NCBI RefSeq assembly: GCF_000317085.1
Contig: NC_019702.1
Coordinates: 2,696,394 to 2,760,393 of the forward strand
Source: Synechococcus sp. PCC 7502
GTDB lineage: Bacteria > Cyanobacteriota > Cyanobacteriia > Pseudanabaenales > Pseudanabaenaceae
Direction: 5' to 3'
Length of the DNA stretch: 64,000 nt
Shown: positions 1 to 64,000 of the stretch, one piece after another
Layout: each line of letters begins with the position of its first letter
Position numbering within the stretch: position 1 is the first letter of the stretch
Position numbers and translations under genes: made by a program
Notes under the pieces: generated by a model
The model's database searches: none
What the model was told of the DNA's origin: nothing
What the model saw: the letters and a program-made list of their open reading frames with translations, nothing else

Positions 1-342
1 ACAGCAGTAGACCATTTTTGCAAAGGTATCCTTGCATGGACTTTAGGCGATCACAGTGCTGAGACTTTTGAACCATTATGGGCAATTGTGGCAGTATGGC
101 AATGCTATTTCTATGTCACTGACGGTTGGACTGTATATCCAAGTTTTATCCCTGATGGTGATCTGATTATTAGCAAGACTTACATGACCAGAGTTGAGGG
201 TGAAAACTCTCGGTTACGTCACTATCTTGCGCGATTACACAGTAAAACTTTCTGCTATTCCAAATCTTTGGATATGTTGCGATACTCTATACGATTGCTA
301 GTTCACTATCTTCATGACCCTTCTATCCTTTCTTCTATCTGA
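1..342 (+). CDS. IS1-family transposase, C-terminal part (partial)
   Basis: This is the C-terminal part of an InsB-like IS1 transposase. The frame is open through the left edge of the window, so the protein is partial only because of the window boundary. Visible family features are the block YVTDGWTVYPSFI followed by SKTYMTRVEGENSRLRHYLARLHSKTFCYSKS, seen here as the typical TRVE-N-RLRHYLARLHRKT pattern with the catalytic Glu, and a basic C-terminal helix. It differs clearly from the second IS1 remnant at 819-1114, so two IS1 subtypes are present. Confidence 0.8.
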   Translation, partial: TAVDHFCKGILAWTLGDHSAETFEPLWAIVAVWQCYFYVTDGWTVYPSFIPDGDLIISKTYMTRVEGENSRLRHYLARLHSKTFCYSKSLDMLRYSIRLLVHYLHDPSILSSI

Positions 343-365
343 TTCATACTTCTATCTGCAACGCC
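1..365 (+). mobile_element. IS1-family element, right part (left end outside window)
   Basis: The transposase reading frame is open from the first base and stops at 342. The element end follows about 23 bases later, where the terminal motif TCTGCAACGCC closes at 365. The same terminal motif, in both orientations, bounds a 111-bp miniature element at 17210-17320, which supports this boundary. Immediately right of 365 the sequence becomes the coding sequence of an N-ATPase subunit a gene on the other strand, so this copy has interrupted that gene. No target duplication can be checked because the left end is missing. Confidence 0.75.
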
Positions 366-626
366 CAGCATGCCGATAAAGGGCAAATAGCGATCGGGAT
401 TTTGTCCACTGGTTTGCTGAATTTGATCGCGTAAATTGACAACTAAGACTTCCAGCAGATTTTGCCAGTGGGATAACTGGGGGGCACTGGAGAGTTTGCG
501 CGTCACCAACCAAGCACCAACGCCCAGTGGTAGCATGATCGCCCATGTAAACACCAAGGTGGCATTAATCTATACAAAGCCCCACTGCCAAAACACGATC
601 TCATCTGGGGTCAGACTAATGTGCAT
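366..626 (-). pseudogene. atpB: N-ATPase (Na+-type F-ATPase) subunit a, broken N-terminal fragment
   Basis: Reading leftwards from ATG at 626 gives MHISLTPDEIVFWQWGFV, then an in-frame TAG (570-572), then INATLVFTWAIMLPLGVG and a stretch with LLEVLVVNLRDQIQQ and RYLPFIGML, after which the IS1 end at 365 cuts the gene. This is the N-terminal third of the subunit a type found in the alternative N-ATPase operons of some cyanobacteria and other bacteria. The start overlaps the stop of the atpR remnant, matching the known R-B order of those operons. Two separate lesions (amber codon, IS1 truncation) make it a pseudogene. The family call is from memory of the subunit a N-terminus and from the neighbouring atpR. 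Confidence 0.75.
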
Positions 627-797
627 GAAGTCTCCTTGACGATTTCTGCTGCAACTTTTCAATGGTGCGATTGCGTACCCAAATAAATGTCCTAAGCAAA
701 CGATCAGATGCCAGATTGCGTTTTCTTGGGTGATTGCTAGCACTAAAGCAAATCCTGGGTCGCGATCGCTAGTCGTCCAAAAAATCGGTAGTGTTAC
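616..797 (-). pseudogene. atpR: N-ATPase subunit AtpR remnant, frameshifted
   Basis: Two frames on the minus strand together give a recognisable AtpR-like C-terminus: PIFWTTSDRDPGFALVLA and NAIWHLIVCL in one frame, then RTFIWVRNRTIEKLQQKSS in the other, ending at a TAG (616-618) that overlaps the atpB start. AtpR is a small membrane protein encoded just before atpB in N-ATPase operons. At least one frameshift lies near 690-700, and the upstream part is lost towards the IS1 remnant at about 800. A HIP1 octamer sits inside it, which suggests old resident DNA rather than a recent arrival. Confidence 0.55.
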
Positions 798-818
798 AAA
801 GTTGTTGAACAGATTAAA

Positions 819-1114
819 TTAGAGAAGAATAGGAAACTCATACCGATTAATAAATAGACCGATTACAATATCGTGCATCAGAATCGACTTAGAGAAACAA
901 ATAGTCTTTCTCGCCAATCGTTTAATTCGAGTTCTCAAAGTTAAATGTTTACGCTCAATTTTCTGAGTATATACTTTGCTAATTACATGAGTAGTCGGGT
1001 CGAGGATGCGTTCATAGCCACCCCAAGTATCTGTGAAGAATCGAGTGATACCGAAAGGAGCCAATAGATTGATCAACGAAACCAAAGCATGATCTTGGTG
1101 AGGTGCTAATACAT
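819..1114 (-). pseudogene. IS1-family transposase C-terminal remnant
   Basis: This is the C-terminal ~99 residues of a second, distinct IS1 transposase. Visible are GITRFFTDTWGGYERIL with the DDE-fold Asp, then TQKIERKHLTLRTRIKRLARKT with the catalytic Glu, and the FSKS motif. The upstream part of the gene has been removed by the IS982 element that begins at about 1115, and I find no continuation of the same transposase to the right of that IS. The terminal inverted repeat of this IS1 copy is not recognisable near 800-818. Confidence 0.75.
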
Positions 1115-2023
1115 AACCCAAGTTGCTACCTAATAGCTGAGGGAAAGAAATCTGCTACAAAGGAAAAGATGCAAGTAGCAGCAAGAAAAATGAATGATGA
1201 AATTATAGCGATTTATTGCTTATGCGATGACATTCTAAGAGCAATGAATCATCGTGGTGATCGACAACAAGAAATGAGTGATGGCGAAGTAATGACCACC
1301 GCTATAGTTGCCACTATGTATTTTTGTAGAAATTACGAGAGGGCAAGAAAATATTTATCAGAACTACAATACATCCCCAAAATGCTTAGCCGAAGTCGCT
1401 TCAACCGCAGACTATATCGAGTTGAGCAAATGCTGTTGATATTGTTTGAAGCGTTGGGGCAAACATGGAAACAACTAAACACGGAATGGGTTTACAGCAT
1501 TGATAGTTTTCCCATACCTGTCTGTGCCAATATCCGCATTCCAAGGTCAAAAATCTATGATGGCAAACAAGAGTATCGAGGCTATCAAGCCAGCAAGAGA
1601 AGATACTTTTATGGTATTAAAATTCATCTGATGGTGACGGAGTCAGGAGAGCCTGTGGAATTTTTTCTAACTAATGGTTCATTTGCTGATGTTAAGGGCT
1701 TGAGAGTATTTCCATTTGATTTACCTGAAGGCTCTGTGGTCTATGCAGATAGAGCTTACAACGATTATGAGGTTGAGGATTTGTTGCTTGAAGCCGAAAA
1801 TATCCAGCTCTCAGCTATGCGAAAAAGCAGCTCAACTCGACCTCTTGCTGGTTATGTTCAGTTTCTTCAACACCATAAGCGCAAAGTTATTGAAACCACT
1901 GGCAGTTTAATATCCCAACTTTTACCTAAATCTATTCATGCTGTCACGGCTAAGGGATTTGAGCTTAAAGCTATGCTCTTTGTCCTTGCTCTTAGCGTTA
2001 ATCTATGGGTAGCAACTTAGGTT
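1115..2023 (+). mobile_element. IS982-family element, complete copy (copy 1)
   Basis: The left end reads AACCCAAGTTGCTACC and the right end is the inverse of AACCTAAGTTGCTACC, one mismatch in 16. The element is about 909 bp and holds one intact transposase gene. A left part of the same element recurs at 13799-14560 with only two base differences seen, and a diverged copy lies at 18405-20121. The flanks (ending ATACAT on the left, starting AATTTT on the right) show no obvious target duplication, so at least one flank has probably rearranged since insertion. Confidence 0.85.
1169..2020 (+). CDS. IS982-family transposase
   Basis: This is a DDE transposase of about 283 residues, full length for the family. 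The open frame runs further left to 1103, but that part crosses the IS end, so I use ATG 1169, which is also the first usable start in copy 2. Visible landmarks are the helical N-terminal region, MLSRSRFNRRLYRVEQ, the SIDSFPIPVC strand with the first Asp, [12 protein letters not shown] with the second Asp, and the C-terminal FELKAMLFVLALSVNL. The stop TAG lies inside the right inverted repeat, which is common in compact IS. This is the only IS982 copy in the window able to encode an intact enzyme. Confidence 0.9.
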   Translation: MQVAARKMNDEIIAIYCLCDDILRAMNHRGDRQQEMSDGEVMTTAIVATMYFCRNYERARKYLSELQYIPKMLSRSRFNRRLYRVEQMLLILFEALGQTWKQLNTEWVYSIDSFPIPVCANIRIPRSKIYDGKQEYRGYQASKRRYFYGIKIHLMVTESGEPVEFFLTNGSFADVKGLRVFPFDLPEGSVVYADRAYNDYEVEDLLLEAENIQLSAMRKSSSTRPLAGYVQFLQHHKRKVIETTGSLISQLLPKSIHAVTAKGFELKAMLFVLALSVNLWVAT

Positions 2024-2193
2024 AATTTTACTTTAGGCTTAATACCTTCACGCAATTGAGTAGTCATATCTTGCAGCGCATCTTTGCCTAGGTCTAGTTT
2101 TGGGGCAATTTATCGGTTTGAGAGGTTTAATTCCATCAAATACAGACACAATATCCACATCCGTGGTGGTTGACGGTGTCATGCGAATATTCT

Positions 2194-2313
2194 GCCAGTC
2201 AGCTTGTCAAAGTTAGGTTTGCAAGTTTTGCACTGGTAGCATTGGTGAGCAGTTTGTAGTTCATCTTTACATCGCTTTATCACCTCTGAACTTTTACATT
2301 TGGGACAGCACAC
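2194..2313 (-). pseudogene. Transposase-type zinc-ribbon fragment
   Basis: On the minus strand this stretch reads CCPKCKSSEVIKR, then HQCYQCKTCKPNFDKLTG. It has two CxxC pairs with the spacing and FDxLTG ending typical of the N-terminal zinc ribbons of several transposase families. No downstream catalytic domain follows; the frame drifts into unrecognisable sequence towards 2040. The 2024-2438 interval therefore looks like decayed mobile DNA. I cannot assign an IS family, and the part nearest the IS982 right end contains nothing I recognise. Confidence 0.45.
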
Positions 2314-2438
2314 TCATGTTGCCCATCCAATCTGGCACAGTGTTCTCTAACGTTTTCCTCATCGATTAGATGGGGTAAGTTCACAATTATCAAATTCTTC
2401 CTTTCTTTTACTTCTCCGAAACATCTATTGAGCCAAAT

Positions 2439-3209
2439 TTATTTAGTTAGAACTCTAAATCCGTAGGCTTGAAATATAGATTGAGCTTTAGGACTTTGCA
2501 AAAGTTTCACATATTCTTTAGCTACCTGCGGATTTTTACTAGATTTAATAATGCCAATGGGGTAAATAATTGGTGAATGTAACTTTTGATCAGCGATCGC
2601 CGAAATCACAACTTTATCCGAACCCTTAGCATCGGTGGCATAGACAATGCCTGCATCTACTTCACCTGATTCCACTGCCGCCAGTACAAACCTAACATTA
2701 TTCCCTAGGACAAATTTCGGTTGTAATTGCTCAAAAATTCCTAGGCTTTCTAAAGCTTCCTTGGCATACTGCCCCGCAGGAACACTTCTGGTTTCACCTA
2801 TGGCAATTCTTTTAATGTTTTCATTTACCAATTGCTTGAAATTAGTAAGTTTAATCGGACTACTTTTAGGGGTAATTAAAACTAGTTGATTTGTTAATAA
2901 ATTTGCCTTAAATGATAATAAATCCTTTGCTTCTAGGGCATTCATTTGCTTTATCCCCGCCGAAATAAATACATCTACGGGCGCACCCTGCTCAATTTGC
3001 TGTTGTAGTGATCCAGAGCTACCAAAGTTATAGGTTACTTTTACTGGATTGATCATATCGATTTTCTGTAATGCAGGTTGTAAACTCGCCGCCGCCGCAA
3101 CTAATAGGTTAGTTGAAGTTTGCGCTTCCGTAATTTGAGTTGCCAAGCCAATTTGGAGAGTTAGGCTAAGAATTATGCCAAAGAAAGTTCCTATGATTAA
3201 TTTAAACAT
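2439..3209 (-). CDS. modA: Molybdate ABC transporter substrate-binding protein
   Basis: ModA binds molybdate or tungstate in the periplasm for an ABC importer. The 256-residue protein starts with a hydrophobic signal segment, followed by VAAAASLQPALQKI (oxyanion-binding loop Ser), FGSSGSLQQQIEQGAPVDVFISA, RSVPAGQYAKEAL and DAGIVYATDAKGSDKV, the conserved ModA blocks in order. Length is normal for the family. The permease (modB) and ATPase (modC) are not adjacent: decayed transposon sequence lies downstream and a peptide-type permease upstream, so this copy is an orphan or its partners are elsewhere. No lipobox Cys is visible, so it is probably a soluble periplasmic protein. Confidence 0.92.
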   Translation of the reverse strand: MFKLIIGTFFGIILSLTLQIGLATQITEAQTSTNLLVAAAASLQPALQKIDMINPVKVTYNFGSSGSLQQQIEQGAPVDVFISAGIKQMNALEAKDLLSFKANLLTNQLVLITPKSSPIKLTNFKQLVNENIKRIAIGETRSVPAGQYAKEALESLGIFEQLQPKFVLGNNVRFVLAAVESGEVDAGIVYATDAKGSDKVVISAIADQKLHSPIIYPIGIIKSSKNPQVAKEYVKLLQSPKAQSIFQAYGFRVLTK

Positions 3210-3418
3210 TCTTTTGTAATTTTACTCAGTTCCTACATATCCTAGAGCATTATTAAAGAAACAAATTCAAAAATAAATGTCTTATCTAAGGAGTTATCTC
3301 AAACCCCAAAATGGCAAGATCGAACATGAGATGTGATTAAGTGGGTTGGGAGAATATCAGCAACTTTAGCAATTAGTGCAGCGATCGCCTTGGTTGGTTT
3401 ACCAATCAGACTTGCTAG

Positions 3419-4465
3419 TTAGCCTTTTAAGTTTTTGGGGTCTAAGGCATCTCTTAATCCATCCCCAAGCAGATTAAAGGAAAGTACCGTAAGAATAATT
3501 AACACTGCGGGTGACCAAATTAACCAAGGCTGTAAAATGATTACTGACGCATTAGTAGCCAAGGACAGCATATTGCCCCAAGATGGATCGGGAGGCTGAA
3601 TTCCCAATCCAATCAAGCTTAAAACCGATTCAGAAACGATAAAACTAGGAATAGCTAAGGTTGCGGAAATTACAATAAAGCTGGAAGTTTGGGGCAGAAT
3701 ATGGCGAGTAATAATTCTCAATGAGTCAGCACCCGTAGCGATCGCCGCCGTTACAAATTGCTCTTCTTTAATAGATAGTACCTGATTGCGGATAATCCTT
3801 GCTAAGCCTGCCCATTGGACAAAGGAAATAATGACCGTAATTAAAATAAATCGTTCAGCATTCGTAAAGGGCAACTGGGTGAATGGATTCTTATCCAAGA
3901 TAGCTGCCAGTGCCACTAATAGATAGATGGAAGGTACAGACATAATTACTTCCACTAAGCGCATCAGGAAAGAATCAAGGAGACCGCCAAAATATCCCGA
4001 AATCCCACCAACTAAGCATCCGACCGCAAAGGAAATACTCGTACCAATAATGCCAATAAATAAACTGACTCTGCCACCATAAAGCAAGCGGGTGAACTGA
4101 TCTCGCCCCTGATCGTCGGTTCCTAATAAATTTAAGCGTCCTTCCCCTGTGGTGCTAAAGAGGTGTCCATAGTGAAATATGAGAATGCGTGAAGGTTTAG
4201 AAAAATCTACTATGAGTTTGCGATCCCCCGTCTCAAAATCAACTGCACCTTGGGTTGTGGGATAAACATGGGCACCAATATATTCCCCTTGCTGATTATG
4301 CCAATAGATTTGAGTGGGTGGTAGCAACGCACTATTTTTGGGAGCATCGTACATACTGTAGGGGGTAATAAACCCTGCAAAAATGGTTAATCCATACAAA
4401 ATGCCGATGAAGATCGCCCCAATGCGCGCAAGGGGATTTATACTCAGTCGCTTCCACCAGTTCAT
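3419..4465 (-). CDS. Oligopeptide/dipeptide-type ABC transporter permease, DppC/OppC class
   Basis: This is an inner-membrane permease subunit of a family 5 substrate ABC importer. I choose ATG 4465 (MNWWKRLSINPLARIG); the longer frame to 4513 would overlap the preceding small gene. The protein has an N-terminal membrane helix (IGAIFIGILYGLTIFAGFI), a periplasmic insert with NLLGTDDQGRDQFTRLLYGGR, which is the DppC hallmark, and a C-terminal membrane domain with the EAA-type loop AAIATGADSLRIITRHILPQ. About 348 residues, slightly long for the class because of the insert. No DppB or ATPase gene is adjacent; a matching binding lipoprotein is encoded far away at 51440. Its start lies 1 bp after the small upstream gene, so the two are probably translationally coupled. 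Confidence 0.88.
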   Translation of the reverse strand: MNWWKRLSINPLARIGAIFIGILYGLTIFAGFITPYSMYDAPKNSALLPPTQIYWHNQQGEYIGAHVYPTTQGAVDFETGDRKLIVDFSKPSRILIFHYGHLFSTTGEGRLNLLGTDDQGRDQFTRLLYGGRVSLFIGIIGTSISFAVGCLVGGISGYFGGLLDSFLMRLVEVIMSVPSIYLLVALAAILDKNPFTQLPFTNAERFILITVIISFVQWAGLARIIRNQVLSIKEEQFVTAAIATGADSLRIITRHILPQTSSFIVISATLAIPSFIVSESVLSLIGLGIQPPDPSWGNMLSLATNASVIILQPWLIWSPAVLIILTVLSFNLLGDGLRDALDPKNLKG

Positions 4466-4466
4466 A

Positions 4467-4649
4467 TTAATTACCCTTGAGAGCCTTAGTAAAGTTACGG
4501 CGGTAGTTTTCATTAATTGCCAGTAACAGGGGCCACAATAGTGCTAAAGGAATTTGATTTTGCGTAAAACTAGTATTGCTGAAGCCTTGGAGAAATTTCA
4601 CAGCCCCCACGATATAGATCACCAGAACAATTACCCCGATAATTTCCAT
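4467..4649 (-). CDS. Small membrane protein, unknown function
   Basis: A 60-residue protein with a strongly hydrophobic N-terminus (IIGVIVLVIYIVGAVKFLQGF) and a second hydrophobic patch (IPLALLWPLLLAI), then a basic tail. I do not recognise the family. Its stop codon ends one base before the ATG of the peptide-type permease, so the pair very likely forms an operon with coupled translation. That tight linkage is the best reason to accept it as a real gene. A role alongside the permease is inference only. Confidence 0.65.
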   Translation of the reverse strand: MEIIGVIVLVIYIVGAVKFLQGFSNTSFTQNQIPLALLWPLLLAINENYRRNFTKALKGN

Positions 4650-4794
4650 ATATTTACCCTTTCAGTCTATTCAAAGTCTATTTAATACTACCTATTATGC
4701 CTATTTTAATGGTTCGGCTCAGTAAGATAAAATTATGCAGTAATCTTGATCAAAAACTATCAATCACTTAATTAATTACCAAAATTACTGGGGT

Positions 4795-6177
4795 ATGTTC
4801 AAACTTTTAGATTTAGATAATTTCTGCCTTGATTTACAATCCCTCAGAGCTAAATACCTCACTAATGAAGTTTCTCCAGTTCAAGTGATTGAATTAATCT
4901 ACGATCGCCTTGATGCTTTGTCTAATAACTCCATCTGGATTACCTTGCGATCGCGGGAATCAGTAATTGCCTCGGCCCAAGCTCTTAGCGGAGAAGATAT
5001 AAACAATCTCCCCCTATTTGGAATTCCCTTTGCAGTCAAAGATAATATTGATGTACTGGATTTGCCTACTACTGCTGCTTGTCCTGCTTTTAGTTATAAT
5101 CCCAGTCATAATGCCACTGTAGTCGAGCGATTAATACAGGCTGGAGCTATTGTCATTGGTAAAACTAACCTAGACCAATTTGCCACAGGATTGGTGGGAA
5201 CCCGATCGCCTTACGGAGCTTGTCAGAATGCCTTTAATCCCGATTTTATTAGTGGTGGTTCCAGTTCAGGTTCAGCGATCACCGTTGCCAAAGGTTTAGT
5301 GAGTTTTGCCCTTGGTACAGATACGGCTGGTTCGGGGCGAGTTCCTGCGGCTTTTAATAATCTTGTGGGACTAAAACCAAGCAGAGGATTAATTAGTACA
5401 ACTGGGGTCTTTCCAGCTTGCCGTACCTTGGATTGTGTGTCAATTTTTGCTTTAAATACTAGTGATGCTGAAGAGGTCATGGCGATCGCTGCTGCATTCG
5501 ATCCCACGGATAGCTACTCTCGCTCGATACCCATAGAAATGACTACCAAAGCTGCAAATTTATCTTCAAGTTTTCGATTTGGGGTACCCAGTGAACTAAA
5601 CTTTTTTGGTGATACTCAGTATGAACAGCTATATGCCCAAAGCCTAGTCCAATTGGAAAAAATTGGGGGAATTCCAGTAAAAATTGACTTTACTCCATTT
5701 CAAAAGACGGCACAGCTTGTATATGCAGGAGCTTGGGTGGTGGAGCGATATACAGCCCTCAAATTATTTCTCGCTAACCATGAGCAGGAAATTTTACCTG
5801 TACTGCAAACTATTCTAAAAACTGCCTTAAACTACTCCGCCAGTGATGTATTTACGGACTTTTACCGATTAGCCGAACTCCGTCAACAGACAAGTCTAGA
5901 ATGGCGTAGGCATAGCCTTGATATATTAGCTCTCCCCACCACAGGGACAATCTACCGCATTGCCGAAATAGAGGCAAATCCCATAGAGTTAAATACCAAT
6001 CTGGGCTACTACACTAATTTTGTTAATTTGCTTGATTTCGCAGCGATCGCCTTACCCGCAGGATTTCGAGATGATGGTTTACCCTTTGGTATTACTTTAA
6101 TTGCCCCTGCTTTTTCCGATCCATACCTTTGTGCGTTAGGAAAACGGTACGAGCAGATTTATTCACCTCATCTTTAA
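4795..6177 (+). CDS. Allophanate hydrolase, amidase domain (separate polypeptide)
   Basis: This belongs to the amidase-signature family. The Ser-cisSer-Lys catalytic set is visible: Lys in FAVKDNIDV, the cis-Ser in SGGSSSGSAITVA, and the nucleophile Ser in LGTDTAGSGRVPAAF. The N-terminal block and the VGTRSPYGACQN and SRGLISTTGVFPACRTLDCVSIFA stretches, here cut to key parts, are characteristic of the AtzF/DUR2 branch, which hydrolyses allophanate to ammonia and CO2 in urea use. Usual AtzF proteins are ~600 residues with a C-terminal domain; this one stops after 460 residues at the natural linker, and the missing domain follows as its own gene 29 bp later. No urea carboxylase gene is in the window. 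Confidence 0.85.
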   Translation: MFKLLDLDNFCLDLQSLRAKYLTNEVSPVQVIELIYDRLDALSNNSIWITLRSRESVIASAQALSGEDINNLPLFGIPFAVKDNIDVLDLPTTAACPAFSYNPSHNATVVERLIQAGAIVIGKTNLDQFATGLVGTRSPYGACQNAFNPDFISGGSSSGSAITVAKGLVSFALGTDTAGSGRVPAAFNNLVGLKPSRGLISTTGVFPACRTLDCVSIFALNTSDAEEVMAIAAAFDPTDSYSRSIPIEMTTKAANLSSSFRFGVPSELNFFGDTQYEQLYAQSLVQLEKIGGIPVKIDFTPFQKTAQLVYAGAWVVERYTALKLFLANHEQEILPVLQTILKTALNYSASDVFTDFYRLAELRQQTSLEWRRHSLDILALPTTGTIYRIAEIEANPIELNTNLGYYTNFVNLLDFAAIALPAGFRDDGLPFGITLIAPAFSDPYLCALGKRYEQIYSPHL

Positions 6178-6206
6178 GCTGTTTTATTTAATCTATCTTA
6201 AAATCT

Positions 6207-6608
6207 ATGTCTAATTCTGTAACTAAAATCGCTGTAGTCGGCGCACATCTCAGCGGTCAACCCCTCAACCATCAGCTAACCAGTCGGGGAGCAACTCTTG
6301 CCCTTGCTACATACACTGCACCCATCTATCGGTTATATGCCCTTAGTGGAACTATACCCCCTAAGCCTGGCTTAGTAAGACTTAGCGATCAAGAACAAGG
6401 TTTCAAGATTGAAGTGGAAGTATGGTCAATAGATATTGCTAAATTTGGCGAATTTGTAGATGAAGTTCCTCCCCCTTTAGGCATTGGTACAACGGTTTTA
6501 GAAAATGGGGAAACGGTCAAAGGCTTTATCTGTGAAAACTGGGCGATCGCTAACGCTACAGATATTTCTAGCTTTGGTGGTTGGCGAGCATACTTAAAAT
6601 CTCTATAA
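6207..6608 (+). CDS. Allophanate hydrolase C-terminal domain protein (AtzF_C-like)
   Basis: A 133-residue protein matching the C-terminal domain normally fused to allophanate hydrolase: [17 protein letters not shown] at the start, [21 protein letters not shown], then [26 protein letters not shown] and GFICENWA, each typical of this domain. In the fused enzymes this domain acts on the product of the amidase domain (decarboxylation role shown for some members). It lies 29 bp after the amidase gene on the same strand, so the two are almost surely cotranscribed and may form a complex. There is an ordinary ATG start and a separate stop, so this looks like a gene split and not a sequencing frameshift. 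Confidence 0.85.
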
Positions 6609-6612
6609 AATC

Positions 6613-6647
6613 AGCATAAATATGGAAATACTTTTGTAGTTTATGCT
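6613..6647. repeat. 8-bp inverted repeat between two genes
   Basis: AGCATAAA at 6613-6620 is the exact inverse of TTTATGCT at 6640-6647, with 19 bases between. It lies directly after the stop of the allophanate hydrolase C-domain gene and about 60 bp before the next start. It could be a weak terminator stem or an operator. No T-run follows the second arm, which argues against a classic intrinsic terminator. Confidence 0.3.
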
Positions 6648-6704
6648 ACAGTAAATTATACAAAGTTATTAACAAATATAGTTTCAAGTTCGAGGTCTAA
6701 GGAT

Positions 6705-7058
6705 ATGGCAAGCGCAATTTTTTCCAACTTTTCTAATCAAAGCAGTAATTATCTTGACCTAGCAGCGAAACATCAAGCCAGTATTTCTGCATCTTTGCAT
6801 CATCGTCAAGAAATTGCCCGAGCTAACCAAAACTTTGATCTTCTATCTCTTCTGGAACAAGAACGTCAACAACTAAATCCCCAAACCCAGAAATCATCAC
6901 GGAGTATATGGAATTGGTTATTTGAGCCGATGGAAATATCCATTGAAAAATTGCCCAGTGGTAATGGTGAAGTCATTTGGCGTGGTTACAATCCCCAAAC
7001 TGGCGAAACTCGCTATGGAGAATCTGAAGCCGATATGATTGCTTGGTTAGAGCAGTAA
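6705..7058 (+). CDS. Hypothetical protein, 117 residues
   Basis: I do not recognise a named family. The N-terminal half is polar and helical (YLDLAAKHQASISASLHHRQEI is the start of it) and contains several His and Gln residues. The C-terminal half has SIWNWLFEPMEISIEKL, then GNGEVIWRGYNPQTGETRYGES and a final MIAWLEQ, suggesting a small beta domain. No membrane segment or signal peptide is visible. Its last 46 bases overlap the 3' end of the opposite-strand DUF2779 gene tail to tail. The start is an ATG after an AAGGAT-like site. Confidence 0.6.
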   Translation: MASAIFSNFSNQSSNYLDLAAKHQASISASLHHRQEIARANQNFDLLSLLEQERQQLNPQTQKSSRSIWNWLFEPMEISIEKLPSGNGEVIWRGYNPQTGETRYGESEADMIAWLEQ

Positions 7059-8941
7059 TCCTGAGCAATTAAGTATTGCCAATGCGTCCAAATAATCACC
7101 ATTGCTAAAGTATCAAGGCAACAGTATTGTTTAAGCAATATTTCCCACTTAGCACGAATAGCTGGATCATGCTTGAAGGGGCTGTAAAGAATTTGCTGGT
7201 AGGCAAGCATAGCTCCACTACCATCTTTGATCACTTGATACTTTTGATCAATTTCAAGTTCGGGTAAAGTTTCGTAGGGATTAAGAATTTTACCCGATTG
7301 ATCTCGTTGCAAGTAATGAGATAACCAAGGCATTTGGTGTAAATAACTATTAGTTTTCCAGATTGCTGGTAAGACAGATTTAAGTGAAGTTCTTCCCTTC
7401 ATCAACGGATGGAAATAATACTTTAAAGTCAAATTATTCATATCAATTAACTTTAGATTTAAGGCTGGGTCTAATGGCAACTCAGAATCAAAAATCAAAC
7501 TTTCTAGCCATAGGGATAGGCGTTGATTGTCATATTGATAGTGGGAAACTTGAGCGTAAATATCTTTAAGCACACTTTTTTCATGGGTTCCCCAAATTAA
7601 AACCGTGCCACAGTTACCGATATGCTCCATTAGTGCTTCGGCAAACTTAAAGTTAGGAAATTCACCACTAATATCAATAAAGCTTGTGTTTATACATTCA
7701 GAAGTGGGGGTACTAATTGTATGACAACTCCATTGAAACGCCAGTTGCTCGTTAGGGCGAATTGTTTGATCATAGGCAATATCTAAGCGACAGGTTTCAA
7801 AATCAATAAAATGTAAAGGATAATTCCAAGTATTAATAGTTTCCGCTAACTGCTCAGAAATCCATTCTTGATTTTTTTTGGTGTGTTTAATTTGAATGAT
7901 TTGTCTGGTTTTAAAGCTGTGATGATCTAAAGTTTCAATAGGAATATCATAGAGACTAGATTTACCTTCAGCAATTAAAGTATTAATTAAAGGATTATTA
8001 TATTCACCGATTTTAGCAACTTGATATAGATCGAGAATATGATCATTTTGAGGATGGCTATGATTCCAACACTCATTAAATCCATTTCTGGTATCTGCAT
8101 TTGAGCTATTAGTTAACTGATCGAGTCTAAATTCACAATTCTTGCAATTCTTATTAATAGGTGTGGGGATTTTATGAAAACCATTAACTATACTTTCTAG
8201 GTAGTTGTTTGTATTTCTGATAACTTTTTCTTTTAATTCTTCGATCTCCCGATTTACATTGATAAATTGTAAAATATGATCTTTTTTTAATTCTTCAATA
8301 TTACCTAAATATTCAATTTTATAATCAGATTTGTTCTTAGATTCATAATCAGAGAAAATAGAGAAATTTGAACCTAAACAACTTAAACATAGTTTATCCT
8401 TGATCGGCAGACATAAATAAGTATTAATCTCAAATTGATTATTTTGATCATTCAAACTAGCTAATAACTCAGATAAAATATAGACTTGGAATGTAATATC
8501 TTCTAAGTATCCTTTCCAAATTGAATTGATTTTGCCATCTTTTTTATTTCGTAACAGAGGTTTATATTTTATATCAATTGCTCTAGGCTTAATATATATT
8601 AAATCAAATTTATGATCTCTTTTAGCTAGAATATCCAATCTAGCCAGCTTATTTTGATGATAAATTAAGGGTTTAAATAGAGTAATATTTTTCTCTTGTA
8701 GCTTAATATTAGTTTCATTAATACCAGAAATAACTCCATCTTCATCTTCAGTATTTACCGAAATTTCTATCCCATTCTTGTAGAGTAGTTGAGCTATTTT
8801 AGTAATAATTAAAGCACTAAAGGAAAAACCATAATTTTCTTCTTGATTTTGAGGGTATCCCAGTTTCTTGTAATATAGTTTGGTGGGGCAGCTTTTAGCA
8901 ATTCTGAAGTCTGACTTAGAAAGATAAATAAGTTTAGACAT
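7013..8941 (-). CDS. DUF2779-type protein: Cas4-like nuclease domain plus DEDD-type exonuclease-like domain
   Basis: A 642-residue protein. The N-terminus has SKSDFRIAKSCPTKLYYKK (Cys18), which resembles the first Fe-S cysteine of Cas4/AddB-type PD-(D/E)XK proteins; CKNCEF (~265) and NECW (~291) would supply the other three cysteines. The nuclease core is suggested by LARLDILAKRD and, before LEDITFQVYIL, the motif LIYIKPR, where the family norm ExK appears to read YIK. The C-terminal half fits DUF2779: IDFETC (~378), LAFQWSCH, YYFHPLMKGRTSLKSVLPAI, KDGSGAMLAY and CLDTLAMV (~610), giving a D-x-E plus late Asp pattern like RNase-H-fold exonucleases. It is very AT-rich and I saw no HIP1 site, unlike its neighbours, which suggests transfer. 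It follows hpt by 19 bp on the same strand. The DUF assignment is from memory. Confidence 0.75.
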   Translation of the reverse strand: MSKLIYLSKSDFRIAKSCPTKLYYKKLGYPQNQEENYGFSFSALIITKIAQLLYKNGIEISVNTEDEDGVISGINETNIKLQEKNITLFKPLIYHQNKLARLDILAKRDHKFDLIYIKPRAIDIKYKPLLRNKKDGKINSIWKGYLEDITFQVYILSELLASLNDQNNQFEINTYLCLPIKDKLCLSCLGSNFSIFSDYESKNKSDYKIEYLGNIEELKKDHILQFINVNREIEELKEKVIRNTNNYLESIVNGFHKIPTPINKNCKNCEFRLDQLTNSSNADTRNGFNECWNHSHPQNDHILDLYQVAKIGEYNNPLINTLIAEGKSSLYDIPIETLDHHSFKTRQIIQIKHTKKNQEWISEQLAETINTWNYPLHFIDFETCRLDIAYDQTIRPNEQLAFQWSCHTISTPTSECINTSFIDISGEFPNFKFAEALMEHIGNCGTVLIWGTHEKSVLKDIYAQVSHYQYDNQRLSLWLESLIFDSELPLDPALNLKLIDMNNLTLKYYFHPLMKGRTSLKSVLPAIWKTNSYLHQMPWLSHYLQRDQSGKILNPYETLPELEIDQKYQVIKDGSGAMLAYQQILYSPFKHDPAIRAKWEILLKQYCCLDTLAMVIIWTHWQYLIAQDYCSNQAIISASDSP

Positions 8942-8960
8942 TCGATAGTTAATTATTAGA

Positions 8961-9887
8961 TTAATTAATAAACTGGATAATATTGGCGAGGGGGAAAATA
9001 ATATATTCTAAATAAAATAGCTTCCAAATAAACTGATAAAATTGCGTGATTTCTTGGCGATCGCTTAAATTAACAATTATACTTCTTTGCCAAAAAACAA
9101 CTACTAAAATCCCATGAGTTACAATCAAAACTAGGTTATTGATATTAATTGAAAAATCAGTAAGCCAGCTAGTTATACTAATTATGGTTATTATAGTATA
9201 TAGGCTTAAGAGTATCTGACGAGATAGATTAAATACGGACAATTGCCCCCACTGAATAGAAAGTGTAGCTATATTAAATTGGCGATCGCCCTCAATGTCT
9301 GGCATATCCTTAAATATAGCAATCACATAGGTAAATATCAGGATAAATATAGTTAGTAGCCAAAGTTTTAGGGGAATGTCTAAGCTGTTATTTAAGCTGT
9401 AATTGAAATGGAGAAATAAACCGATATTCACAACTAGTCCACGCACTGAGAATATACACATGGATGCCCAAAATGGAAACCTTTTTAATCTAATTGGTGG
9501 TTGAGAATATATGGTGCCAATGATTAAGCTCAGGGTCACAGTTAATAATAAAAATTTTCCTCCTGCTAATGCCAAAGCGATCGCCCATAGTAGGCAAGTA
9601 ATAACGATGAGCCATCCCTGTTTAACTGTAAAATCTCCAGCGGCAAGGGGTAATTGGGGCTTATTAATTTTGTCGATCGCTACATCTGTGATTTGATTTA
9701 ACCCCACAATGTAAATATTGGCGCAGATACAGGCGATCGCTGCTGACAACCATATTAAAGCTGAGTTAGCAATGGATGCTCCCGAACTGGCTGCCATTAG
9801 GTACAGAGCCGTAACACTCAGGCTAGTACCAATTATGGTGTGGGGGCGACTAAACTGCCAAAGTGCCGATAACTTATTTTTAAGCAT
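8961..9887 (-). CDS. hpt: Homogentisate phytyltransferase (UbiA family)
   Basis: This enzyme condenses homogentisate with phytyl diphosphate, the committed step of tocopherol synthesis. The 308-residue protein has nine or so membrane helices and the two Asp-rich prenyl-diphosphate/Mg motifs: NQITDVAIDKINKPQLP near residue 65 and KDMPDIEGDRQF near residue 195. The N-terminal FSRPHTIIGTSLSV and the VRGLVVNIGLF segment are typical of the cyanobacterial Slr1736/VTE2 branch rather than chlorophyll synthase or MenA. A divergent MAPEG gene lies upstream, with about 100 bp for promoters, and the DUF2779 gene follows in the same direction. Confidence 0.9.
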   Translation of the reverse strand: MLKNKLSALWQFSRPHTIIGTSLSVTALYLMAASSGASIANSALIWLSAAIACICANIYIVGLNQITDVAIDKINKPQLPLAAGDFTVKQGWLIVITCLLWAIALALAGGKFLLLTVTLSLIIGTIYSQPPIRLKRFPFWASMCIFSVRGLVVNIGLFLHFNYSLNNSLDIPLKLWLLTIFILIFTYVIAIFKDMPDIEGDRQFNIATLSIQWGQLSVFNLSRQILLSLYTIITIISITSWLTDFSININNLVLIVTHGILVVVFWQRSIIVNLSDRQEITQFYQFIWKLFYLEYIIFPLANIIQFIN

Positions 9888-9993
9888 AGTTCGAGATTGT
9901 AGGCTATCTCATTTTAATTTCTGTGAATTGTTATGAAATGTTAAAATGTTTCAGATTTATGTCAGGTTTTTTACATTTGCGGCGATTTTATCT

Positions 9994-10401
9994 ATGAATT
10001 TATCAATTTCTACCTCTCAGTTTCTGCTCTATGGATTGGCGATCTCTGCTGGTTTAGTATATTTTCCCTATATATTTGTTGCCTATGCTCGCCTAACTAA
10101 CGATTTTGACATGAGCGCACCGAGGGCAATGTTTGATCGCCTGCCTGATTATGCCAAACGGGCAACTTGGGCGCACCAAAATTCCTTTGAGTCATTTATG
10201 CTATTTACTGCTGCCACCCTTATGGTTTATACCACTGAACATAGCTCAGAGTACACCAGCCTGTTAGTAATTGGCTTTTTGGGTTCACGATTTCTGTATA
10301 GTGTGGGCTATATTGCCGATGTGCCGATTCTGCGATCGCTCATGTGGTTGGTGAGTATGATTGCCATTGCTAGTTTAATGACTCGCAGTTTTGGCTTTTA
10401 G
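9994..10401 (+). CDS. MAPEG-family membrane protein
   Basis: A small integral-membrane protein of the MAPEG superfamily (microsomal glutathione transferase-like and eicosanoid enzymes). Four hydrophobic segments are visible. The signature region is AYARLTNDFDMSAPRAMFDRLP followed by KRATWAHQNSFESFMLF, which contains the conserved Arg, Asn and Glu pattern around the second helix, and FLGSRFLYSVGYIADVP in the third. The open frame reaches back to 9946, but family members usually begin close to MNLSIS, so I start at ATG 9994. The substrate cannot be told from sequence. It is divergent from hpt. Confidence 0.85.
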   Translation: MNLSISTSQFLLYGLAISAGLVYFPYIFVAYARLTNDFDMSAPRAMFDRLPDYAKRATWAHQNSFESFMLFTAATLMVYTTEHSSEYTSLLVIGFLGSRFLYSVGYIADVPILRSLMWLVSMIAIASLMTRSFGF

Positions 10402-10450
10402 ACGTTTTATATTTACCCTATAGTTATGTAGTCGTGATCAATATTTAACT

Positions 10451-11629
10451 TTGAACGCTGGTATATACAATGAAGATGATCCTGTAACTTGGGCAAACGA
10501 TCGCCTTGATCATTACCTTCATAAATATGCTAAGCGTATGAATGAAAGTGATCTTGGTAAAATTCATAGCCTTCAAGCCAAGCTCAAACATCATATATTT
10601 GTTATTGCCGCCGTGGGTTTAGCATCTTCTGGTAAGACGGCTGTACTTAACGCTATACACGGGCGAAAAAATTGGCGCACCAGTCCGCTCAAAGGCACCA
10701 CTGTTAGCTTAAATTATGCTGATACGGATTTAGACTCACCCAAAGTGCAAATTAAGCTGATCGACACGCCTGGACTACATGAAGTTGAAGGGGAATCAAG
10801 GGCACAAATTGCGATCAATGCTGCTTATGAGGCTGATTTAATTTTATTCATTACTAGTAAAGACCTAACTCGCTATGAACTAGAAATGATCGCCCAATTA
10901 CACCATGCACATAAACCGATTCTCCTAATTTTCAATAAAGCTGATTTGTATCCCCCCAGCGATCGCAAACTAATTCATGAAGCATTGCAAAATCCAGAAT
11001 TACAAGTACTAATTTCACCTGATGAGATCATTTTTACGAGTGCCGAACCCCTTCCCCGCCGTGTTCGTGTTGAATATAACAATGCTAATGCTATTCAAGA
11101 AAGTTGGGAATATCCCCCCCATGATGTCCAAGCTTTAAAACAGAAACTTCTGGACTTACTCAATCAAGATGGGAAAGCTCTCTTAGCAATTAATACCATG
11201 CGATCGCTCCTAGAGATTCATCGCAATTTTGTCCAAGCCCAACTAGATCAATTAGATCAGTTTTTACCCGATCGCACCTTTGCCAGTGGCATATTTGTGA
11301 TCAAAGCGATCTCTGTCCTGTTATTACCTTTCCCGATCCTAGATTTTTTGGGCAGTACCCTAGTTGATAGTATTTTAATCAGTGCTGCTAACATATTTTT
11401 AGACTATGGACACATCCTGCCAAGCCTAAGTTTAAGTGTAATTAACAGCATAGTTTTGGCAAATATTGATAACAGCTACGCCCAAATTGCTTGGATTGCC
11501 ATTTCCACTTCTATGTCCATCCATTGGCTACGGGAGGATTTACCAAAAGCTTATCCACTGAAACAAATAATTAAAAAAGTAAAAGCTAATAGTACTGCCA
11601 ATTCAATTCTGCACAGACTTAAAACTTAA
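10451..11629 (+). CDS. Era-like GTPase with C-terminal membrane domain
   Basis: A 392-residue GTP-binding protein. G1 P-loop is AVGLASSGKTAVLNAI, G3 is LIDTPGLHEV, G4 is FNKADLY; a Thr in KGTTVSL is the likely G2. After residue ~260 come hydrophobic stretches (GIFVIKAISVLLLPFPIL and later helices), as in cyanobacterial DUF697-type GTPases that associate with membranes. The frame opens at a TTG codon because an in-frame stop lies just upstream; the next Met (residue 30) would remove the conserved WANDRLDHYLHKYA stretch, so TTG is the likelier start. Its role is unknown. The 3' end overlaps the convergent pentapeptide-repeat gene by 4 bp. Confidence 0.8.
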   Translation: MNAGIYNEDDPVTWANDRLDHYLHKYAKRMNESDLGKIHSLQAKLKHHIFVIAAVGLASSGKTAVLNAIHGRKNWRTSPLKGTTVSLNYADTDLDSPKVQIKLIDTPGLHEVEGESRAQIAINAAYEADLILFITSKDLTRYELEMIAQLHHAHKPILLIFNKADLYPPSDRKLIHEALQNPELQVLISPDEIIFTSAEPLPRRVRVEYNNANAIQESWEYPPHDVQALKQKLLDLLNQDGKALLAINTMRSLLEIHRNFVQAQLDQLDQFLPDRTFASGIFVIKAISVLLLPFPILDFLGSTLVDSILISAANIFLDYGHILPSLSLSVINSIVLANIDNSYAQIAWIAISTSMSIHWLREDLPKAYPLKQIIKKVKANSTANSILHRLKT

Positions 11630-13461
11630 TTAAATTTACATGGACCTTTCTTGCCATTAGGACAAATTGTATTAGCGTCTGTACGAGGTTCATGGGTTTT
11701 CCAAGTTATTCCGTATAGGTTTGCTCCCGCTAGTTTTGCCCCCAGGAAATTTACCCCAGTTAAATCGGCACCACTAAGTTGGGCATTGGATAGGTCAGCA
11801 TTACTTAAATTAACCCAAACTAGCCTTGTTTCGGTTAGATTTGCCCCTTTTAACATCGCCCCACTCAAATAAAAACCATCTAAGTTTTGCTTACTCAGAT
11901 TTCTACCTGCTCTAGGTTGGTTGACAATTTGCCACATTAATAAATCTTTTTTCTCAAGTTTTGTAGCCAGTTCACCTTCGAGTTCAATCTTACTATCTCT
12001 GAGGTCAGCAGCCCTGAGGTTAGCGCCACTAAGGTTAGCTCCCTTGAGGTTAGCGCCATTAAAAATTGCCCCGTTAAGGTTAGCTTTCTTGAAATTGGTA
12101 TTTTTAAGGGTAGCACCAGAAAAATTAACCCGATCTAATCTAGCATCCTGAAAATTAATTCCCGATAGGTCTTTTTGACTGGCATCTTTGAGCATTCCTG
12201 ATTTTAATCCTGCTTCTGTTACTGCTCTCTGCACAAAGGGAATAGAATAAATTGCAAATAATCCTCCAAGAGTGGCGATCGCTAGGATTGGAATTTTAAA
12301 TTTTTGCCATACTTGATCTTGCAGAGTTTGTAGGAAGCTAATCGTAGTAGATAAATCAAACTTGGGCTTAGGTTCAGGAATCTCATCAAAAGATTCAGTA
12401 AATGTTTCAGGGGGATTATAATTCCATACTGCCGTTGCCTCTGGAAGGTCGTCTTCTAAATCTACAGTGATCTTTTCCCCAGGAGTCCAAACAGTAGCAG
12501 GCTTTGGTTGAGGCTGGCTTTGCACTTTTTGGTTTAAGCTTGTCCAACTAAACTGATCGTTATCACAAATCTCTTCAGCTAATTGATCAAAATGATAATT
12601 AGGTTTCGGTTCCATAGACTGAGGTGGGGATTGAGAGGGAACACCTGTGTCTTGGGATTGATCGTGATATTTATCAAACCAATCTGGCTCAGATGAGTTA
12701 GCACGATTAGTTTTTTTAGGGTGGGCTTTTTTTGGACGTAATACTGGTAAAGGAGGCAGTGGTCCAGATTCATCACTACCAGGGATATATTGATTTTTCT
12801 CAGTCCTCTTTTCGATTTCAGGGGCAATTTTAGATTCAGGCTTAGGCTCAACCTTTGGTGTACCAGAACTTAAGTCATTTCCCTCCGTCTTGATATCTTC
12901 CGATATATCTATACCAGTCAGTTCTGAAATGCGTGCGGCGCTCTCCTCCCATTCTTTCATAAATGCCGTATTCACATCATCACTGGCGGTTTCCCAAGTA
13001 TTACCAATAGCAACATCATCATCACTGGGAATAGAACTTATAGCGCCTAAAGCTTCCCAATCTGGGGGAATGTCATCAATGATGTCAGATACATGGGCGT
13101 TAACCTCGGGAATAACTTCTTGCTCCCAATCTTGAGTCATAGTTGCCTCTGTCGATTCTGAAAAGTCAAAGGTTAATGTTCCTACCTCTGAGCTTACTAC
13201 TTGATTCCAGATTGGTTCAGCATCAGCTAAGTTTGCATCATTAACTTTACCTTGATCTGATGTTGGCACAATTTCGGCTCCATCTAACTTGTCATTGGAT
13301 TCGCCTAATTCGTTAATAGATGCAGATAGGGCAAAATCTTGATTATCCTGAAGTCCGTGAGTTTGAGGATGATTGCTTTGCTCTGCTATGGCGACTTTAA
13401 GCTCTTCATCACTGAGAGCAACTAGCTTTTCCCAATCGGAATTGTCTTCAAAATCATTCAT
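11626..13461 (-). CDS. Acidic single-pass membrane protein with pentapeptide repeats
   Basis: A 611-residue protein in three parts. Residues 1 to ~370 are low-complexity and strongly acidic, rich in Trp-Glu and Asp-Glu motifs (SDWEKLVALSDEELKVAI at the start, then repeats such as QDWEQEV and PDWEAL). A single membrane helix follows (ILAIATLGGLFAIYSIPFV, ~395). Residues ~430-600 are pentapeptide repeats of the A(D/N)LxG type, in two blocks separated by ATKLEKKDLLMWQIVNQPRA, and a CPNGKKGPC tail with two Cys closes the protein. Pentapeptide repeats form a right-handed beta helix; function cannot be deduced. The topology predicts an acidic domain on one side of the membrane and the helix on the other. 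Confidence 0.8.
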   Translation of the reverse strand: MNDFEDNSDWEKLVALSDEELKVAIAEQSNHPQTHGLQDNQDFALSASINELGESNDKLDGAEIVPTSDQGKVNDANLADAEPIWNQVVSSEVGTLTFDFSESTEATMTQDWEQEVIPEVNAHVSDIIDDIPPDWEALGAISSIPSDDDVAIGNTWETASDDVNTAFMKEWEESAARISELTGIDISEDIKTEGNDLSSGTPKVEPKPESKIAPEIEKRTEKNQYIPGSDESGPLPPLPVLRPKKAHPKKTNRANSSEPDWFDKYHDQSQDTGVPSQSPPQSMEPKPNYHFDQLAEEICDNDQFSWTSLNQKVQSQPQPKPATVWTPGEKITVDLEDDLPEATAVWNYNPPETFTESFDEIPEPKPKFDLSTTISFLQTLQDQVWQKFKIPILAIATLGGLFAIYSIPFVQRAVTEAGLKSGMLKDASQKDLSGINFQDARLDRVNFSGATLKNTNFKKANLNGAIFNGANLKGANLSGANLRAADLRDSKIELEGELATKLEKKDLLMWQIVNQPRAGRNLSKQNLDGFYLSGAMLKGANLTETRLVWVNLSNADLSNAQLSGADLTGVNFLGAKLAGANLYGITWKTHEPRTDANTICPNGKKGPCKFN

Positions 13462-13798
13462 TTGCTTACTAACTGACTTAATAGGTTTGTACTAATCGAC
13501 AAAGATATTATAAGCATTGCTACTGTTAATATAACAGGTGTATATATCTACTGTGAATCCTTAGTGAGTTAATTAGACTCTTGGTTATTATTAGGCAATC
13601 AATACCCCAAGATAAACATCACACATGATCAATAGGATTCACGGTACCCATTAGCAGCAATCACCGATAAGCAAAAACGATCACAATAATAAATTTCTTT
13701 CAGCATCTATACTCCATACAAGCCCTTCTAACCTTTGAGCATAGGTATAAACCCTTTACCTGAACTGGTTGGCTTCCAATTGATAGTCTGAATTAAAT
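13462..13798. other. Gap without recognisable gene before the IS block
   Basis: These 337 bp upstream of the pentapeptide-repeat gene contain no supported reading frame, RNA gene or repeat that I can see. They should hold that gene's promoter. The right edge is the left inverted repeat of IS982 copy 2. Confidence 0.5.
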
Positions 13799-14560
13799 AA
13801 CCCAAGTTGCTACCTAATAGCTGAGGGAAAGAAATCTGCTACAAAGGAAAAGATGCAAGTAGCAGCAAGAAAAATGAATGATGAAATTATAGCGATTTAT
13901 TGCTTATGCGATGACATTCTAAGAGCAATGAATCATCGTGGTGATCGACAACAAGAAATGAGTGATGGCGAAGTAATGACCACCGCTATAGTTGCCACTA
14001 TGTATTTTTGTAGAAATTACGAGAGGGCAAGAAAATATTTATCAGAACTACAATACATCCCCAAAATGCTTAGCCGAAGTCGCTTCAACCGCAGACTATA
14101 TCGAGTTGAGCAAATGCTGTTGATATTGTTTGAAGCGTTGGGGCAAACATGGAAACAACTAAACACGGAATGGGTTTACAGCATTGATAGTTTTCCCATA
14201 CCTGTCTGTGCCAATATCCGCATTCCAAGGTCAAAAATCTATGATGGCAAACAAGAGTATCGAGGCTATCAAGCCAGCAAGAGAAGATACTTTTATGGTA
14301 TTAAAATTCATCTGATGGTGACGGAGTCAGGAGAGCCTGTGGAATTTTTTCTAACTAATGGTTCATTTGCTGATGTTAAGGGCTTGAGAGTATTTCCATT
14401 TGATTTACCTGAAGGCTCTGTGGTCTATGCAGATAGAGCTTACAACGATTATGAGATTGAGGATTTGTTGCTTGAAGCCGAAAATATCCAGCTCTCAGCT
14501 ATGCGAAAAAGCAACTCAACTCGACCTCTTGCTGGTTATGTTCAGTTTCTTCAACACCAT
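13799..14560 (+). mobile_element. IS982-family element, copy 2, right end lost
   Basis: This is identical to copy 1 (offset 12,684) from the left inverted repeat to base 14560, apart from two substitutions I could see near 14454 and 14513. It then stops abruptly; the next base belongs to an ABC exporter gene. The last ~147 bp of the IS, including the right inverted repeat, are missing. The near identity to copy 1 implies recent duplication followed by a deletion that ended inside the IS. Confidence 0.88.
13853..14560 (+). pseudogene. IS982 transposase, C-terminally truncated
   Basis: It has the same start as copy 1 and about 236 residues of transposase before the junction. The two substitutions change one Val to Ile and one Ser to Asn. 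At the junction the frame runs into a few ABC-derived codons (SWRERS) and stops at 14581. The missing C-terminus includes the last helix of the catalytic domain, so the protein is unlikely to be active. Confidence 0.85.
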
Positions 14561-14900
14561 AGTTGGCGAGAGAGGAGTTAGAATGTCGGGAGGACAAAGA
14601 CAAAGACTAGGAATTGCTAGGGCTTTATTAGTGGAGCCAGATGTTTTGATCTTTGATGAGGCAACGTCAAGTTTAGATTATGAATCCGAACGAGCAATTC
14701 AGCTAGCAATGAGCCAATTACAAGGGACAAGAACCATGATTATTATTGCCCATCGCCTGAGTACAGTGCGGGAGGCTGATAAAATTGTGGTACTAGATCA
14801 GGGCAAAATTGCAGAAGTGGGAAGCCATCAGGCACTTCTAGCCCAAAATGGTATTTATCACCGCCTGCACTCTCTTCAGGAATCCCCAAGTTTTATCTAA
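14561..14900 (+). pseudogene. ABC exporter nucleotide-binding domain, C-terminal remnant
   Basis: From the IS junction the frame reads [20 protein letters not shown] (ABC signature), [12 protein letters not shown] (Walker B), [11 protein letters not shown] (H-loop) and a normal C-terminus ending at TAA 14900. This is the last ~112 residues of a fused membrane-NBD exporter; the membrane domains and Walker A are gone. It is not the 3' end of the exporter at 57299-59077, whose corresponding sequence differs. Loss of the 5' part together with the IS982 right end points to one deletion event. Confidence 0.88.
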
Positions 14901-15139
14901 ATCTTTTAGAGCCTACTTAAGAACCCATTTAATAAAGCATATAGAGCCTGTTTCATATCTATTATGAGCAAGATTTATGATGCTTAGAAAATGCTAAATC
15001 CATACTCAAGTAGCCTAACAGATAAAGAATGGGAAATTATAGAACCATTGCTCCCAAAGAAAAAGCAAACTAGACCGCCAACTTGGACAAAAAGACAAAT
15101 TTTAGACGGCATACTCTACCAACTCAAAAACGGTTGTAA

Positions 15140-16280
15140 TACCAAATCGTTAAATACGAGCTACAGATAAAGCCTCTAAAATATAATCCCACCCAACAAT
15201 CGAAGCAATTACCTCTTGAGTCATAACTTCTAACCTTTCCCGCATTAATGCACGCAACTGGTCAAGATCTTTTGGCAGTTTCCACCTCAACCCTAATTTG
15301 AAATGCTGCCACACTCTTTCAATGGGATTAGTCTCAGGTGCATGGGCAGGCTGAAATAGCAAAATAATATTTTTAGGAATCTTTAACCGTTTTGCTCTGT
15401 GTGCTCCTGCTTGATCCACTTGCATAACGATGATGTCACCTTGAAAATATGCGCTTACTAAGTTCAGAAATACTTGGAAGCATTCACTATTAAGGTGAGT
15501 AAATTCATAGAAAAAGCTTTCCCCTGTTGATGGTTCTACAATTCGATAGAGGTAAGTTGCCTTAAACTGCCACTGAACTTTACCTTTGGGTTTGACTCCT
15601 CTTGCTGTGATCTTCCTTCCACTAATTGTCTTTAACCCAATTCGTGTTTCATCTTGACAAAAGAATCTCACTTTGCCATTTAGTCCGATTATATTAATGC
15701 CGAACCAGGCAATCATGCTTATAATACTGGCAAGGTTTTTTATATGCTTCTACTTGCTCTTCTGACTTTCCTGCACTGACTGGACGTGTCACTTTCGGTC
15801 TGGCTTTCAGCCGATATCGGACTAGATGATGCACAGTTTTATAGTTTGATTTGATTCCTAATTGGTTCTCTAACCATTGGCAGATCTGCCCATAACTTTC
15901 AAAGCCTTCTGCTTCTTCCAGCTTTTTTATCAATGCTTTCTGCGCCCATTGTGGAATACTCTGTTTTCGCCCTGTTCTAGGTTTAGTCCTAATAGTCCTA
16001 CTATTCCCCCTTTGCGATAATTCCCTAACCAATCTTGCAATGTAACTCGATGCCGTCCCAGTATTGTCGATGCTGTCTGGATTGTGCTTGCTTGTTTTGT
16101 TTTTAACAGATACAGCATCTGAATTCTTTCTTTATCTGATGCGGTCTTTTGCACTCTCAGCATATGTTTTAGCTCTTCTTCACTTTCTTTGATCTCTAAT
16201 TTGTATACTCCTGCCATTTTTTTCTTTGAACTCGGTTTATATATTTATACCATCTGTAGCCTATACTCTTCGATTTGGTA
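15140..16280 (-). mobile_element. IS630-family element inserted in the IS5 copy
   Basis: The 1,141-bp element has terminal TACCAAATCG and its inverse CGATTTGGTA. Comparison with the intact IS5 sequence (GGTTGTAATTGG) shows TAA duplicated on both sides, consistent with the TA-specific insertion of IS630/Tc1-type elements. The transposase is on the minus strand. Confidence 0.9.
15150..16217 (-). pseudogene. IS630-family transposase in three frames
   Basis: The N-terminal frame (16217 leftwards) has helix-turn-helix sequence LLKTKQASTIQTASTILGR and DWLGNYRKGG. A second frame continues with KPRTGRKQSIPQWAQKALIKK, and a third with CQDETRIGLKTISGRK, VMQVDQAGAHRAK and QPAHAPETNPIERVWQHFK, which supply the D-D-E residues of IS630. 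The first change needs a shift near 15985; the second lies at a run of six A near 15736-15741 and could be programmed. Two shifts are more than one programmed event explains, so I treat it as degraded. Confidence 0.8.
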
Positions 16281-17121
16281 TAATTGGCGAGATATGCCCC
16301 GAGACTTACCACCATTCTCTACAGTCTATCGATACTACAAGGAGTGGAAAGATACAGATACATTTACTGCGATTATGGAAGCTTTGCATGCAACAGCCCG
16401 TGAACAGTCAAAAAAAATCAAAATGGACAACTTTAATCATCATTGACTCACAAGCAGTGAAAAATACCTGTAATGCAAGTATAGAATCCAAGGGCTTCTG
16501 CTCCTACAAAGCAACTAACGGGATCAAAAGACATTTAGCCGTTGACACTCTGGGATTTCCTTTCTTTACCTATTTAACAAGAGCAAATGTATCAGATGAC
16601 CAAGGACTGATTGAGATGTTAACGATTAACATTGATTACTTCAAATCGAAACCAGATGACATTCCGCTAACTACGATATTGCTGGATAGTGGTTATCATA
16701 TCGAAAAACTGACGACTGATTTACAGAAGGTTTATCCTGAGATTATGACTAAGATTAGGTTTGAAATTTCTCCTAAGGTATCAAAGCAGCAGAAGGCAGA
16801 AAAAGGTCTGTCTGGGTTTGTAGTTGTGCCGACAAGGTGGGTAATTGAAAGGTCAAATGCTTGGGTTGAAAGATGCAAAATCTTAGTTAAGAACTTTGAG
16901 AGAACTCTCGTTAATGCTACAGCTAAACTCAATCTTTGCTTTATTCGTTTGATGCTAAAAAGAATTGCTACTCATGAGATATGAAACAGGCTCTATACTT
17001 GTCTTTAATCCGCATAATGCTCAGAAATTTGTCCCCCATGAATTCTTAAATGGGTTCTTAAGCTGCTTGTCTACTGCATTTTAGCTTTATACTACCATTT
17101 GTAGATGTCAAATGGACTCTA

Positions 17122-17209
17122 TATCGCTTGTGCCATGCTGATGTGCAATCACCTCAAACGTTTAGCTTTTCATGTTGGTAAAGCTATCCATCAACTTATG
17201 TTTGTAATT
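17122..17209 (+). pseudogene. IS701-type transposase C-terminal fragment
   Basis: The frame reads IACAMLMCNHLKRLAFHVGK then AIHQLMFVI, nearly identical at DNA level to the last ~88 bp of the IS701 transposase encoded at 20274-21233 on the other strand. It is cut on the right exactly where the IS1-type miniature element begins at 17210. It is a relic of a second, oppositely oriented IS701 copy. Confidence 0.8.
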
Positions 17210-17320
17210 GGCGTTGCAGAGTTTAGTATGAACCAAATATTGTTTAAAGGCTAGGAATAATATCCAGCATAAGCTTTAATTTCTAAGGTTTGTATATTTC
17301 ATACCTATATCTGCAACGCC
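17210..17320. mobile_element. 111-bp miniature element with IS1-type ends
   Basis: GGCGTTGCAGA (17210-17220) and TCTGCAACGCC (17310-17320) are perfect inverses, and the similarity continues inwards to GTATGAA/TTCATAC at about 23 bp. The right end of the IS1 element at 365 carries the same terminal sequence. The interior has no reading frame. It is therefore most simply a non-autonomous derivative of that IS1, inserted at the end of the IS701 fragment. Confidence 0.65.
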
Positions 17321-17754
17321 TTTTTTATCATATTGATACTCAGATTGGAAATGAAATTTTTACAAGAGTAGATACAGAAATTATCAAACTCCTCATTGAT
17401 TCAGGCTCTGACATTTTATTTGATTCGGAAATTAACGGACTAAAACAAAAAACAATTTTTTCAGGACTTACGTATGCTTTATATTCTAAAAATCTCTCTC
17501 CAGAAGAGGTAATCAGTCTTTTACTAGATTCCATCCCAAATATTGAAGATCGTAACTACTAGGGTGGTCGTTTATTATCGTTTCTTTGTTCTTATTATAC
17601 CTATGACTGTTTAAAGATGCTTTTGTTTCTTATCTCTAAGGGTGTAGAAGTTAATGCTAGAAATGAATATGGAAAAACTGCTTTAACTTATACCATAGGT
17701 AATAGAAATCAAGTGGCTATCAAAATTCTTCTTGATATAGGTGCTACTGAATAG
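17290..17754 (+). pseudogene. Ankyrin-repeat protein, broken by an in-frame amber codon
   Basis: The frame to 17559 contains VDTEIIKLLIDSGSDILF and further ankyrin-like helices. An in-frame TAG follows at 17560-17562, and the same frame continues without shift through LKMLLFLISKGVEVNARNEYG, KTALTYTIGNRNQVAIKILLD and IGATE to the TAG at 17752-17754. NARNEYGKTAL and the KILLDIGA turn are typical ankyrin consensus. The 5' end overlaps the miniature element, so the original start is gone. About 140 residues in all, with one stop and a lost N-terminus. Confidence 0.7.
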
Positions 17755-17805
17755 ATTCTCATTGATAATAAAAAGCCTTTCTAGCTAACTACAAGTAGAA
17801 GCAAG

Positions 17806-18039
17806 TCAAGCCGAAGCAGTAATTACATTAATCTCAAAGTCCCAACCTGTAACTTTAAATCCAGCATAAATCTTACAGGTTTTGCGCAGTTCGGTGATCC
17901 CATTTACCTCAATATGTCCTTGGGCAATCAGATGCTTCGCCGCACCTCCACTATGGGTAATCCCGCAAACTTTAAGGAGATCGCACAGGGCAATATGTTC
18001 GCTACTTAAGGTAAATACTTGGTTAAATATTTCAGACAT
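17806..18039 (-). CDS. S4-domain RNA-binding protein (YbcJ-like)
   Basis: A 77-residue single-domain protein. HIALCDLLKVCGITHSGGAA, KHLIAQGHIEVNGI and ELRKTCKIYAG give the alpha-L S4 RNA-binding fold, as in the small YbcJ/RlbA-type proteins linked to ribosomes or RNA. The open frame extends to 18075, but ATG 18039 overlaps the stop of the upstream cupin gene as ATGTCTGA, and the next residues match the family start, so I use it. The overlap implies coupled translation with the cupin gene. Confidence 0.8.
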   Translation of the reverse strand: MSEIFNQVFTLSSEHIALCDLLKVCGITHSGGAAKHLIAQGHIEVNGITELRKTCKIYAGFKVTGWDFEINVITASA

Positions 18040-18394
18040 ATACGGTTTCATCTTCTTTACGCCATGCGGGATCAACTATACAGATAAAGACTAGAGGTTC
18101 AGTCCCAATATTTGTAATAAATTGCTTGGCATAGGGTGGAATATAAATGGCATCACCCGCTTCTACTGTTTTATTCTCATTATCAATGTGCATTTCTCCC
18201 ACACCACTTAAGATATAGTACACCTCAGAAGTAGTTAAAGCATGGGCTTGGGAAGTTTGACTTACAGGCAGAATGGCATGGGCAAGGCTATAACGTAATC
18301 TTACTGCTTGTTTGTCAGGGTGCAATAATTCTCTCAAAATCGTGCGATCTCCCCCCAGAAATTCAGTACAGTCAAAAAGTTTACGGATTAGCAT
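18032..18394 (-). CDS. Small cupin-domain protein
   Basis: A 120-residue single cupin barrel. Motif 1 is seen in the region of SQAHALTTSEVYYILSGVGE with the conserved His/Glu and Gly pattern, and motif 2 in AGDAIYIPPYAKQFITNIG. AGDAIYIPP and the final PLVFICIVDPAW are typical of sugar-isomerase-like and sensor cupins. One metal-binding His is replaced or displaced in motif 1 (HALTTSEVYYI), so the metal and activity are uncertain. Its stop overlaps the start of the S4-domain gene. It is one of two apparently intact genes inside the IS block. Confidence 0.8.
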   Translation of the reverse strand: MLIRKLFDCTEFLGGDRTILRELLHPDKQAVRLRYSLAHAILPVSQTSQAHALTTSEVYYILSGVGEMHIDNENKTVEAGDAIYIPPYAKQFITNIGTEPLVFICIVDPAWRKEDETVYV

Positions 18395-18504
18395 TCTATT
18401 ATTTAAGCAAAGTTGCTAGTTTCAAAGATAAAGAAATACTGCTACAAAATTAAAAAGTAGATTTGCAGCAGTAAATAAATGAATGACAAGATTATAGCTA
18501 TATA

Positions 18505-19394
18505 GAGCCTGTTTCATATCTCATGAGTAGCAATTCTTTTTAGCATCAAGCGAATAAAGCAAAGATTGAGTTTAGCTGTAGCATTAACGAGAGTTCTCTC
18601 AAAGTTCTTAACTAAGATTTTGCATCTTTCAACCCAAGTACCCACCTTGTCGGCACAACTACAAACCCAGACAGACCTTTTTCTGCCTTCTGTTGCTTTG
18701 ATACCTTAGGAGAAATTTCAAACCTAATCTTAGTCATAATCTCAGGATAAACCTTCTGTAAATCAGTCGTCAATTTTTCGATATGATAACCACTATCCAG
18801 CAATATCGTAGTTAGGGTAATGTCATCTGGCTTCGATTTGAAGTAATCAATGTTAATCGTTAACATCTCAATCAGTCCTTGGTCATCTGATACATTTGCT
18901 CTTGTTAAATAGGTAAAGAAAGGAAATCCCAGAGTGTCAACGGCTAAATGTCTTTTGATCCCGTTAGTTGCTTTGTAGGAGCAGAAGCCCTTGGATTCTA
19001 TACTTGCATTACAGGTATTTTTCACTGCTTGTGAGTCAATGATGATTAAAGTTGTCCATTTTGATTTTTTTTGACTGTTCACGGGCTGTTGCATGTAAAG
19101 CTTCCATAATCGCAGTAAATGTATCTGTATCTTTCCACTCCTTGTAGTATCGATACACTGTAGAGAATGGTGGTAAGTCTCGGGGCATATCTCGCCAATT
19201 ACAACCGTTTTTAAGTTGGTAGAGTATGCCGTCTAAAATTTGTCTTTTTGTCCAAGTTGGCGGTCTAGTTTGCTTTTTCTTTGGGAGCAATGGTTCTATA
19301 ATTTCCCATTCTTTATCTGTTAGGCTACTTGAGTATGGATTTAGCATTTTCTAAGCATCATAAATCTTGCTCATAATAAATATGAAACAGGCTC
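18505..19394 (-). mobile_element. IS5-type element, copy 2, with 16-bp deletion
   Basis: It has the same ends as copy 1 (GAGCCTGTTTCATATCT and its inverse), flanked by TATA at 18501-18504 and 19395-19398. It is 890 bp, exactly 16 bp shorter than copy 1 without its IS630. It lies inside the early part of IS982 copy 3, whose sequence is continuous across the target site once the IS5 and one TATA are removed. Confidence 0.9.
18514..19347 (-). pseudogene. IS5-type transposase, inactivated by 16-bp deletion
   Basis: The first frame starts at 19347 (MLNPYSSSLTDKEWEIIEPL) and ends at 19036. The second, joined at a run of eight A near 19062-19070, carries IIIDSQAVKN and LLDSGYH. Near 18650, sixteen bases present in copy 1 are missing, so VIERSNAW is lost and the frame ends early as WVLGLKDAKS at 18612. 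The removed stretch includes the catalytic Glu, so the enzyme should be dead even apart from the frameshift. Confidence 0.88.
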
Positions 19395-19398
19395 TATA

Positions 19399-20118
19399 TT
19401 GCCTGTGTGATGATTTACTAAGGTCACTACAGTAATCCCCAACAAAAAATGAGCGATGCAAAAGAAATGACTACAGCAAACATTGCAGGAATATCTTTTG
19501 GCGGAAATATAGAGAAAGCCAGAGAATTATTAGATACCCCGAATTTAATACCTAAAATGCTAAGCCGTAGTCGGTTTAATCGGAGATTACATAAGCTAGA
19601 ACTGATAGTATTTTTAGAAACTTTAGTTAAATATTGGTCATGCTTAAATGCCGAGTCAATCTACAGTATTGATAGTTTTCCAATTCCAGTATGTGACAAT
19701 ATTCAGATTTCTAGGTCAAGGATGTACAAAGATGAAAGCTACAGAGGTTTTCAAGCCAATATTTCTACGGAGTCAAAGTAAATTTAATGGTCACAGAAAA
19801 AGTTGAACCTATTGAGTTCTTTATCTCTCCTGGGGGATTTGCCGATGATAAGGCTCTTCAAGTATTTAATTTTGATTTACCCGCAGGCAGTGTCGTCTAT
19901 GCAGACTACTATGAGTTTGAAGATGCACACTACTTGAGGATGGCAAAATTCACCTGTCTGCGATGTGAAAATAAACTCTATCAGACCTGTACCTGCTTGT
20001 GTTAGGTATATTCAGAATGCTAACTAAATCAATTCATGCTCTCACGGCTAAGGGATTTGAGCTTAAAGCTATGCTCTTTGTCCTTGCTCTTAGCGTTAAT
20101 CTATGGGTAGCAACTTAG
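19399..20118 (+). pseudogene. IS982 transposase remnant (copy 3), main part
   Basis: Broken frames keep KMLSRSRFNRRLHKLEL, SIDSFPIPVCDNIQISRSR and YRGFQAN, then after a frameshift MVTEKVEPIEFFIS and LPAGSVVYAD, and finally the FELKAMLFVLALSVNL tail from about 20045. The body is only roughly 70% similar to copy 1 by eye, while the final ~95 bp differ by about three bases. It has several frameshifts and an internal deletion, so it is inactive. Confidence 0.8.
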
Positions 20119-20226
20119 GTTATTTATCATTTTGGATTCCCCAATTCTATTTACCTTCTCCTGCATTCCAAGATTACACAACTTTTGATAGGCGTGTTTT
20201 TCCACTATGCACTGTTTTAAAGTTAA

Positions 20227-21289
20227 GACTTAGGCAAGATTCATAGGAATAGAAGGATTTATGAGTTGAGATTTTAAATAATTACAAACATAAGTTGATG
20301 GATAGCTTTACCAACATGAAAAGCTAAACGCTTGAGCTGATTCCATACCAGCATGGCACAAGCAATATGATTACGCTGAATTCTAGACTTACGGCATTGG
20401 CAAGCCTCAACACCAGTCAATTGTTTGAATTCATGATGAAATTCCTCAATCTTCCACCTGAGGTCGCAAATAGCTAGTACTTCAGGGGTGTAGTCTTGAG
20501 TTAAGTCGTTGGTCACGACAAATTCTGTCCTGCTTGGAGAAACAGTGACCCAGAATAGGTTCCCCTTCTTATCTTTGGGGAATTTATTGATTTTGACCAA
20601 TTTTCCCTGCAACAGTTCCTGTTCAGACCAATCCAATTGGTCAATCCGTTTATATTTTTCCACTCCACCAGAATCATCGACCAGACGGTTCGATTTTAGT
20701 GGACAGTAATAAATTTTACCGATATTATCAATTTCTGCCATCAACCGTTGTGTAGCATACCAACTATCCATCAGCACCGTCTGAAATGGTAATTGTTTGA
20801 TATTGATCAACCCTTTAAGCATATCGGACACATGATCTAATTTACTCTTGCCATCACCATTTGGGTCATAAACCCGATAGTCTACTACCCAAAATTCTTG
20901 CCGTTTGACATTTACATACACACAGTTTACCAGTCTGATTCCATGTGCGTTGCCACTGTATTCTCTTTGTGCCATCTCAATCTGCTTGGCATGACGTTTA
21001 TCTAATACTGTGTCGTCAAACAGTATGTACATATACTCGGCTTCGTCTGACACAATTGTTAATTTCACATTCTGCCATAGCAATCTCGGTGTTAATCTCT
21101 GGGATGCCAAATATCGGTTGATCTTGTCATGGCTATGTCCTTCTATATGTTCTGCTAAATTCGTGATTGTGTAGTTTATCTGACTACTTAGCAAGTACTG
21201 ACAATAATCTAGGGTAGTAAACTTTTTTGACATTGCTCTCCCTCAAATCATTCTTCCTTTTTAACTCATTTCCTCTTTTGCGTAAGTCC
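20227..21289 (-). mobile_element. IS701-family element
   Basis: The left end GACTTAGGCAAG (20227) and the inverse of the right end GGACTTACGCAAAA (to 21289) share GACTTA-GCAA, giving about 1,063 bp around one transposase gene. I could not see a matching target duplication (AAGTTAA on the left, TATCAATG on the right), so the boundaries are good to a few bases only. Confidence 0.65.
20274..21233 (-). CDS. IS701-family transposase
   Basis: This is a 319-residue DDE transposase of the IS4/IS701 type. Landmarks are MYILFDDTVLDKRHAKQIE (first Asp), HGIRLVNCVYVN, YRVYDPNGDGKSKLDHV, TVLMDSWYATQRLM (second Asp) and LRWKIEEFHHEFKQLTGVE with the catalytic Glu in the Y/R-(2)-R-(3)-E-like pattern, followed by ACQCRKSRIQRNHIACAML. 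The length is a little short of the ~400 residues of some relatives, but the frame is uninterrupted, so it may still be active. A fragment of another copy is at 17122-17209. Confidence 0.88.
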   Translation of the reverse strand: MSKKFTTLDYCQYLLSSQINYTITNLAEHIEGHSHDKINRYLASQRLTPRLLWQNVKLTIVSDEAEYMYILFDDTVLDKRHAKQIEMAQREYSGNAHGIRLVNCVYVNVKRQEFWVVDYRVYDPNGDGKSKLDHVSDMLKGLINIKQLPFQTVLMDSWYATQRLMAEIDNIGKIYYCPLKSNRLVDDSGGVEKYKRIDQLDWSEQELLQGKLVKINKFPKDKKGNLFWVTVSPSRTEFVVTNDLTQDYTPEVLAICDLRWKIEEFHHEFKQLTGVEACQCRKSRIQRNHIACAMLVWNQLKRLAFHVGKAIHQLMFVII

Positions 21290-21326
21290 TATCAATGTCG
21301 AAATAAAAATATCAAAGGTAAAAACT

Positions 21327-21470
21327 ATGGCTCAGCAACTAAAAAGATGGGAGTCTCCTCGCAACGAAGGTAGAAACTCCAAAGGAAAAGGTGGCTCCGC
21401 CCGTCAGCGTCAGCTAAGGAAAAAATTTCAAACCCTGCGTCAAAAGCTTAAGGAAGGGAATAGTTCTTAG
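21327..21470 (+). CDS. Small basic protein, 47 residues
   Basis: ATG 21327 opens MAQQLKRWESPRNEGRNSKG and continues with many Lys, Arg and Gln residues (QRQLRKKFQTLRQKLKEG) to TAG at 21470. AAAGGT lies a few bases upstream and may serve as a weak ribosome site. The composition (no hydrophobic segment, very basic) resembles small nucleic-acid- or ribosome-associated proteins, but I recognise no family. It sits between the IS701 element and the VOC gene. The clean start, codon pattern and fit in an otherwise empty gap support it. Confidence 0.55.
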   Translation: MAQQLKRWESPRNEGRNSKGKGGSARQRQLRKKFQTLRQKLKEGNSS

Positions 21471-21481
21471 GAACTAATAAA

Positions 21482-21946
21482 TTAATAAATGTGCTGCACG
21501 GTTGGCACTTGAGTTACTGCTAGATCACCTACTTGATGAAAAGCAGTTTCACCAAAGATTGCTGACTCAAATTTATAGTGTTTGAACTCCAAAATATTGC
21601 CAGAAAGATCGGTCAAGAAAAAAGTACGATGTTCAAGTGGTGTATCCGCAAATCTAATCTTGGGCTGTTGATAGAACTTGAGTCTTTTATCATGGACTTT
21701 TTCCAGTAATGCCAGCCAACTACTTTCCGATTGAAACACCAAACCAAAGTGACGCGGATAGATGCACGTTTGGTTATTTGGTAATTCATTCACGACATGT
21801 GCCACCAGTTGATGTCCATACAAGCTTAAAATTAGCGAAGAATTTGATTCCCTACCTGCTAAACAGCCTAAACCATCCACATAAAAAGCCTTGGTACTGG
21901 GAATATCAATTACAGGAAAGGCAAGGTGAAATAGAACTTTACTCAT
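21482..21946 (-). CDS. VOC-family (glyoxalase/bleomycin-resistance fold) protein
   Basis: A 154-residue vicinal-oxygen-chelate protein. LFHLAFPVIDIPSTKAFYVD carries the first metal His, RHFGLVFQS the second half, and NILEFKHYK the final Glu plus His. This pattern (H, H, E) fits metal-dependent dioxygenase-like members; the substrate is unknown. The open frame runs to 21970, inside purF, but MSKVLFHLAFP at 21946 matches the family start and sits 7 bp after the purF stop, so they are probably cotranscribed. Confidence 0.82.
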   Translation of the reverse strand: MSKVLFHLAFPVIDIPSTKAFYVDGLGCLAGRESNSSLILSLYGHQLVAHVVNELPNNQTCIYPRHFGLVFQSESSWLALLEKVHDKRLKFYQQPKIRFADTPLEHRTFFLTDLSGNILEFKHYKFESAIFGETAFHQVGDLAVTQVPTVQHIY

Positions 21947-21953
21947 AGGTAAC

Positions 21954-23405
21954 TTATAGTTGGGGTTCAAGGATAAGTTTGGTGCGTTTCAAGCGATCAG
22001 GAATTGGGATTGGGTAATCACCACTAAAACAGGCAGAGCAAAAATTACCTGTATTGACATTGGTCTCTTTAAGCATACTCTCTCGTGTTAGGTATGCCAA
22101 AGAATCTACATTGATAATTTTAGCGATCGCTGCCACAGATTTGGTAGCTGCAATTAATTGATCTTGGGAGTCGGTATCAATACCATAAAAACAAGGATGG
22201 GTTACAGGCGGTGAGGAAATTCGCATATGTACCTCCGTTGCCCCTGCATCTCGAAGAGCTTGAACTAACTTACGGCTAGTTGTACCCCGCACAATCGAAT
22301 CGTCAATGACAATGACCCGTTTACCTGATAGCACATCTTTCAATGGATTGAGTTTCATCCGAATTCCAGATTCTCGCATTGCCTGAGTTGGCTGAATAAA
22401 AGTGCGACCAACATAGCGATTTTTAATTAACCCTTCGGCATAGGGAATTCCAGAAACTTGAGAGTAGCCGATCGCTGCAGGAATCCCTGAATCTGGTACA
22501 CCAATTACTAAGTCCGCATCTACTGCCGATTCTATAGCTAGTGCCTTACCTAAACGCATACGGTAGCTATACAAACTTTCCCCATTCATAACGCTATCGG
22601 GACGGGCAAAGTAAATCATTTCAAATACGCAGAGCTTAGGTAGTGCTTCAATTAGCCACTGATGGGAAGTTAGCCCTGATTTGTCAATCCATACTAATTC
22701 TCCAGCATTTACGTCCCGAACATATTGAGCTCCAATAATATCTAAGCCACAGGTTTCAGAGGACAATACATAACTACCATCCTCAGTCTGTCCAATTACT
22801 AGAGGACGAATCCCATAACCATCCCTAGCCCCAATAATTCCCTCAGATGTAGCCATGACAAGACTGAATGCCCCTTGACATCGGCGGAGGGCAGTTGTGA
22901 TCCCACCAATCCAGTTTTCCCCATTATTTACAGCTTCGGCGATCGCAAAGGCAATACCCTCAGAATCTGAACTAGAACTTAACTCATGTCCCTGTGCTAG
23001 CAGTTCGTCACGGAGGTTTGCAGTATTTACTAGATTACCGTTATGGGCAAGAGCTAAACTACCTAGACGGGTAGGGACAACCACCGGCTGAGCATTGGCA
23101 ATTTTACTAGAGCCAGTTGTAGAATAACGATTATGCCCGATCGCTATATTCCCAGGTAGAGTATTAAGATTTTTTTCGTTAAATATTTGTGAAACCAAGC
23201 CCATATCCTTATGGGTGTAAGAAGTTCCATCGCTATCAAAGCTAGTGATCCCCGCCGATTCTTGTCCTCGGTGTTGAAGGGCGTAAAGACCAAAGTAGGT
23301 AAGTTTAGCAACATTTTCAGCTTGGAGTGAAAAGACACCAAACACACCACAGGCTTCTTCTGGAGAATCGGGTGGTTCATCGAAGGTAAGACAGGATTCA
23401 GTCAT
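21954..23405 (-). CDS. purF: Amidophosphoribosyltransferase
   Basis: This enzyme makes 5-phosphoribosylamine from PRPP and glutamine, the first step of purine synthesis. The 483-residue protein has a short propeptide ending before the N-terminal nucleophile Cys in EEACGVFGVF (about residue 19), the Ntn-type glutaminase domain (LQHRGQESAGI, HNRYSTTGSS, LAHNGNLVN), and the PRPP-binding loop VIVIDDSIVRGTTSRKLV in the C-terminal domain. The C-terminal cysteines (NFCSACFSGDYP) match the Fe-S-cluster-containing class. Full length and intact. Confidence 0.97.
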   Translation of the reverse strand: MTESCLTFDEPPDSPEEACGVFGVFSLQAENVAKLTYFGLYALQHRGQESAGITSFDSDGTSYTHKDMGLVSQIFNEKNLNTLPGNIAIGHNRYSTTGSSKIANAQPVVVPTRLGSLALAHNGNLVNTANLRDELLAQGHELSSSSDSEGIAFAIAEAVNNGENWIGGITTALRRCQGAFSLVMATSEGIIGARDGYGIRPLVIGQTEDGSYVLSSETCGLDIIGAQYVRDVNAGELVWIDKSGLTSHQWLIEALPKLCVFEMIYFARPDSVMNGESLYSYRMRLGKALAIESAVDADLVIGVPDSGIPAAIGYSQVSGIPYAEGLIKNRYVGRTFIQPTQAMRESGIRMKLNPLKDVLSGKRVIVIDDSIVRGTTSRKLVQALRDAGATEVHMRISSPPVTHPCFYGIDTDSQDQLIAATKSVAAIAKIINVDSLAYLTRESMLKETNVNTGNFCSACFSGDYPIPIPDRLKRTKLILEPQL

Positions 23406-23524
23406 GTAGCTTCCGAAATATTAGGCTTATTATACTATCCTATTGTGATCGTAAATTAACCGCAAATTAACTGGAGATTAAATGTAAACCAAGGGCAGGT
23501 CTAGTTTAATTCTGGGTAGAAACT

Positions 23525-24022
23525 TCAAACAAAATCTAAGGAATTGCCTAAACCTATAATCAATCCTACTAGCGGTGGTACTAATAAAACCAGGGCTACC
23601 CCCAGAGCAACTATAGACGCAACTAGAACGGCACCAGCAGCACAGTCTTTAGCTATTTTTGCCAAGGGATCATATTTTTGTCCTAGGGTTAAATCCACCA
23701 CCGACTCGAGGGCTGTATTAATCAACTCCATTCCTAGCACCGCACCGATAGTTAGGCTAATTACGGCTAAATTAATCGCAGGTAATTGCAAACACAGGCT
23801 TAGCAGCAAGGCAATAGAACCAATGATGGTATGAATCCGAAAATTTCTTTGGCTTTTAAAGGCATAGGACAATCCCTGCCAAGCAAAATTAAAGCTCGCC
23901 CATAGACTCGTAGATACCTGTAGGGAGTGATTGCGCTCAGGCTGCTCTAAAACATTCTTAAGTTCAGTACTTATAGTGCCGATATTCAAGGAAGTGCGCT
24001 CGTGATATTGAGATTTGTTCAT
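23525..24022 (-). CDS. dgkA: Diacylglycerol kinase (DgkA type)
   Basis: This small integral membrane kinase phosphorylates diacylglycerol or undecaprenol-type lipids. A ~45-residue polar N-terminal extension precedes SFNFAWQGLSYAFKSQRNFRIH, whose key Arg, Asn and His residues are conserved. Three membrane helices follow, with GMELINTALESVVDLTL carrying the catalytic Glu and metal-binding Glu-Asn-Thr-Ala-Glu motif, and KDCAAGAVLVASI. Length (165) is usual for cyanobacterial forms. It follows ybeY on the same strand, a common cyanobacterial and Gram-positive pairing. Confidence 0.93.
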   Translation of the reverse strand: MNKSQYHERTSLNIGTISTELKNVLEQPERNHSLQVSTSLWASFNFAWQGLSYAFKSQRNFRIHTIIGSIALLLSLCLQLPAINLAVISLTIGAVLGMELINTALESVVDLTLGQKYDPLAKIAKDCAAGAVLVASIVALGVALVLLVPPLVGLIIGLGNSLDFV

Positions 24023-24101
24023 ATTTTTCTCCTACTCCTGTCAATAAACCCATAGACTAAAAAAAGATGTAGATGTTCATTTAGGTTTGCTAATGTTTTT
24101 A

Positions 24102-24626
24102 TTAGTGATTTTTAGCAATGGCGATCGCCTCCAGTAATAAATCTTGTTCCGCCAGCATACTAGCAAGGCTTTCAGCATCTGGATGATCCCAACCTAAAAG
24201 ATGTAAAAAGCCGTGGGCGGCTAGCCACACTAATTCCCAATTAGTTGAATGTCCCCGCTCTAATGCTTGATTGATAGCAGTAGGGACAGAGATAACAATA
24301 TCCCCCAAATACACTGGTTCCAAGTTCATGGCTAAGGCTGGTACGTCAGTCTCTAGGGCAGCAAATGCTAAAACATCTGTGGGACGATCTTGGAAACGAT
24401 ATTGGCGGTTTAAAGCCTGAATTGACCGATCATCGGTAAGTAATAACGAAGCTTCGTAGTCTGTTGAGGTAATTTCCACCTTGGGGGTAAGCAGATTTAG
24501 CCATACCTGAAACCAATATTGCCAAGGCTGAATGTCTATGGAGTCTAGTGCATCTAGTTGGGCGATCTCTGGGTTCAGTTCTACGTTAAGTTCGATATTT
24601 AATTTAGTATTTACAGAGTTAGTCAA
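24102..24626 (-). CDS. ybeY: Endoribonuclease YbeY (rRNA maturation)
   Basis: YbeY is a zinc-dependent endoribonuclease acting in 16S rRNA 3'-end maturation and ribosome quality control. The zinc site HGFLHLLGWDHPD gives the three His of H-x3-H-x5-H. NRQYRFQDRPTDVLAFAA and LGDIVISVPTA are the other conserved blocks. A ~30-residue Asn/Glu-rich N-terminal extension is present, as is frequent in cyanobacteria. It lies directly upstream of dgkA. Confidence 0.95.
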   Translation of the reverse strand: MTNSVNTKLNIELNVELNPEIAQLDALDSIDIQPWQYWFQVWLNLLTPKVEITSTDYEASLLLTDDRSIQALNRQYRFQDRPTDVLAFAALETDVPALAMNLEPVYLGDIVISVPTAINQALERGHSTNWELVWLAAHGFLHLLGWDHPDAESLASMLAEQDLLLEAIAIAKNH

Positions 24627-24804
24627 AGCTGTGAGTCCAAGCTAGAGAGCTTCAAATTAATTGATTATTGATTATTCAGGGATACTAACTGATTTCCTTA
24701 CTTAGCTGAATTGCCAAGTCTTAGATTATCAAGTTTAAATAAGTATTAAGGATATTAGGTCTAATAACTGTGATGGTTGGTACAGACGCAGGTGATTGTG
24801 ATCA

Positions 24805-24972
24805 CTAGCGAAATACTACGGCTAAAGCAACTAGGACAGCAATTAATCCCACACTAGTTAAGAGAAAGTGAAATATAGAAGTGCCACGCTTTTTGACCAT
24901 ATTCCGCATTGCCAATTTGACGTAACTGGGTGCCGGAGTAACTGGAGTGGGGGAGTCTGGTTCAATATTCAT
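24805..24972 (-). CDS. DUF3285-type small membrane protein
   Basis: A 55-residue protein. A Pro-rich N-terminus leads into SYVKLAMRNMVKKRGTSIFH and then a single C-terminal membrane helix (FLLTSVGLIAVLVALAVVF). The LAMRNMVRKRG-type basic block followed by one helix is the DUF3285 pattern found across cyanobacteria. It starts 14 bp after the recF stop on the same strand, so it is probably cotranscribed with recF. Function is unknown. Confidence 0.8.
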   Translation of the reverse strand: MNIEPDSPTPVTPAPSYVKLAMRNMVKKRGTSIFHFLLTSVGLIAVLVALAVVFR

Positions 24973-24986
24973 AGAATTTGCGGTTT

Positions 24987-26108
24987 TTAATCAAGCTTGA
25001 CACTACCATTTTCTACCTGCAAAATTTGGGCTGAATTTAGCCAACCGCCATCAAAGACACTGAGGTGAGTACTAGTAATAATGGTTTGGACTCGATCTCC
25101 GATCGCATTCAGTAAACAATTTTGCCTTTGCAGGTCTAATTCAGCCAAAACATCATCTAGAAGCAGTAAAGGAGGTTCACCAATCACGGATTCTATAAGT
25201 TCTAGCTCCGCTAATTTTAACGCAAGTACCAATGTCCTTTGTTGTCCTTGGGAGCCATATTCCTTGGCGGGAGTGTGATTAATCCTCAAACTCACCTCGT
25301 CTCGATGCGGTCCAACTAGACTTGTACCCTGCTGCTGCTCGGAGATCGCTTTGCCCTGAAGTTGCTCTAAAAATGCTGCTTGGATTGACTCTACAGGATC
25401 GGCATCATTAAATTCAAATTTAGGCGTATAAACAATATCCACCCATTCCTGTCCACCGCTAATACTATTGTGCCAAGTTCGAGCCAGTGGTGTCAGCCTT
25501 TGGATTAACCGCGAGCGCCGCCGCATCAATCTTGTCCCCGTGGTCACTAGTTGGGTATTCCATGCTGTCAATTGTTCGGGATCATTAGCTAATTTGCCTT
25601 GGCGTATGCCTTTGAGTAGGGCATTGCGTTGGCGTAAAATTTGGTTGTATTGCTGCAAAAAGCTTAAATACACTGGCTCTAGCTGAATTAACACATTATC
25701 GAGCCAATCTCGACGGCATTCGGGGCTGCCCCGTACTAATTCTAGATCAAGGCTGGAAAAATATACAGCGTTAACATGCCCTAAAAATTCCAGATGACGG
25801 CTGAGGTTCACCCCATTGAGAATTAAACTCCGTCTGCCTTCTTGACGTAAGCGCATTACCATTTCTACTTCAAAGAGCGATCGCTGGCAAATAGCTTTAA
25901 TTTCCGCACTAACTTCACCATCTTTAACTAAATCTCGATCTCGGCTCACCCTTGGCGATCGCAGAGTTGAAAGCAGTTGGATCGCTTCTAAAAGGTTAGA
26001 TTTTCCCTGAGCATTATTGCCCAAAATAATCGTTTTAGGTGCAGTAAACCTCACAACTTGGTCAACATAGTTACGAAATTGCTTGAGATAGAGTGTATTT
26101 ATATGCAC
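24987..26108 (-). CDS. recF: DNA replication/repair protein RecF
   Basis: RecF is an SMC-like ATPase that loads RecA at gapped DNA. In the 373-residue protein the N-terminal LYLKQFRNY and Walker A IILGNNAQGKSNLLEAI are followed by VYFSSLDLELVRGSPECRRDWLD, the ABC-type signature YGSQGQQRTLVLALKLAE and Walker B LLLLDDVLAELD, with the D-loop and IITSTHL after it. Intact and of usual length. The 55-residue DUF3285 gene follows closely. Confidence 0.97.
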   Translation of the reverse strand: MHINTLYLKQFRNYVDQVVRFTAPKTIILGNNAQGKSNLLEAIQLLSTLRSPRVSRDRDLVKDGEVSAEIKAICQRSLFEVEMVMRLRQEGRRSLILNGVNLSRHLEFLGHVNAVYFSSLDLELVRGSPECRRDWLDNVLIQLEPVYLSFLQQYNQILRQRNALLKGIRQGKLANDPEQLTAWNTQLVTTGTRLMRRRSRLIQRLTPLARTWHNSISGGQEWVDIVYTPKFEFNDADPVESIQAAFLEQLQGKAISEQQQGTSLVGPHRDEVSLRINHTPAKEYGSQGQQRTLVLALKLAELELIESVIGEPPLLLLDDVLAELDLQRQNCLLNAIGDRVQTIITSTHLSVFDGGWLNSAQILQVENGSVKLD

Positions 26109-26246
26109 GGTAAATTTTTTTGAACTTTTGGTTATTTAAGTCACATACTTGGAATACTAAAGACTTTAGAGTAATAGACCAAGCTTTGAAAAATAAGGCT
26201 AAAAATCGAACTAAAAATTGAATACTATAAAGTCCTAATTAAGTCC

Positions 26247-26963
26247 ATGCCCCCAACTCCCAAGACAGTCTTAATGTTGCAGCTAGATGAACAGCAAGGA
26301 AGAATCTGGGATGCTGCACTTCAATCTCAAGGTATCCAAGTTGACTGGCGACCTGCAAATGTTGATGTGGTTGAAATGTTGAAGACAATTGATGCTAAAG
26401 CTCTGCCAGACCTATTGATTATGGATATTGGGGTTAAGAGTCCTACTTCCAATAGTTTGCAGGTGGTACCAGTATGTCAATGGTGTCGAAGTTTAAGTAC
26501 CCCACTTAAGGTCTTATTATTAAACTCTAACTCCAATCAAATTAAGGCATATGAAGAAAAATGGGCAACAGGAAAATGTGGAGCGATTGGAATTGTCCCT
26601 AAGCTAACTCAGGCTACCCTTGGCAGTACGATAGGTTTAGTGAGCAGCATCCTTTCTAGAACCCTAAAACAAGAATCCCTAGATGAAGTGGCTCTGTTAA
26701 TTGCTGATATTTACACCGAAAACCTAGAGTTTGAAATTACCAAAATTAAAAACGAGATCGCCGCATCTGCTCCACCTGAGATCACTCCCAAAGCCACACC
26801 TGTAGTAACCTATCGAGGGGCTGCCATTGATACTCCTAAACCAGAAGAATCTCTATCCGATACCAGAATTCAACCCCCCTCTGAAACTACCCCTGTTCCT
26901 GAGGCACCTAAACCCAAGGTCACTACTTACCGAGGCGTAAAGGTAAAAAAAATACAGTGGTAA
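26247..26963 (+). CDS. Receiver-like protein with YRG motifs at the C-terminus
   Basis: A 238-residue protein. Residues 1-~140 look like a degenerate CheY-type receiver: VLMLQLDEQQGRIWDAALQ in place of the acidic pocket, LPDLLIMDIGVKSPTSNSL with a central Asp at the phosphorylation position, KVLLLNSNSN (position of the conserved Thr/Ser) and IGIVPKLTQATL (position of the Lys). The C-terminal third is Pro/Thr-rich and contains VTYRGAAI and TTYRGVKVKK, a motif type seen in DUF4278 peptides. It is clearly paralogous to the protein at 31571-32356. No output domain is visible. Confidence 0.6.
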   Translation: MPPTPKTVLMLQLDEQQGRIWDAALQSQGIQVDWRPANVDVVEMLKTIDAKALPDLLIMDIGVKSPTSNSLQVVPVCQWCRSLSTPLKVLLLNSNSNQIKAYEEKWATGKCGAIGIVPKLTQATLGSTIGLVSSILSRTLKQESLDEVALLIADIYTENLEFEITKIKNEIAASAPPEITPKATPVVTYRGAAIDTPKPEESLSDTRIQPPSETTPVPEAPKPKVTTYRGVKVKKIQW

Positions 26964-26980
26964 AAAGCATTTATAAAAAG

Positions 26981-29125
26981 CTAAGAGGCGCTAGTTTGGG
27001 TAATCTGTTGTTGGATCTGCGGCGAATATAAACGTAAATAATTCCAGTAATTTCCCAACACGCGCTCAACATAGCCTTTGGTTTCATCGTAGGGAATCCG
27101 TTGCACAAATTCATCGGGATCGATCGCTCCCCAAGCATTAACCCATTGTTGCACCCTACCTGGACCAGCATTATAACTGGCTACAGCAAGCATAGTGTTA
27201 TCACCAAATTTACGATGGGTGTAGTCTAAATACCATGTGCCGAATTCCACATTTTGGGCGGGATTATTTAAAGAATAATTAGGTGATTTCTTTTTACTAC
27301 TGATCCATGCGCCTGTATCAGGCATGATTTGCATTAACCCAATTGCTCCCGAACTTGAGACAATTTGAGATTCAAATCTAGATTCTTGACGGATTAAACC
27401 AACGACCAAAGCGACTGGCAGATTATTAGAACTTGACCACTGCGTAATTTGCTCCCAGTAGGGTAAGGGATAGAGGCTTTGCCTAAACGTTGGTTGTTGC
27501 AGAATTTGCTTGATTTCCGCTTTTTCTTGGGCAGTAACATCTAGCCAATACATACTTTCAATTTGCCGCAGTCCCCGTAAATTATCATTTACCCCCACAC
27601 GTAATACGCCATCTGTAAAAATGGCTTTGGCGGTCTTCAGTGATTTCCCCCTAGTTTCAAATTGCCAGCGATCGCTAGCGTCTTGATCCTGCCCTAATAT
27701 GTATAGCTCTTGTAAAACTGCTGATCCTGCTGGAAGTGTCTGACGAAATTGGGGCTGATTAAGGGGCAAGCTCACATTGCGGAGAGTGGTAAAGTCGCCC
27801 ACCTGCCAACCTAACTGTACTGCCGATCGCCAAGCAAAATAAGAATCGGGCTGCTTACTAATGACTGCCTGAAATAAGCGATTTGCCTTACTTTGATCCC
27901 CTAGGGACTTTGCCCATTTGCCTCCCCAATAACCAGCTTCTGCAGCAATTTCCGACTGCGGATTATTCGTAATAATCTTTTGACTTAGAGCGATCGCCCC
28001 TTGGTAATTTCGATTTTTAGCCAGTTGTTGAGCAGATCGCCAAGCTAGGATACCAGCCTCATTACTCTGGGGATAACGAGCCAGAATTAGGTTACGGGTA
28101 GTTGTGGCTTGATTGTTCCCTAGTTTTTCTAAAAGGTTAACTTTTTTGAGTAATCCCTCTGCCGCCGTATCGGGGTAAATGGTAACAAGGCGATCGCTCA
28201 GTCTATTCACTTCAGGTAATTCATTTTTAGCACTGGCAATGTCAATCATCCGTAATACTGCCCTAGGCGCAAGGGGATGGGTGGGAAATTGCTGAACTAA
28301 CCGACTATAAATAGACTTGGCATCATTGGGGCGATTGGCACGTTGTAAACTCCGACCCCACAGGTATAAATTATCGGGATCAACCTCTGCCCCCGCATAG
28401 GCTAAATTGGCTTTACCATATTCCCTGCGTTCAAAATAGCCCTTAGCGATCGCCGACCACTGACTAGGATTAAGCCTACTTTTGTAAGTAGTAATTAACC
28501 GATTAAAGATGGGGACAATAGCTGGATCATCATTGAAATAGACCGCCATTTGGGTCAGCAGTTCAAAGCGATTGGGATTTTTAGCTAATTCTGTTTTTAA
28601 GATCGATCGCGATCGGGGATGGGAGGGAAATTTTGCCAATACCTCCGATGAACGCCCTAAAGCATTTAAAGCTTCAGCCGCAGCAAACCCTTGGGGATAG
28701 GTACTTAAAATTTGGTTCCAGCTATCCTTTGCCTGACTAGGGTTAATCATTGCCAAAGCTTGCGATCGCTTCCAACTAATATACTCAGCTAAAATTGGGT
28801 ATTCCTGATCCAACCCGTTAAGTAAAGCCAAAGCTACTTGTGGGCGGCGATTAGCTAAGTAAATATTTGCTAAGACATAGCGACTCCGACTACGATCAAG
28901 GCTTAACTCCGAGGCCTGTGATCGCCGTTCCAATTCTAAAAGCCGTTGAGATACAGGCAAACCCGAAGCTAGATTAAAAGTTGGAGATTCTGGGGTAATG
29001 GTGGCAGCCTCAGAAATGTTAGTTTTAGTTACCTCAGGGGAATTGAAGGAATTATAAATTGACCAACCCCCAACTACTAAGGCTGCACTTGTAGCTAGAA
29101 CTGACCATCGGATGATTTGCTTCAT
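26981..29125 (-). CDS. Soluble-type lytic transglycosylase (Slt70-like) with membrane anchor
   Basis: This enzyme cleaves the glycan strands of peptidoglycan, forming 1,6-anhydro ends. The 714-residue protein begins with an uncleaved-signal-like helix (SVLATSAALVVGGWSIY), has a long alpha-helical superhelix of TPR-like units (residues ~60-530), and ends with the SLT catalytic domain: GLIRQESRFESQIVSSSGAI, with catalytic Glu about 581, GLMQIMPDTG and VASYNAGPGRV. Family order and length are normal. It is convergent with the receiver-like gene, with 17 bp between the two stops. Confidence 0.93.
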   Translation of the reverse strand: MKQIIRWSVLATSAALVVGGWSIYNSFNSPEVTKTNISEAATITPESPTFNLASGLPVSQRLLELERRSQASELSLDRSRSRYVLANIYLANRRPQVALALLNGLDQEYPILAEYISWKRSQALAMINPSQAKDSWNQILSTYPQGFAAAEALNALGRSSEVLAKFPSHPRSRSILKTELAKNPNRFELLTQMAVYFNDDPAIVPIFNRLITTYKSRLNPSQWSAIAKGYFERREYGKANLAYAGAEVDPDNLYLWGRSLQRANRPNDAKSIYSRLVQQFPTHPLAPRAVLRMIDIASAKNELPEVNRLSDRLVTIYPDTAAEGLLKKVNLLEKLGNNQATTTRNLILARYPQSNEAGILAWRSAQQLAKNRNYQGAIALSQKIITNNPQSEIAAEAGYWGGKWAKSLGDQSKANRLFQAVISKQPDSYFAWRSAVQLGWQVGDFTTLRNVSLPLNQPQFRQTLPAGSAVLQELYILGQDQDASDRWQFETRGKSLKTAKAIFTDGVLRVGVNDNLRGLRQIESMYWLDVTAQEKAEIKQILQQPTFRQSLYPLPYWEQITQWSSSNNLPVALVVGLIRQESRFESQIVSSSGAIGLMQIMPDTGAWISSKKKSPNYSLNNPAQNVEFGTWYLDYTHRKFGDNTMLAVASYNAGPGRVQQWVNAWGAIDPDEFVQRIPYDETKGYVERVLGNYWNYLRLYSPQIQQQITQTSAS

Positions 29126-29389
29126 TGACCTGCTGCCTAAAGTGAATATTGATTAATTAGATTCTTGGGTGAATACAGATAGCCTAAGATTTTAGATTAA
29201 GCTTAACGCCTTAGACAAGAATATCCGAAATATTAAAATATAAGACTTTGGTTCTCAGGATACCCTTTCATATATTTATTAGCCCCAAAGTAACCAATCA
29301 AAATAGCTAAACCATATCTGAAGCAAAATATACACAAGGTTTATCAGTTTTAGTCATAATAGATAGAAACTACTAATTCTTGTGAGCCC

Positions 29390-30631
29390 ATGACTGCCAC
29401 CTTGTTACAATCTCTTGAAACCCCGATCGTAGATTCCGCTTCCGATTTTGATCGCTATGTTATGGATACCTACGCTCGTTTTCCGATCGCCCTGGAGCGT
29501 GGAGAGGGTTGTAAGGTTTGGGATACTAACGGCAAAGAATATCTAGACTTTGTAGCGGGAATTGCCACCTGTACCCTAGGGCATGCCCATCCAGCCATGA
29601 TCAAAGCCGTAACCGAGCAGATGCAAAAATTGCATCACGTTTCTAATCTTTACTACCTAGCACCTCAAGGTGATTTAGCTAAATGGTTAGTCCAAAATTC
29701 CTGTGCGGATAAAGCCTTTTTCTGTAATTCTGGTGCAGAGGCAAACGAAGGCGCAATTAAACTTGCCCGTAAATATGCCCATACCAAGTTGGGTATTGAA
29801 GACCCTGTAATTTTAACCGCTAATGCTAGTTTCCACGGACGTACCCTTGCTACAATTACCGCTACTGGACAACCTAAGTACCAAAAGAATTTTGCGCCCT
29901 TAGTTCCAGGGTTTGATTATATTGACTATAACGATATTGCCGCCCTTGAAGCAGCAGTCACCAAGTATAAAGGCAGACTATGTGCAATTATGCTGGAGGC
30001 ATTACAAGGAGAAGGTGGAGTTCGTCCGGGCGATCGCGCCTATTTCCAAAGAATTAGAGAAATCTGCGATGAACATAAAATCCTACTAATCCTCGATGAA
30101 GTCCAAGTGGGCATGGGACGCAGTGGCAAGCTCTGGGGCTACGAAAATTTAGGCATTCAACCCGATGTATTTACAACAGCTAAGGGTTTAGGTGGTGGGA
30201 TTCCCATTGGGGCGATGCTTTGCAAGTCTAGTTGTGACGTGTTTGTTCCTGGCGATCACGCTAGTACCTTTGGTGGTAATCCCTTTGCCTGTCATGTGGC
30301 TTTAACTGTATGTCAAACCATTGTGGATGATAATTTGATTGCCAATGCCCGTGAGCGTGGTCAACAGCTAAAATCTGGCTTAGAAGCGATCGCTCAAAAA
30401 TATCCCGATAAAATTGAAACCGTAAGAGGTTGGGGCTTAATTGTTGGTTTGGTAATTAAAGAATCTGCCAGCTTAACTTCCCGCGATATTGTCCAAGGTG
30501 CCATTGAGCGTGGCTTACTACTAGTGCCTGCTGGGTTAAAAGTCGCAAGATTCGTTCCGCCATTAATTGTTAGTGCTGAGGAAATTGATCAGGCGATCGC
30601 TGTGATCGATCAGGTTCTAGATTCTTTTTAA
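29390..30631 (+). CDS. argD: Acetylornithine aminotransferase
   Basis: A PLP enzyme of arginine synthesis that interconverts N-acetylglutamate semialdehyde and N-acetylornithine. The 413-residue protein carries DTNGKEYLDFVAGIATCTLGH, here within the usual N-terminal block, FCNSGAEANEGAIKLARKY, SFHGRT, LILDEVQVGMGRSG with the PLP-contacting Asp, and TTAKGLGGGIPIGAM with the Schiff-base Lys, followed by STFGGNP. Class III aminotransferases with 4-aminobutyrate activity look similar, but cyanobacterial ArgD fits best. A 264-bp gap upstream holds no other gene. Confidence 0.93.
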   Translation: MTATLLQSLETPIVDSASDFDRYVMDTYARFPIALERGEGCKVWDTNGKEYLDFVAGIATCTLGHAHPAMIKAVTEQMQKLHHVSNLYYLAPQGDLAKWLVQNSCADKAFFCNSGAEANEGAIKLARKYAHTKLGIEDPVILTANASFHGRTLATITATGQPKYQKNFAPLVPGFDYIDYNDIAALEAAVTKYKGRLCAIMLEALQGEGGVRPGDRAYFQRIREICDEHKILLILDEVQVGMGRSGKLWGYENLGIQPDVFTTAKGLGGGIPIGAMLCKSSCDVFVPGDHASTFGGNPFACHVALTVCQTIVDDNLIANARERGQQLKSGLEAIAQKYPDKIETVRGWGLIVGLVIKESASLTSRDIVQGAIERGLLLVPAGLKVARFVPPLIVSAEEIDQAIAVIDQVLDSF

Positions 30632-30699
30632 TTCCCACTAAAGTTTTGTATTCTCGGCAGTGAGATAATAGAAATCAGCAAGTAATTCATTATTTAGTT

Positions 30700-31350
30700 A
30701 TGACGATTGCGATCGCTCCTCCCGAACTAAATTTAAATATTCTCCACCAAGTCTGGACTCCTGCGTCGTGGGATAGTTTTTTAGCGATTTCAGAAAACCC
30801 TGATTACGACAAAGCTAAGTTTTATTACTATCACGGAAGTTACTTTTTAGAAATGGGAGTTGGATCAGATCACGCTTTTGATAACGATTTCGTTGGCTTT
30901 TTAATTAATCTCTATTGCATGATCCAAAAGATTCCTGTTAAAGGATTTACCAACTGTAGTTATCGCAAACAAGGAATCCAAGAATGCCAGCCTGATAGTT
31001 CCTATTATCTTGGAGATCATTACCCTAAAGGAAGTTCGGTCGTGAATCTCGATCTCGTACCGCCGCCAGATTTGGTAATTGAAATCGCTGACACCTCCAT
31101 TAATTCAGACTTGGGCATTAAGCGTTTACTCTACGAAGAGATGGGAGTGAAAGAATATTGGGTTGTAGATGTCCAGAGTTTGAAAATCACGGCATTTCGG
31201 ATTTTGGGTAATTTAGGCAGCGATCGCCTCAGCACATCCCAAGTTATAACTGGATTGCCTTTAGTTCTATTAGAAGAGGCACTGCAACGCAGTCGAGACA
31301 GTAATAACGCCCAAGTCGGGGCATGGTTTATGGAGCAGATAAAAACTTGA
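30700..31350 (+). CDS. Uma2-family (DUF820) putative restriction-like endonuclease
   Basis: A 216-residue protein of the family greatly expanded in cyanobacteria, with a PD-(D/E)XK-type fold. The core is seen as ECQPDSSYYLG (acidic residue), LDLVPPPDLVIEIADTSINS (D-x(n)-E) and RLLYEEMGVKEYWVVDVQ, which supplies the later Glu and the EYW motif typical of Uma2. The usual catalytic Lys after the E-x position reads ADTS here, as in many members. The biological role is not established for the family. An argD-proximal standalone gene with its own start. Confidence 0.85.
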   Translation: MTIAIAPPELNLNILHQVWTPASWDSFLAISENPDYDKAKFYYYHGSYFLEMGVGSDHAFDNDFVGFLINLYCMIQKIPVKGFTNCSYRKQGIQECQPDSSYYLGDHYPKGSSVVNLDLVPPPDLVIEIADTSINSDLGIKRLLYEEMGVKEYWVVDVQSLKITAFRILGNLGSDRLSTSQVITGLPLVLLEEALQRSRDSNNAQVGAWFMEQIKT

Positions 31351-31570
31351 TTATCTGTATTTAAGCCTAAACGTTACAAATATCACTAAAATACCGCTCT
31401 CGCAAGTAATTCTAAGGGTTATGGTTTTGCGATCGCCTCTTAAGTTATTTTAGAGAAGAAGTCAGGAAATTAAGGCGGTAAATGTATTAGCTGTTACTTT
31501 GAGATTTGTTAAGCAAAACTAGGATTAGTACAGCTATGTTTTAGCCCTAGTCGGGAAGTAACGAGGTTAT

Positions 31571-32356
31571 ATGAAAAAAATTATATATTTAATGTACAGC
31601 GACAATGAGCAGTTAAAGCTGTGGATGCAGTATTTATCCTCACCTGATCTAGAACTAGTTGTTGTTGAACCTGTTAATGATCTCGTTCAATTGCTAGAAC
31701 AATTACCAATAGATAACTTGCCCAGTTTGATTTTACTGGATATGAGTATCCAATGTCCTAATAGCAATCTGTTACAAGCTAGTAAAGTTGGGCGATGGGT
31801 TAAGGAAAATCAATTATCGATCAAAATCATTTTGCAAACGGTACGTTCAGAAGCAGAAGTCACAACGGTTGAGCAACGGTGGGCAGAGAAGCAAGGAGCT
31901 TATTGTCTTTTACCAATGCTTAGCCCTAAAACCGCTAACTCTCAAGTTAGTCAGATTTATGAACACTTAAATCTAGTCATACCTGAAAGTATATCTGGGA
32001 AAATAGTTGACTCAATTCCTGATATGGGTACTGAAGAAGATTTAGATCATGAGAAGCTGTTGATTAGAGTCAAAGAGTTTTACGCTACTATCAATAAGTT
32101 TCAAGGGCTTTTACAAGTTAATAAGCAAACTATGGACACTTATGCTGCTTCTAAGCAAATTCGTACCCATCTTTCGGGTTTAGATAATGCTATTCAAGAT
32201 TGTATTAGCGCCATCAGCTTAGATATCCAAAGGGAAAAACGGCGCAAGTTAGGAGAAAAATTTGCCCGACTCAACCGCAACTCCACTGGTATTAGGTCAG
32301 TACCGACAGGAATAAATAGCGGTAGATCGGCACTAATTGACTTTATGGTTGAATGA
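31571..32356 (+). CDS. Receiver-like protein, paralogue of the 26247 protein
   Basis: A 261-residue protein. Residues 1-~135 again resemble a receiver with a central Asp (LPSLILLDMSIQCPNSNLL), IKIILQTVRSEAEV and CLLPMLSPKTA. The correspondence with the other protein extends to the PNSN/PTSN tail after the Asp and the EQRWAEKQGA/EEKWATGKCGA block. Residues ~155-225 are helical (VKEFYATINKFQGLLQVNKQ), and the tail is rich in Arg and Ser. It is convergent with the STAS gene, with 10 bp between stops, so it may belong to the same partner-switching system. That link is inference. Confidence 0.55.
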   Translation: MKKIIYLMYSDNEQLKLWMQYLSSPDLELVVVEPVNDLVQLLEQLPIDNLPSLILLDMSIQCPNSNLLQASKVGRWVKENQLSIKIILQTVRSEAEVTTVEQRWAEKQGAYCLLPMLSPKTANSQVSQIYEHLNLVIPESISGKIVDSIPDMGTEEDLDHEKLLIRVKEFYATINKFQGLLQVNKQTMDTYAASKQIRTHLSGLDNAIQDCISAISLDIQREKRRKLGEKFARLNRNSTGIRSVPTGINSGRSALIDFMVE

Positions 32357-32366
32357 TCAAATCTCC

Positions 32367-32747
32367 CTATACCTCTTCATCTTCGGCTTGAGATTGCATA
32401 ACCGCAAGATAGGCATCTAACTCTTGGGTATTTACGAATACTTCGGACAGTGGTACAGCTTTGACAATATCAAATACCTTTTTAACCTGAGGGGAAAGAT
32501 TTGTGAAAAATAACTTGCCACCCCTTGACTTCACAGCCTTACGAGTTTTAGCAAATATGCGTAACCCTGCACTAGAGACGTAGCTCAGTTTTTGTAAATC
32601 CAAAATTAGGATTTTAACTTCTGGACATGCTAGGTGACTTTGCACTGCTTTATCTAAGTCTGGGGAGGTAATAGTATCCAGTTCTCCATTCAAAGTTAGA
32701 CAAACAGTCTGGGGATCAGCACTAGCAGTGTGAATTTGTAATGCCAT
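32367..32747 (-). CDS. STAS-domain anti-sigma factor antagonist
   Basis: A 126-residue single STAS domain. VCLTLNGELDTITSPDLDKAV and ILDLQKLSYVSSAGLRIFAK are the conserved strands; the Ser in the D-x(3)-L-x(2)-VSSAGL loop is the usual phosphorylation site. Such proteins bind and release anti-sigma kinases according to their phosphorylation. It lies 25 bp downstream of the phosphatase/kinase gene on the same strand, so phosphatase, kinase domain and target are in one operon. A Glu/Asp-rich tail (QSQAEDEEV) ends the protein. Confidence 0.9.
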   Translation of the reverse strand: MALQIHTASADPQTVCLTLNGELDTITSPDLDKAVQSHLACPEVKILILDLQKLSYVSSAGLRIFAKTRKAVKSRGGKLFFTNLSPQVKKVFDIVKAVPLSEVFVNTQELDAYLAVMQSQAEDEEV

Positions 32748-32772
32748 AGTCTGTTAGATTGGGGTTGCTTGT

Positions 32773-35016
32773 CTAGGGTATTTTAGCAATAAGTTGGCAA
32801 ACTGTGAGAATGTTCTTCCCATTTTCATGGATATAGTTCACTTTTTCCGATAGTTGCTGAACTAAGAAAAATCCTAATCCACCTTGCGATCGCCTATCGT
32901 CATCTCCATTTAAATCTGGGGCAGCTATTTCGGTAATCGGGTTAAAGGGTTTGCCGCCATCAATAAAAGTCATAGTTAAACGTTCGGCATCAAGCTCTAG
33001 TTGCAGATCAATATGTCCGCCTTGGGAGTTGGCATATCCATACTGAATAATATTGACAACTACTTCCTCCGCAATTAATTGAGCATCTTCAATGGATTCC
33101 ATAGTTAATGCTGCGGCTGCTAAAATTTGACTCAAGTTTTGTCTTAATTTCTCTATGTCTGTTAACTCGCTATTAATACTAAGACTCCATTCCATAATAT
33201 TTTCCTGCAAAAGAGGATGTAAGGGCAGATATTGCAAAACTAACAGGGTCATATCATCGGATTGGGGTGCTTCTCCCACAAAGCGATCGCAGAAATGCTG
33301 AACTGTACGAATGGTGCGGGTGGGATTAGAGGGAAGATGAAACTTAATAGTCTCGATCAAACGCTCATCGGTAAAAATTTCACCCTTAGAATTCATTGCT
33401 TCGGTAATGCCATCGGTATATAACAAAATTAAATCATTAGACTCTAATAAACATTCACTTTGTGTAAATATTGCATCTTCATATAGCCCAAGGGGAGAAC
33501 CTGTGTCCAAATCTAGGCATGTAACCTGTTGATTTTTGATTAATAACGGCGCATCATGCCCTGCACTAGCATAAATAAACCTACCGCTATGCAGATCGAG
33601 AACACCACAAAATAGGGTGACAAATTGGCATTCATTATTATCCACACATAGCTCTCGATTGACGTTATGCAAAATTTCCGCAGGTGTACTAGAGGTTTTG
33701 GTTAATGCCCTAATCAAAGTGACTGTACATGCCATCATTAGAGCGGCGGGAAACCCTTTGCCAGCAACATCACCAATAATTAAACATAGGCGATCACTTC
33801 CCAATAAAAAGAAATCATAGAGATCACCTCCAACGATGCGGGCGGGTTTGAGTAAAGCGGAAATTTCGTAGGGAGCATTGGGAATACCCAGGATACTAGG
33901 TCGGGGTAGCATGGTGCGCTGAATCTCTGCCGCGAGGGTAATTTCACTTTCTAGTTTTTGTTTGGCAGCCGTGGTTTCTTGTAAATCTTGGATATGAGTA
34001 AGTAAAGAACTCTGCATGCGCCCAAAGGCTTGGGTTAGTCGGCCGACTTCATCAACGGATGTAACTGGGGGCAGTTTTGTGTCAAGATCGCCATGTGCCA
34101 TCGCTTCCGTACTATCAATCAAAGCCCGCAAGGAACGGGTGGTAAGTCGGGAAATCATAGCAATAACCACCCACATTAATACCATATCCCTAGACATGGA
34201 GGCGATCGCCAACCAGAGATAATGCTGAAGGAAACGTTCTAATTCACTATTACTAAAAGCTACACCCACTTTCCAGTTTACAGATGGAACCTGCTGGGAT
34301 ATTTGCTTAAACAAATCATTCTGAGTCTTATTCTGAATCTGTGTGGTCGGCTTAACGATCCATTGGTTGGAGGGTGAGATCACAAAAGTTTCACCGAGTT
34401 TGAGAAAATTCACCTCATCAGGTTGGGTTAAGTACTTTTGCATTAAGGGGGTAATCCAATCTAGATTTACCTCCATAGCCAAAATGCCTGAAGTTATGGG
34501 AACGCAATAGGTAACACCTGATAACTGACTATTTAGTAAAGGATGGGGGGCTGTCCAATGGGGCTGTAGTTTATGCTCTTCTTTTTTATTAAAAAGACAT
34601 TGGTTTTGCCACAATAACTGCTCTTGCTCGTTTAATTTGGTATATCCTTTTTGGCGTTGGTATTGCCATCCTAAGTTGTTAATATTATTAGTATTAATCA
34701 GAGCGATCGCCTGTACTTTAGGTTGATTATCTGCCAATACTTTTAGAGATTGACGAAGGTCATTATTTGATTTGATCTGGCTTAGGATTAAGGTACTGTG
34801 TTCAATTGCTTTTAGTTCGCCTTCAATTTCTTTGGTAATGGTATCAATCCGTGACTGGGCAATATCTAGCATCCACTTTTCCACAACACTTTGAATGATT
34901 AAGCGGGCGCTGGTGTAAGACAATCCATAAATAGCAATCGCCGCCACGACACAACCAAAGATTAAACGATAGGTAATACTTTTAAATTGGAATGAGGGAA
35001 AGGTAAATTTAGTCAT
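32773..35016 (-). CDS. Membrane sensor, RsbU-type PP2C phosphatase fused to RsbW-like kinase domain
   Basis: A 747-residue transmembrane protein. The order is: first helix (LIFGCVVAAIAIYGLSYTSA, ~14-34), an extracytoplasmic sensor with two Cys (QCLF and TYCVP), a second helix (LMWVVIAMISRL, ~280), a HAMP domain, a coiled linker, a SpoIIE/PP2C phosphatase (ARIVGGDLYDFF, IIGDVAGKGFPAALMMA, ASAGHDAPLL, YTDGITEA, QSDDMTLLV), and a GHKL ATPase of the anti-sigma type (EEVVVNIIQYGY, FIDGGKPFNP, GGLGFFLVQQLS). It thus carries both the phosphatase and the kinase activity that act on the STAS protein encoded 25 bp downstream. It is directly followed in transcription by that gene. Confidence 0.9.
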   Translation of the reverse strand: MTKFTFPSFQFKSITYRLIFGCVVAAIAIYGLSYTSARLIIQSVVEKWMLDIAQSRIDTITKEIEGELKAIEHSTLILSQIKSNNDLRQSLKVLADNQPKVQAIALINTNNINNLGWQYQRQKGYTKLNEQEQLLWQNQCLFNKKEEHKLQPHWTAPHPLLNSQLSGVTYCVPITSGILAMEVNLDWITPLMQKYLTQPDEVNFLKLGETFVISPSNQWIVKPTTQIQNKTQNDLFKQISQQVPSVNWKVGVAFSNSELERFLQHYLWLAIASMSRDMVLMWVVIAMISRLTTRSLRALIDSTEAMAHGDLDTKLPPVTSVDEVGRLTQAFGRMQSSLLTHIQDLQETTAAKQKLESEITLAAEIQRTMLPRPSILGIPNAPYEISALLKPARIVGGDLYDFFLLGSDRLCLIIGDVAGKGFPAALMMACTVTLIRALTKTSSTPAEILHNVNRELCVDNNECQFVTLFCGVLDLHSGRFIYASAGHDAPLLIKNQQVTCLDLDTGSPLGLYEDAIFTQSECLLESNDLILLYTDGITEAMNSKGEIFTDERLIETIKFHLPSNPTRTIRTVQHFCDRFVGEAPQSDDMTLLVLQYLPLHPLLQENIMEWSLSINSELTDIEKLRQNLSQILAAAALTMESIEDAQLIAEEVVVNIIQYGYANSQGGHIDLQLELDAERLTMTFIDGGKPFNPITEIAAPDLNGDDDRRSQGGLGFFLVQQLSEKVNYIHENGKNILTVCQLIAKIP

Positions 35017-35177
35017 CCTAATTTTAGTGTGAGCTTCTTAATAATCTTGTTTACTCAAAAGTTAGCGCAATATTTAGGCTCAAGTATTTTATTACGGTCA
35101 AGTCTAAATGGAATTAAAGTTGGGCAAGATCACTACGCAAGATCATTTGTAAAATTCTAAAAGTAAAACTCAAAAAG

Positions 35178-37772
35178 CTAGAAAAGTCTAATAATTTCCT
35201 CGGCAGGAACTGGGGGAGAGAAAAAGTATCCTTGGGCGCGATCGCAGCCTAACTTGCGTAAAATCTCTAACTGTCCTACGGTTTCTACACCTTCAGCAAC
35301 GGTCTGCATATTAAGGTTTTGCGCCAACAGAATTACCGCTTTAACAATTTCCAGATTCTCTTTTTCTAAACTGATAATAAAGGAACGATCAATTTTAATC
35401 GTATCTAAGGGAAATCGACAGAGATAACTTAATGAAGAATAACCTGTACCAAAATCATCAATATCTAAACTAATCCCAGCACTTCGCAGTTTTTCGAGCC
35501 CTACCCGTGTGGCATCGGTGCTATCCATCAGCGTACTTTCCACTAGTTCCAATTTCAAATGCTTTGGTTCTAAACCAGTTTCTTCTAAAATTTGATAGAT
35601 GTATTGCATCCAGTTAGGTTGAAGGAATAGCAAGCTAGATAGATTCACGCTTACTTGTTTTAGCGAAATATGTCGATGGGATTTAAGCCATGTTTGCATT
35701 TGGACACAAGCCTGTCTAAGTACCCATAAATCTATAGTGGCGATCGCTCCCATATCCTCAGCCACTGATAAAAATAATCCGGGATTTAGTAATCCACGGG
35801 TGGGGTGATTCCAGCGAATTAAAGCCTCGCAGCCAACTACTTCTAGGTTAGAAATTTTGACAATTGGTTGATAGTAAACTACAAATTCTTCGATATTAAT
35901 GGGTAATGCGATCGCCCGCCGCAGATCAGTTTCCAACTCTAGGAGGGCATTAGCTCGATCGTGCATGGCAGCATCAAAAATTTTGGAACAAGCTTTACCA
36001 TCTTGCTTAGCTTGATATAGAGCAATATCGGCATCACGGAGTAAATCTTGGGGCGAACCAGTGGAGTTCAATGGTGAAACTATACCAATACTAGTGCTGG
36101 TATAAATTTGATGTCCTTCGATCTCAAAGGGTTGATTCAGACTCTTTTGAATTCTTTCAGCAAAATGATTAGCAAACTCAATGTTGGGAATTTCATTGAG
36201 GAGAATAATAAATTCATCACCCCCAAATCGGGAAATCATATCGGTTTTACGCAGACAGGACTGTAGTCTTTTGGTCACAGCTATTAAGAGCAAATCCCCA
36301 ATTAGATGCCCGAGAGAATCATTAACCAACTTAAACCGATCTAAATCCAAAAACAGTAAAGCAAATAGATAATCTGGTTCGACTTGACGGCGCGCAATGC
36401 GATTTTCAAGGCTATATATAAATGCCGAACGATTGGGTAAATTAGTTAACGGATCATGATAGGCGGAATGGTGGAGGTCAATAAACGTTGATTCCAAACG
36501 ATTAGCCATTGTGTTAAAAGACCTAGCCAAAACCTGTAATTCTTCTATGCCTTCTTCGGGAATGATCACGGCATCTTCGTGATTCGCTAAATTAGAAACA
36601 GCCGTAGATAGATTGAGAATGGGCTTAGCAATTTTACGGGCAACAAGGGTACCAATTATCGCCGAGGTAGCAAGGGCGATCGCACAAAGGGCAACTGTAG
36701 ATTGGGTATTTTGCTGAATTTTATCCATGAAATCAGACTCTGGAACCACCACTACGATTAACCAGTCAATACCCATCGAATCTGTTAAGGGGGAAACTTG
36801 GGCAAAGTATTTAGCTCCAGCAATATTTAACTCAAACTCTTTGGGATTTTTGGGATTTAGATCGTCCTTTTGTTGTAATAGTTTTTGTGCTGACTGCCGC
36901 ATGATCTCATTTTTACTGGCTTGGGCAAATAGGCGATCGGTGGTACTACCTTGAATGGTGAAAATTGGATCATCCGTGGATGTGCTAATTAATGCCCCAG
37001 ATTTTTCCATAATAAAAGTCTGTCCCGACTTGCCAATTTTGAGACTACGCAGAAATTCGTTAATTCTTAGAAACACAAAATCCGTGGATACAACCCCTAC
37101 TAAATTTCCTGATTGTCCGTAAACGGGTTGCGCTGCAGAAATAGTGAGTCCCTTAGTAACAAAGTGACGATAAATTTTTGTCCAAGTCGGCTTACCTGTG
37201 GCTATGGCAGTTTTATACCAAGGTCGACTTCTAGGATCAAAGCGGTTTGGTACGGTTTCTAAAAGTTGAAGGCGATCGCCATTTTGATCGGTACTAAAAT
37301 AATCTATCTGTTGATTAGTACTGGAATTCGCCACTCCCGTCGCCACCTGCCCCGAAGGAAATCGCCGTGCTGTATAAAACTCGCCGTTAGTTTTGCCAAT
37401 ATAGTGAAAGGTGGTAGTCGGAAAAGTGACAATCTGTTTCCATAAATGTCGGCTCAGTATCTCTTCATTATTAAGATCAATCTGTCCCGTGGCGATCGCA
37501 TTAGCAGTAATCTGATTAATCAAAGGTGGCAGGGCAATATAGCTCTCCATTTGATCTTTAATATGTTCACTAATGCCATTGCGTAATTCTGAAGCAACTT
37601 CATTGACTGCGGTCTGCCCATTGCGAAAGGATAGCCAACCAATTACCCCCACGATCGCAAAAATTTGCAATAAAAAAGGAATTACCAAAAATGCGGATAA
37701 GGAGACCTTAAATTTAGGCTGAGCTTTGCCTTGAAATTTACTTTGACTAGTTTGACTTTTCAAGACTCCCAA
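35178..37772 (-). CDS. dCache-HAMP-GGDEF-EAL protein (cyclic di-GMP enzyme)
   Basis: An 864-residue membrane signalling protein. Order: helix 1 (FLVIPFLLQIFAIVGVIGWL), a large double-Cache-type sensor (residues ~60-350; SRPWYKTAIATGKPTWTKIY and GQTFIMEKSGALISTS are typical), helix 2 (VALCAIALATSAIIGTLVA), HAMP, a GGDEF domain with intact RFGGDEFIILL (~519), and an EAL domain with GCEALIRWNHP (~647), the metal/base region DDFGTGYSSLSYL and EGVE. Both synthesis and degradation of cyclic di-GMP look possible. No inhibitory RxxD is obvious directly before GGDEF. It is in the same direction as, and 161 bp upstream of, the phosphatase/kinase gene. Confidence 0.92.
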   Translation of the reverse strand: MGVLKSQTSQSKFQGKAQPKFKVSLSAFLVIPFLLQIFAIVGVIGWLSFRNGQTAVNEVASELRNGISEHIKDQMESYIALPPLINQITANAIATGQIDLNNEEILSRHLWKQIVTFPTTTFHYIGKTNGEFYTARRFPSGQVATGVANSSTNQQIDYFSTDQNGDRLQLLETVPNRFDPRSRPWYKTAIATGKPTWTKIYRHFVTKGLTISAAQPVYGQSGNLVGVVSTDFVFLRINEFLRSLKIGKSGQTFIMEKSGALISTSTDDPIFTIQGSTTDRLFAQASKNEIMRQSAQKLLQQKDDLNPKNPKEFELNIAGAKYFAQVSPLTDSMGIDWLIVVVVPESDFMDKIQQNTQSTVALCAIALATSAIIGTLVARKIAKPILNLSTAVSNLANHEDAVIIPEEGIEELQVLARSFNTMANRLESTFIDLHHSAYHDPLTNLPNRSAFIYSLENRIARRQVEPDYLFALLFLDLDRFKLVNDSLGHLIGDLLLIAVTKRLQSCLRKTDMISRFGGDEFIILLNEIPNIEFANHFAERIQKSLNQPFEIEGHQIYTSTSIGIVSPLNSTGSPQDLLRDADIALYQAKQDGKACSKIFDAAMHDRANALLELETDLRRAIALPINIEEFVVYYQPIVKISNLEVVGCEALIRWNHPTRGLLNPGLFLSVAEDMGAIATIDLWVLRQACVQMQTWLKSHRHISLKQVSVNLSSLLFLQPNWMQYIYQILEETGLEPKHLKLELVESTLMDSTDATRVGLEKLRSAGISLDIDDFGTGYSSLSYLCRFPLDTIKIDRSFIISLEKENLEIVKAVILLAQNLNMQTVAEGVETVGQLEILRKLGCDRAQGYFFSPPVPAEEIIRLF

Positions 37773-37865
37773 TCCAATATATTGACTAGATAATTATGCC
37801 CAGTATATATAAATTAAAATTCCCGCACAGTAGGTTTAGTTACTCCAGCTAATTAATCACATAAT

Positions 37866-38132
37866 TTACACATACTTTAAAAGTAACTGCTGAAGCTTAG
37901 AAACTGGCGATCGCGGCGAAATTCTTGGTAGTTCCTGTTCCATATTATCCTTAAGCACGCACAGCACTGGGATTTCGTACTGATATTTTTCAAACCAGTT
38001 TAAGTTAGTAGTAATATCCCTTACTTCGATTAATACAGGTGGTAATACATCTAGCTCTTGAATTTGCTCCAACTTTTCCATTAATCCAAGGCATAGACAG
38101 CAATCAGGCTTGCTATAGAGTATTAAATTCAT
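37866..38132 (-). CDS. Glutaredoxin-like protein (DUF836)
   Basis: An 88-residue thioredoxin-fold protein. The N-terminus LILYSKPDCCLCLGLMEKLE has the C-x2-C redox pair (PDCCLC gives C-C-x-C), as in DUF836 glutaredoxin-like proteins, followed by VRDITTNLNWFEKYQYEIPVLCVL, where the cis-Pro (IPV) is conserved. Length is normal for the family. Divergent from the DUF1361 gene with 51 bp between starts. Its redox partner is unknown. Confidence 0.85.
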   Translation of the reverse strand: MNLILYSKPDCCLCLGLMEKLEQIQELDVLPPVLIEVRDITTNLNWFEKYQYEIPVLCVLKDNMEQELPRISPRSPVSKLQQLLLKYV

Positions 38133-38183
38133 AGGAAATTTATTGATCCAGTAGAATAAGTCTAAACCAGATTTCAGATCACT

Positions 38184-38798
38184 ATGTCCACAGCTTGGGA
38201 ATTGTTTACTACGAATTTGGGTTGGATGGGGTGGAACCTATTTCTTGCCTTTTTACCCTTGGCATTAAGTCTAGTTTTATTTAAACATAACTCTAAAAAT
38301 TGGAGTAACCATCGGCATAACTTAATCTGGTGGCTGGGAGTTGGGGCATTTTTAGCTTTCCTGCCTAATGCTGCCTATATTTTGACAGACATTATTCATT
38401 TAGTTGATAACTTAGAAGAGCCGATTTCCCGTAGTGGTTTGCTGTTACTAATTCTGCCGCAGTACAGTTGCTTTTTTGTGGCTGGATTTTTGTGTTATGT
38501 GTTCTCTTTACAGCGCTTGAGTGACTATCTTAAATCCTTAAATTTAATTTCTACAGGAATTTGGTTTGAGTTGGGTATTCATCTTCTATCAGCGGTGGGT
38601 GTATATTTAGGTCGGTTTAATCGACTTAATAGCTGGAATATTGTGACTAAGCCGATCGCCTTGGTTAGGATCGTTTTAGATAATTTGGATAGTCAGCATT
38701 TTGTTGGATTTACCCTGTTATTTTTTGTTGTCATTACCTGTTTGTATTATCTTTGCAAGCGGTTGAGTATTTTGTTTTTGGGTTCGAGTAGGGTATAG
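38184..38798 (+). CDS. DUF1361 membrane protein
   Basis: A 204-residue membrane protein with about six hydrophobic helices. LGWMGWNLFLAFLPLALSLV, GVGAFLAFLPNAAYILTDII and the later SAVGVYLGRFNRLNSWN are hallmark blocks of DUF1361: the FLPNAAY stretch and GRFxRxNSW motif. Function is not known. It is followed 45 bp later by uppP on the same strand, so the two may be cotranscribed. Confidence 0.85.
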   Translation: MSTAWELFTTNLGWMGWNLFLAFLPLALSLVLFKHNSKNWSNHRHNLIWWLGVGAFLAFLPNAAYILTDIIHLVDNLEEPISRSGLLLLILPQYSCFFVAGFLCYVFSLQRLSDYLKSLNLISTGIWFELGIHLLSAVGVYLGRFNRLNSWNIVTKPIALVRIVLDNLDSQHFVGFTLLFFVVITCLYYLCKRLSILFLGSSRV

Positions 38799-38843
38799 TT
38801 CAAAACGGACTTTCGCTACCATTAATTTCCTGCTTAATTTTCT

Positions 38844-39641
38844 ATGGAATACTTTCAAGCTTTCGTTTTAGGTATTATCCAAGGTATTACCGAATTCTTA
38901 CCGATCAGTAGCACGGCTCATCTGATTGTGTTTACCCACTTTTTGGGCTGGGAAAATCTTGGGCAGAAAGCCTTTGTGGATGCGATCCAACTTGGCAGTG
39001 TTTTCGCAGTGGTTTGGTATTTCTGGGCGGATTTGCGTAATATTTTCGGAGGGGCAACTGAGGCATTTCAAAATAAGGATTGGCAACGGGAGGAATGGAA
39101 GTTATTAGTGGGAGTCGGAGTTGGTACCATCCCTGCTTTAGCCGTGGGTTATATATTTAAGGATGTATTACCTAAAAGTATTCTCGTAATTGCGATCGCC
39201 TCCATAGTCATGGCTATACTTTTGGGATTGGCGGAAGAATTTGGCAGTAGAAAACGGGGCTTTGAAACCTTAGAAATTAAAGATGGTATTCTCGTTGGCA
39301 TTGGTCAAACCTTAGCATTGATTCCGGGCGTATCTAGGTCTGGTTCAACTTTAACTACGGGCTTATTTTTGGGATTAGAAAGATCAACGGCGGCGAGGTT
39401 TTCTTTTTTGTTGGGGCTACCGACTTTGACGATCGCTACGCTGTATGAATCAATTAAGGTTATTAAAAATGTTGATAGTTTTGCCATTCTAGCAGTGGGT
39501 ATTATTTCCGCCTTTATTTTTTCCTACTTGGCGATCGCTTTTTTAATTGAATTCTTAAAAACTAAATCCACTTGGATATTTATTTGGTACCGTCTGGCAT
39601 TTGGGGGAATATTACTAGTTATTTCAATCTTGGGCAAATAG
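38844..39641 (+). CDS. uppP: Undecaprenyl-diphosphatase
   Basis: This membrane enzyme (BacA/UppP) recycles the lipid carrier of peptidoglycan and polysaccharide synthesis by removing one phosphate. The 265-residue protein has the two diagnostic motifs: GIIQGITEFLPISSTAHLIV near the N-terminus (Glu and Ser essential) and LIPGVSRSGSTLTTGLFLGL in the second half (Arg, Ser). Eight or so membrane helices, intact, normal length. It may explain the clustering of other envelope genes nearby, though they are not one operon. Confidence 0.95.
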   Translation: MEYFQAFVLGIIQGITEFLPISSTAHLIVFTHFLGWENLGQKAFVDAIQLGSVFAVVWYFWADLRNIFGGATEAFQNKDWQREEWKLLVGVGVGTIPALAVGYIFKDVLPKSILVIAIASIVMAILLGLAEEFGSRKRGFETLEIKDGILVGIGQTLALIPGVSRSGSTLTTGLFLGLERSTAARFSFLLGLPTLTIATLYESIKVIKNVDSFAILAVGIISAFIFSYLAIAFLIEFLKTKSTWIFIWYRLAFGGILLVISILGK

Positions 39642-39667
39642 TGATTGATGAATACTTAAAATGAATC

Positions 39668-40792
39668 TTAAAGTCGAACGAACTGCGCCATAAATTTGCG
39701 ATCAATCCTGTCTTTCCAAATCCATAGTAGTTTAGATGCACCGATCATAATTCTGCCTCTTACGGCGATCGCCCGACCATCACCAGTACCAATGAGAGCT
39801 AAATGTTGTTTCTGCGGATAAAAGGGAATAGGAGTTTTTCCTAAAGTTACCCGTCGCAGATTTTGATATAAAGGTTTACCCTGACGCACCGCAAATACCC
39901 CCGCCTTGGGTCTTGGATCATCTTTAATGGTGGCAATATCACCTGTGGCAAATATATTCGGATGGGAAAGCGATCGCAAAGAATGATCAATGGCAATAAA
40001 ACCCTGAATATCCGTGGCTATTCCAGAATTTTTAATCCAGTCGGGGGCGGTGGCATTTGTGACCCAAAAGATGCGATCGCAGTTAATAGTAAGCCCAGAA
40101 TTACAGTGCAGAGCTTTATTAGATATATCTTCAGTAATAGCATTCACAGTTTGATTTAGGTGCAGCTTTATGCCCCGTTGCTGTAAAAGTTGAGCAAATT
40201 TATGACCAATATCAGGAACATAGCCCGACATTAATGTAGAAGAACGATGACATAAATGAATTTTACAGTCCGTGCGTGCCTGCATAGTTAGTGCCAACTC
40301 CACCCCACCTGCACCACCGCCCACTATACCAATTTTGGGTAAAGATAGGCGATCACTCTGTTTAATTACCTTAATCTCCTCTAAAAAATTCTCCCAATCT
40401 TCTAAAAACTGAGGCACAGGTTTAACAGGAATGGCATATTCAGCCCCAGAAATTAAATTTGTAGCTGGCGTACTTCCAATATCTATGGATAAATAATCAA
40501 AGGGAACAGGGACGTGATTTTGACAGATCACTAATTGATGCTCTAAGTCCAAGCTGACCGCGCGATCTAAAATTAAATCCGCCTGGGCAAAATTTGCGAG
40601 TTTCAATAAATTAATATGACATTCTTGATGACTATACAATCCTGCAATATGTCCTGGTAACATTCCTGAATAGGGTGCTTCCATCACATCAGAAATTAAA
40701 ATTAAACGTACTTGAGGTAATGGATTTAAACCTAACAACCGTAGAGCGATCGCATGGCTATGACCACCACCAAGTAAAACTAAATTTTGCAT
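39668..40792 (-). CDS. FAD-dependent NADH-dehydrogenase-like oxidoreductase (SelD-associated type) without SelD domain
   Basis: A 374-residue two-dinucleotide-fold oxidoreductase. FAD-binding LVLLGGGHSHAIALRLLG opens the protein; KIGIVGGGAGGVELALTM is the NAD(P)H-binding site; NIFATGDIATI closes the FAD site. The N-terminal MEAPYSGMLPGHIAGLYSHQE block and the terminal LLWIWKDRIDRKFMAQF are those of the oxidoreductase half of the cyanobacterial fusion with selenide, water dikinase. The gene stops exactly where the SelD half would begin, and no SelD sequence follows before uppP. Which electron acceptor it uses is unknown. Confidence 0.85.
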   Translation of the reverse strand: MQNLVLLGGGHSHAIALRLLGLNPLPQVRLILISDVMEAPYSGMLPGHIAGLYSHQECHINLLKLANFAQADLILDRAVSLDLEHQLVICQNHVPVPFDYLSIDIGSTPATNLISGAEYAIPVKPVPQFLEDWENFLEEIKVIKQSDRLSLPKIGIVGGGAGGVELALTMQARTDCKIHLCHRSSTLMSGYVPDIGHKFAQLLQQRGIKLHLNQTVNAITEDISNKALHCNSGLTINCDRIFWVTNATAPDWIKNSGIATDIQGFIAIDHSLRSLSHPNIFATGDIATIKDDPRPKAGVFAVRQGKPLYQNLRRVTLGKTPIPFYPQKQHLALIGTGDGRAIAVRGRIMIGASKLLWIWKDRIDRKFMAQFVRL

Positions 40793-40849
40793 TTGATCTA
40801 CAATTCTCCTACATTGCGTAGTCTAGGTATTGGGAGGACAGAATAGTTG

Positions 40850-42193
40850 ATGGTATCTCCAGATCGTCAAGAACATCTAATCATTTTTGCTCGCTATCCT
40901 ACAATTGGAAAGGTTAAAACCCGTTTAATTCCAGACTTAGGTGCAGAGGCTACCACAGCAATTTATACCCAAATGGCAGAGCTAACTCTTAAGCAAGCCA
41001 GAACCCTAAGATTAATCCGAAATATAACTATAGAAGTATGGTTTACGGGCGGTACAAAAGCAGAAATGCAGGCATGGTTAGGAGATGATCTGGACTATCA
41101 AGAACAAATTGGAGAAACTCTGGGCGATCGCCTGATCTATGCCTTGAAAACCGCAATTAATAATGGTAGTAAATCTGTAATCATCATTGGTACCGACTGC
41201 CCCGAACTAGATGCCAAGATTTTAGGTCAAGGATTTTCGCAATTACAAGATCATGACTTAGTTTTAGGAGCCGCTAATGATGGTGGATATTACCTAATTG
41301 GCTTGCAAAAATTTGTGCCAGAACTATTCATAAATATACCCTGGAGTACATCAGAGGTATTCCTAAAAACTGTAAATATGGCAGAAATCTTGAGAATGAG
41401 TCAGTTTGTTTTACCCACCTTGACTGATGTGGATACGGCAAAAGATTTAAGCATTTGGGAACAGGTAAGAAGGCAAAATGAGCAGGTTGATTGCAATCCC
41501 AAAATTTCCATTATTATTCCCACCCTCAACGAAGCTGAAAATTTAGCAAAGGTGCTGCAAAGTATTGCTAATGCTGAAAATGTGGAAATAATTATTGTTG
41601 ATGCTGGTAGTTCCGATCAAACCGTAGCGATCGCTCAAAGCCAAAGTATAAAAGTAGTTTCTGGAGTCACAGGGCGAGCAAAACAGATGAATTTAGGAGC
41701 TAGTATTGCCACTGGGGAGATTTTATTATTTTTACATGGGGATACGGTTTTACCTTTCGGATTTGAGCAGTCTGTTAGAGAAATTTTAGCTCAACCAACT
41801 AAAAGAACTATAGCTGGGGCATTCAAACTTAAAATTAATGGCAAAGGTTGGGGATTGCGGCTAGTAGAATGGGGAGTTAGTATGAGATCGCAGCTATGTC
41901 AAATGCCGTACGGTGATCAAGCAATTTTTATGAACACCTCAAAGTTCCTGAGACTAGGTGGATTTAGGGATTTACCCATTATGGAAGATTTTGAGATCAT
42001 TCTGCAACTAAGAACACAGGGCAGAATCAGAATTTCCCCTTTAGCGGTAACCACTTCGGCACGCCGTTGGCAAAAGTTAGGGATTTTTTCAACTACCCTA
42101 ATTAACCAAATTATGATTATTGGCTATCTGTGGGGAGTTCAGCCAACCAAACTAGCGCAGTGGTACAAAAAATATAAAAACAAGAATTCATAA
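40850..42193 (+). CDS. Bifunctional glycosyltransferase: TIGR04282-type plus TIGR04283-type GT2
   Basis: A 447-residue fusion. The N-terminal ~205 residues (IIFARYPTIGKVKTRLIP, IIGTDCPELDAKIL, GAANDGGYYLIGL) form a nucleotidyltransferase-fold DUF2064/TIGR04282 domain; the C-terminal part (SIIIPTLNEAENLAKVL, IIVDAGSSDQT, LLFLHGDTVLP, MPYGDQAIFM) is a GT2 transferase of TIGR04283 type. The two are usually separate neighbouring genes in cyanobacteria and were named from arsenosugar synthesis clusters. The frame also opens at TTG 40847, but ATG 40850 sits after GGGAGGA (40832-40838), so I start there. Substrates are not evident from sequence. Confidence 0.85.
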   Translation: MVSPDRQEHLIIFARYPTIGKVKTRLIPDLGAEATTAIYTQMAELTLKQARTLRLIRNITIEVWFTGGTKAEMQAWLGDDLDYQEQIGETLGDRLIYALKTAINNGSKSVIIIGTDCPELDAKILGQGFSQLQDHDLVLGAANDGGYYLIGLQKFVPELFINIPWSTSEVFLKTVNMAEILRMSQFVLPTLTDVDTAKDLSIWEQVRRQNEQVDCNPKISIIIPTLNEAENLAKVLQSIANAENVEIIIVDAGSSDQTVAIAQSQSIKVVSGVTGRAKQMNLGASIATGEILLFLHGDTVLPFGFEQSVREILAQPTKRTIAGAFKLKINGKGWGLRLVEWGVSMRSQLCQMPYGDQAIFMNTSKFLRLGGFRDLPIMEDFEIILQLRTQGRIRISPLAVTTSARRWQKLGIFSTTLINQIMIIGYLWGVQPTKLAQWYKKYKNKNS

Positions 42194-42240
42194 TTCCTCA
42201 ACTGCCAATCTGCTTTGACTTTGCCTAGGATAAAGACACC

Positions 42241-43269
42241 TTAGATCACCGCCCCTTCATTGATTGTTAAGGTTTTAGCAGTGGCATCAAGGGTAGCGAT
42301 CACCCCAATGGGCAGTACCGCATTATCGGTAACATGACCAAACATCAAGTTATATAAAGCGGGAATTTTTAAGGAACCGAAGCGATCGCGAAGAATATTT
42401 TCTAGGCTCAGGGTTTGATAAAAACTAGCTTGATACTCCTTGGGAACACAATCAACAAAATGTCCGAGGGCAATACCTGCGGCTTGGTCAAACTTCCCTG
42501 CTAACCATAGCTGGGTCAACATTCGATCTATACGATAGGGTTCTTCGCCAATGTCCTCTAAGAACAGGATTTTACCCCTTGTGTCTGGCTCGTAGGGTGT
42601 GCCTAATAGGTTAGTAACTAAGGTCAGATTCCCGCCAATTAACTGCCCTGTAGCTTTGCCTGATCTAATGGTAATTAGGCGATTATTGCGATTATTGTTA
42701 GGCGGTTTTGCCACCTGACCAATGTTTTTTGTGGACATAACTGTATTTTTAAAACTGGCGATCGCATACTGCTCCACACCTGTTAAACCTGAAGAGCCAT
42801 GAAACGTAATTAATCCCGTTTGACTATGAATGCCTAAAATTAAAGCCGTAATATCGCTATGTCCAATGATCACCTTGGGATTTTTCCGAATCGCTGCATA
42901 ATCTAAAAACGGTAAAATACGACTACAGCCATATCCACCAGAGAAAGTCACAAGCCCTTTAATATCCTTCCGCCGAAACATGGTATTAATATCTTCTGCC
43001 CGTTCTGCATCCGTACCCGCAAGGTAGCCATTTTGGGCATTGATATATTTTCCTAATTCCACCTCTAAGCCATATTGTTCCATGTTCTCTTTGGCGATCG
43101 CAATTTCCTCAGGTTCGTAAGCATTACTAGCGGGGGCAACCATCCCCACCTTATCGCCTTTTTTGAGAACGGGAGGCTTGATAATCTTGTTGGTTTTATC
43201 ATTAGCCTGAGCATTGGCACTACCAAATAACCCTAAAATACTTCCTAAGACTTCTCTTCTGTTAGTCAT
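42241..43269 (-). CDS. LD-carboxypeptidase (peptidase S66), exported
   Basis: A serine peptidase that removes the terminal D-Ala from tetrapeptide stems of peptidoglycan. The 342-residue protein starts with NRREVLGSILGLFGSANAQA, a twin-arginine-like signal with an Ala-x-Ala cut site. The S66 blocks are KKGDKVGMVAPAS, GLVTFSGGYGCSRILPFLDY, IIGHSDITALIL, which carries the nucleophile Ser, ITFHGSSG, GQLIGGNLTLV and FLEDIGEEPYRIDRML with a catalytic Glu, and LGHFVDCVP with the likely His. Export to the periplasm is inferred from the signal. Confidence 0.9.
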   Translation of the reverse strand: MTNRREVLGSILGLFGSANAQANDKTNKIIKPPVLKKGDKVGMVAPASNAYEPEEIAIAKENMEQYGLEVELGKYINAQNGYLAGTDAERAEDINTMFRRKDIKGLVTFSGGYGCSRILPFLDYAAIRKNPKVIIGHSDITALILGIHSQTGLITFHGSSGLTGVEQYAIASFKNTVMSTKNIGQVAKPPNNNRNNRLITIRSGKATGQLIGGNLTLVTNLLGTPYEPDTRGKILFLEDIGEEPYRIDRMLTQLWLAGKFDQAAGIALGHFVDCVPKEYQASFYQTLSLENILRDRFGSLKIPALYNLMFGHVTDNAVLPIGVIATLDATAKTLTINEGAVI

Positions 43270-43307
43270 GTCATGTCACCAAATTTGTCTCAGAATTGAT
43301 GGACTAA

Positions 43308-44471
43308 TTAATTTGATTTGGCTACTATTTCTCGAACTGTTGTTCTTGCCCAAGTATCGACTTCAATAATATCTTCTAGATTGGGATTAGTGATATGGTC
43401 GTGGCGATCGCAGGTTTGTTCGATTAATTGTGGAATCTGTAAAAATGTAATTTTCTCATTTAAAAATAAATCCACTGCCTGTTCATTGGCGGCGTTGAGT
43501 ACTGCTGGCATCGACCCACCTGCCCGTCCTGCTGAATATGCAAGTTGCATACAAGGATATTTGAAATGATCGGGCGATCTAAATGTTAAGTCTCCTGATT
43601 TGACTAAATCCAATCTTGTCCAGTCTGTGGAAATGCGATCGGGGTAAGACAAGGCATAGAGTAAAGGCAATCGCATATCTGGGAGTCCTAATTGCGCTAA
43701 AACCGAGGTGTCTTCCAGTTCAATTAAAGAATGGATGATGCTTTGGGGATGAATCACGATTTCGATATGGTCATAATCTACACCAAATAGATAATGTGCC
43801 TCGATTACTTCTAAGCCTTTATTCATTAGCGTGGCAGAATCAATCGTAATTTTTTTACCCATTGACCAATTAGGGTGTTTGAGGGCATCAGCGATCGTGA
43901 CTGCAGCTAGTTTTTCCGTTGGCAGATCACGAAAGGCACCGCCAGAAGCGGTTAAGATAATGCGCCGTAATCCCCCCTCAGGAACCCCTTGTAAACATTG
44001 AAAAATGGCTGAATGTTCAGAATCGGCAGGTAAAATTTTAATACCATACTCCTGCACTAGGGGCATGACTACCGATCCTGCAGCAATGAGTGTTTCTTTA
44101 TTGGCAAGGGCAATGTCTTTTTTGGCTTTAATGGCGGCGATCGTGGGTAATAAACCAGCACAACCAACAATACCTGTAACTACGGTTTGAGTATCACCAT
44201 AGGCAGCAACGGTTTCCACCCCTTCAGTACCTGCAAGGATAATCGGTTGGGACTTAAGGCTACTAATTGCCTCTTTAAGAGCTAAGTATTTATCAGGATT
44301 AGCGATCGCTATAATTTCGGGCTTAAACTGTAAAACCTGCTGGGCAAAAAGCTCAATATTTCCACCTGCGGTCATCCCCACAACTCGAAACTGATCTGGA
44401 TACTGGCTGACAATATCAAGGGTTTGTGTACCAATTGATCCAGTAGAACCAAGGAGGGTGATTGGTTTCAT
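43308..44471 (-). CDS. dxr: 1-deoxy-D-xylulose-5-phosphate reductoisomerase
   Basis: The second enzyme of the MEP isoprenoid pathway makes MEP from DXP with NADPH. The 387-residue protein has the NADPH site [18 protein letters not shown] at the N-terminus, [15 protein letters not shown], the metal and substrate block [56 protein letters not shown] and [11 protein letters not shown]. It is intact, and the start at 44471 directly precedes the conserved GSTGSIG. It supplies precursors for the phytyl chain used by hpt, although the genes are far apart. Confidence 0.97.
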
Positions 44472-44600
44472 AGAATGTACTGTGCTTTTATTTTTAGACT
44501 ATTATGAACTGCTATTTTATAAACAAGATATAGACAAGTTGCATAATAACCTACCCCAGTGGCATTTTAGCGATGTCTTTAAGTAGTCGTTATATTGGTT

Positions 44601-45350
44601 CTAGTGAGAGCTAGTATTAACTGTCTTGAGATAATAATCAACTGCTTCGGTTGTAGTGCCAGTAAACTTAATTTGTCCTTTGTCTATCCAGATTGCCCGA
44701 TCGCAAGCTTGTTTCATAAATTCCAAGTCATGGGACACGACTAAAACTGTGGCTTGATCATCCCAAAGACTATCCATACGGCGTTTACACTTTTGCCTAA
44801 AGCTTTCATCTCCTACGGATAAGACTTCATCAAGGATTAAAATTTCTGGCTGGACATCGGTGGCGATCGCAAAGCCCAATCGAGCAACCATCCCTGAAGA
44901 TAAAGCCTTTACAGGGACTAGGGCATAGTCATAGAGTTCAGCAAAATCCAAGATTGAAGCTATTTTTTCCTTCATCTGCTCCCGCGTAAAGCCCAACATA
45001 ATCCCGTAGAGAATAATATTATCTGTGACGGATATCTCTGGATCAAAACCTGCCCCCAGTTCAATTAATGGGGCTATTTGTCCTCGCACCCGCACAGTAC
45101 CAGTCGTCGGCTCCAATATGCCAGAGATCAATTTCAGAAGAGTTGATTTTCCTGAACCATTGGCACCAATAATGCCTAGTTTTTCTCCAACTTTGACATC
45201 TAAATTAATATTGTCAAGTACGAGTTTCTTGGCGGGTTGGCGATACTTGCCTTCAAGGAGGGATAGAATTGTTTTTTTGAGATCATAGGAAAATTCTTCC
45301 TGAGTGCGCCGCCAGAGGGATACCCCATCCAATCGAATCAATTCCGTCAT
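44601..45350 (-). CDS. O-antigen/teichoic-acid-type ABC transporter ATPase (Wzt/TagH-like)
   Basis: A 249-residue ABC ATPase of the polysaccharide-export class. Walker A LGIIGANGSGKSTLLKLISG, the class-specific IAPLIELGAGFDPEISVTDNI, signature LSSGMVARLGFAIA, Walker B ILILDEVLSVGDESF and switch VVSHDLEFM are all present. The insertion before the Walker A (TQEEFSYDLKKTILSLLEG) is typical of the Wzt/TagH group. No permease (Wzm/TagG) gene lies next to it, so its partner must be elsewhere. No C-terminal carbohydrate-binding domain is present. Confidence 0.92.
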   Translation of the reverse strand: MTELIRLDGVSLWRRTQEEFSYDLKKTILSLLEGKYRQPAKKLVLDNINLDVKVGEKLGIIGANGSGKSTLLKLISGILEPTTGTVRVRGQIAPLIELGAGFDPEISVTDNIILYGIMLGFTREQMKEKIASILDFAELYDYALVPVKALSSGMVARLGFAIATDVQPEILILDEVLSVGDESFRQKCKRRMDSLWDDQATVLVVSHDLEFMKQACDRAIWIDKGQIKFTGTTTEAVDYYLKTVNTSSH

Positions 45351-45710
45351 TTACTACTGATCTCAATCATTTTTGTATGTATGTAGCCTCAGTCCCAACA
45401 GAAATTCTAGAAAAAGTAAAGTTGAGGAACTTTGTTGGCAATTTTAAGATTTTAGGGGATTTTAGGATTGCATTATATTCAATCCATAGTATAAGTCAAC
45501 GGCAGGAGTTCTATGCAAATTTATCCATTAACTTACTCCTATTCAAAGCATAGGTAATTGGTAAAACTCTATCAAATTAAAGGTTTGTGTTTTTAAATAC
45601 ATAGAGTGAGTCAGTTATTTTGATCACTTATTTAGTGATAATTAAAATCTTGAGGTTTTAAATTCTAAAGGCTATATTGAGTTTAAAATTTTCTTGGAGG
45701 AAGCATTACT
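45351..45710. other. 360-bp intergenic region with a short inverted repeat and strong ribosome site
   Basis: The region is AT-rich and has no supported gene longer than a few codons. An inverted pair ATCACT (45623-45628) and AGTGAT (45634-45639) could form a six-base stem or an operator upstream of the next gene. TTGGAGGAA at 45695-45703 is a strong ribosome site for the gene starting at 45711. Confidence 0.45.
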
Positions 45711-46364
45711 ATGGAAGGCAAGATTTTAGATTACAACTCAAACTCAAAAGAAGGATTGATCAAGAGTAGTAATGGAGATCGCTACGAATTTACAGCCGAT
45801 GATTATCGTAGTCAAGCTGAAATTAAAATAGGTCAAAATGTAGATTTTCAGCCCGTAGATGGGAATAAAGCCACCGCCATATACTTACTGAAGGGAGAAC
45901 TTTCTGGTATTGCTACGGCTGCTGTTGAATCTATTGGTAAAGTTGTTAACAAGGAAAATGCGGATAAGCTAGCTCAGTCAGCAAAAGCGTTAGTAGAGAG
46001 TGAACAAGTTAGTAAAGGTACTGAGACAGTTAAAAACTTTTTATTCAAGCCTTTAGTTTTACCCATTATTGGGGTTGTTATTTTTATAGTTGTAGTCTTT
46101 GGTTTCTTGCGTGGTGATGGCTTAGCGGGCAGTACTTTTTCGGGAATGGAATCAAGAGGAATTTTTGGAGAAACAAATATATCAGTTAAATTTAAATCTG
46201 ATAATAAAGCCGAGTTAACAGTTGGGACAGCAGTTGGTGACGGTACCTATGAAATAGATGGTAATTTTGTAAGGCTTAGGGTGGGAGGAAACGTGTATAG
46301 ATATAGTCGTAATGGTAATGAACTCCAACTTGAAGGTGGATCAACTATCTTGAGAAAAGAGTAA
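45711..46364 (+). CDS. Membrane protein with cold-shock-like N-terminal domain
   Basis: A 217-residue protein with three parts. Residues 1-~62 resemble an OB-fold cold-shock domain: GKILDYNSNSKEGLIKSSNG, then YEFTADDY and KIGQNVDFQPVDGNKATAIY follow the GxVxxFNxxKGxGxI pattern with a DGxxYxF-like strand. A helical linker (~70-110) leads to one membrane helix (LVLPIIGVVIFIVVVFGFL, ~113-133). The C-terminus (~145-217) is a small beta-rich domain (VKFKSDNKAELTVGTAVGDG, YEIDGNFVRLRVGG). I do not recognise the full-length family. A strong ribosome site precedes it, and it ends 12 bp before the dehydrogenase gene, suggesting an operon. Confidence 0.65.
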   Translation: MEGKILDYNSNSKEGLIKSSNGDRYEFTADDYRSQAEIKIGQNVDFQPVDGNKATAIYLLKGELSGIATAAVESIGKVVNKENADKLAQSAKALVESEQVSKGTETVKNFLFKPLVLPIIGVVIFIVVVFGFLRGDGLAGSTFSGMESRGIFGETNISVKFKSDNKAELTVGTAVGDGTYEIDGNFVRLRVGGNVYRYSRNGNELQLEGGSTILRKE

Positions 46365-46376
46365 AAAGAGTAATTA

Positions 46377-47243
46377 ATGACGATTAAAATTGCCTTTCTG
46401 GGTCTAGGCGTAATGGGTAGTGCCATGGCTGCAAATCTTGCCCGTTTCGGCTGTGCGGTGGTGGGTTGGAATCGGACGAGCGATCGCTCAAGTATTAAAG
46501 TTGCCAGTGATGCGGGAGTAACAATTGCCGCTAATTTGCAGGATGCCGTTAAAGATGCGGATGTCATTTTTTCCTGTTTAGGCGATATTCCTGATGTGAC
46601 CGAAATTTTAGTAAATCAGGTGGCAAACCTTGAACATAAATCGGCATTAGTGATAGACACCAGCACCATTGGTAGTGATGCCGCCCAAAATATTAGCAAG
46701 CTTTTAGAAGCAAGGGGACTCAGGTTTTTAGATGCCCCTGTGTCTGGTGGTGATATTGGTGCCAGAAATGGTACCTTAACGATCATGGTGGGAGGCGATC
46801 GCTTAGATTTTGATCAAGCAAAACCCTACCTAGATATGATCGGCAAAAATATTTATTACTGTGGGAGTTTAGGCAGTGGTCAAGCGGTTAAGCTCTGTAA
46901 TCAGGTATTAGTATCAACCTATATGATGGGCATTTGTGAGGCAGTTTTATTAGCGCAAAAAACAGGCATCGATCCAAATTTAATGATTGAAGTTTGTGGC
47001 AGTGGAGCCGCAGGTTCTTGGGCATTATCAAATCTAGGGATAAAAGTAGCCAATCAAGATTTTGCCCCCGGATTTATGGTTAAGCATATTCTGAAGGATT
47101 TACGCATTGTCAAAGCTGTAGGTGATTCTGAAAATTTATTAGGGGTAGATTTAAGCGATCGCCTATTTCAGATCGTGAATGAACTAGAAGGCGGCAGTGA
47201 GCAAGGAACCCAGGCAATGATTAGGGCATATTTAGGAAGTTAG
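46377..47243 (+). CDS. NAD(P)-dependent 3-hydroxyisobutyrate dehydrogenase-family oxidoreductase
   Basis: A 288-residue beta-hydroxyacid dehydrogenase. The cofactor site IKIAFLGLGVMGSAMAANLA opens the protein, followed by VVGWNRTSDR (Arg after the second strand suggests NADPH), IDTSTIGSDAA, FLDAPVSGGDIGARNGTLTI with the substrate-binding SGG and GSLGSGQAVKLCNQVLV with the catalytic Lys. Glyoxylate/succinic semialdehyde reductases and similar enzymes share this layout, so the substrate is open. Its last 91 bp are duplicated 1.3 kb downstream at 48490-48580. Confidence 0.9.
   Translation: MTIKIAFLGLGVMGSAMAANLARFGCAVVGWNRTSDRSSIKVASDAGVTIAANLQDAVKDADVIFSCLGDIPDVTEILVNQVANLEHKSALVIDTSTIGSDAAQNISKLLEARGLRFLDAPVSGGDIGARNGTLTIMVGGDRLDFDQAKPYLDMIGKNIYYCGSLGSGQAVKLCNQVLVSTYMMGICEAVLLAQKTGIDPNLMIEVCGSGAAGSWALSNLGIKVANQDFAPGFMVKHILKDLRIVKAVGDSENLLGVDLSDRLFQIVNELEGGSEQGTQAMIRAYLGS
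47153..47243 (+). repeat. 91-bp direct repeat, left copy (3' end of the dehydrogenase gene)
   Basis: The sequence from AAGCGATCGCC to GAAGTTAG matches 48490-48580 with about seven mismatches in 91. It is the natural end of the dehydrogenase reading frame, including its stop codon. The similarity begins and ends sharply at these points. Confidence 0.88.
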
Positions 47244-47294
47244 TCAAGTTTAGATATACCTTGAAAGGCTCAGGAGGGTTTGAGTCGATGATTA

Positions 47295-47382
47295 ATCTAG
47301 ATTAAAGATTTCGGGTGTTCAGTGGAGCCATCATAATGTTCCGCAAGTATTGAAACATCGTTGTGATTATCTCAATGGCTAG
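47295..47382 (+). pseudogene. Possible transposase C-terminal remnant
   Basis: A short frame between stops reads LKISGVQWSHHNVPQVLKH then RCDYLNG before TAG at 47380-47382. The pattern GxQW-(4)-V-QVL-RC-YLNG resembles the C-termini of some cyanobacterial transposases, from memory possibly the ISKra4 type. Nothing of the catalytic domain remains. If right, it is a trace of a mobile element inside the repeat-flanked segment. Confidence 0.35.
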
Positions 47383-47414
47383 TTATATTCTTCTAAATAT
47401 ATTTACTCAGCACC

Positions 47415-48371
47415 TTATTGAGATGCTTTTCTATCATCGGCATTTTCAGATTCGTGCAGTTCTTGTTGAGATGTCAAAATAAAATTTTCTGTAGACAGAG
47501 TTTTACAAAAAAAAGCTTCACATTCATTCAATTTTTGACGAAAGTCTAATAAAATATCTTCTTTATACTTGGTAAACTCTTCGATTGTAGTTTGTCTAAA
47601 ATATGCACAGTTTTTTTGAATAAAATGCTCAATAATGTCTTCTTTTACAGTTGAATTCACTGCCTGTTTAAAATTTTCCAGAAATTCTATGTATTTATTA
47701 TGGATTATGCGCTTACCCATACTTGAATGAGATTTAGCTATTGATATTTGCCTTTTATAAAATGACTCTTCAAGAGCTTTTTTAATAGTCAAAGATAATA
47801 GTTCTTTTTCTTTATTAGAGTAATTTAATTTACCCATCGATTGACCTATTGTATTTCTTGTTAGACTTCCAATTCCCTTATTATCAAAAGATGGTGGCTT
47901 TACAGAACGTGATATTTTTAATTCAGATAATAGTTTTGAAATATAGCCCCTAGTATATTTAGTAGACTTATATTGAGAATTTGGATAGGTACTAGCTAAC
48001 CAAAGACAAACCTCGTAAAGTCTTATGACTATATTTTTTGCCTCCACTGATTCTATTGAATCTAACTCATGTATTGCTCTATTGCCAAATTGTGTAATTA
48101 CTTGACATTTTATCAAGATCATCGGGTCTACAAAAGATTGAAATTTTTCTAGGGTAATTAGTCCATAGAGAGTGCTATCTTTAGAATAATTGCTAGAAGA
48201 TAATTCAGGATCATTTTTATACATCCATTTGACAGCTATTTCTAATGCACGTCTTGCATACATACATGCTACTAAAGGATCACTTTCTGTATAAATAACT
48301 GCTGCCATTGCCGATTCGTAGATATGTATCCATTCTGTCCAACTCTCCTCTAAAAATTCAAAATTTAACAT
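47415..48371 (-). CDS. DUF4145-type (HsdR-accessory-like) protein, unknown function
   Basis: A 318-residue protein. The N-terminal ~110 residues (MLNFEFLEESWTEWIHIYES, YARRALEIAVKWMYK, CQVITQFGNRAIHELDSIE) match the DUF4145 helical domain often attached to type I restriction R subunits and also found alone in defence genes. The rest is Lys/Glu-rich and helical (NKEKELLSLTIKKALEE and later segments), with no nuclease or helicase motif I can see. It is very AT-rich with no HIP1 site, unlike the genes around it. It lies in a segment flanked by 91-bp direct repeats, which suggests acquisition. Its role is unknown. Confidence 0.65.
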   Translation of the reverse strand: MLNFEFLEESWTEWIHIYESAMAAVIYTESDPLVACMYARRALEIAVKWMYKNDPELSSSNYSKDSTLYGLITLEKFQSFVDPMILIKCQVITQFGNRAIHELDSIESVEAKNIVIRLYEVCLWLASTYPNSQYKSTKYTRGYISKLLSELKISRSVKPPSFDNKGIGSLTRNTIGQSMGKLNYSNKEKELLSLTIKKALEESFYKRQISIAKSHSSMGKRIIHNKYIEFLENFKQAVNSTVKEDIIEHFIQKNCAYFRQTTIEEFTKYKEDILLDFRQKLNECEAFFCKTLSTENFILTSQQELHESENADDRKASQ

Positions 48372-48489
48372 TCTCTTATAATTTTGTTATTTATACGGTG
48401 ATCTCATTTTACCCAATCATTGAAGTTAGCAAAGACTTCTGCTTGAGGTTTGATATGTTTTAGCTTGAAATACTCAAGCAACTACCGTC

Positions 48490-48580
48490 AAGCGATCGCC
48501 TATTTCAGATCGTGAATGAATTAGAAGGGGGCAGTGAGCAAGGAACCCAAGCGATGATTAGGGCATATACAGAAAGTTAG
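48490..48580 (+). repeat. 91-bp direct repeat, right copy
   Basis: It repeats the end of the dehydrogenase gene (48490-48580 against 47153-47243, about 84 of 91 identical), with the same frame and stop codon, but no upstream part of that gene precedes it. It abuts the end of the metallophosphoesterase gene. Together with the left copy it brackets about 1.25 kb of foreign-looking DNA. Confidence 0.88.
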
Positions 48581-49744
48581 CTAAAGATTAAGCAGCGATC
48601 GCTCTTCAGAGGTCAAATCCTCAGCTTTAAGATCACGGCGCAGCACAGTTCCAGCCACACTAGTAATCATCCGAGGCAAAGTTTGGTGATCGACAACCTC
48701 TAGGGTTTGCATATTGTAGGTAGTGTAGTCTGTGGTTTGGGAGTTTAAATTAATATCAATAATCGTTAGGGGATTAATCGGGCGGAGTTTGCTATTTAAC
48801 CAAGGTCGAGGTCCACTTCCCAAAGCACCAGCATGAAGAAGCTCCAGTTTACCTTTGCGGGCGGGATAATAGGCGTGATCATGACCACTGATATAGGTAT
48901 GGACTTTATATTTTTCCAGTAGCGATCGCAATTTTTCATTATCAGCCAGAATCTCCCCAGCTTCATTCCGACCTACTGCCACGGCATAGAGGGGTAAATG
49001 TCCGATCGCTATCCGCATTTTAGCGGTTTGGGCGGCTGTACTAGCTAAGGCTTTCTCTACCCATACCAACTGGGTTTTAGGAATTTGCCCTGTGGAAGCA
49101 TCCCATACTAGGTAAAAAATATTATTCTGCTCAAAGGTGTAATAAAAAGGGAAACCTGCCCGATCCACAAATTTTAACCCAGGATCATTTTGGGGATTAT
49201 TCCAATAGGCGGATGCTAGGTCTCGTTCGTTACCAAATAAAAACTTGCCAGTAACGGATAATGCCCCTGAAGCATCATGGTTACCAATGGTAAATCCGTA
49301 GGGAATTTTAGTCTGGCGAATGGGTTTGGCAATATATCGATCAAATCCTGCCCACATCGCCTCAATTTCAGCTTTAGTTAGGGAAGGATACTGTCCCGCC
49401 ACCATATCCCCGCCACAAAGAATTAAATCTGGCTGCCAATCAGGAATCATTTGGATGGATTGAGTAACTTGGGGTTCGTAATCGGTAGAACCATAGGCAC
49501 TATTTAGATCGCTAATTACTAAAATTCGCACATCTCCACGCACAGGCGCAAACAAACCCTTGGGCGCAATCGGAACTTTAGCGATCGCATTAGATGATGG
49601 GATAGATTCAGATTTTACCTGCGGAACATTGGAAATACTAGATACATTACTAGAGCTAGATAAAACTCTCTGGGCAGCACCAGTGATAATTCCTCCACCA
49701 ACTACACCGCCCAAAAATAACAACTGACGACGACTAATTTTCAT
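48581..49744 (-). CDS. Exported metallophosphoesterase
   Basis: A 387-residue calcineurin-like phosphoesterase. The N-terminus KISRRQLLFLGGVVGGGIIT is a twin-arginine-type signal, so the folded enzyme is probably exported. Metal-binding motifs are ILVISDLNSAYGS (in place of the usual D-x-H, reading D-L-N), ILCGGDMVAGQ (GGD), FTIGNHDASG (GNHD), IAIGHLPLYA and YISGHDHAYYP (GHDH). The first-motif His appears replaced by Asn, so metal 1 binding may differ from the norm. The substrate is unknown. Confidence 0.88.
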   Translation of the reverse strand: MKISRRQLLFLGGVVGGGIITGAAQRVLSSSSNVSSISNVPQVKSESIPSSNAIAKVPIAPKGLFAPVRGDVRILVISDLNSAYGSTDYEPQVTQSIQMIPDWQPDLILCGGDMVAGQYPSLTKAEIEAMWAGFDRYIAKPIRQTKIPYGFTIGNHDASGALSVTGKFLFGNERDLASAYWNNPQNDPGLKFVDRAGFPFYYTFEQNNIFYLVWDASTGQIPKTQLVWVEKALASTAAQTAKMRIAIGHLPLYAVAVGRNEAGEILADNEKLRSLLEKYKVHTYISGHDHAYYPARKGKLELLHAGALGSGPRPWLNSKLRPINPLTIIDINLNSQTTDYTTYNMQTLEVVDHQTLPRMITSVAGTVLRRDLKAEDLTSEERSLLNL

Positions 49745-49818
49745 TACTGCGTAAGCTTACAATAGGATGCCAACACAGATTAATATATGCTGAGAGTGAT
49801 CAAATCGGGTAAAAAACC

Positions 49819-51333
49819 GTGAATCTGCCATTTCTTCCATTAATTAGTAGAGCGCAAGAATTTAGTCAAAATATCGCGATTGCCGTTAGCAAAAAAGAAA
49901 CTGAACAGAAATTTACTTACCAAGATTTACTTACTGTTTCCCAACAAATAGCTAGGGTTTTACTAGAAAATAATCAGGATTTACAAAATCAACGAATAGC
50001 CTTTTTAATTCCCTCTGGCTTTGATTATGTAGCAACTTTATGGGGAATTTGGCGAGCGGGGGGTATTGCCGTGCCTTTGTGTGTGGTTCATCCTTTACCT
50101 GAATTAGAGTATGTGATTAGGAATACTGGAGCCTCAGTAGTTATTGCCCATCCCGATTTTGCTGCTACTTTACAGGCGATCGCCCACACTCATAATTTAC
50201 GATTTATCTTGACTTGTAATTTTTTTGAACCAGTTTTTGAATCTGTGGCAGAATCAGCCTTTAATCATCTTCCCAAAATTGAAACTACCCGACCTGCCTT
50301 AATTCTTTATACCAGTGGTACTACTGGAAAACCTAAAGGAGTAGTTCTCACCCACGCTAACCTTGAGGCACAGATTACTAGTCTAGTGACGGCTTGGGCA
50401 TGGCAGTCAAGTGATCGCATTCTCCACGTTTTACCCCTCCATCATATTCATGGCATTGTTAATGTTTTACTCTGTGCATTGTGGGTGGGGGCGGAATGTG
50501 TGATCATCCCTAAATTTGATCCTGAACTGGTTTGGCATCGGATTTGCGCAGGGGATTTAACCCTATTTATGGCAGTGCCGACCATTTATGTAAAGCTAAT
50601 TTCCGCTTGGCAAAAGGCATCTAAACAAAAACAACAGGAACTATCCGCCAGTGCTAACCAATTGCGCCTAATGGTATCTGGATCGGCAGCTTTACCCAAA
50701 TCAGTTTTAGAAACTTGGCAAAGGATCACAGGGCATTTTTTATTAGAACGCTACGGGATGACGGAAATTGGGATGGCTTTATCTAATCCTGTGCAGGGCG
50801 ATCGCTTGGCAGGCTATGTGGGTCAACCGTTACCAAATGTGGAAGTGCGATTAATTCAAGAACAAGGGGAAAGCGCAGGAGAAATTCAAGTTAAGGGAGC
50901 AGGAGTATTTTTAGAATATTGGCAAAATCCAGAGGCAACAGCTAAAGCCTTTATCGATGGCTGGTTTCGCACAGGTGACTTAGCTGTATGTGAAGATGGT
51001 AACTACCGCATTTTAGGCAGAATCAGCGTTGATATTATAAAAACGGGCGGTTATAAAGTTTCGGCATTGGAAATCGAAGAAGTAATCAGAACCCATCCCC
51101 ATATTCAAGAATGCGCTGTTGTTGGAGTTAATGATCCTGAATGGGGTGAACGAGTCTGTGCCGCAATGGTTTTAAAATCACCAGCACCTGAGTTGCCATT
51201 ATCCGATTTTCGCAGTTGGGCAAAGCAGCATTTAGCAGTTTATAAAGTGCCAAGTCAGATTTTAATTTTACCTGAGCTACCCCGCAATCCCATGGGCAAA
51301 GTTACAAAGCCAGCGATCGCAAAGTTGTTTTAA
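49819..51333 (+). CDS. AMP-forming acyl-CoA synthetase (malonyl-CoA synthetase-like)
   Basis: A 504-residue adenylate-forming ligase. Core motifs are LILYTSGTTGKPKGVVLTHA (P-loop), LLERYGMTEIGMALSNP, YVGQPLPNVEVRL, GWFRTGDLA, YRILGRISVDIIKTGGYKVS and the final GKVTKPAI, in which the catalytic Lys of the C-terminal lobe is present. The MatB-like features (GMTEIGMALSNP and RISVDIIKTGGYK) suggest malonate or a related acid, but the substrate is not certain. It starts at GTG 49819, consistent with the frame. Confidence 0.88.
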   Translation: MNLPFLPLISRAQEFSQNIAIAVSKKETEQKFTYQDLLTVSQQIARVLLENNQDLQNQRIAFLIPSGFDYVATLWGIWRAGGIAVPLCVVHPLPELEYVIRNTGASVVIAHPDFAATLQAIAHTHNLRFILTCNFFEPVFESVAESAFNHLPKIETTRPALILYTSGTTGKPKGVVLTHANLEAQITSLVTAWAWQSSDRILHVLPLHHIHGIVNVLLCALWVGAECVIIPKFDPELVWHRICAGDLTLFMAVPTIYVKLISAWQKASKQKQQELSASANQLRLMVSGSAALPKSVLETWQRITGHFLLERYGMTEIGMALSNPVQGDRLAGYVGQPLPNVEVRLIQEQGESAGEIQVKGAGVFLEYWQNPEATAKAFIDGWFRTGDLAVCEDGNYRILGRISVDIIKTGGYKVSALEIEEVIRTHPHIQECAVVGVNDPEWGERVCAAMVLKSPAPELPLSDFRSWAKQHLAVYKVPSQILILPELPRNPMGKVTKPAIAKLF

Positions 51334-51439
51334 AGTTTTTTGTTCTTAATTTTTATCCATAATTTTGTAGAAAGTATCTAAAAATAGTATGCAAATAGTC
51401 CTGATATGATTAAACTTTGATTGAGCTACTGGAGATTTG

Positions 51440-53083
51440 ATGTCAAGGTTCATAAATTTGCGATCAAGCATTAAGTATTTTTATGGTGGGCTGATTAGCA
51501 TTTTGTTAGTCGGCTTTTTTTCTGCTCTACTATTTGGCTGTAATAATTCCCAAGTCGCCAATAACCCAACAGGTCGAATTACAATCGGCACCACCAGTAC
51601 TATTCGCACCCTTGATCCTGCCGATGCCTATGATTTACTGTCGGGGAATATTTTATTTAATGTCTGCGATCGCCTTTATACCTATAAACCTGGAACTACG
51701 GATTTAATTCCCGAACTCGCTGCTGATTTTCCTGCAATTAGTGATGATGGCTTAACCTATCGTATTCCCCTTAAGTCTGGGATCAAGTTTCATGATGGGA
51801 CAGATTTTAATGCTTCGGCAATGGCTTTTTCTTTGAATCGCTTTATTAAACTTGGTGGTGCGCCCGCTTTTTTGTTGGCAGATATTGTTAAATCAGTTAC
51901 AGCGATTAATCCCACCGAGCTAGAAATTGCCTTAAAGGAGCGATCGCAATTTTTCCCAAAACTCCTGGCATTTACTGGAGCTGCCGCCATTTCACCTAAA
52001 GCCTATGGGAATAGTTCAGGATTTTTACCTAATCAGGCAATTTGTACAGGCGTATATCAGGTCGCAGAATACATTGAAGGTAATATTTTAAGACTAAATC
52101 CCTTCTCTGACTATTGGGGCGAAAAACCTAAAAATGCTGGCATAGACCTGCAATTCATATCTTCTAATGCCAATTTACTCAACTCTTTTAAGACTGGCGG
52201 TGTGGATGTAGCGTGGCAAACCCTTAGTCCCGCCCAGATTCATAACTTGGAAGTAAATGCCAATAAATACGGATGGAATATTGCCTCTAATCAGGGTTCG
52301 GTAATTTTATATATGGTACTAAATGTTAAGCAGTCCCCCTTAGATCATATTAAAGTCCGCCAAGCGATCGCTGCTGCCATTAACCGCCCCCTATTAGCAG
52401 AACGAGTTTTTCAAAATCAACGTATTCCCCTTTATAGTCTTGTCCCTAAAACTTTGAGTGACTATAAACCCACTTTTCAAAATCTCTACGGTGATGGTAA
52501 CGGCAAATTAGCAAGAAAACTTTTAACCGAAGCAGGATACAGCGACACTAATCCCGCCCAAGTTAGCTTTTGGTATGCTCCGAAATATGCAGGCAATGGC
52601 GATTTAGTTTTAAGTACGCTCAAGGCAGCGATCACCCGTGATGTCGGTAAAATTTTAGAAATTAAATTAGAAAAAGTTGATACTACCACTGCCTATGGAT
52701 ACTTAGATCAGGGCGTATATCCCACATTCTTCTTAGATTGGGTTCCCGATATATTTGATCCAGATAATTTCCTCCAGCCTTTTCTCACCTGCGATCAAGG
52801 TAATCTCCAAAACGGATGTATTAAGGGGCGATCGCAATATCAAGGAGCTTTTTACTACAACCCTGAAATTAATGATCTCATCTCCACGCAACGCATTGAA
52901 TTAAATCCCCAAAAACGTTCCGCTCTACTTATAGAAATTCAAGAAATTCTTGCCCGTGATGTGCCGTTTATCCCCCTGTGGCAAAACAAAGAATATGCCT
53001 TTGGGCGATCGCAAATTAAAGGCTTAAAGGTGGAACCTACCCAACAGCTAAACTATGCCAATATTTATAAGTCCACCAAATAA
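51440..53083 (+). CDS. Family 5 substrate-binding lipoprotein (oligopeptide/dipeptide type)
   Basis: A 547-residue periplasmic binding lipoprotein. The signal peptide ends in FFSALLFGCNNS with the lipobox Cys at residue 34. The mature part has the SBP5 blocks GRITIGTTSTIRTLDPADA, IPLKSGIKFHDGTDFNASA, IKVRQAIAAAINRPLLAERV and FFLDWVPDIFDPDNFLQPF, with LARDVPFIPLWQNKEYAF at the end. I use ATG 51440, not TTG 51437, because GGAG lies at 51431-51434 before it. No permease or ATPase is adjacent; the DppC-type gene at 3419 may be one partner, which is inference. Confidence 0.92.
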   Translation: MSRFINLRSSIKYFYGGLISILLVGFFSALLFGCNNSQVANNPTGRITIGTTSTIRTLDPADAYDLLSGNILFNVCDRLYTYKPGTTDLIPELAADFPAISDDGLTYRIPLKSGIKFHDGTDFNASAMAFSLNRFIKLGGAPAFLLADIVKSVTAINPTELEIALKERSQFFPKLLAFTGAAAISPKAYGNSSGFLPNQAICTGVYQVAEYIEGNILRLNPFSDYWGEKPKNAGIDLQFISSNANLLNSFKTGGVDVAWQTLSPAQIHNLEVNANKYGWNIASNQGSVILYMVLNVKQSPLDHIKVRQAIAAAINRPLLAERVFQNQRIPLYSLVPKTLSDYKPTFQNLYGDGNGKLARKLLTEAGYSDTNPAQVSFWYAPKYAGNGDLVLSTLKAAITRDVGKILEIKLEKVDTTTAYGYLDQGVYPTFFLDWVPDIFDPDNFLQPFLTCDQGNLQNGCIKGRSQYQGAFYYNPEINDLISTQRIELNPQKRSALLIEIQEILARDVPFIPLWQNKEYAFGRSQIKGLKVEPTQQLNYANIYKSTK

Positions 53084-53412
53084 GGTAATTATTGCAGTCT
53101 AGGGTACGACCTTAATATGATAAATATGATACTTTCTAAGATTTGCAAAAGCCTTGCTTGTTAAGCCTTTCATCGAGTCTAAATTACCTAAAGTCAGAAT
53201 CCTTATGCAGTAATGGTTCATCAAGTGGAGGTCGCACCCTCAAGAAAAAACGGATAAAGCAAGATCGCAGGGAAAAGACCCGTTCTGGTTTGATATTTCT
53301 TTCGTGCCGCATAAAGCTAAAAAGCACAATAATTTTTAATTGAACTTTATTGCTAATAAATCAGACTATATATTTACCAAAATATTTGCCAAAGCATATT
53401 TAATCTCAAATT
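53084..53412. other. 329-bp gap with no convincing gene
   Basis: The only frame of any length (53143-53343, 66 codons from TTG) has a Lys/Arg-rich middle (RTLKKKRIKQDRREKTRSG) but no ATG start, no ribosome site and no family I recognise. I list it as empty. The next gene begins at 53413. Confidence 0.45.
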
Positions 53413-54084
53413 ATGGCAGCAATGATTGAAATGCAAGGGATTACTAAGTCCTATCGCCTTGAAACCATGAATGTGCCTGTCCTCAAGCATATTAATCTAT
53501 CAATTAATGAGGGTGAGTTTTTAGCAATCATGGGAGCCTCTGGTTCAGGCAAGTCCACGCTCATGAACATTATTGGATGCCTTGATCGCCCCACCTCTGG
53601 CAAATATTTCCTCGAAGGTAAAAATCTCACTACCCTCAATGACGATCGCCTTGCCTATATTCGGAATCAGAGAATTGGTTTTGTATTTCAACAATTTAAT
53701 CTCTTAGCTCGATCCACAGCCCTACAAAATGTAATGTTGCCGATGATCTATGCTAATGTCCCACCGCAAAAACGCCGAGAACGAGCCATCCAGGCACTAA
53801 CCAGAGTTGGTCTAGCCAGTCGTTTATCTAATCGTCCTAGTCAACTTTCAGGGGGACAACAACAAAGAGTAGCGATCGCCCGTGCCTTAATTAATCGACC
53901 TGCCTTAGTATTAGCAGATGAACCAACTGGGGCATTGGATACCAAAACATCCCAAGAAGTAATGGAACTTTTAACTGAGCTTAATGAACAGGGTATTACT
54001 ATCATCATAGTTACCCATGAACCAGATATTGCGGCGCAAACTAAGCGGATCATTCACATTCAAGATGGGGAAATTATATCCTAG
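53413..54084 (+). CDS. MacB/LolD-type ABC transporter ATPase
   Basis: A 223-residue ATPase of the type VII ABC class that drives periplasmic mechanotransmission or lipoprotein sorting. Walker A FLAIMGASGSGKSTLMNIIG, IGFVFQQFNLLARSTALQNV, signature QLSGGQQQRVAIARAL, Walker B VLADEPTGALDTKTS and the switch IIVTHEPDIA are all present and typical of MacB/DevA. The membrane subunit is not adjacent. Its 3' end overlaps the convergent VanX-type gene by 4 bp. Confidence 0.92.
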   Translation: MAAMIEMQGITKSYRLETMNVPVLKHINLSINEGEFLAIMGASGSGKSTLMNIIGCLDRPTSGKYFLEGKNLTTLNDDRLAYIRNQRIGFVFQQFNLLARSTALQNVMLPMIYANVPPQKRRERAIQALTRVGLASRLSNRPSQLSGGQQQRVAIARALINRPALVLADEPTGALDTKTSQEVMELLTELNEQGITIIIVTHEPDIAAQTKRIIHIQDGEIIS

Positions 54085-54779
54085 GCTCTACCATACCGTG
54101 CCGTCTGAGGTTGAAGGTCTGGATTAGCAGCATTTTCTAGCCAACACCACATTTGATCGCCATAGGAAAAGTGCCACCATTCGTTGGGATGCCGTTGAAA
54201 TCCAGCATACCTCATACAATCCCACAATAACTGTCGATGCTGATTAAATTGTCTATGCTCAGAAGTAGTAGCTAATTTATAGTATTGAGGTTTTGAGCGA
54301 TCGCTAATTTCATCAATTTCTCCCCCCATATCTACGTCTTTGCCATTTTCATCGACTAAAGTTAAATCAACCGCAGCCCCAGTACTGTGAGGAGGTGGAG
54401 TAGTTGGATCAAGGCTAGGCACTGCCCAAAACTGATAAACCTTAGTCATAACTGCTTGGACTTGGATCGGATCGTTTATATCTATATTTAGCTCCTGAAT
54501 CAGTTGCTGTTTTGTATGGTTGACCATAAATTCTTGCACTGCCACAGGACGATAGGCATCAAATATTTTAATCCGCCACGTTGGATGCTGTTTATGTAGA
54601 TTAGTAAGGGCAATTTCCAATCTTTTGACAACTCCTAACCTTAAATAAAAAGGCGATCGCAAACCGTAGGGAGCACCCAATTTTTCGTAGGCATGGGGCT
54701 CCATAAAAAGAAACGTATCAGGGATTTTAATTAACTCTTCTTTGCAGTCGATGATCTCGATCGCACTGTAAAAACTCAT
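54081..54779 (-). CDS. D-alanyl-D-alanine dipeptidase (VanX/DdpX family)
   Basis: A 232-residue zinc dipeptidase of family M15. Zinc ligands lie in PPPHSTGAAVDLTLVDENG (the S/H-x(2)-G-x-A-x-D motif: His and Asp) and HPNEWWHFSYGDQMW (E-x-W-H: catalytic Glu and third His). IKIFDAYRPVAVQEFM carries the conserved Arg of the active site. Many cyanobacteria encode such an enzyme for D-Ala-D-Ala turnover rather than vancomycin resistance, and nothing here points to a resistance cluster. The protein appears cytoplasmic. Confidence 0.92.
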   Translation of the reverse strand: MSFYSAIEIIDCKEELIKIPDTFLFMEPHAYEKLGAPYGLRSPFYLRLGVVKRLEIALTNLHKQHPTWRIKIFDAYRPVAVQEFMVNHTKQQLIQELNIDINDPIQVQAVMTKVYQFWAVPSLDPTTPPPHSTGAAVDLTLVDENGKDVDMGGEIDEISDRSKPQYYKLATTSEHRQFNQHRQLLWDCMRYAGFQRHPNEWWHFSYGDQMWCWLENAANPDLQPQTARYGRA

Positions 54780-54963
54780 TTTGCTGTAAACTATTGGAAC
54801 TTTTTGGGCTGAACCGTATATACAATATTCTACTTAGCTAACTGAGTATAAATAAAAACACCGCCATATATGTAACTTTTATCAAATCATACTTCTATGT
54901 TTATACTTGTTAAGTCCACCAAGTGTAATATAGGCTGTTAAATTCTAATCTTGTACTTGACTT

Positions 54964-57252
54964 ATGAACCAATCCCCAGCAGAAGATAAAAATCCCCTGT
55001 TTGAACTTCTATCCATAGTACGTCGCTACTGGTTTTTAGAAATTAGTATATTCAGTCTAGTATTTGGAGTTTCAGCATTCCTTACCTTTCAAGAAAAACC
55101 AATTTATCAAGCCACAGGATCATTACTCTTCAAATCTCAAAGGCAATCTAATACCCTAACTGGAGTAAATTCCGTAGCTCAAATCTCTGACACGGTGGCA
55201 GGTGACCCTCGTTATACTCAATTGCAGGTGATTCGTTCCACCCCTGTGGTTGCCCAAACAATCAAGGCTTTGGCTCTTCCACTTGATAACGATGTTTTTT
55301 TAAAGCCACTCTCTCTTGATGTTATTAAATACACCGATGTAATTCAAGTTTCCTATCTAAGTTCAAGCCCTCAAGATGCGGCAAAAATAGTCAATGGTCT
55401 AATGAAGAGTTATATTGATAATGATCTACTAACTAATCGAGAGGATACTGCTAGTGCGCGTAAATTTATTGACGAGCAGTTACCTAAACTACAAATTTCC
55501 TTAAGACAAGCAGAAGCAGCTCTGCGTAGATTCAAAGAAGTTAACAAAGCATATCTCCCCGAAGCAGAGGCACAGTCAGCAGTTGCAGCAGTAACGAGCC
55601 TTGATACACAGATTACAGCCAGCAAATCTGATCTTGCCAAAGTTAATAGTGAAATTAATGACATACGCACCCGTCTCGGATTTACAAGTGAGCAAGCTAT
55701 AATTTTAACAAAACTATCTGCGTCTAAACCAGTACAAGAGACCCTTTCCGATCTTCAAAAGATAGATTCCCAACTAGTTACTCTAAGAGCTACCTACACA
55801 GATAACTATCCCACGATTACAGTGCTCATGGAGCAAAGGGCACCTATTCAAAAACTATTACAACAGCGAATAAAAGAAACTTTAGGAACCAATGAGCTTA
55901 TATCTGATCAGGATTTGCAAATAGGCGGTGCCCAATTAGAACTAATTACCCAATTAGTAACAAAAGAAATTGAGCGCGTCGGGCTAGAGAAGCAAATTGC
56001 CACTATTAATGACTCATTTATTGAGTACCAGAAAAGATTAGTAAATATTCCCAAGTTAGAGCAACAACTGCTTGTACTACAGAGAGCGGTTGAGATTAGC
56101 CGCACTGCCTACGAAGGTCTGTTAGTAAAACAACAGGACATTCAACTAACAGAGGAGCAGAATATTGGAAATGCACGTATCCTTTCGCCCGCAGTCCCAT
56201 CAGGTGTGCCAATTTCGCCCAAAATTAGTAACAACTTAACAACTGGTGCAGTCCTAGGTATAGTTGCCGCTATCTCTGTCGCTCTGCTCCTTAATAGTCG
56301 AGATAACTTACTCAGAAGTGGTGAGGATATAAAACGGCTCTTTGGCTATCCATTACTGGGTATACTGCCTAACTTTGCAACTAGAAAACTAGAAAATTTA
56401 CCAGCTTTTGTGCTTAGAAATCCTGAATCTGTGCTTAGTAAGCTCTACCTTAAAATTCGTAAGTCCAAAGCCTATCGTAGTTTTGCATCTAGTTTAGAAA
56501 GTTTTAAGATTTCCATTTTAAATGCGGTGAGCGAACCAGAAAATACTACTGCCTTAACTGTGTTTGTCCGTGATAATCCCCGCGCCCCTGCCAGTGAAGC
56601 ATATCGGATGTTACAAACAAGTTTAAGATTTTTAAATTCTGATCGCCAAATTAAAGCCATTGTTATTACAAGTTCAGTTCCAGGTGAAGGAAAATCTACA
56701 GTATCAGCTAATTTAGCCGTAGCGATCGCCCAGTTAGGGAAAAGGGTTTTATTAGTGGATGTGGATATGCGCCGACCATCTCAGCATAAAATATGGGGAC
56801 TAGGAAATGCCTCTGGCTTGAGTAATATTTTAGTTGGAGAAACTCAACTAGAAACGGTTTTAGAATCAGTAGTTCCTAATTTAGATATTCTTTCAAGTGG
56901 AGTTCTACCTCCAGACCCATTGACTTTAATTGACTCACAGCACATGACTAACTTAATCGGTGATTGGTCTCGCGCATATGACTATGTAATCTTAGATACG
57001 CCACCAGTACTGGCTGTTGCTGATGCCATTGTCTTAGGGCGGATAGCTGATGGAGTATTAATTGTAGCTAGACCTGAGGTACTTGATTCTGGCGCTGCCA
57101 TCAGAACGAGAGCAATTTTAGATCAATCAGAGCTTAATATTTTAGGACTGGTGATCAATGATGTTAATTCTCAAGATTCTGCATATTACTACCAGTATCA
57201 TTACTATAATACCGATAAACTGCTATCAGCTTCATCAGAGATATCAGTGTAG
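54964..57252 (+). CDS. Polysaccharide co-polymerase with BY-type tyrosine kinase (Wzc-like)
   Basis: A 762-residue protein that controls export and chain length of extracellular polysaccharide. It has a Wzz domain with helix 1 (EISIFSLVFGVSAFLTF, ~20-37) and helix 2 (LTTGAVLGIVAAISVALLL, ~421-440), a long periplasmic coiled-coil (~160-400) rich in Gln and Leu, and a cytoplasmic kinase domain: Walker A ITSSVPGEGKSTVSANLAVA (~570), A' KRVLLVDVDMRRPSQH and Walker B YDYVILDTPPV. The C-terminus has a Tyr cluster (AYYYQYHYYNTD) of the type that is autophosphorylated. Two-domain fusion as in Wzc, intact. No adjacent Wza or phosphatase gene is in the window. Confidence 0.93.
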   Translation: MNQSPAEDKNPLFELLSIVRRYWFLEISIFSLVFGVSAFLTFQEKPIYQATGSLLFKSQRQSNTLTGVNSVAQISDTVAGDPRYTQLQVIRSTPVVAQTIKALALPLDNDVFLKPLSLDVIKYTDVIQVSYLSSSPQDAAKIVNGLMKSYIDNDLLTNREDTASARKFIDEQLPKLQISLRQAEAALRRFKEVNKAYLPEAEAQSAVAAVTSLDTQITASKSDLAKVNSEINDIRTRLGFTSEQAIILTKLSASKPVQETLSDLQKIDSQLVTLRATYTDNYPTITVLMEQRAPIQKLLQQRIKETLGTNELISDQDLQIGGAQLELITQLVTKEIERVGLEKQIATINDSFIEYQKRLVNIPKLEQQLLVLQRAVEISRTAYEGLLVKQQDIQLTEEQNIGNARILSPAVPSGVPISPKISNNLTTGAVLGIVAAISVALLLNSRDNLLRSGEDIKRLFGYPLLGILPNFATRKLENLPAFVLRNPESVLSKLYLKIRKSKAYRSFASSLESFKISILNAVSEPENTTALTVFVRDNPRAPASEAYRMLQTSLRFLNSDRQIKAIVITSSVPGEGKSTVSANLAVAIAQLGKRVLLVDVDMRRPSQHKIWGLGNASGLSNILVGETQLETVLESVVPNLDILSSGVLPPDPLTLIDSQHMTNLIGDWSRAYDYVILDTPPVLAVADAIVLGRIADGVLIVARPEVLDSGAAIRTRAILDQSELNILGLVINDVNSQDSAYYYQYHYYNTDKLLSASSEISV

Positions 57253-57298
57253 TTAGTGAACTTATTATTTTGGAGTTATCTAAATCTAAGCTTTGGGG

Positions 57299-59077
57299 TT
57301 AGGAAAGTGCCAACATTTCTAGGCTATATAAATTAGCATATAGCCCCTCGGCACTGATTAATTGCTCATGACTACCAGATTCAACTATTTCTCCTTGTTT
57401 AAGCACTAAAATGCGATCAACATGGCGAATTGTCGATAGACGGTGGGCGATGATAATAGTAGTACGTCCGATCAATAAATTTTGCAGGGACTTTTGGATT
57501 AAGTATTCTGTATTTACATCTAGGCTAGCAGTTGCCTCATCCAGAATTAAAACCCTTGGATCGCGTACTGCTGCTCGGGCAAACGCCAATAGTTGTTTCT
57601 GTCCACCCGACAAATTTGTCCCCCGTTCTCGCACTTGAGATTCATAGCCTTGGGGCAGTGCTTGGATAAACTCATCGACATTCATGACTTTAGCGGCAGC
57701 GATCGTCTCCTCTAAACTGTAATCATCTCCAAGGGTAATATTATCTTTGACATTACCCGAAAACAGAAATACATCCTGTAAAATCACTCCTAAATAACGT
57801 CTTAATTCTAGCTGTGTAATGTCTTTAATATCGATCCCGTCAATTAAAATTCTGCCCTTAACTGGTTCGTAAAGCCTAGATAATAAGCGAATAATCGAAC
57901 TTTTTCCTGCTCCAGTAGGACCAACTAATGCTACTTTTTCGCCAGGAGCGATCGCAAAACTCAAATTCTTTAATACATATTCATCGGGTTTATAGCCAAA
58001 CCAAACATTCTCAAATCGAATCTCACCTTTCCCATCTACTGGTAAAGATTTAGGGTTAACGGGATCACGAATTTCAATGGGTTCATTCATGACTGCGGTT
58101 ATGCGCTCGATCGCCGTGAATCCAGATTGAATTGTCGTAAATTTTTCTGCCAGTTGGCGTAATGGTTCAAACAATCTTTGGGAAAACAACACAAACGCTG
58201 ACAGTTCACCGAAGGTTAATTGTTTTTGAATTACTTGTCCACCGCCCAGCCATAACACTCCAGCGATCGCAATTAAAGAAATCCATTCTAAGGTTGCCGA
58301 TACTGCGGAATCATGGAAGATTGTATTATTGACCTCAGTAACATACTGCTGATTTACGGCATAGTGCTGACTGGAATTAAGCTGCGCTCGTCTAAAAAGT
58401 TGAACAATCCCTACCCCAATTATATTTTCTTGAAGAATTGCATTGAGGTCAGAAAGTTTATCTCTTGCTTTAAAGTTGGCTTTACGATACTCATGCTGAA
58501 AGTAAATAATCAATCCTGTGATTGGGAAAATCATCAGAGTCAGCATTAACCCTAAATCCCAACGCAACCAAAACATAAATATGGCGGTAACACCTAAAGA
58601 GGCAAGATCGCTAAAAATCCCAACTGCCCCAGTAGCAAACACATCACCTAAGGCTTCCACATCACTGGTTAAGCGGGTAATTAATCTGCCCACTGGCGTA
58701 CGATCAAAAAAACTTGTGGACAGCAAAGTAACATGGGCAAACAGATCTTTGCGAATATCCGCAGTAATATTCTGTCCTACTTTCTGCACTAAGTAGCCCT
58801 GCCATGATTGCAACCCTAGACGAACCAGAACTGTAAAACCAACCAATAGACATAACCACCACAAACCAATTAAGTCACCTTTGGCAATCGGTCCATCAAT
58901 GCCCTGCTGTACTAATATCGGTTGTATGGCATTAGCGATCGCTAAAGGTACTAATAGGATTAACGAAATTACTAAATCTTTGGTACTACGTTGAGCATAG
59001 GGTCTAAGCTTGAGTAGTAGCCGCCAATCGCTATTAAATAGTCGGTTAGCAACCATGGGGGTATTTAATTTTAACAA
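57299..59077 (-). CDS. ABC exporter, fused membrane and ATPase domains (MdlB/MsbA-like)
   Basis: A 592-residue half-transporter. Six membrane helices in residues ~35-330 carry the type IV exporter pattern (DLVISLILLVPLAIANAIQP, TSFFDRTPVGRLITRLTSDV, and so on). The ATPase domain has Walker A ALVGPTGAGKSSIIRLLS, the Q-loop GVILQDVFLFSG, the signature NLSGGQKQLLAFARA, Walker B LILDEATASLD and the switch [11 protein letters not shown]. Homologues are annotated as multidrug or lipid exporters; the substrate is not determined here. The frame opens at 59077, with a second Met at 59056 as an alternative. It starts 2 bp after the psbI stop on the same strand. Confidence 0.93.
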   Translation of the reverse strand: MLKLNTPMVANRLFNSDWRLLLKLRPYAQRSTKDLVISLILLVPLAIANAIQPILVQQGIDGPIAKGDLIGLWWLCLLVGFTVLVRLGLQSWQGYLVQKVGQNITADIRKDLFAHVTLLSTSFFDRTPVGRLITRLTSDVEALGDVFATGAVGIFSDLASLGVTAIFMFWLRWDLGLMLTLMIFPITGLIIYFQHEYRKANFKARDKLSDLNAILQENIIGVGIVQLFRRAQLNSSQHYAVNQQYVTEVNNTIFHDSAVSATLEWISLIAIAGVLWLGGGQVIQKQLTFGELSAFVLFSQRLFEPLRQLAEKFTTIQSGFTAIERITAVMNEPIEIRDPVNPKSLPVDGKGEIRFENVWFGYKPDEYVLKNLSFAIAPGEKVALVGPTGAGKSSIIRLLSRLYEPVKGRILIDGIDIKDITQLELRRYLGVILQDVFLFSGNVKDNITLGDDYSLEETIAAAKVMNVDEFIQALPQGYESQVRERGTNLSGGQKQLLAFARAAVRDPRVLILDEATASLDVNTEYLIQKSLQNLLIGRTTIIIAHRLSTIRHVDRILVLKQGEIVESGSHEQLISAEGLYANLYSLEMLALS

Positions 59078-59079
59078 GC

Positions 59080-59196
59080 TTAGTCTAAGTCTCTACCACT
59101 AGGATTACGAGATGGATCACTATTTAAAAATCCAAATATAAATAATCCAACAAAGAAAATTACGGTAATGTAAACAACAATTTTGAGAGTGAGCAT
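59080..59196 (-). CDS. psbI: Photosystem II reaction centre protein I
   Basis: A 38-residue single-helix thylakoid membrane protein. It reads [20 protein letters not shown], then [18 protein letters not shown]. The start, the FIFGFLSxDPxRNP block and the length are those of PsbI, a small subunit close to D1 in the photosystem II core. It is complete, with start at 59196 and stop at 59080. Its stop lies 2 bp before the ABC exporter start, so cotranscription is possible. It is divergent from trpF. Confidence 0.93.
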
Positions 59197-59303
59197 GAAT
59201 AGTAAGTTCTCCCGCGATAAAAATTAAATTAATAATTAAAACTAATTGTACCTTTGATAGGTAATTAACCGCACTCCGCAAGAATACTTAAAATAGATGA
59301 ATT

Positions 59304-59963
59304 ATGGATGTTAAGATTTGTGGAATTACTATACCTGAACAAGCTGTGGCGATCGCCCATTTAGGAGCAGACTATCTAGGATATATTTGCGTTGAATCCT
59401 CTCCCCGTTTTGTTACCTCCCAGCAGGTTGAAATAATTACTAGTGCTACCCAGAACTACGATATTAATCATGTTGGCGTGTTTCTAGATGCCGAAATTGA
59501 ATATATTTCAACATATAGTGGTAAGTTAAATGCTGTTCAGCTTCACGGACATGAATCCATAGAATTCTGTCAAAAAATCAGGTCAGAATTTGCCGAAATC
59601 AAGCTAATTAAGGCATTTAGGGTAAAAAATTCCCAAAGCATTGATCAAGCTATCTTATATTCTCAGTATGTAGATGTACTATTACTGGATGCCTATGATC
59701 CTAAAATTGCTGGCGGTACGGGAAAAACTATAGATTGGGAAATTTTAAAGAATTTTAGACCTAGTTGCCAATGGTGGCTGGCGGGTGGTTTATCTGAGCA
59801 AAATGTGAAAGTAGCGATCGCTCAACTGCAGCCCGATGGGATTGATGTTTCTAGCGGCGTGGAAAAAGCACCAGGGGATAAGGACATTAACCAAGTTAGA
59901 AATTTATTGGCTTTAGCTAAGTCAGTTATTAATTTTGATAAATCTACAGTAAATTATGAATAG
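59304..59963 (+). CDS. trpF: Phosphoribosylanthranilate isomerase
   Basis: The third step of tryptophan synthesis: a TIM-barrel isomerase acting on phosphoribosylanthranilate. The 219-residue protein begins VKICGITIPEQAVAIAHLGA with the general-base Cys, followed by FVTSQQVEII, VQLHGHES, VDVLLLDAYDPKIAGGTGKT with the general-acid Asp, and LAGGLSEQNV and GIDVSSGVEKAPGDKD for phosphate binding. All functional blocks are present. A likely hairpin terminator lies about 35 bp after the stop. Confidence 0.95.
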   Translation: MDVKICGITIPEQAVAIAHLGADYLGYICVESSPRFVTSQQVEIITSATQNYDINHVGVFLDAEIEYISTYSGKLNAVQLHGHESIEFCQKIRSEFAEIKLIKAFRVKNSQSIDQAILYSQYVDVLLLDAYDPKIAGGTGKTIDWEILKNFRPSCQWWLAGGLSEQNVKVAIAQLQPDGIDVSSGVEKAPGDKDINQVRNLLALAKSVINFDKSTVNYE

Positions 59964-59995
59964 TTGTGCCAGAGCTAAAAATGCAAAAACCAAGA

Positions 59996-60010
59996 CGGGG
60001 CTTCGCCCTG
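59996..60010. terminator. Possible bidirectional hairpin terminator
   Basis: CGGGGC, loop TTC, then GCCCTG form a six-pair stem (one G-T pair) between trpF and the convergent 57-residue gene. CCTTTTC follows on the plus strand and GTTTTTGC on the minus side, which are short T-rich tails. It is a plausible but weak intrinsic terminator for both genes. Confidence 0.4.
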
Positions 60011-60053
60011 CGACCCTTTTCTTGAGATAGATTTGATCGAAAACTCCCTTAAC

Positions 60054-60227
60054 TTAACCTCTCCACAGTAATATCAAGGCATAAATTACCACAGGGATAC
60101 TGATCGCCGTAATTGCCATGGTATTTAGATCGATCTGACTAAAACTCGGCAAATATATAGCTCCTTGCTTAATTAAATAGGCGATCGCCCCACTAATAAC
60201 CAATAATCGAATTACAAATTTCCCCAT
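60054..60227 (-). CDS. Small two-helix membrane protein
   Basis: A 57-residue protein. The first helix is FVIRLLVISGAIAYLI after a short basic start (MGK), then KQGAIYLPSFSQIDLN, and the second is AITAISIPVVIYALILLW. I do not recognise the family. The start at 60227 has a clean ATG, and the gene lies between trpF (convergent) and pbp1 (upstream, same strand, 26 bp away), which makes cotranscription with the latter possible. The first helix contains a HIP1 octamer in its coding sequence. Confidence 0.55.
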   Translation of the reverse strand: MGKFVIRLLVISGAIAYLIKQGAIYLPSFSQIDLNTMAITAISIPVVIYALILLWRG

Positions 60228-60253
60228 ATTTCAGATAAAGTTATTTTTCAGCA

Positions 60254-62131
60254 CTATTTTTTTGCAGTTACATCAGATGGAGAAACAAAGTTTTCAATGG
60301 CAACTCCCGCCAATGCCTTTTCCATAAAATTTCGCCAAATTGGAGCCACATAAACTCCACCAGTTACGCCATGGGACATTTGGGAGTAGTCATCATTACC
60401 AATCCAAATCGCTGTTGCTAGCTGTGGCACATAGCCCACAAACCAAGCGTCACGAAAATCAGAAGTAGTTCCAGTTTTTCCTGCGACGGGACGACCACCA
60501 CTTAAAATAGCCTGAGTCCCGGTTCCACTTGTAATCACGCCCCTTAAAACATCTGTAACTTCAGCAACCGCATAGGGATCAAGTACTAAAGTCGGCTTAG
60601 GACTATTGTCTAAAACCACCTTACCCGTACTATCCGTAACTCTTGCTATCAGAGTGATTTTATTTTTATAACCCCCATTGGCAAAAGTAGCATAGGCACC
60701 TGCTGTTTCTAATAAAGTTAAGTCTGCTGAGCCTAGGGGCAAAGATACCACTGGATCAAGGGGACTGACAATTCCCAGCTTCCGACAATCTGCAATCACC
60801 TTTTTTAAGCCCACAAATTGTCCTAACTTAATTGCTGGAATATTTCTAGACATTGCCACAGCCTGACGAATACTGATGCCGCCCATAAAAGTATTATCAT
60901 AGTTGCGCGGAGAATATAATTCATTCCCATCGGGATAATTTACGGGTGAGTCATCGATCACCGAGTCTGGAGTATAGTTACCCGTACTAAAAGCTGAGTA
61001 ATAAACAAAAGGTTTAAAAGTAGAGCCAATTTGTCGTCTTGATTGCACTGCCCGATTAAATTGATTCTGCTCGTAGGAGCCAACCCCTCCCACTAGTGCT
61101 TTCACAAATCCAGTCTTTGGATCAACCGCCACAAGTGCAATTTGCTTGGCGTTAGCACCATAGTTTTGTAAATCCCTATGCCCTTGGTTTATAACTTGCT
61201 CAGCAATGCGTTGCAATTTTAAATCAATGGTCGTCTGCACTCGTAAACCACCCTTTAACAGCAAGTCCTGTCCAAATTTTTCTACTAACTCTGATGAAAC
61301 GGCTTGGCTAACGTAGGGAACCTGACTGGCTTGATACGAGGTACCTTTTCCTAGTTTAATCTCCGCAGCCTTGGCAGCTTTAACTTCTGCAGGCGTTGCC
61401 CATCCTAATTCTTCTAATCTGTCCAAGACCAGACCTTGTCGAAATTTTGCCGTTTTATAGTTATCCAAAGGATTAAATACGGAAGGTGCTTGCACCACTC
61501 CTGCCATCATCGCCGCTTCTGCTAAGGTTAAATCTGCCGCACTCTTGTTAAAGTAATTTTGGGCAGCAGTTTCCGCTCCATTGGTATTTCTGCCCCAATA
61601 CACTTGGTTTAGATACATCTCTAAAATTTGATCTTTAGTAAAAACCTGCTCGATTCGCATTGCTAAGACTGCTTCAGCAACCTTGCGATTAATACTGCGC
61701 TCTGAAGAGAGAAATAGGTTTTTTACCAGTTGTTGGGTAAGAGTAGAACCACCCTCTAGGGTTTCTCTTGATCTCAAATTAACTAGGGTAGCTCTGATAA
61801 TCCCCGCTGGATTAATTCCATTATGGGAATAGAAGTAAGCATCCTCGATCGCCAAGATTGAACGCTTTAGATTAGGTGATATTCGACTTAGGGGAACTAC
61901 TTCCCGATTCACATCTCCGTGCAGACGAGCTATGAGCTCACCATTAATATCATAAAAATAAGAGGTCTCAGCGGGAGTGTAGCCTTTCAGTATGCGAACA
62001 TCGGGCAAGTCATTAAAGCTAACTGCTAAACCAACTAAGGCACCTGCTAGGGCTGAACCACCTATTAACATCCCCCCTAGGCAGAGATTACCAAGGTTTC
62101 TCGTGACTTGTTTAAATACTGCTGTTGCCAT
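60254..62131 (-). CDS. Class A penicillin-binding protein (PBP1-type)
   Basis: A bifunctional peptidoglycan synthase. The 625-residue protein has an N-terminal membrane anchor (LCLGGMLIGGSALAGALVGL), a GT51 glycosyltransferase domain (AIEDAYFYSHNGINP, GGSTLTQQLVKNLF, EMYLNQVYWG) and a transpeptidase domain with SxxK in QIGSTFKPFVYYS, SxN in AMSRNIPAIK, and the KTGTTSD motif near residue 575. It is complete and of normal length. Which of the several cyanobacterial class A proteins it equals cannot be told from this alone. Confidence 0.95.
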   Translation of the reverse strand: MATAVFKQVTRNLGNLCLGGMLIGGSALAGALVGLAVSFNDLPDVRILKGYTPAETSYFYDINGELIARLHGDVNREVVPLSRISPNLKRSILAIEDAYFYSHNGINPAGIIRATLVNLRSRETLEGGSTLTQQLVKNLFLSSERSINRKVAEAVLAMRIEQVFTKDQILEMYLNQVYWGRNTNGAETAAQNYFNKSAADLTLAEAAMMAGVVQAPSVFNPLDNYKTAKFRQGLVLDRLEELGWATPAEVKAAKAAEIKLGKGTSYQASQVPYVSQAVSSELVEKFGQDLLLKGGLRVQTTIDLKLQRIAEQVINQGHRDLQNYGANAKQIALVAVDPKTGFVKALVGGVGSYEQNQFNRAVQSRRQIGSTFKPFVYYSAFSTGNYTPDSVIDDSPVNYPDGNELYSPRNYDNTFMGGISIRQAVAMSRNIPAIKLGQFVGLKKVIADCRKLGIVSPLDPVVSLPLGSADLTLLETAGAYATFANGGYKNKITLIARVTDSTGKVVLDNSPKPTLVLDPYAVAEVTDVLRGVITSGTGTQAILSGGRPVAGKTGTTSDFRDAWFVGYVPQLATAIWIGNDDYSQMSHGVTGGVYVAPIWRNFMEKALAGVAIENFVSPSDVTAKK

Positions 62132-62295
62132 ATCTGCTGGGCTAAATTAACGCAAACATTACCCGTTCTGAGATTAAAGTTTAGCAAAGATTCTAAAAAT
62201 CAAGTTCTAAAAATTAAAGAGGTAGAGTATTAAGCCCCAACCTCTTATGAAAAATAAAACCAAAAATAAATCAGAAATAAACTAGTTAGACAGAA

Positions 62296-63816
<1,521 letters not shown>

Positions 63817-63839
63817 TTACTCAATACTTTTATATTCAA

Positions 63840-64000
63840 CTAAATATTTGCCAATAAGCCAGTGGTTAAACGCCGAAGCTGTCCCCGAAGACTGGCATCA
63901 ATTACCTGCGAACCAACTTTAATAATTACCCCACCGATCAAATCTGGATTAAGCTTAATTGCCAGTTCAACACTCGCCGCTCCAGTTAATTCCAGAACTT
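63840..64000 (-). CDS. atpH: ATP synthase F1 subunit delta, C-terminal part (partial)
   Basis: The frame is open at the right window edge and ends at TAG 63840-63842, 29 bp before the atpA start. It reads [20 protein letters not shown] then [20 protein letters not shown], the conserved C-terminal block of the delta (OSCP) subunit, which links F1 to the peripheral stalk. Only about the last 52 residues are in the window. Confidence 0.95.

Follow-up and report, generated by a model that had tools for sequence, protein, structure and literature searches.

Integrative elements are known that re-create the 3′ end of the gene they enter (e.g., e14 in icd), and in many cyanobacterial genomes no octamer is more frequent than HIP1 (GCGATCGC), an abundance for which we know of no explanation. 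Foreign DNA can also be placed by homology-facilitated illegitimate recombination (HFIR), in which there is a single homologous arm and closure occurs at a microhomology of 3-10 bp, usually with a deletion; the process has been described in S. pneumoniae, A. baylyi and P. stutzeri, and when it was tested in E. coli most of the unexpected products had 109-950 bp of the lacZ gene end in duplicate, explained by a single crossover of re-circularised plasmids (PMC3240628). HFIR has also been put forward to account for gene parts that, in Vibrio, lie displaced behind newly gained cargo (PMC5361080), and in cyanobacteria HIP1 has been tied to both site-specific and illegitimate recombination (PMC4390886).

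The segment described here appears to be a variant of these HFIR-type or single-crossover insertions, with a duplicated gene end and a joint that recurs at HIP1. As in HFIR, homology would have placed one side and an illegitimate join the other, with about 1 kb of foreign DNA added in the absence of an integrase; unlike in HFIR, where a deletion is usual, a gene end has been duplicated and the joint, as read from sequence alone, recurs at one octamer. The re-circularised single crossover (PMC3240628) likewise leaves foreign DNA with the complete gene end on one side and a truncated copy on the other, but it involved a laboratory plasmid in E. coli, whereas the present cases are natural, have homologies of 49-156 bp and are bounded by HIP1. 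At T6SS/Rhs loci, where 3′ ends are left stranded and immunity genes orphaned, HFIR has been proposed at a conserved gene whose old downstream part is similarly displaced behind cargo (PMC5361080); there, whole immunity genes have moved within toxin loci, whereas here short fragments of housekeeping gene ends are concerned. Elements of the e14 type and CIMEs also duplicate the end of the target gene and restore its reading frame, but here there is no recombinase, the cases share no common site, and the breaks fall at HIP1. Breaks at GCGATCGC are shared with HIP1-associated recombination, but the reports cited in PMC4390886 concern plasmid recombination and cloned sequences, and not the boundary of genes inserted at gene ends.

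The locus lies within the window, i.e., the whole 64-kb stretch that was analysed, positions 2696394-2760393 of a HIP1-rich cyanobacterial chromosome. The window contains no tRNA genes. The end of a dehydrogenase gene recurs downstream as a direct repeat of 91 nt (Table 1), identical at 84 of 91 positions (92%), with 1,337 bp from start to start and 1,246 bp between the copies; since its BLAST E-value is about 1.6e-29, the match is not due to chance. A HIP1 octamer stands at the putative joint. The left copy, which is continuous with the dehydrogenase gene, would be the donor's gene end, and the right, truncated copy the native one. The first 31 bp of the two copies are identical and they diverge thereafter; in an alignment with a genome of the same genus, the sites that agree with that genome divide 4 vs 2 between the copies, so that the native copy is not told by conservation. 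Neither the segment nor the 91-bp repeat has a second copy elsewhere in the genome. An apparent similarity of residues 217-260 upstream of the right copy was judged to be a spurious extension.

Table 1. Features of the locus (numbered within the window) and gene-end repeats at other sites (chromosome numbering); the names lipoate ligase, methyltransferase, pirin, accC, cobQ and DUF29 were read from translations and not from family searches.
Feature	Position	Strand	Basis or remark
Dehydrogenase gene, 288 aa, 3-hydroxyisobutyrate/6-phosphogluconate dehydrogenase family	46377..47243	+	ORF; Pfam NAD_binding_2 (5.4e-45), NAD_binding_11 (4.7e-26)
Left repeat copy, last 91 bp of dehydrogenase gene, in frame, stop included	47153..47243	+	Repeat alignment
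HIP1 octamer GCGATCGC, gene-body end of left copy	47155..47162		Also in same-genus genome with empty site
Inserted segment, AT-rich, 1,246 bp, without HIP1	47244..48489		Composition; absent from same-genus genome
ISKra4-family transposase, decayed C-terminal remnant	47302..47420	+	DNA identity; in-frame similarity of translations
Cargo gene, 318 aa, N-terminal DUF4145 (HEPN clan)	47415..48371	-	ORF; Pfam; homologue searches
Rest of insert, between cargo gene and right repeat	48372..48489		Sequence
Right repeat copy, truncated, directly adjoining phosphoesterase gene	48490..48580	+	Repeat alignment; empty-site alignment
HIP1 octamer, start of right copy	48492..48499		Putative illegitimate junction
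Calcineurin-like phosphoesterase gene, 387 aa, native downstream neighbour	48581..49744	-	ORF; Pfam; same-genus comparison
accC-like gene, 5′ end, 68-bp repeat	chromosome 733978/734598		DUF29-like cargo; relaxed HIP1 case
Lipoate-ligase-like gene, 3′ end, 156-bp repeat at HIP1	chromosome 143389/147756 (143389-147911)		4.2-kb insert with N6 methylase, specificity subunit and PIN genes
Methyltransferase-like gene, 3′ end, 57-bp repeat at HIP1	chromosome 2774250/2774636
Orn/Lys/Arg decarboxylase gene, 5′ end, 49-bp repeat at HIP1	chromosome 2872226/2873865 (2872226-2873913)		1.6-kb AT-rich insert
Pirin-like gene, 5′ end, 58-bp repeat at HIP1	chromosome 3124262/3126342
cobQ-like gene, 5′ end, 103-bp repeat, no HIP1 at break	chromosome 3244568/3246848 (3244568-3246950)		TPR and AAA ATPase genes in insert

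The inserted segment has a G+C content of 31.1%, compared with a window mean of 39.9%, and only 1.9% of stretches of the same length are equally low. It contains the remnant of a transposase: positions 47305-47402 have 76% DNA identity to another, degraded copy in this genome, the frame of which matches NF033572 transpos_ISKra4 (E 1.3e-18), and the remnant lies on the strand opposite to the cargo gene. No listed inverted repeat pairs the two ends of the segment, as an insertion sequence or transposon would show; where a transposon has inverted termini and a short target duplication of fixed length, this locus has a duplication of 91 bp and a transposase fragment that lies only inside the insert. 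A 25-aa minus-strand frame beside the right repeat looked transposase-like at first, and its only convincing match was to itself. A sequence-only reading of this DNA had described the repeated gene end, stop included, at about 84/91, the AT-rich DUF4145 gene between the copies and a possible transposase tail, and each of these descriptions is borne out by the present analysis.

The N-terminus of the cargo protein scores 25.3 bits against the DUF4145 model of Pfam, above the gathering threshold of 23.1 bits, and its residues 1-130 are about 30-42% identical to the N-termini of DEAD-helicase or restriction-type proteins (mostly 0.9-1.5 kaa) and of some shorter DUF4145 proteins. Among the genomes, plasmids, phages and viral contigs searched, only this DUF4145 part found matches: there were no near relatives of the full 318-aa protein and no relatives of its C-terminal portion of about 185 aa. 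The GNxAxH that is conserved in its subfamily is intact, the histidine being H101. The motif Rx4-6H has been put forward for the RNase activity proposed for HEPN domains (PMC3710099); because no arginine lies 4-6 residues ahead of H101, such an activity is uncertain for the cargo protein. PADLOC returned no match to the protein up to an E of 1, and a defence role would be no more than a plausible analogy; the DUF4145 domain alone resembles the N-termini of restriction and helicase proteins. An AlphaFold run without an alignment gave a mean pLDDT of 41, which is unusable.

In the same-genus genome, the dehydrogenase and phosphoesterase genes stand tail to tail, with 23 bp between their stop codons and a single copy of the gene end, and the HIP1 site of the dehydrogenase gene is also present. 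Window positions 43339-45376, 46365-47233 and 48491-49745 match one contig of that genome in order, such that synteny extends to both sides of the segment. Because the same-genus genome has this empty site, the comparison of the two sequences indicates that a foreign piece is inserted here and that the dehydrogenase gene end is re-created. Within the loci examined, more distant members of the family do not have a phosphoesterase gene next to the dehydrogenase gene, and the polarity of the change is therefore based on the one same-genus genome that was compared; precise loss of the segment in that genome would be a possible, though less simple, account. We found no donor genome in which the cargo lies beside a single, intact copy of the gene end.

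These features make it rather likely that the segment arose by a one-sided, homology-anchored insertion of foreign DNA that was closed at HIP1 microhomology. The incoming DNA, presumably acquired by natural uptake, would have carried a related allele of the dehydrogenase gene followed by the DUF4145 gene. Homologous pairing within the dehydrogenase gene would have positioned one side, and the other would have been closed illegitimately at GCGATCGC (HIP1), an octamer that both molecules would have possessed, either directly by HFIR or by re-circularisation of the fragment and a single crossover. As a result, the gene would now terminate in donor sequence, and its own former end, which runs from HIP1 as far as the stop codon, would have been stranded beyond the cargo. 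Since the homology between donor and recipient would end at the gene terminus, the second joint would form at a word that both possess, and selection would retain only those events that leave the gene whole.

We surveyed about 1.9 Mb (about half) of the genome by self-comparison, first 1.1 Mb and then a further 0.8 Mb, for local direct repeats present in two copies, 25-500 bp long and at least 80% identical. At least five further genes have an end duplicated, over 49-156 bp, on either side of an insert whose cargo is unrelated; the insert at the decarboxylase gene, for example, carries a 500-aa gene with a weak match to PADLOC PDC-M44A. In the first 1.1 Mb, five of the 11 local repeats have HIP1 0-4 bp from one end in both copies; in the later 0.8 Mb there are 10 local repeats, none of them a strict HIP1 case and one a relaxed case, that of the accC-like gene, in which the break falls inside HIP1 and the common part is only GCGATC. 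That the footprint occurs at other genes, and is often broken at HIP1, suggests an integrase-free uptake of single genes.

Under the strict rule, by which both copies must have HIP1 no more than 4 bp from an end of the repeat, HIP1 ends occur in 5 of 21 local repeats. The expectation is 0.30 when repeats are relocated at random or sampled from the ends of coding genes (binomial, 1e-5; with the index case, i.e., the dehydrogenase locus, left out, 1.6e-4). The HIP1 boundary had been spotted before the survey and the 4-bp rule was fixed after the first matches; all five strict cases lie within the first 1.1 Mb, where the pattern was noticed, and the strict rule was not replicated in the next 0.8 Mb. 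In a 400-kb piece of a related genome, one of 18 local repeats has a HIP1 end. HIP1 is the most abundant 8-mer, and when the 400 commonest octamers were put to the same test, only GCGATCGC and its one-base shift CGATCGCC gave more than two cases. The geometry is uniform: in all six HIP1 cases (index included), the octamer is on the gene-body side of the repeat, with the break at or inside it, and the other end of the repeat is at, or within about 18 bp of, a start or stop codon, an arrangement that one-sided recombination with a related allele predicts.

If the two copies had diverged before they were joined, their differences would have accumulated in coding sequence. With the same-genus genome as the reference, 8 of 13 codon changes on the truncated branch are synonymous, whereas about 30% would be expected for a dead copy (p 0.016); three cases were informative for this polarised test, and for want of a usable ortholog in that genome, the cases at the lipoate-ligase-like and pirin-like genes were not polarised. 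In the unpolarised set of gene ends, 27 of 49 changes are synonymous, a significant excess if the null is fully neutral and not a significant one if it is half-constrained (p 0.06), the half-constrained rate of 0.43 being our own rough estimate. The synonymous excess is modest; a divergence of the alleles as coding sequence before they were joined is weakly favoured.

The sequence-only reading had seen in the locus the footprint expected of an element that enters the 3′ end of a gene and re-creates it, and suggested that it may be a decayed or parasitic island. The foreign insertion stands, with an empty site (a relative with a single copy of the 91 bp, for which that reading had called) in the same-genus genome between the same flanking genes; the integrative element fares less well, there being, as that reading also noted, no integrase in or next to the segment, and breaks at HIP1 elsewhere. 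Such an element would have to be decayed or trans-mobilised (CIME-like), its attP bearing a dehydrogenase 3′ end that recombined with the chromosomal gene, and its integrase lost or never within the segment. This would account for the duplicated 3′ end and the re-created reading frame, the 31 identical bp followed by divergence resemble the product of a crossover in a short core, and the genome does have tyrosine recombinases (12 matches); yet no integrase, excisionase or relaxase lies in a segment of only 1.2 kb, those recombinases are all far away, and no integrase is seen at the sites of relatives within about 1.5 kb of the gene. Nor is the 26-bp core matched in viral contigs or the repeat in phages, and further copies of the repeat with cargo, for which the earlier reading had proposed to look, are absent from the genome, where similar footprints use other gene ends. 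An att site of a single integrase would not account for a footprint that recurs at unrelated genes, usually at HIP1, with unrelated repeats and cargo and no att-like site in common; the HIP1 breaks themselves would be left unexplained, and we regard an integrative element as improbable.

A local origin of the duplication we hold to be equally improbable. Slippage during replication, a template switch or repair could have duplicated the gene end and trapped foreign filler between copies that drifted apart later; repeat lengths that vary from 49 to 156 bp are expected if there is no fixed site, HIP1 might be a palindrome prone to breakage or slippage, and an IS-like insert flanked by a 122-bp duplication inside an SOS-associated-peptidase-like gene is similar. 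Drift of this kind sits poorly with a synonymous excess on the truncated branch that is, in a small test, too high for a dead copy, and simple copying with an insert that is foreign in composition and carries its own gene; the repeats, moreover, stop at gene termini, the points at which strains would cease to be homologous. The HIP1 breaks, of which there are five to six, might instead reflect site-specific recombination, i.e., a cellular activity that acts on GCGATCGC by cutting or recombination and inserts circles bounded on either side by HIP1. Microhomology is enough for the commonest octamer, other local repeats (the cobQ-like case included) have no HIP1, and one break falls inside the octamer and not at a fixed point, such that we consider this explanation very unlikely.

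If the one-sided insertion closed at HIP1 is confirmed, cyanobacteria would have an integrase-free route by which single accessory genes are added beside conserved genes that are kept intact, with a recognisable scar in the form of a truncated gene end that starts at HIP1, and the commonest octamer of many of their genomes would acquire a role open to testing, or failing that a consequence. A broader notion, which we advance tentatively and hold to be rather doubtful, is that HIP1 might serve throughout the genome as a landing word, with DNA fragments of related strains pairing by one conserved gene end and closing at HIP1, thereby adding single, often defence-like genes with neither an integrase nor the loss of a gene.

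Several other repeats were encountered in the course of this work. At chromosome positions 3085154-3089293, the SOS-associated-peptidase-like gene appears to be split by a 3.9-kb IS-like insert, the duplicated stretch belonging to the interior of the gene. A 68-bp local repeat at 655000-655801 encloses two small genes, with antitoxin- and PIN-like genes nearby; one of its copies starts at HIP1 and the other at a variant that differs by one base. On contig 1 of a related genome (1042905-1043492), two small genes lie between the copies of a 59-bp local repeat, an end of which is 1 bp away from HIP1. At chromosome positions 2786500-2791000, about 60 repeats spaced at a period of about 73 bp look by eye like a CRISPR array. 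Within the window, the long, near-identical direct repeats at 1110-1409/13794-14093 and 1910-2040/20008-20138 are probably insertion sequences.
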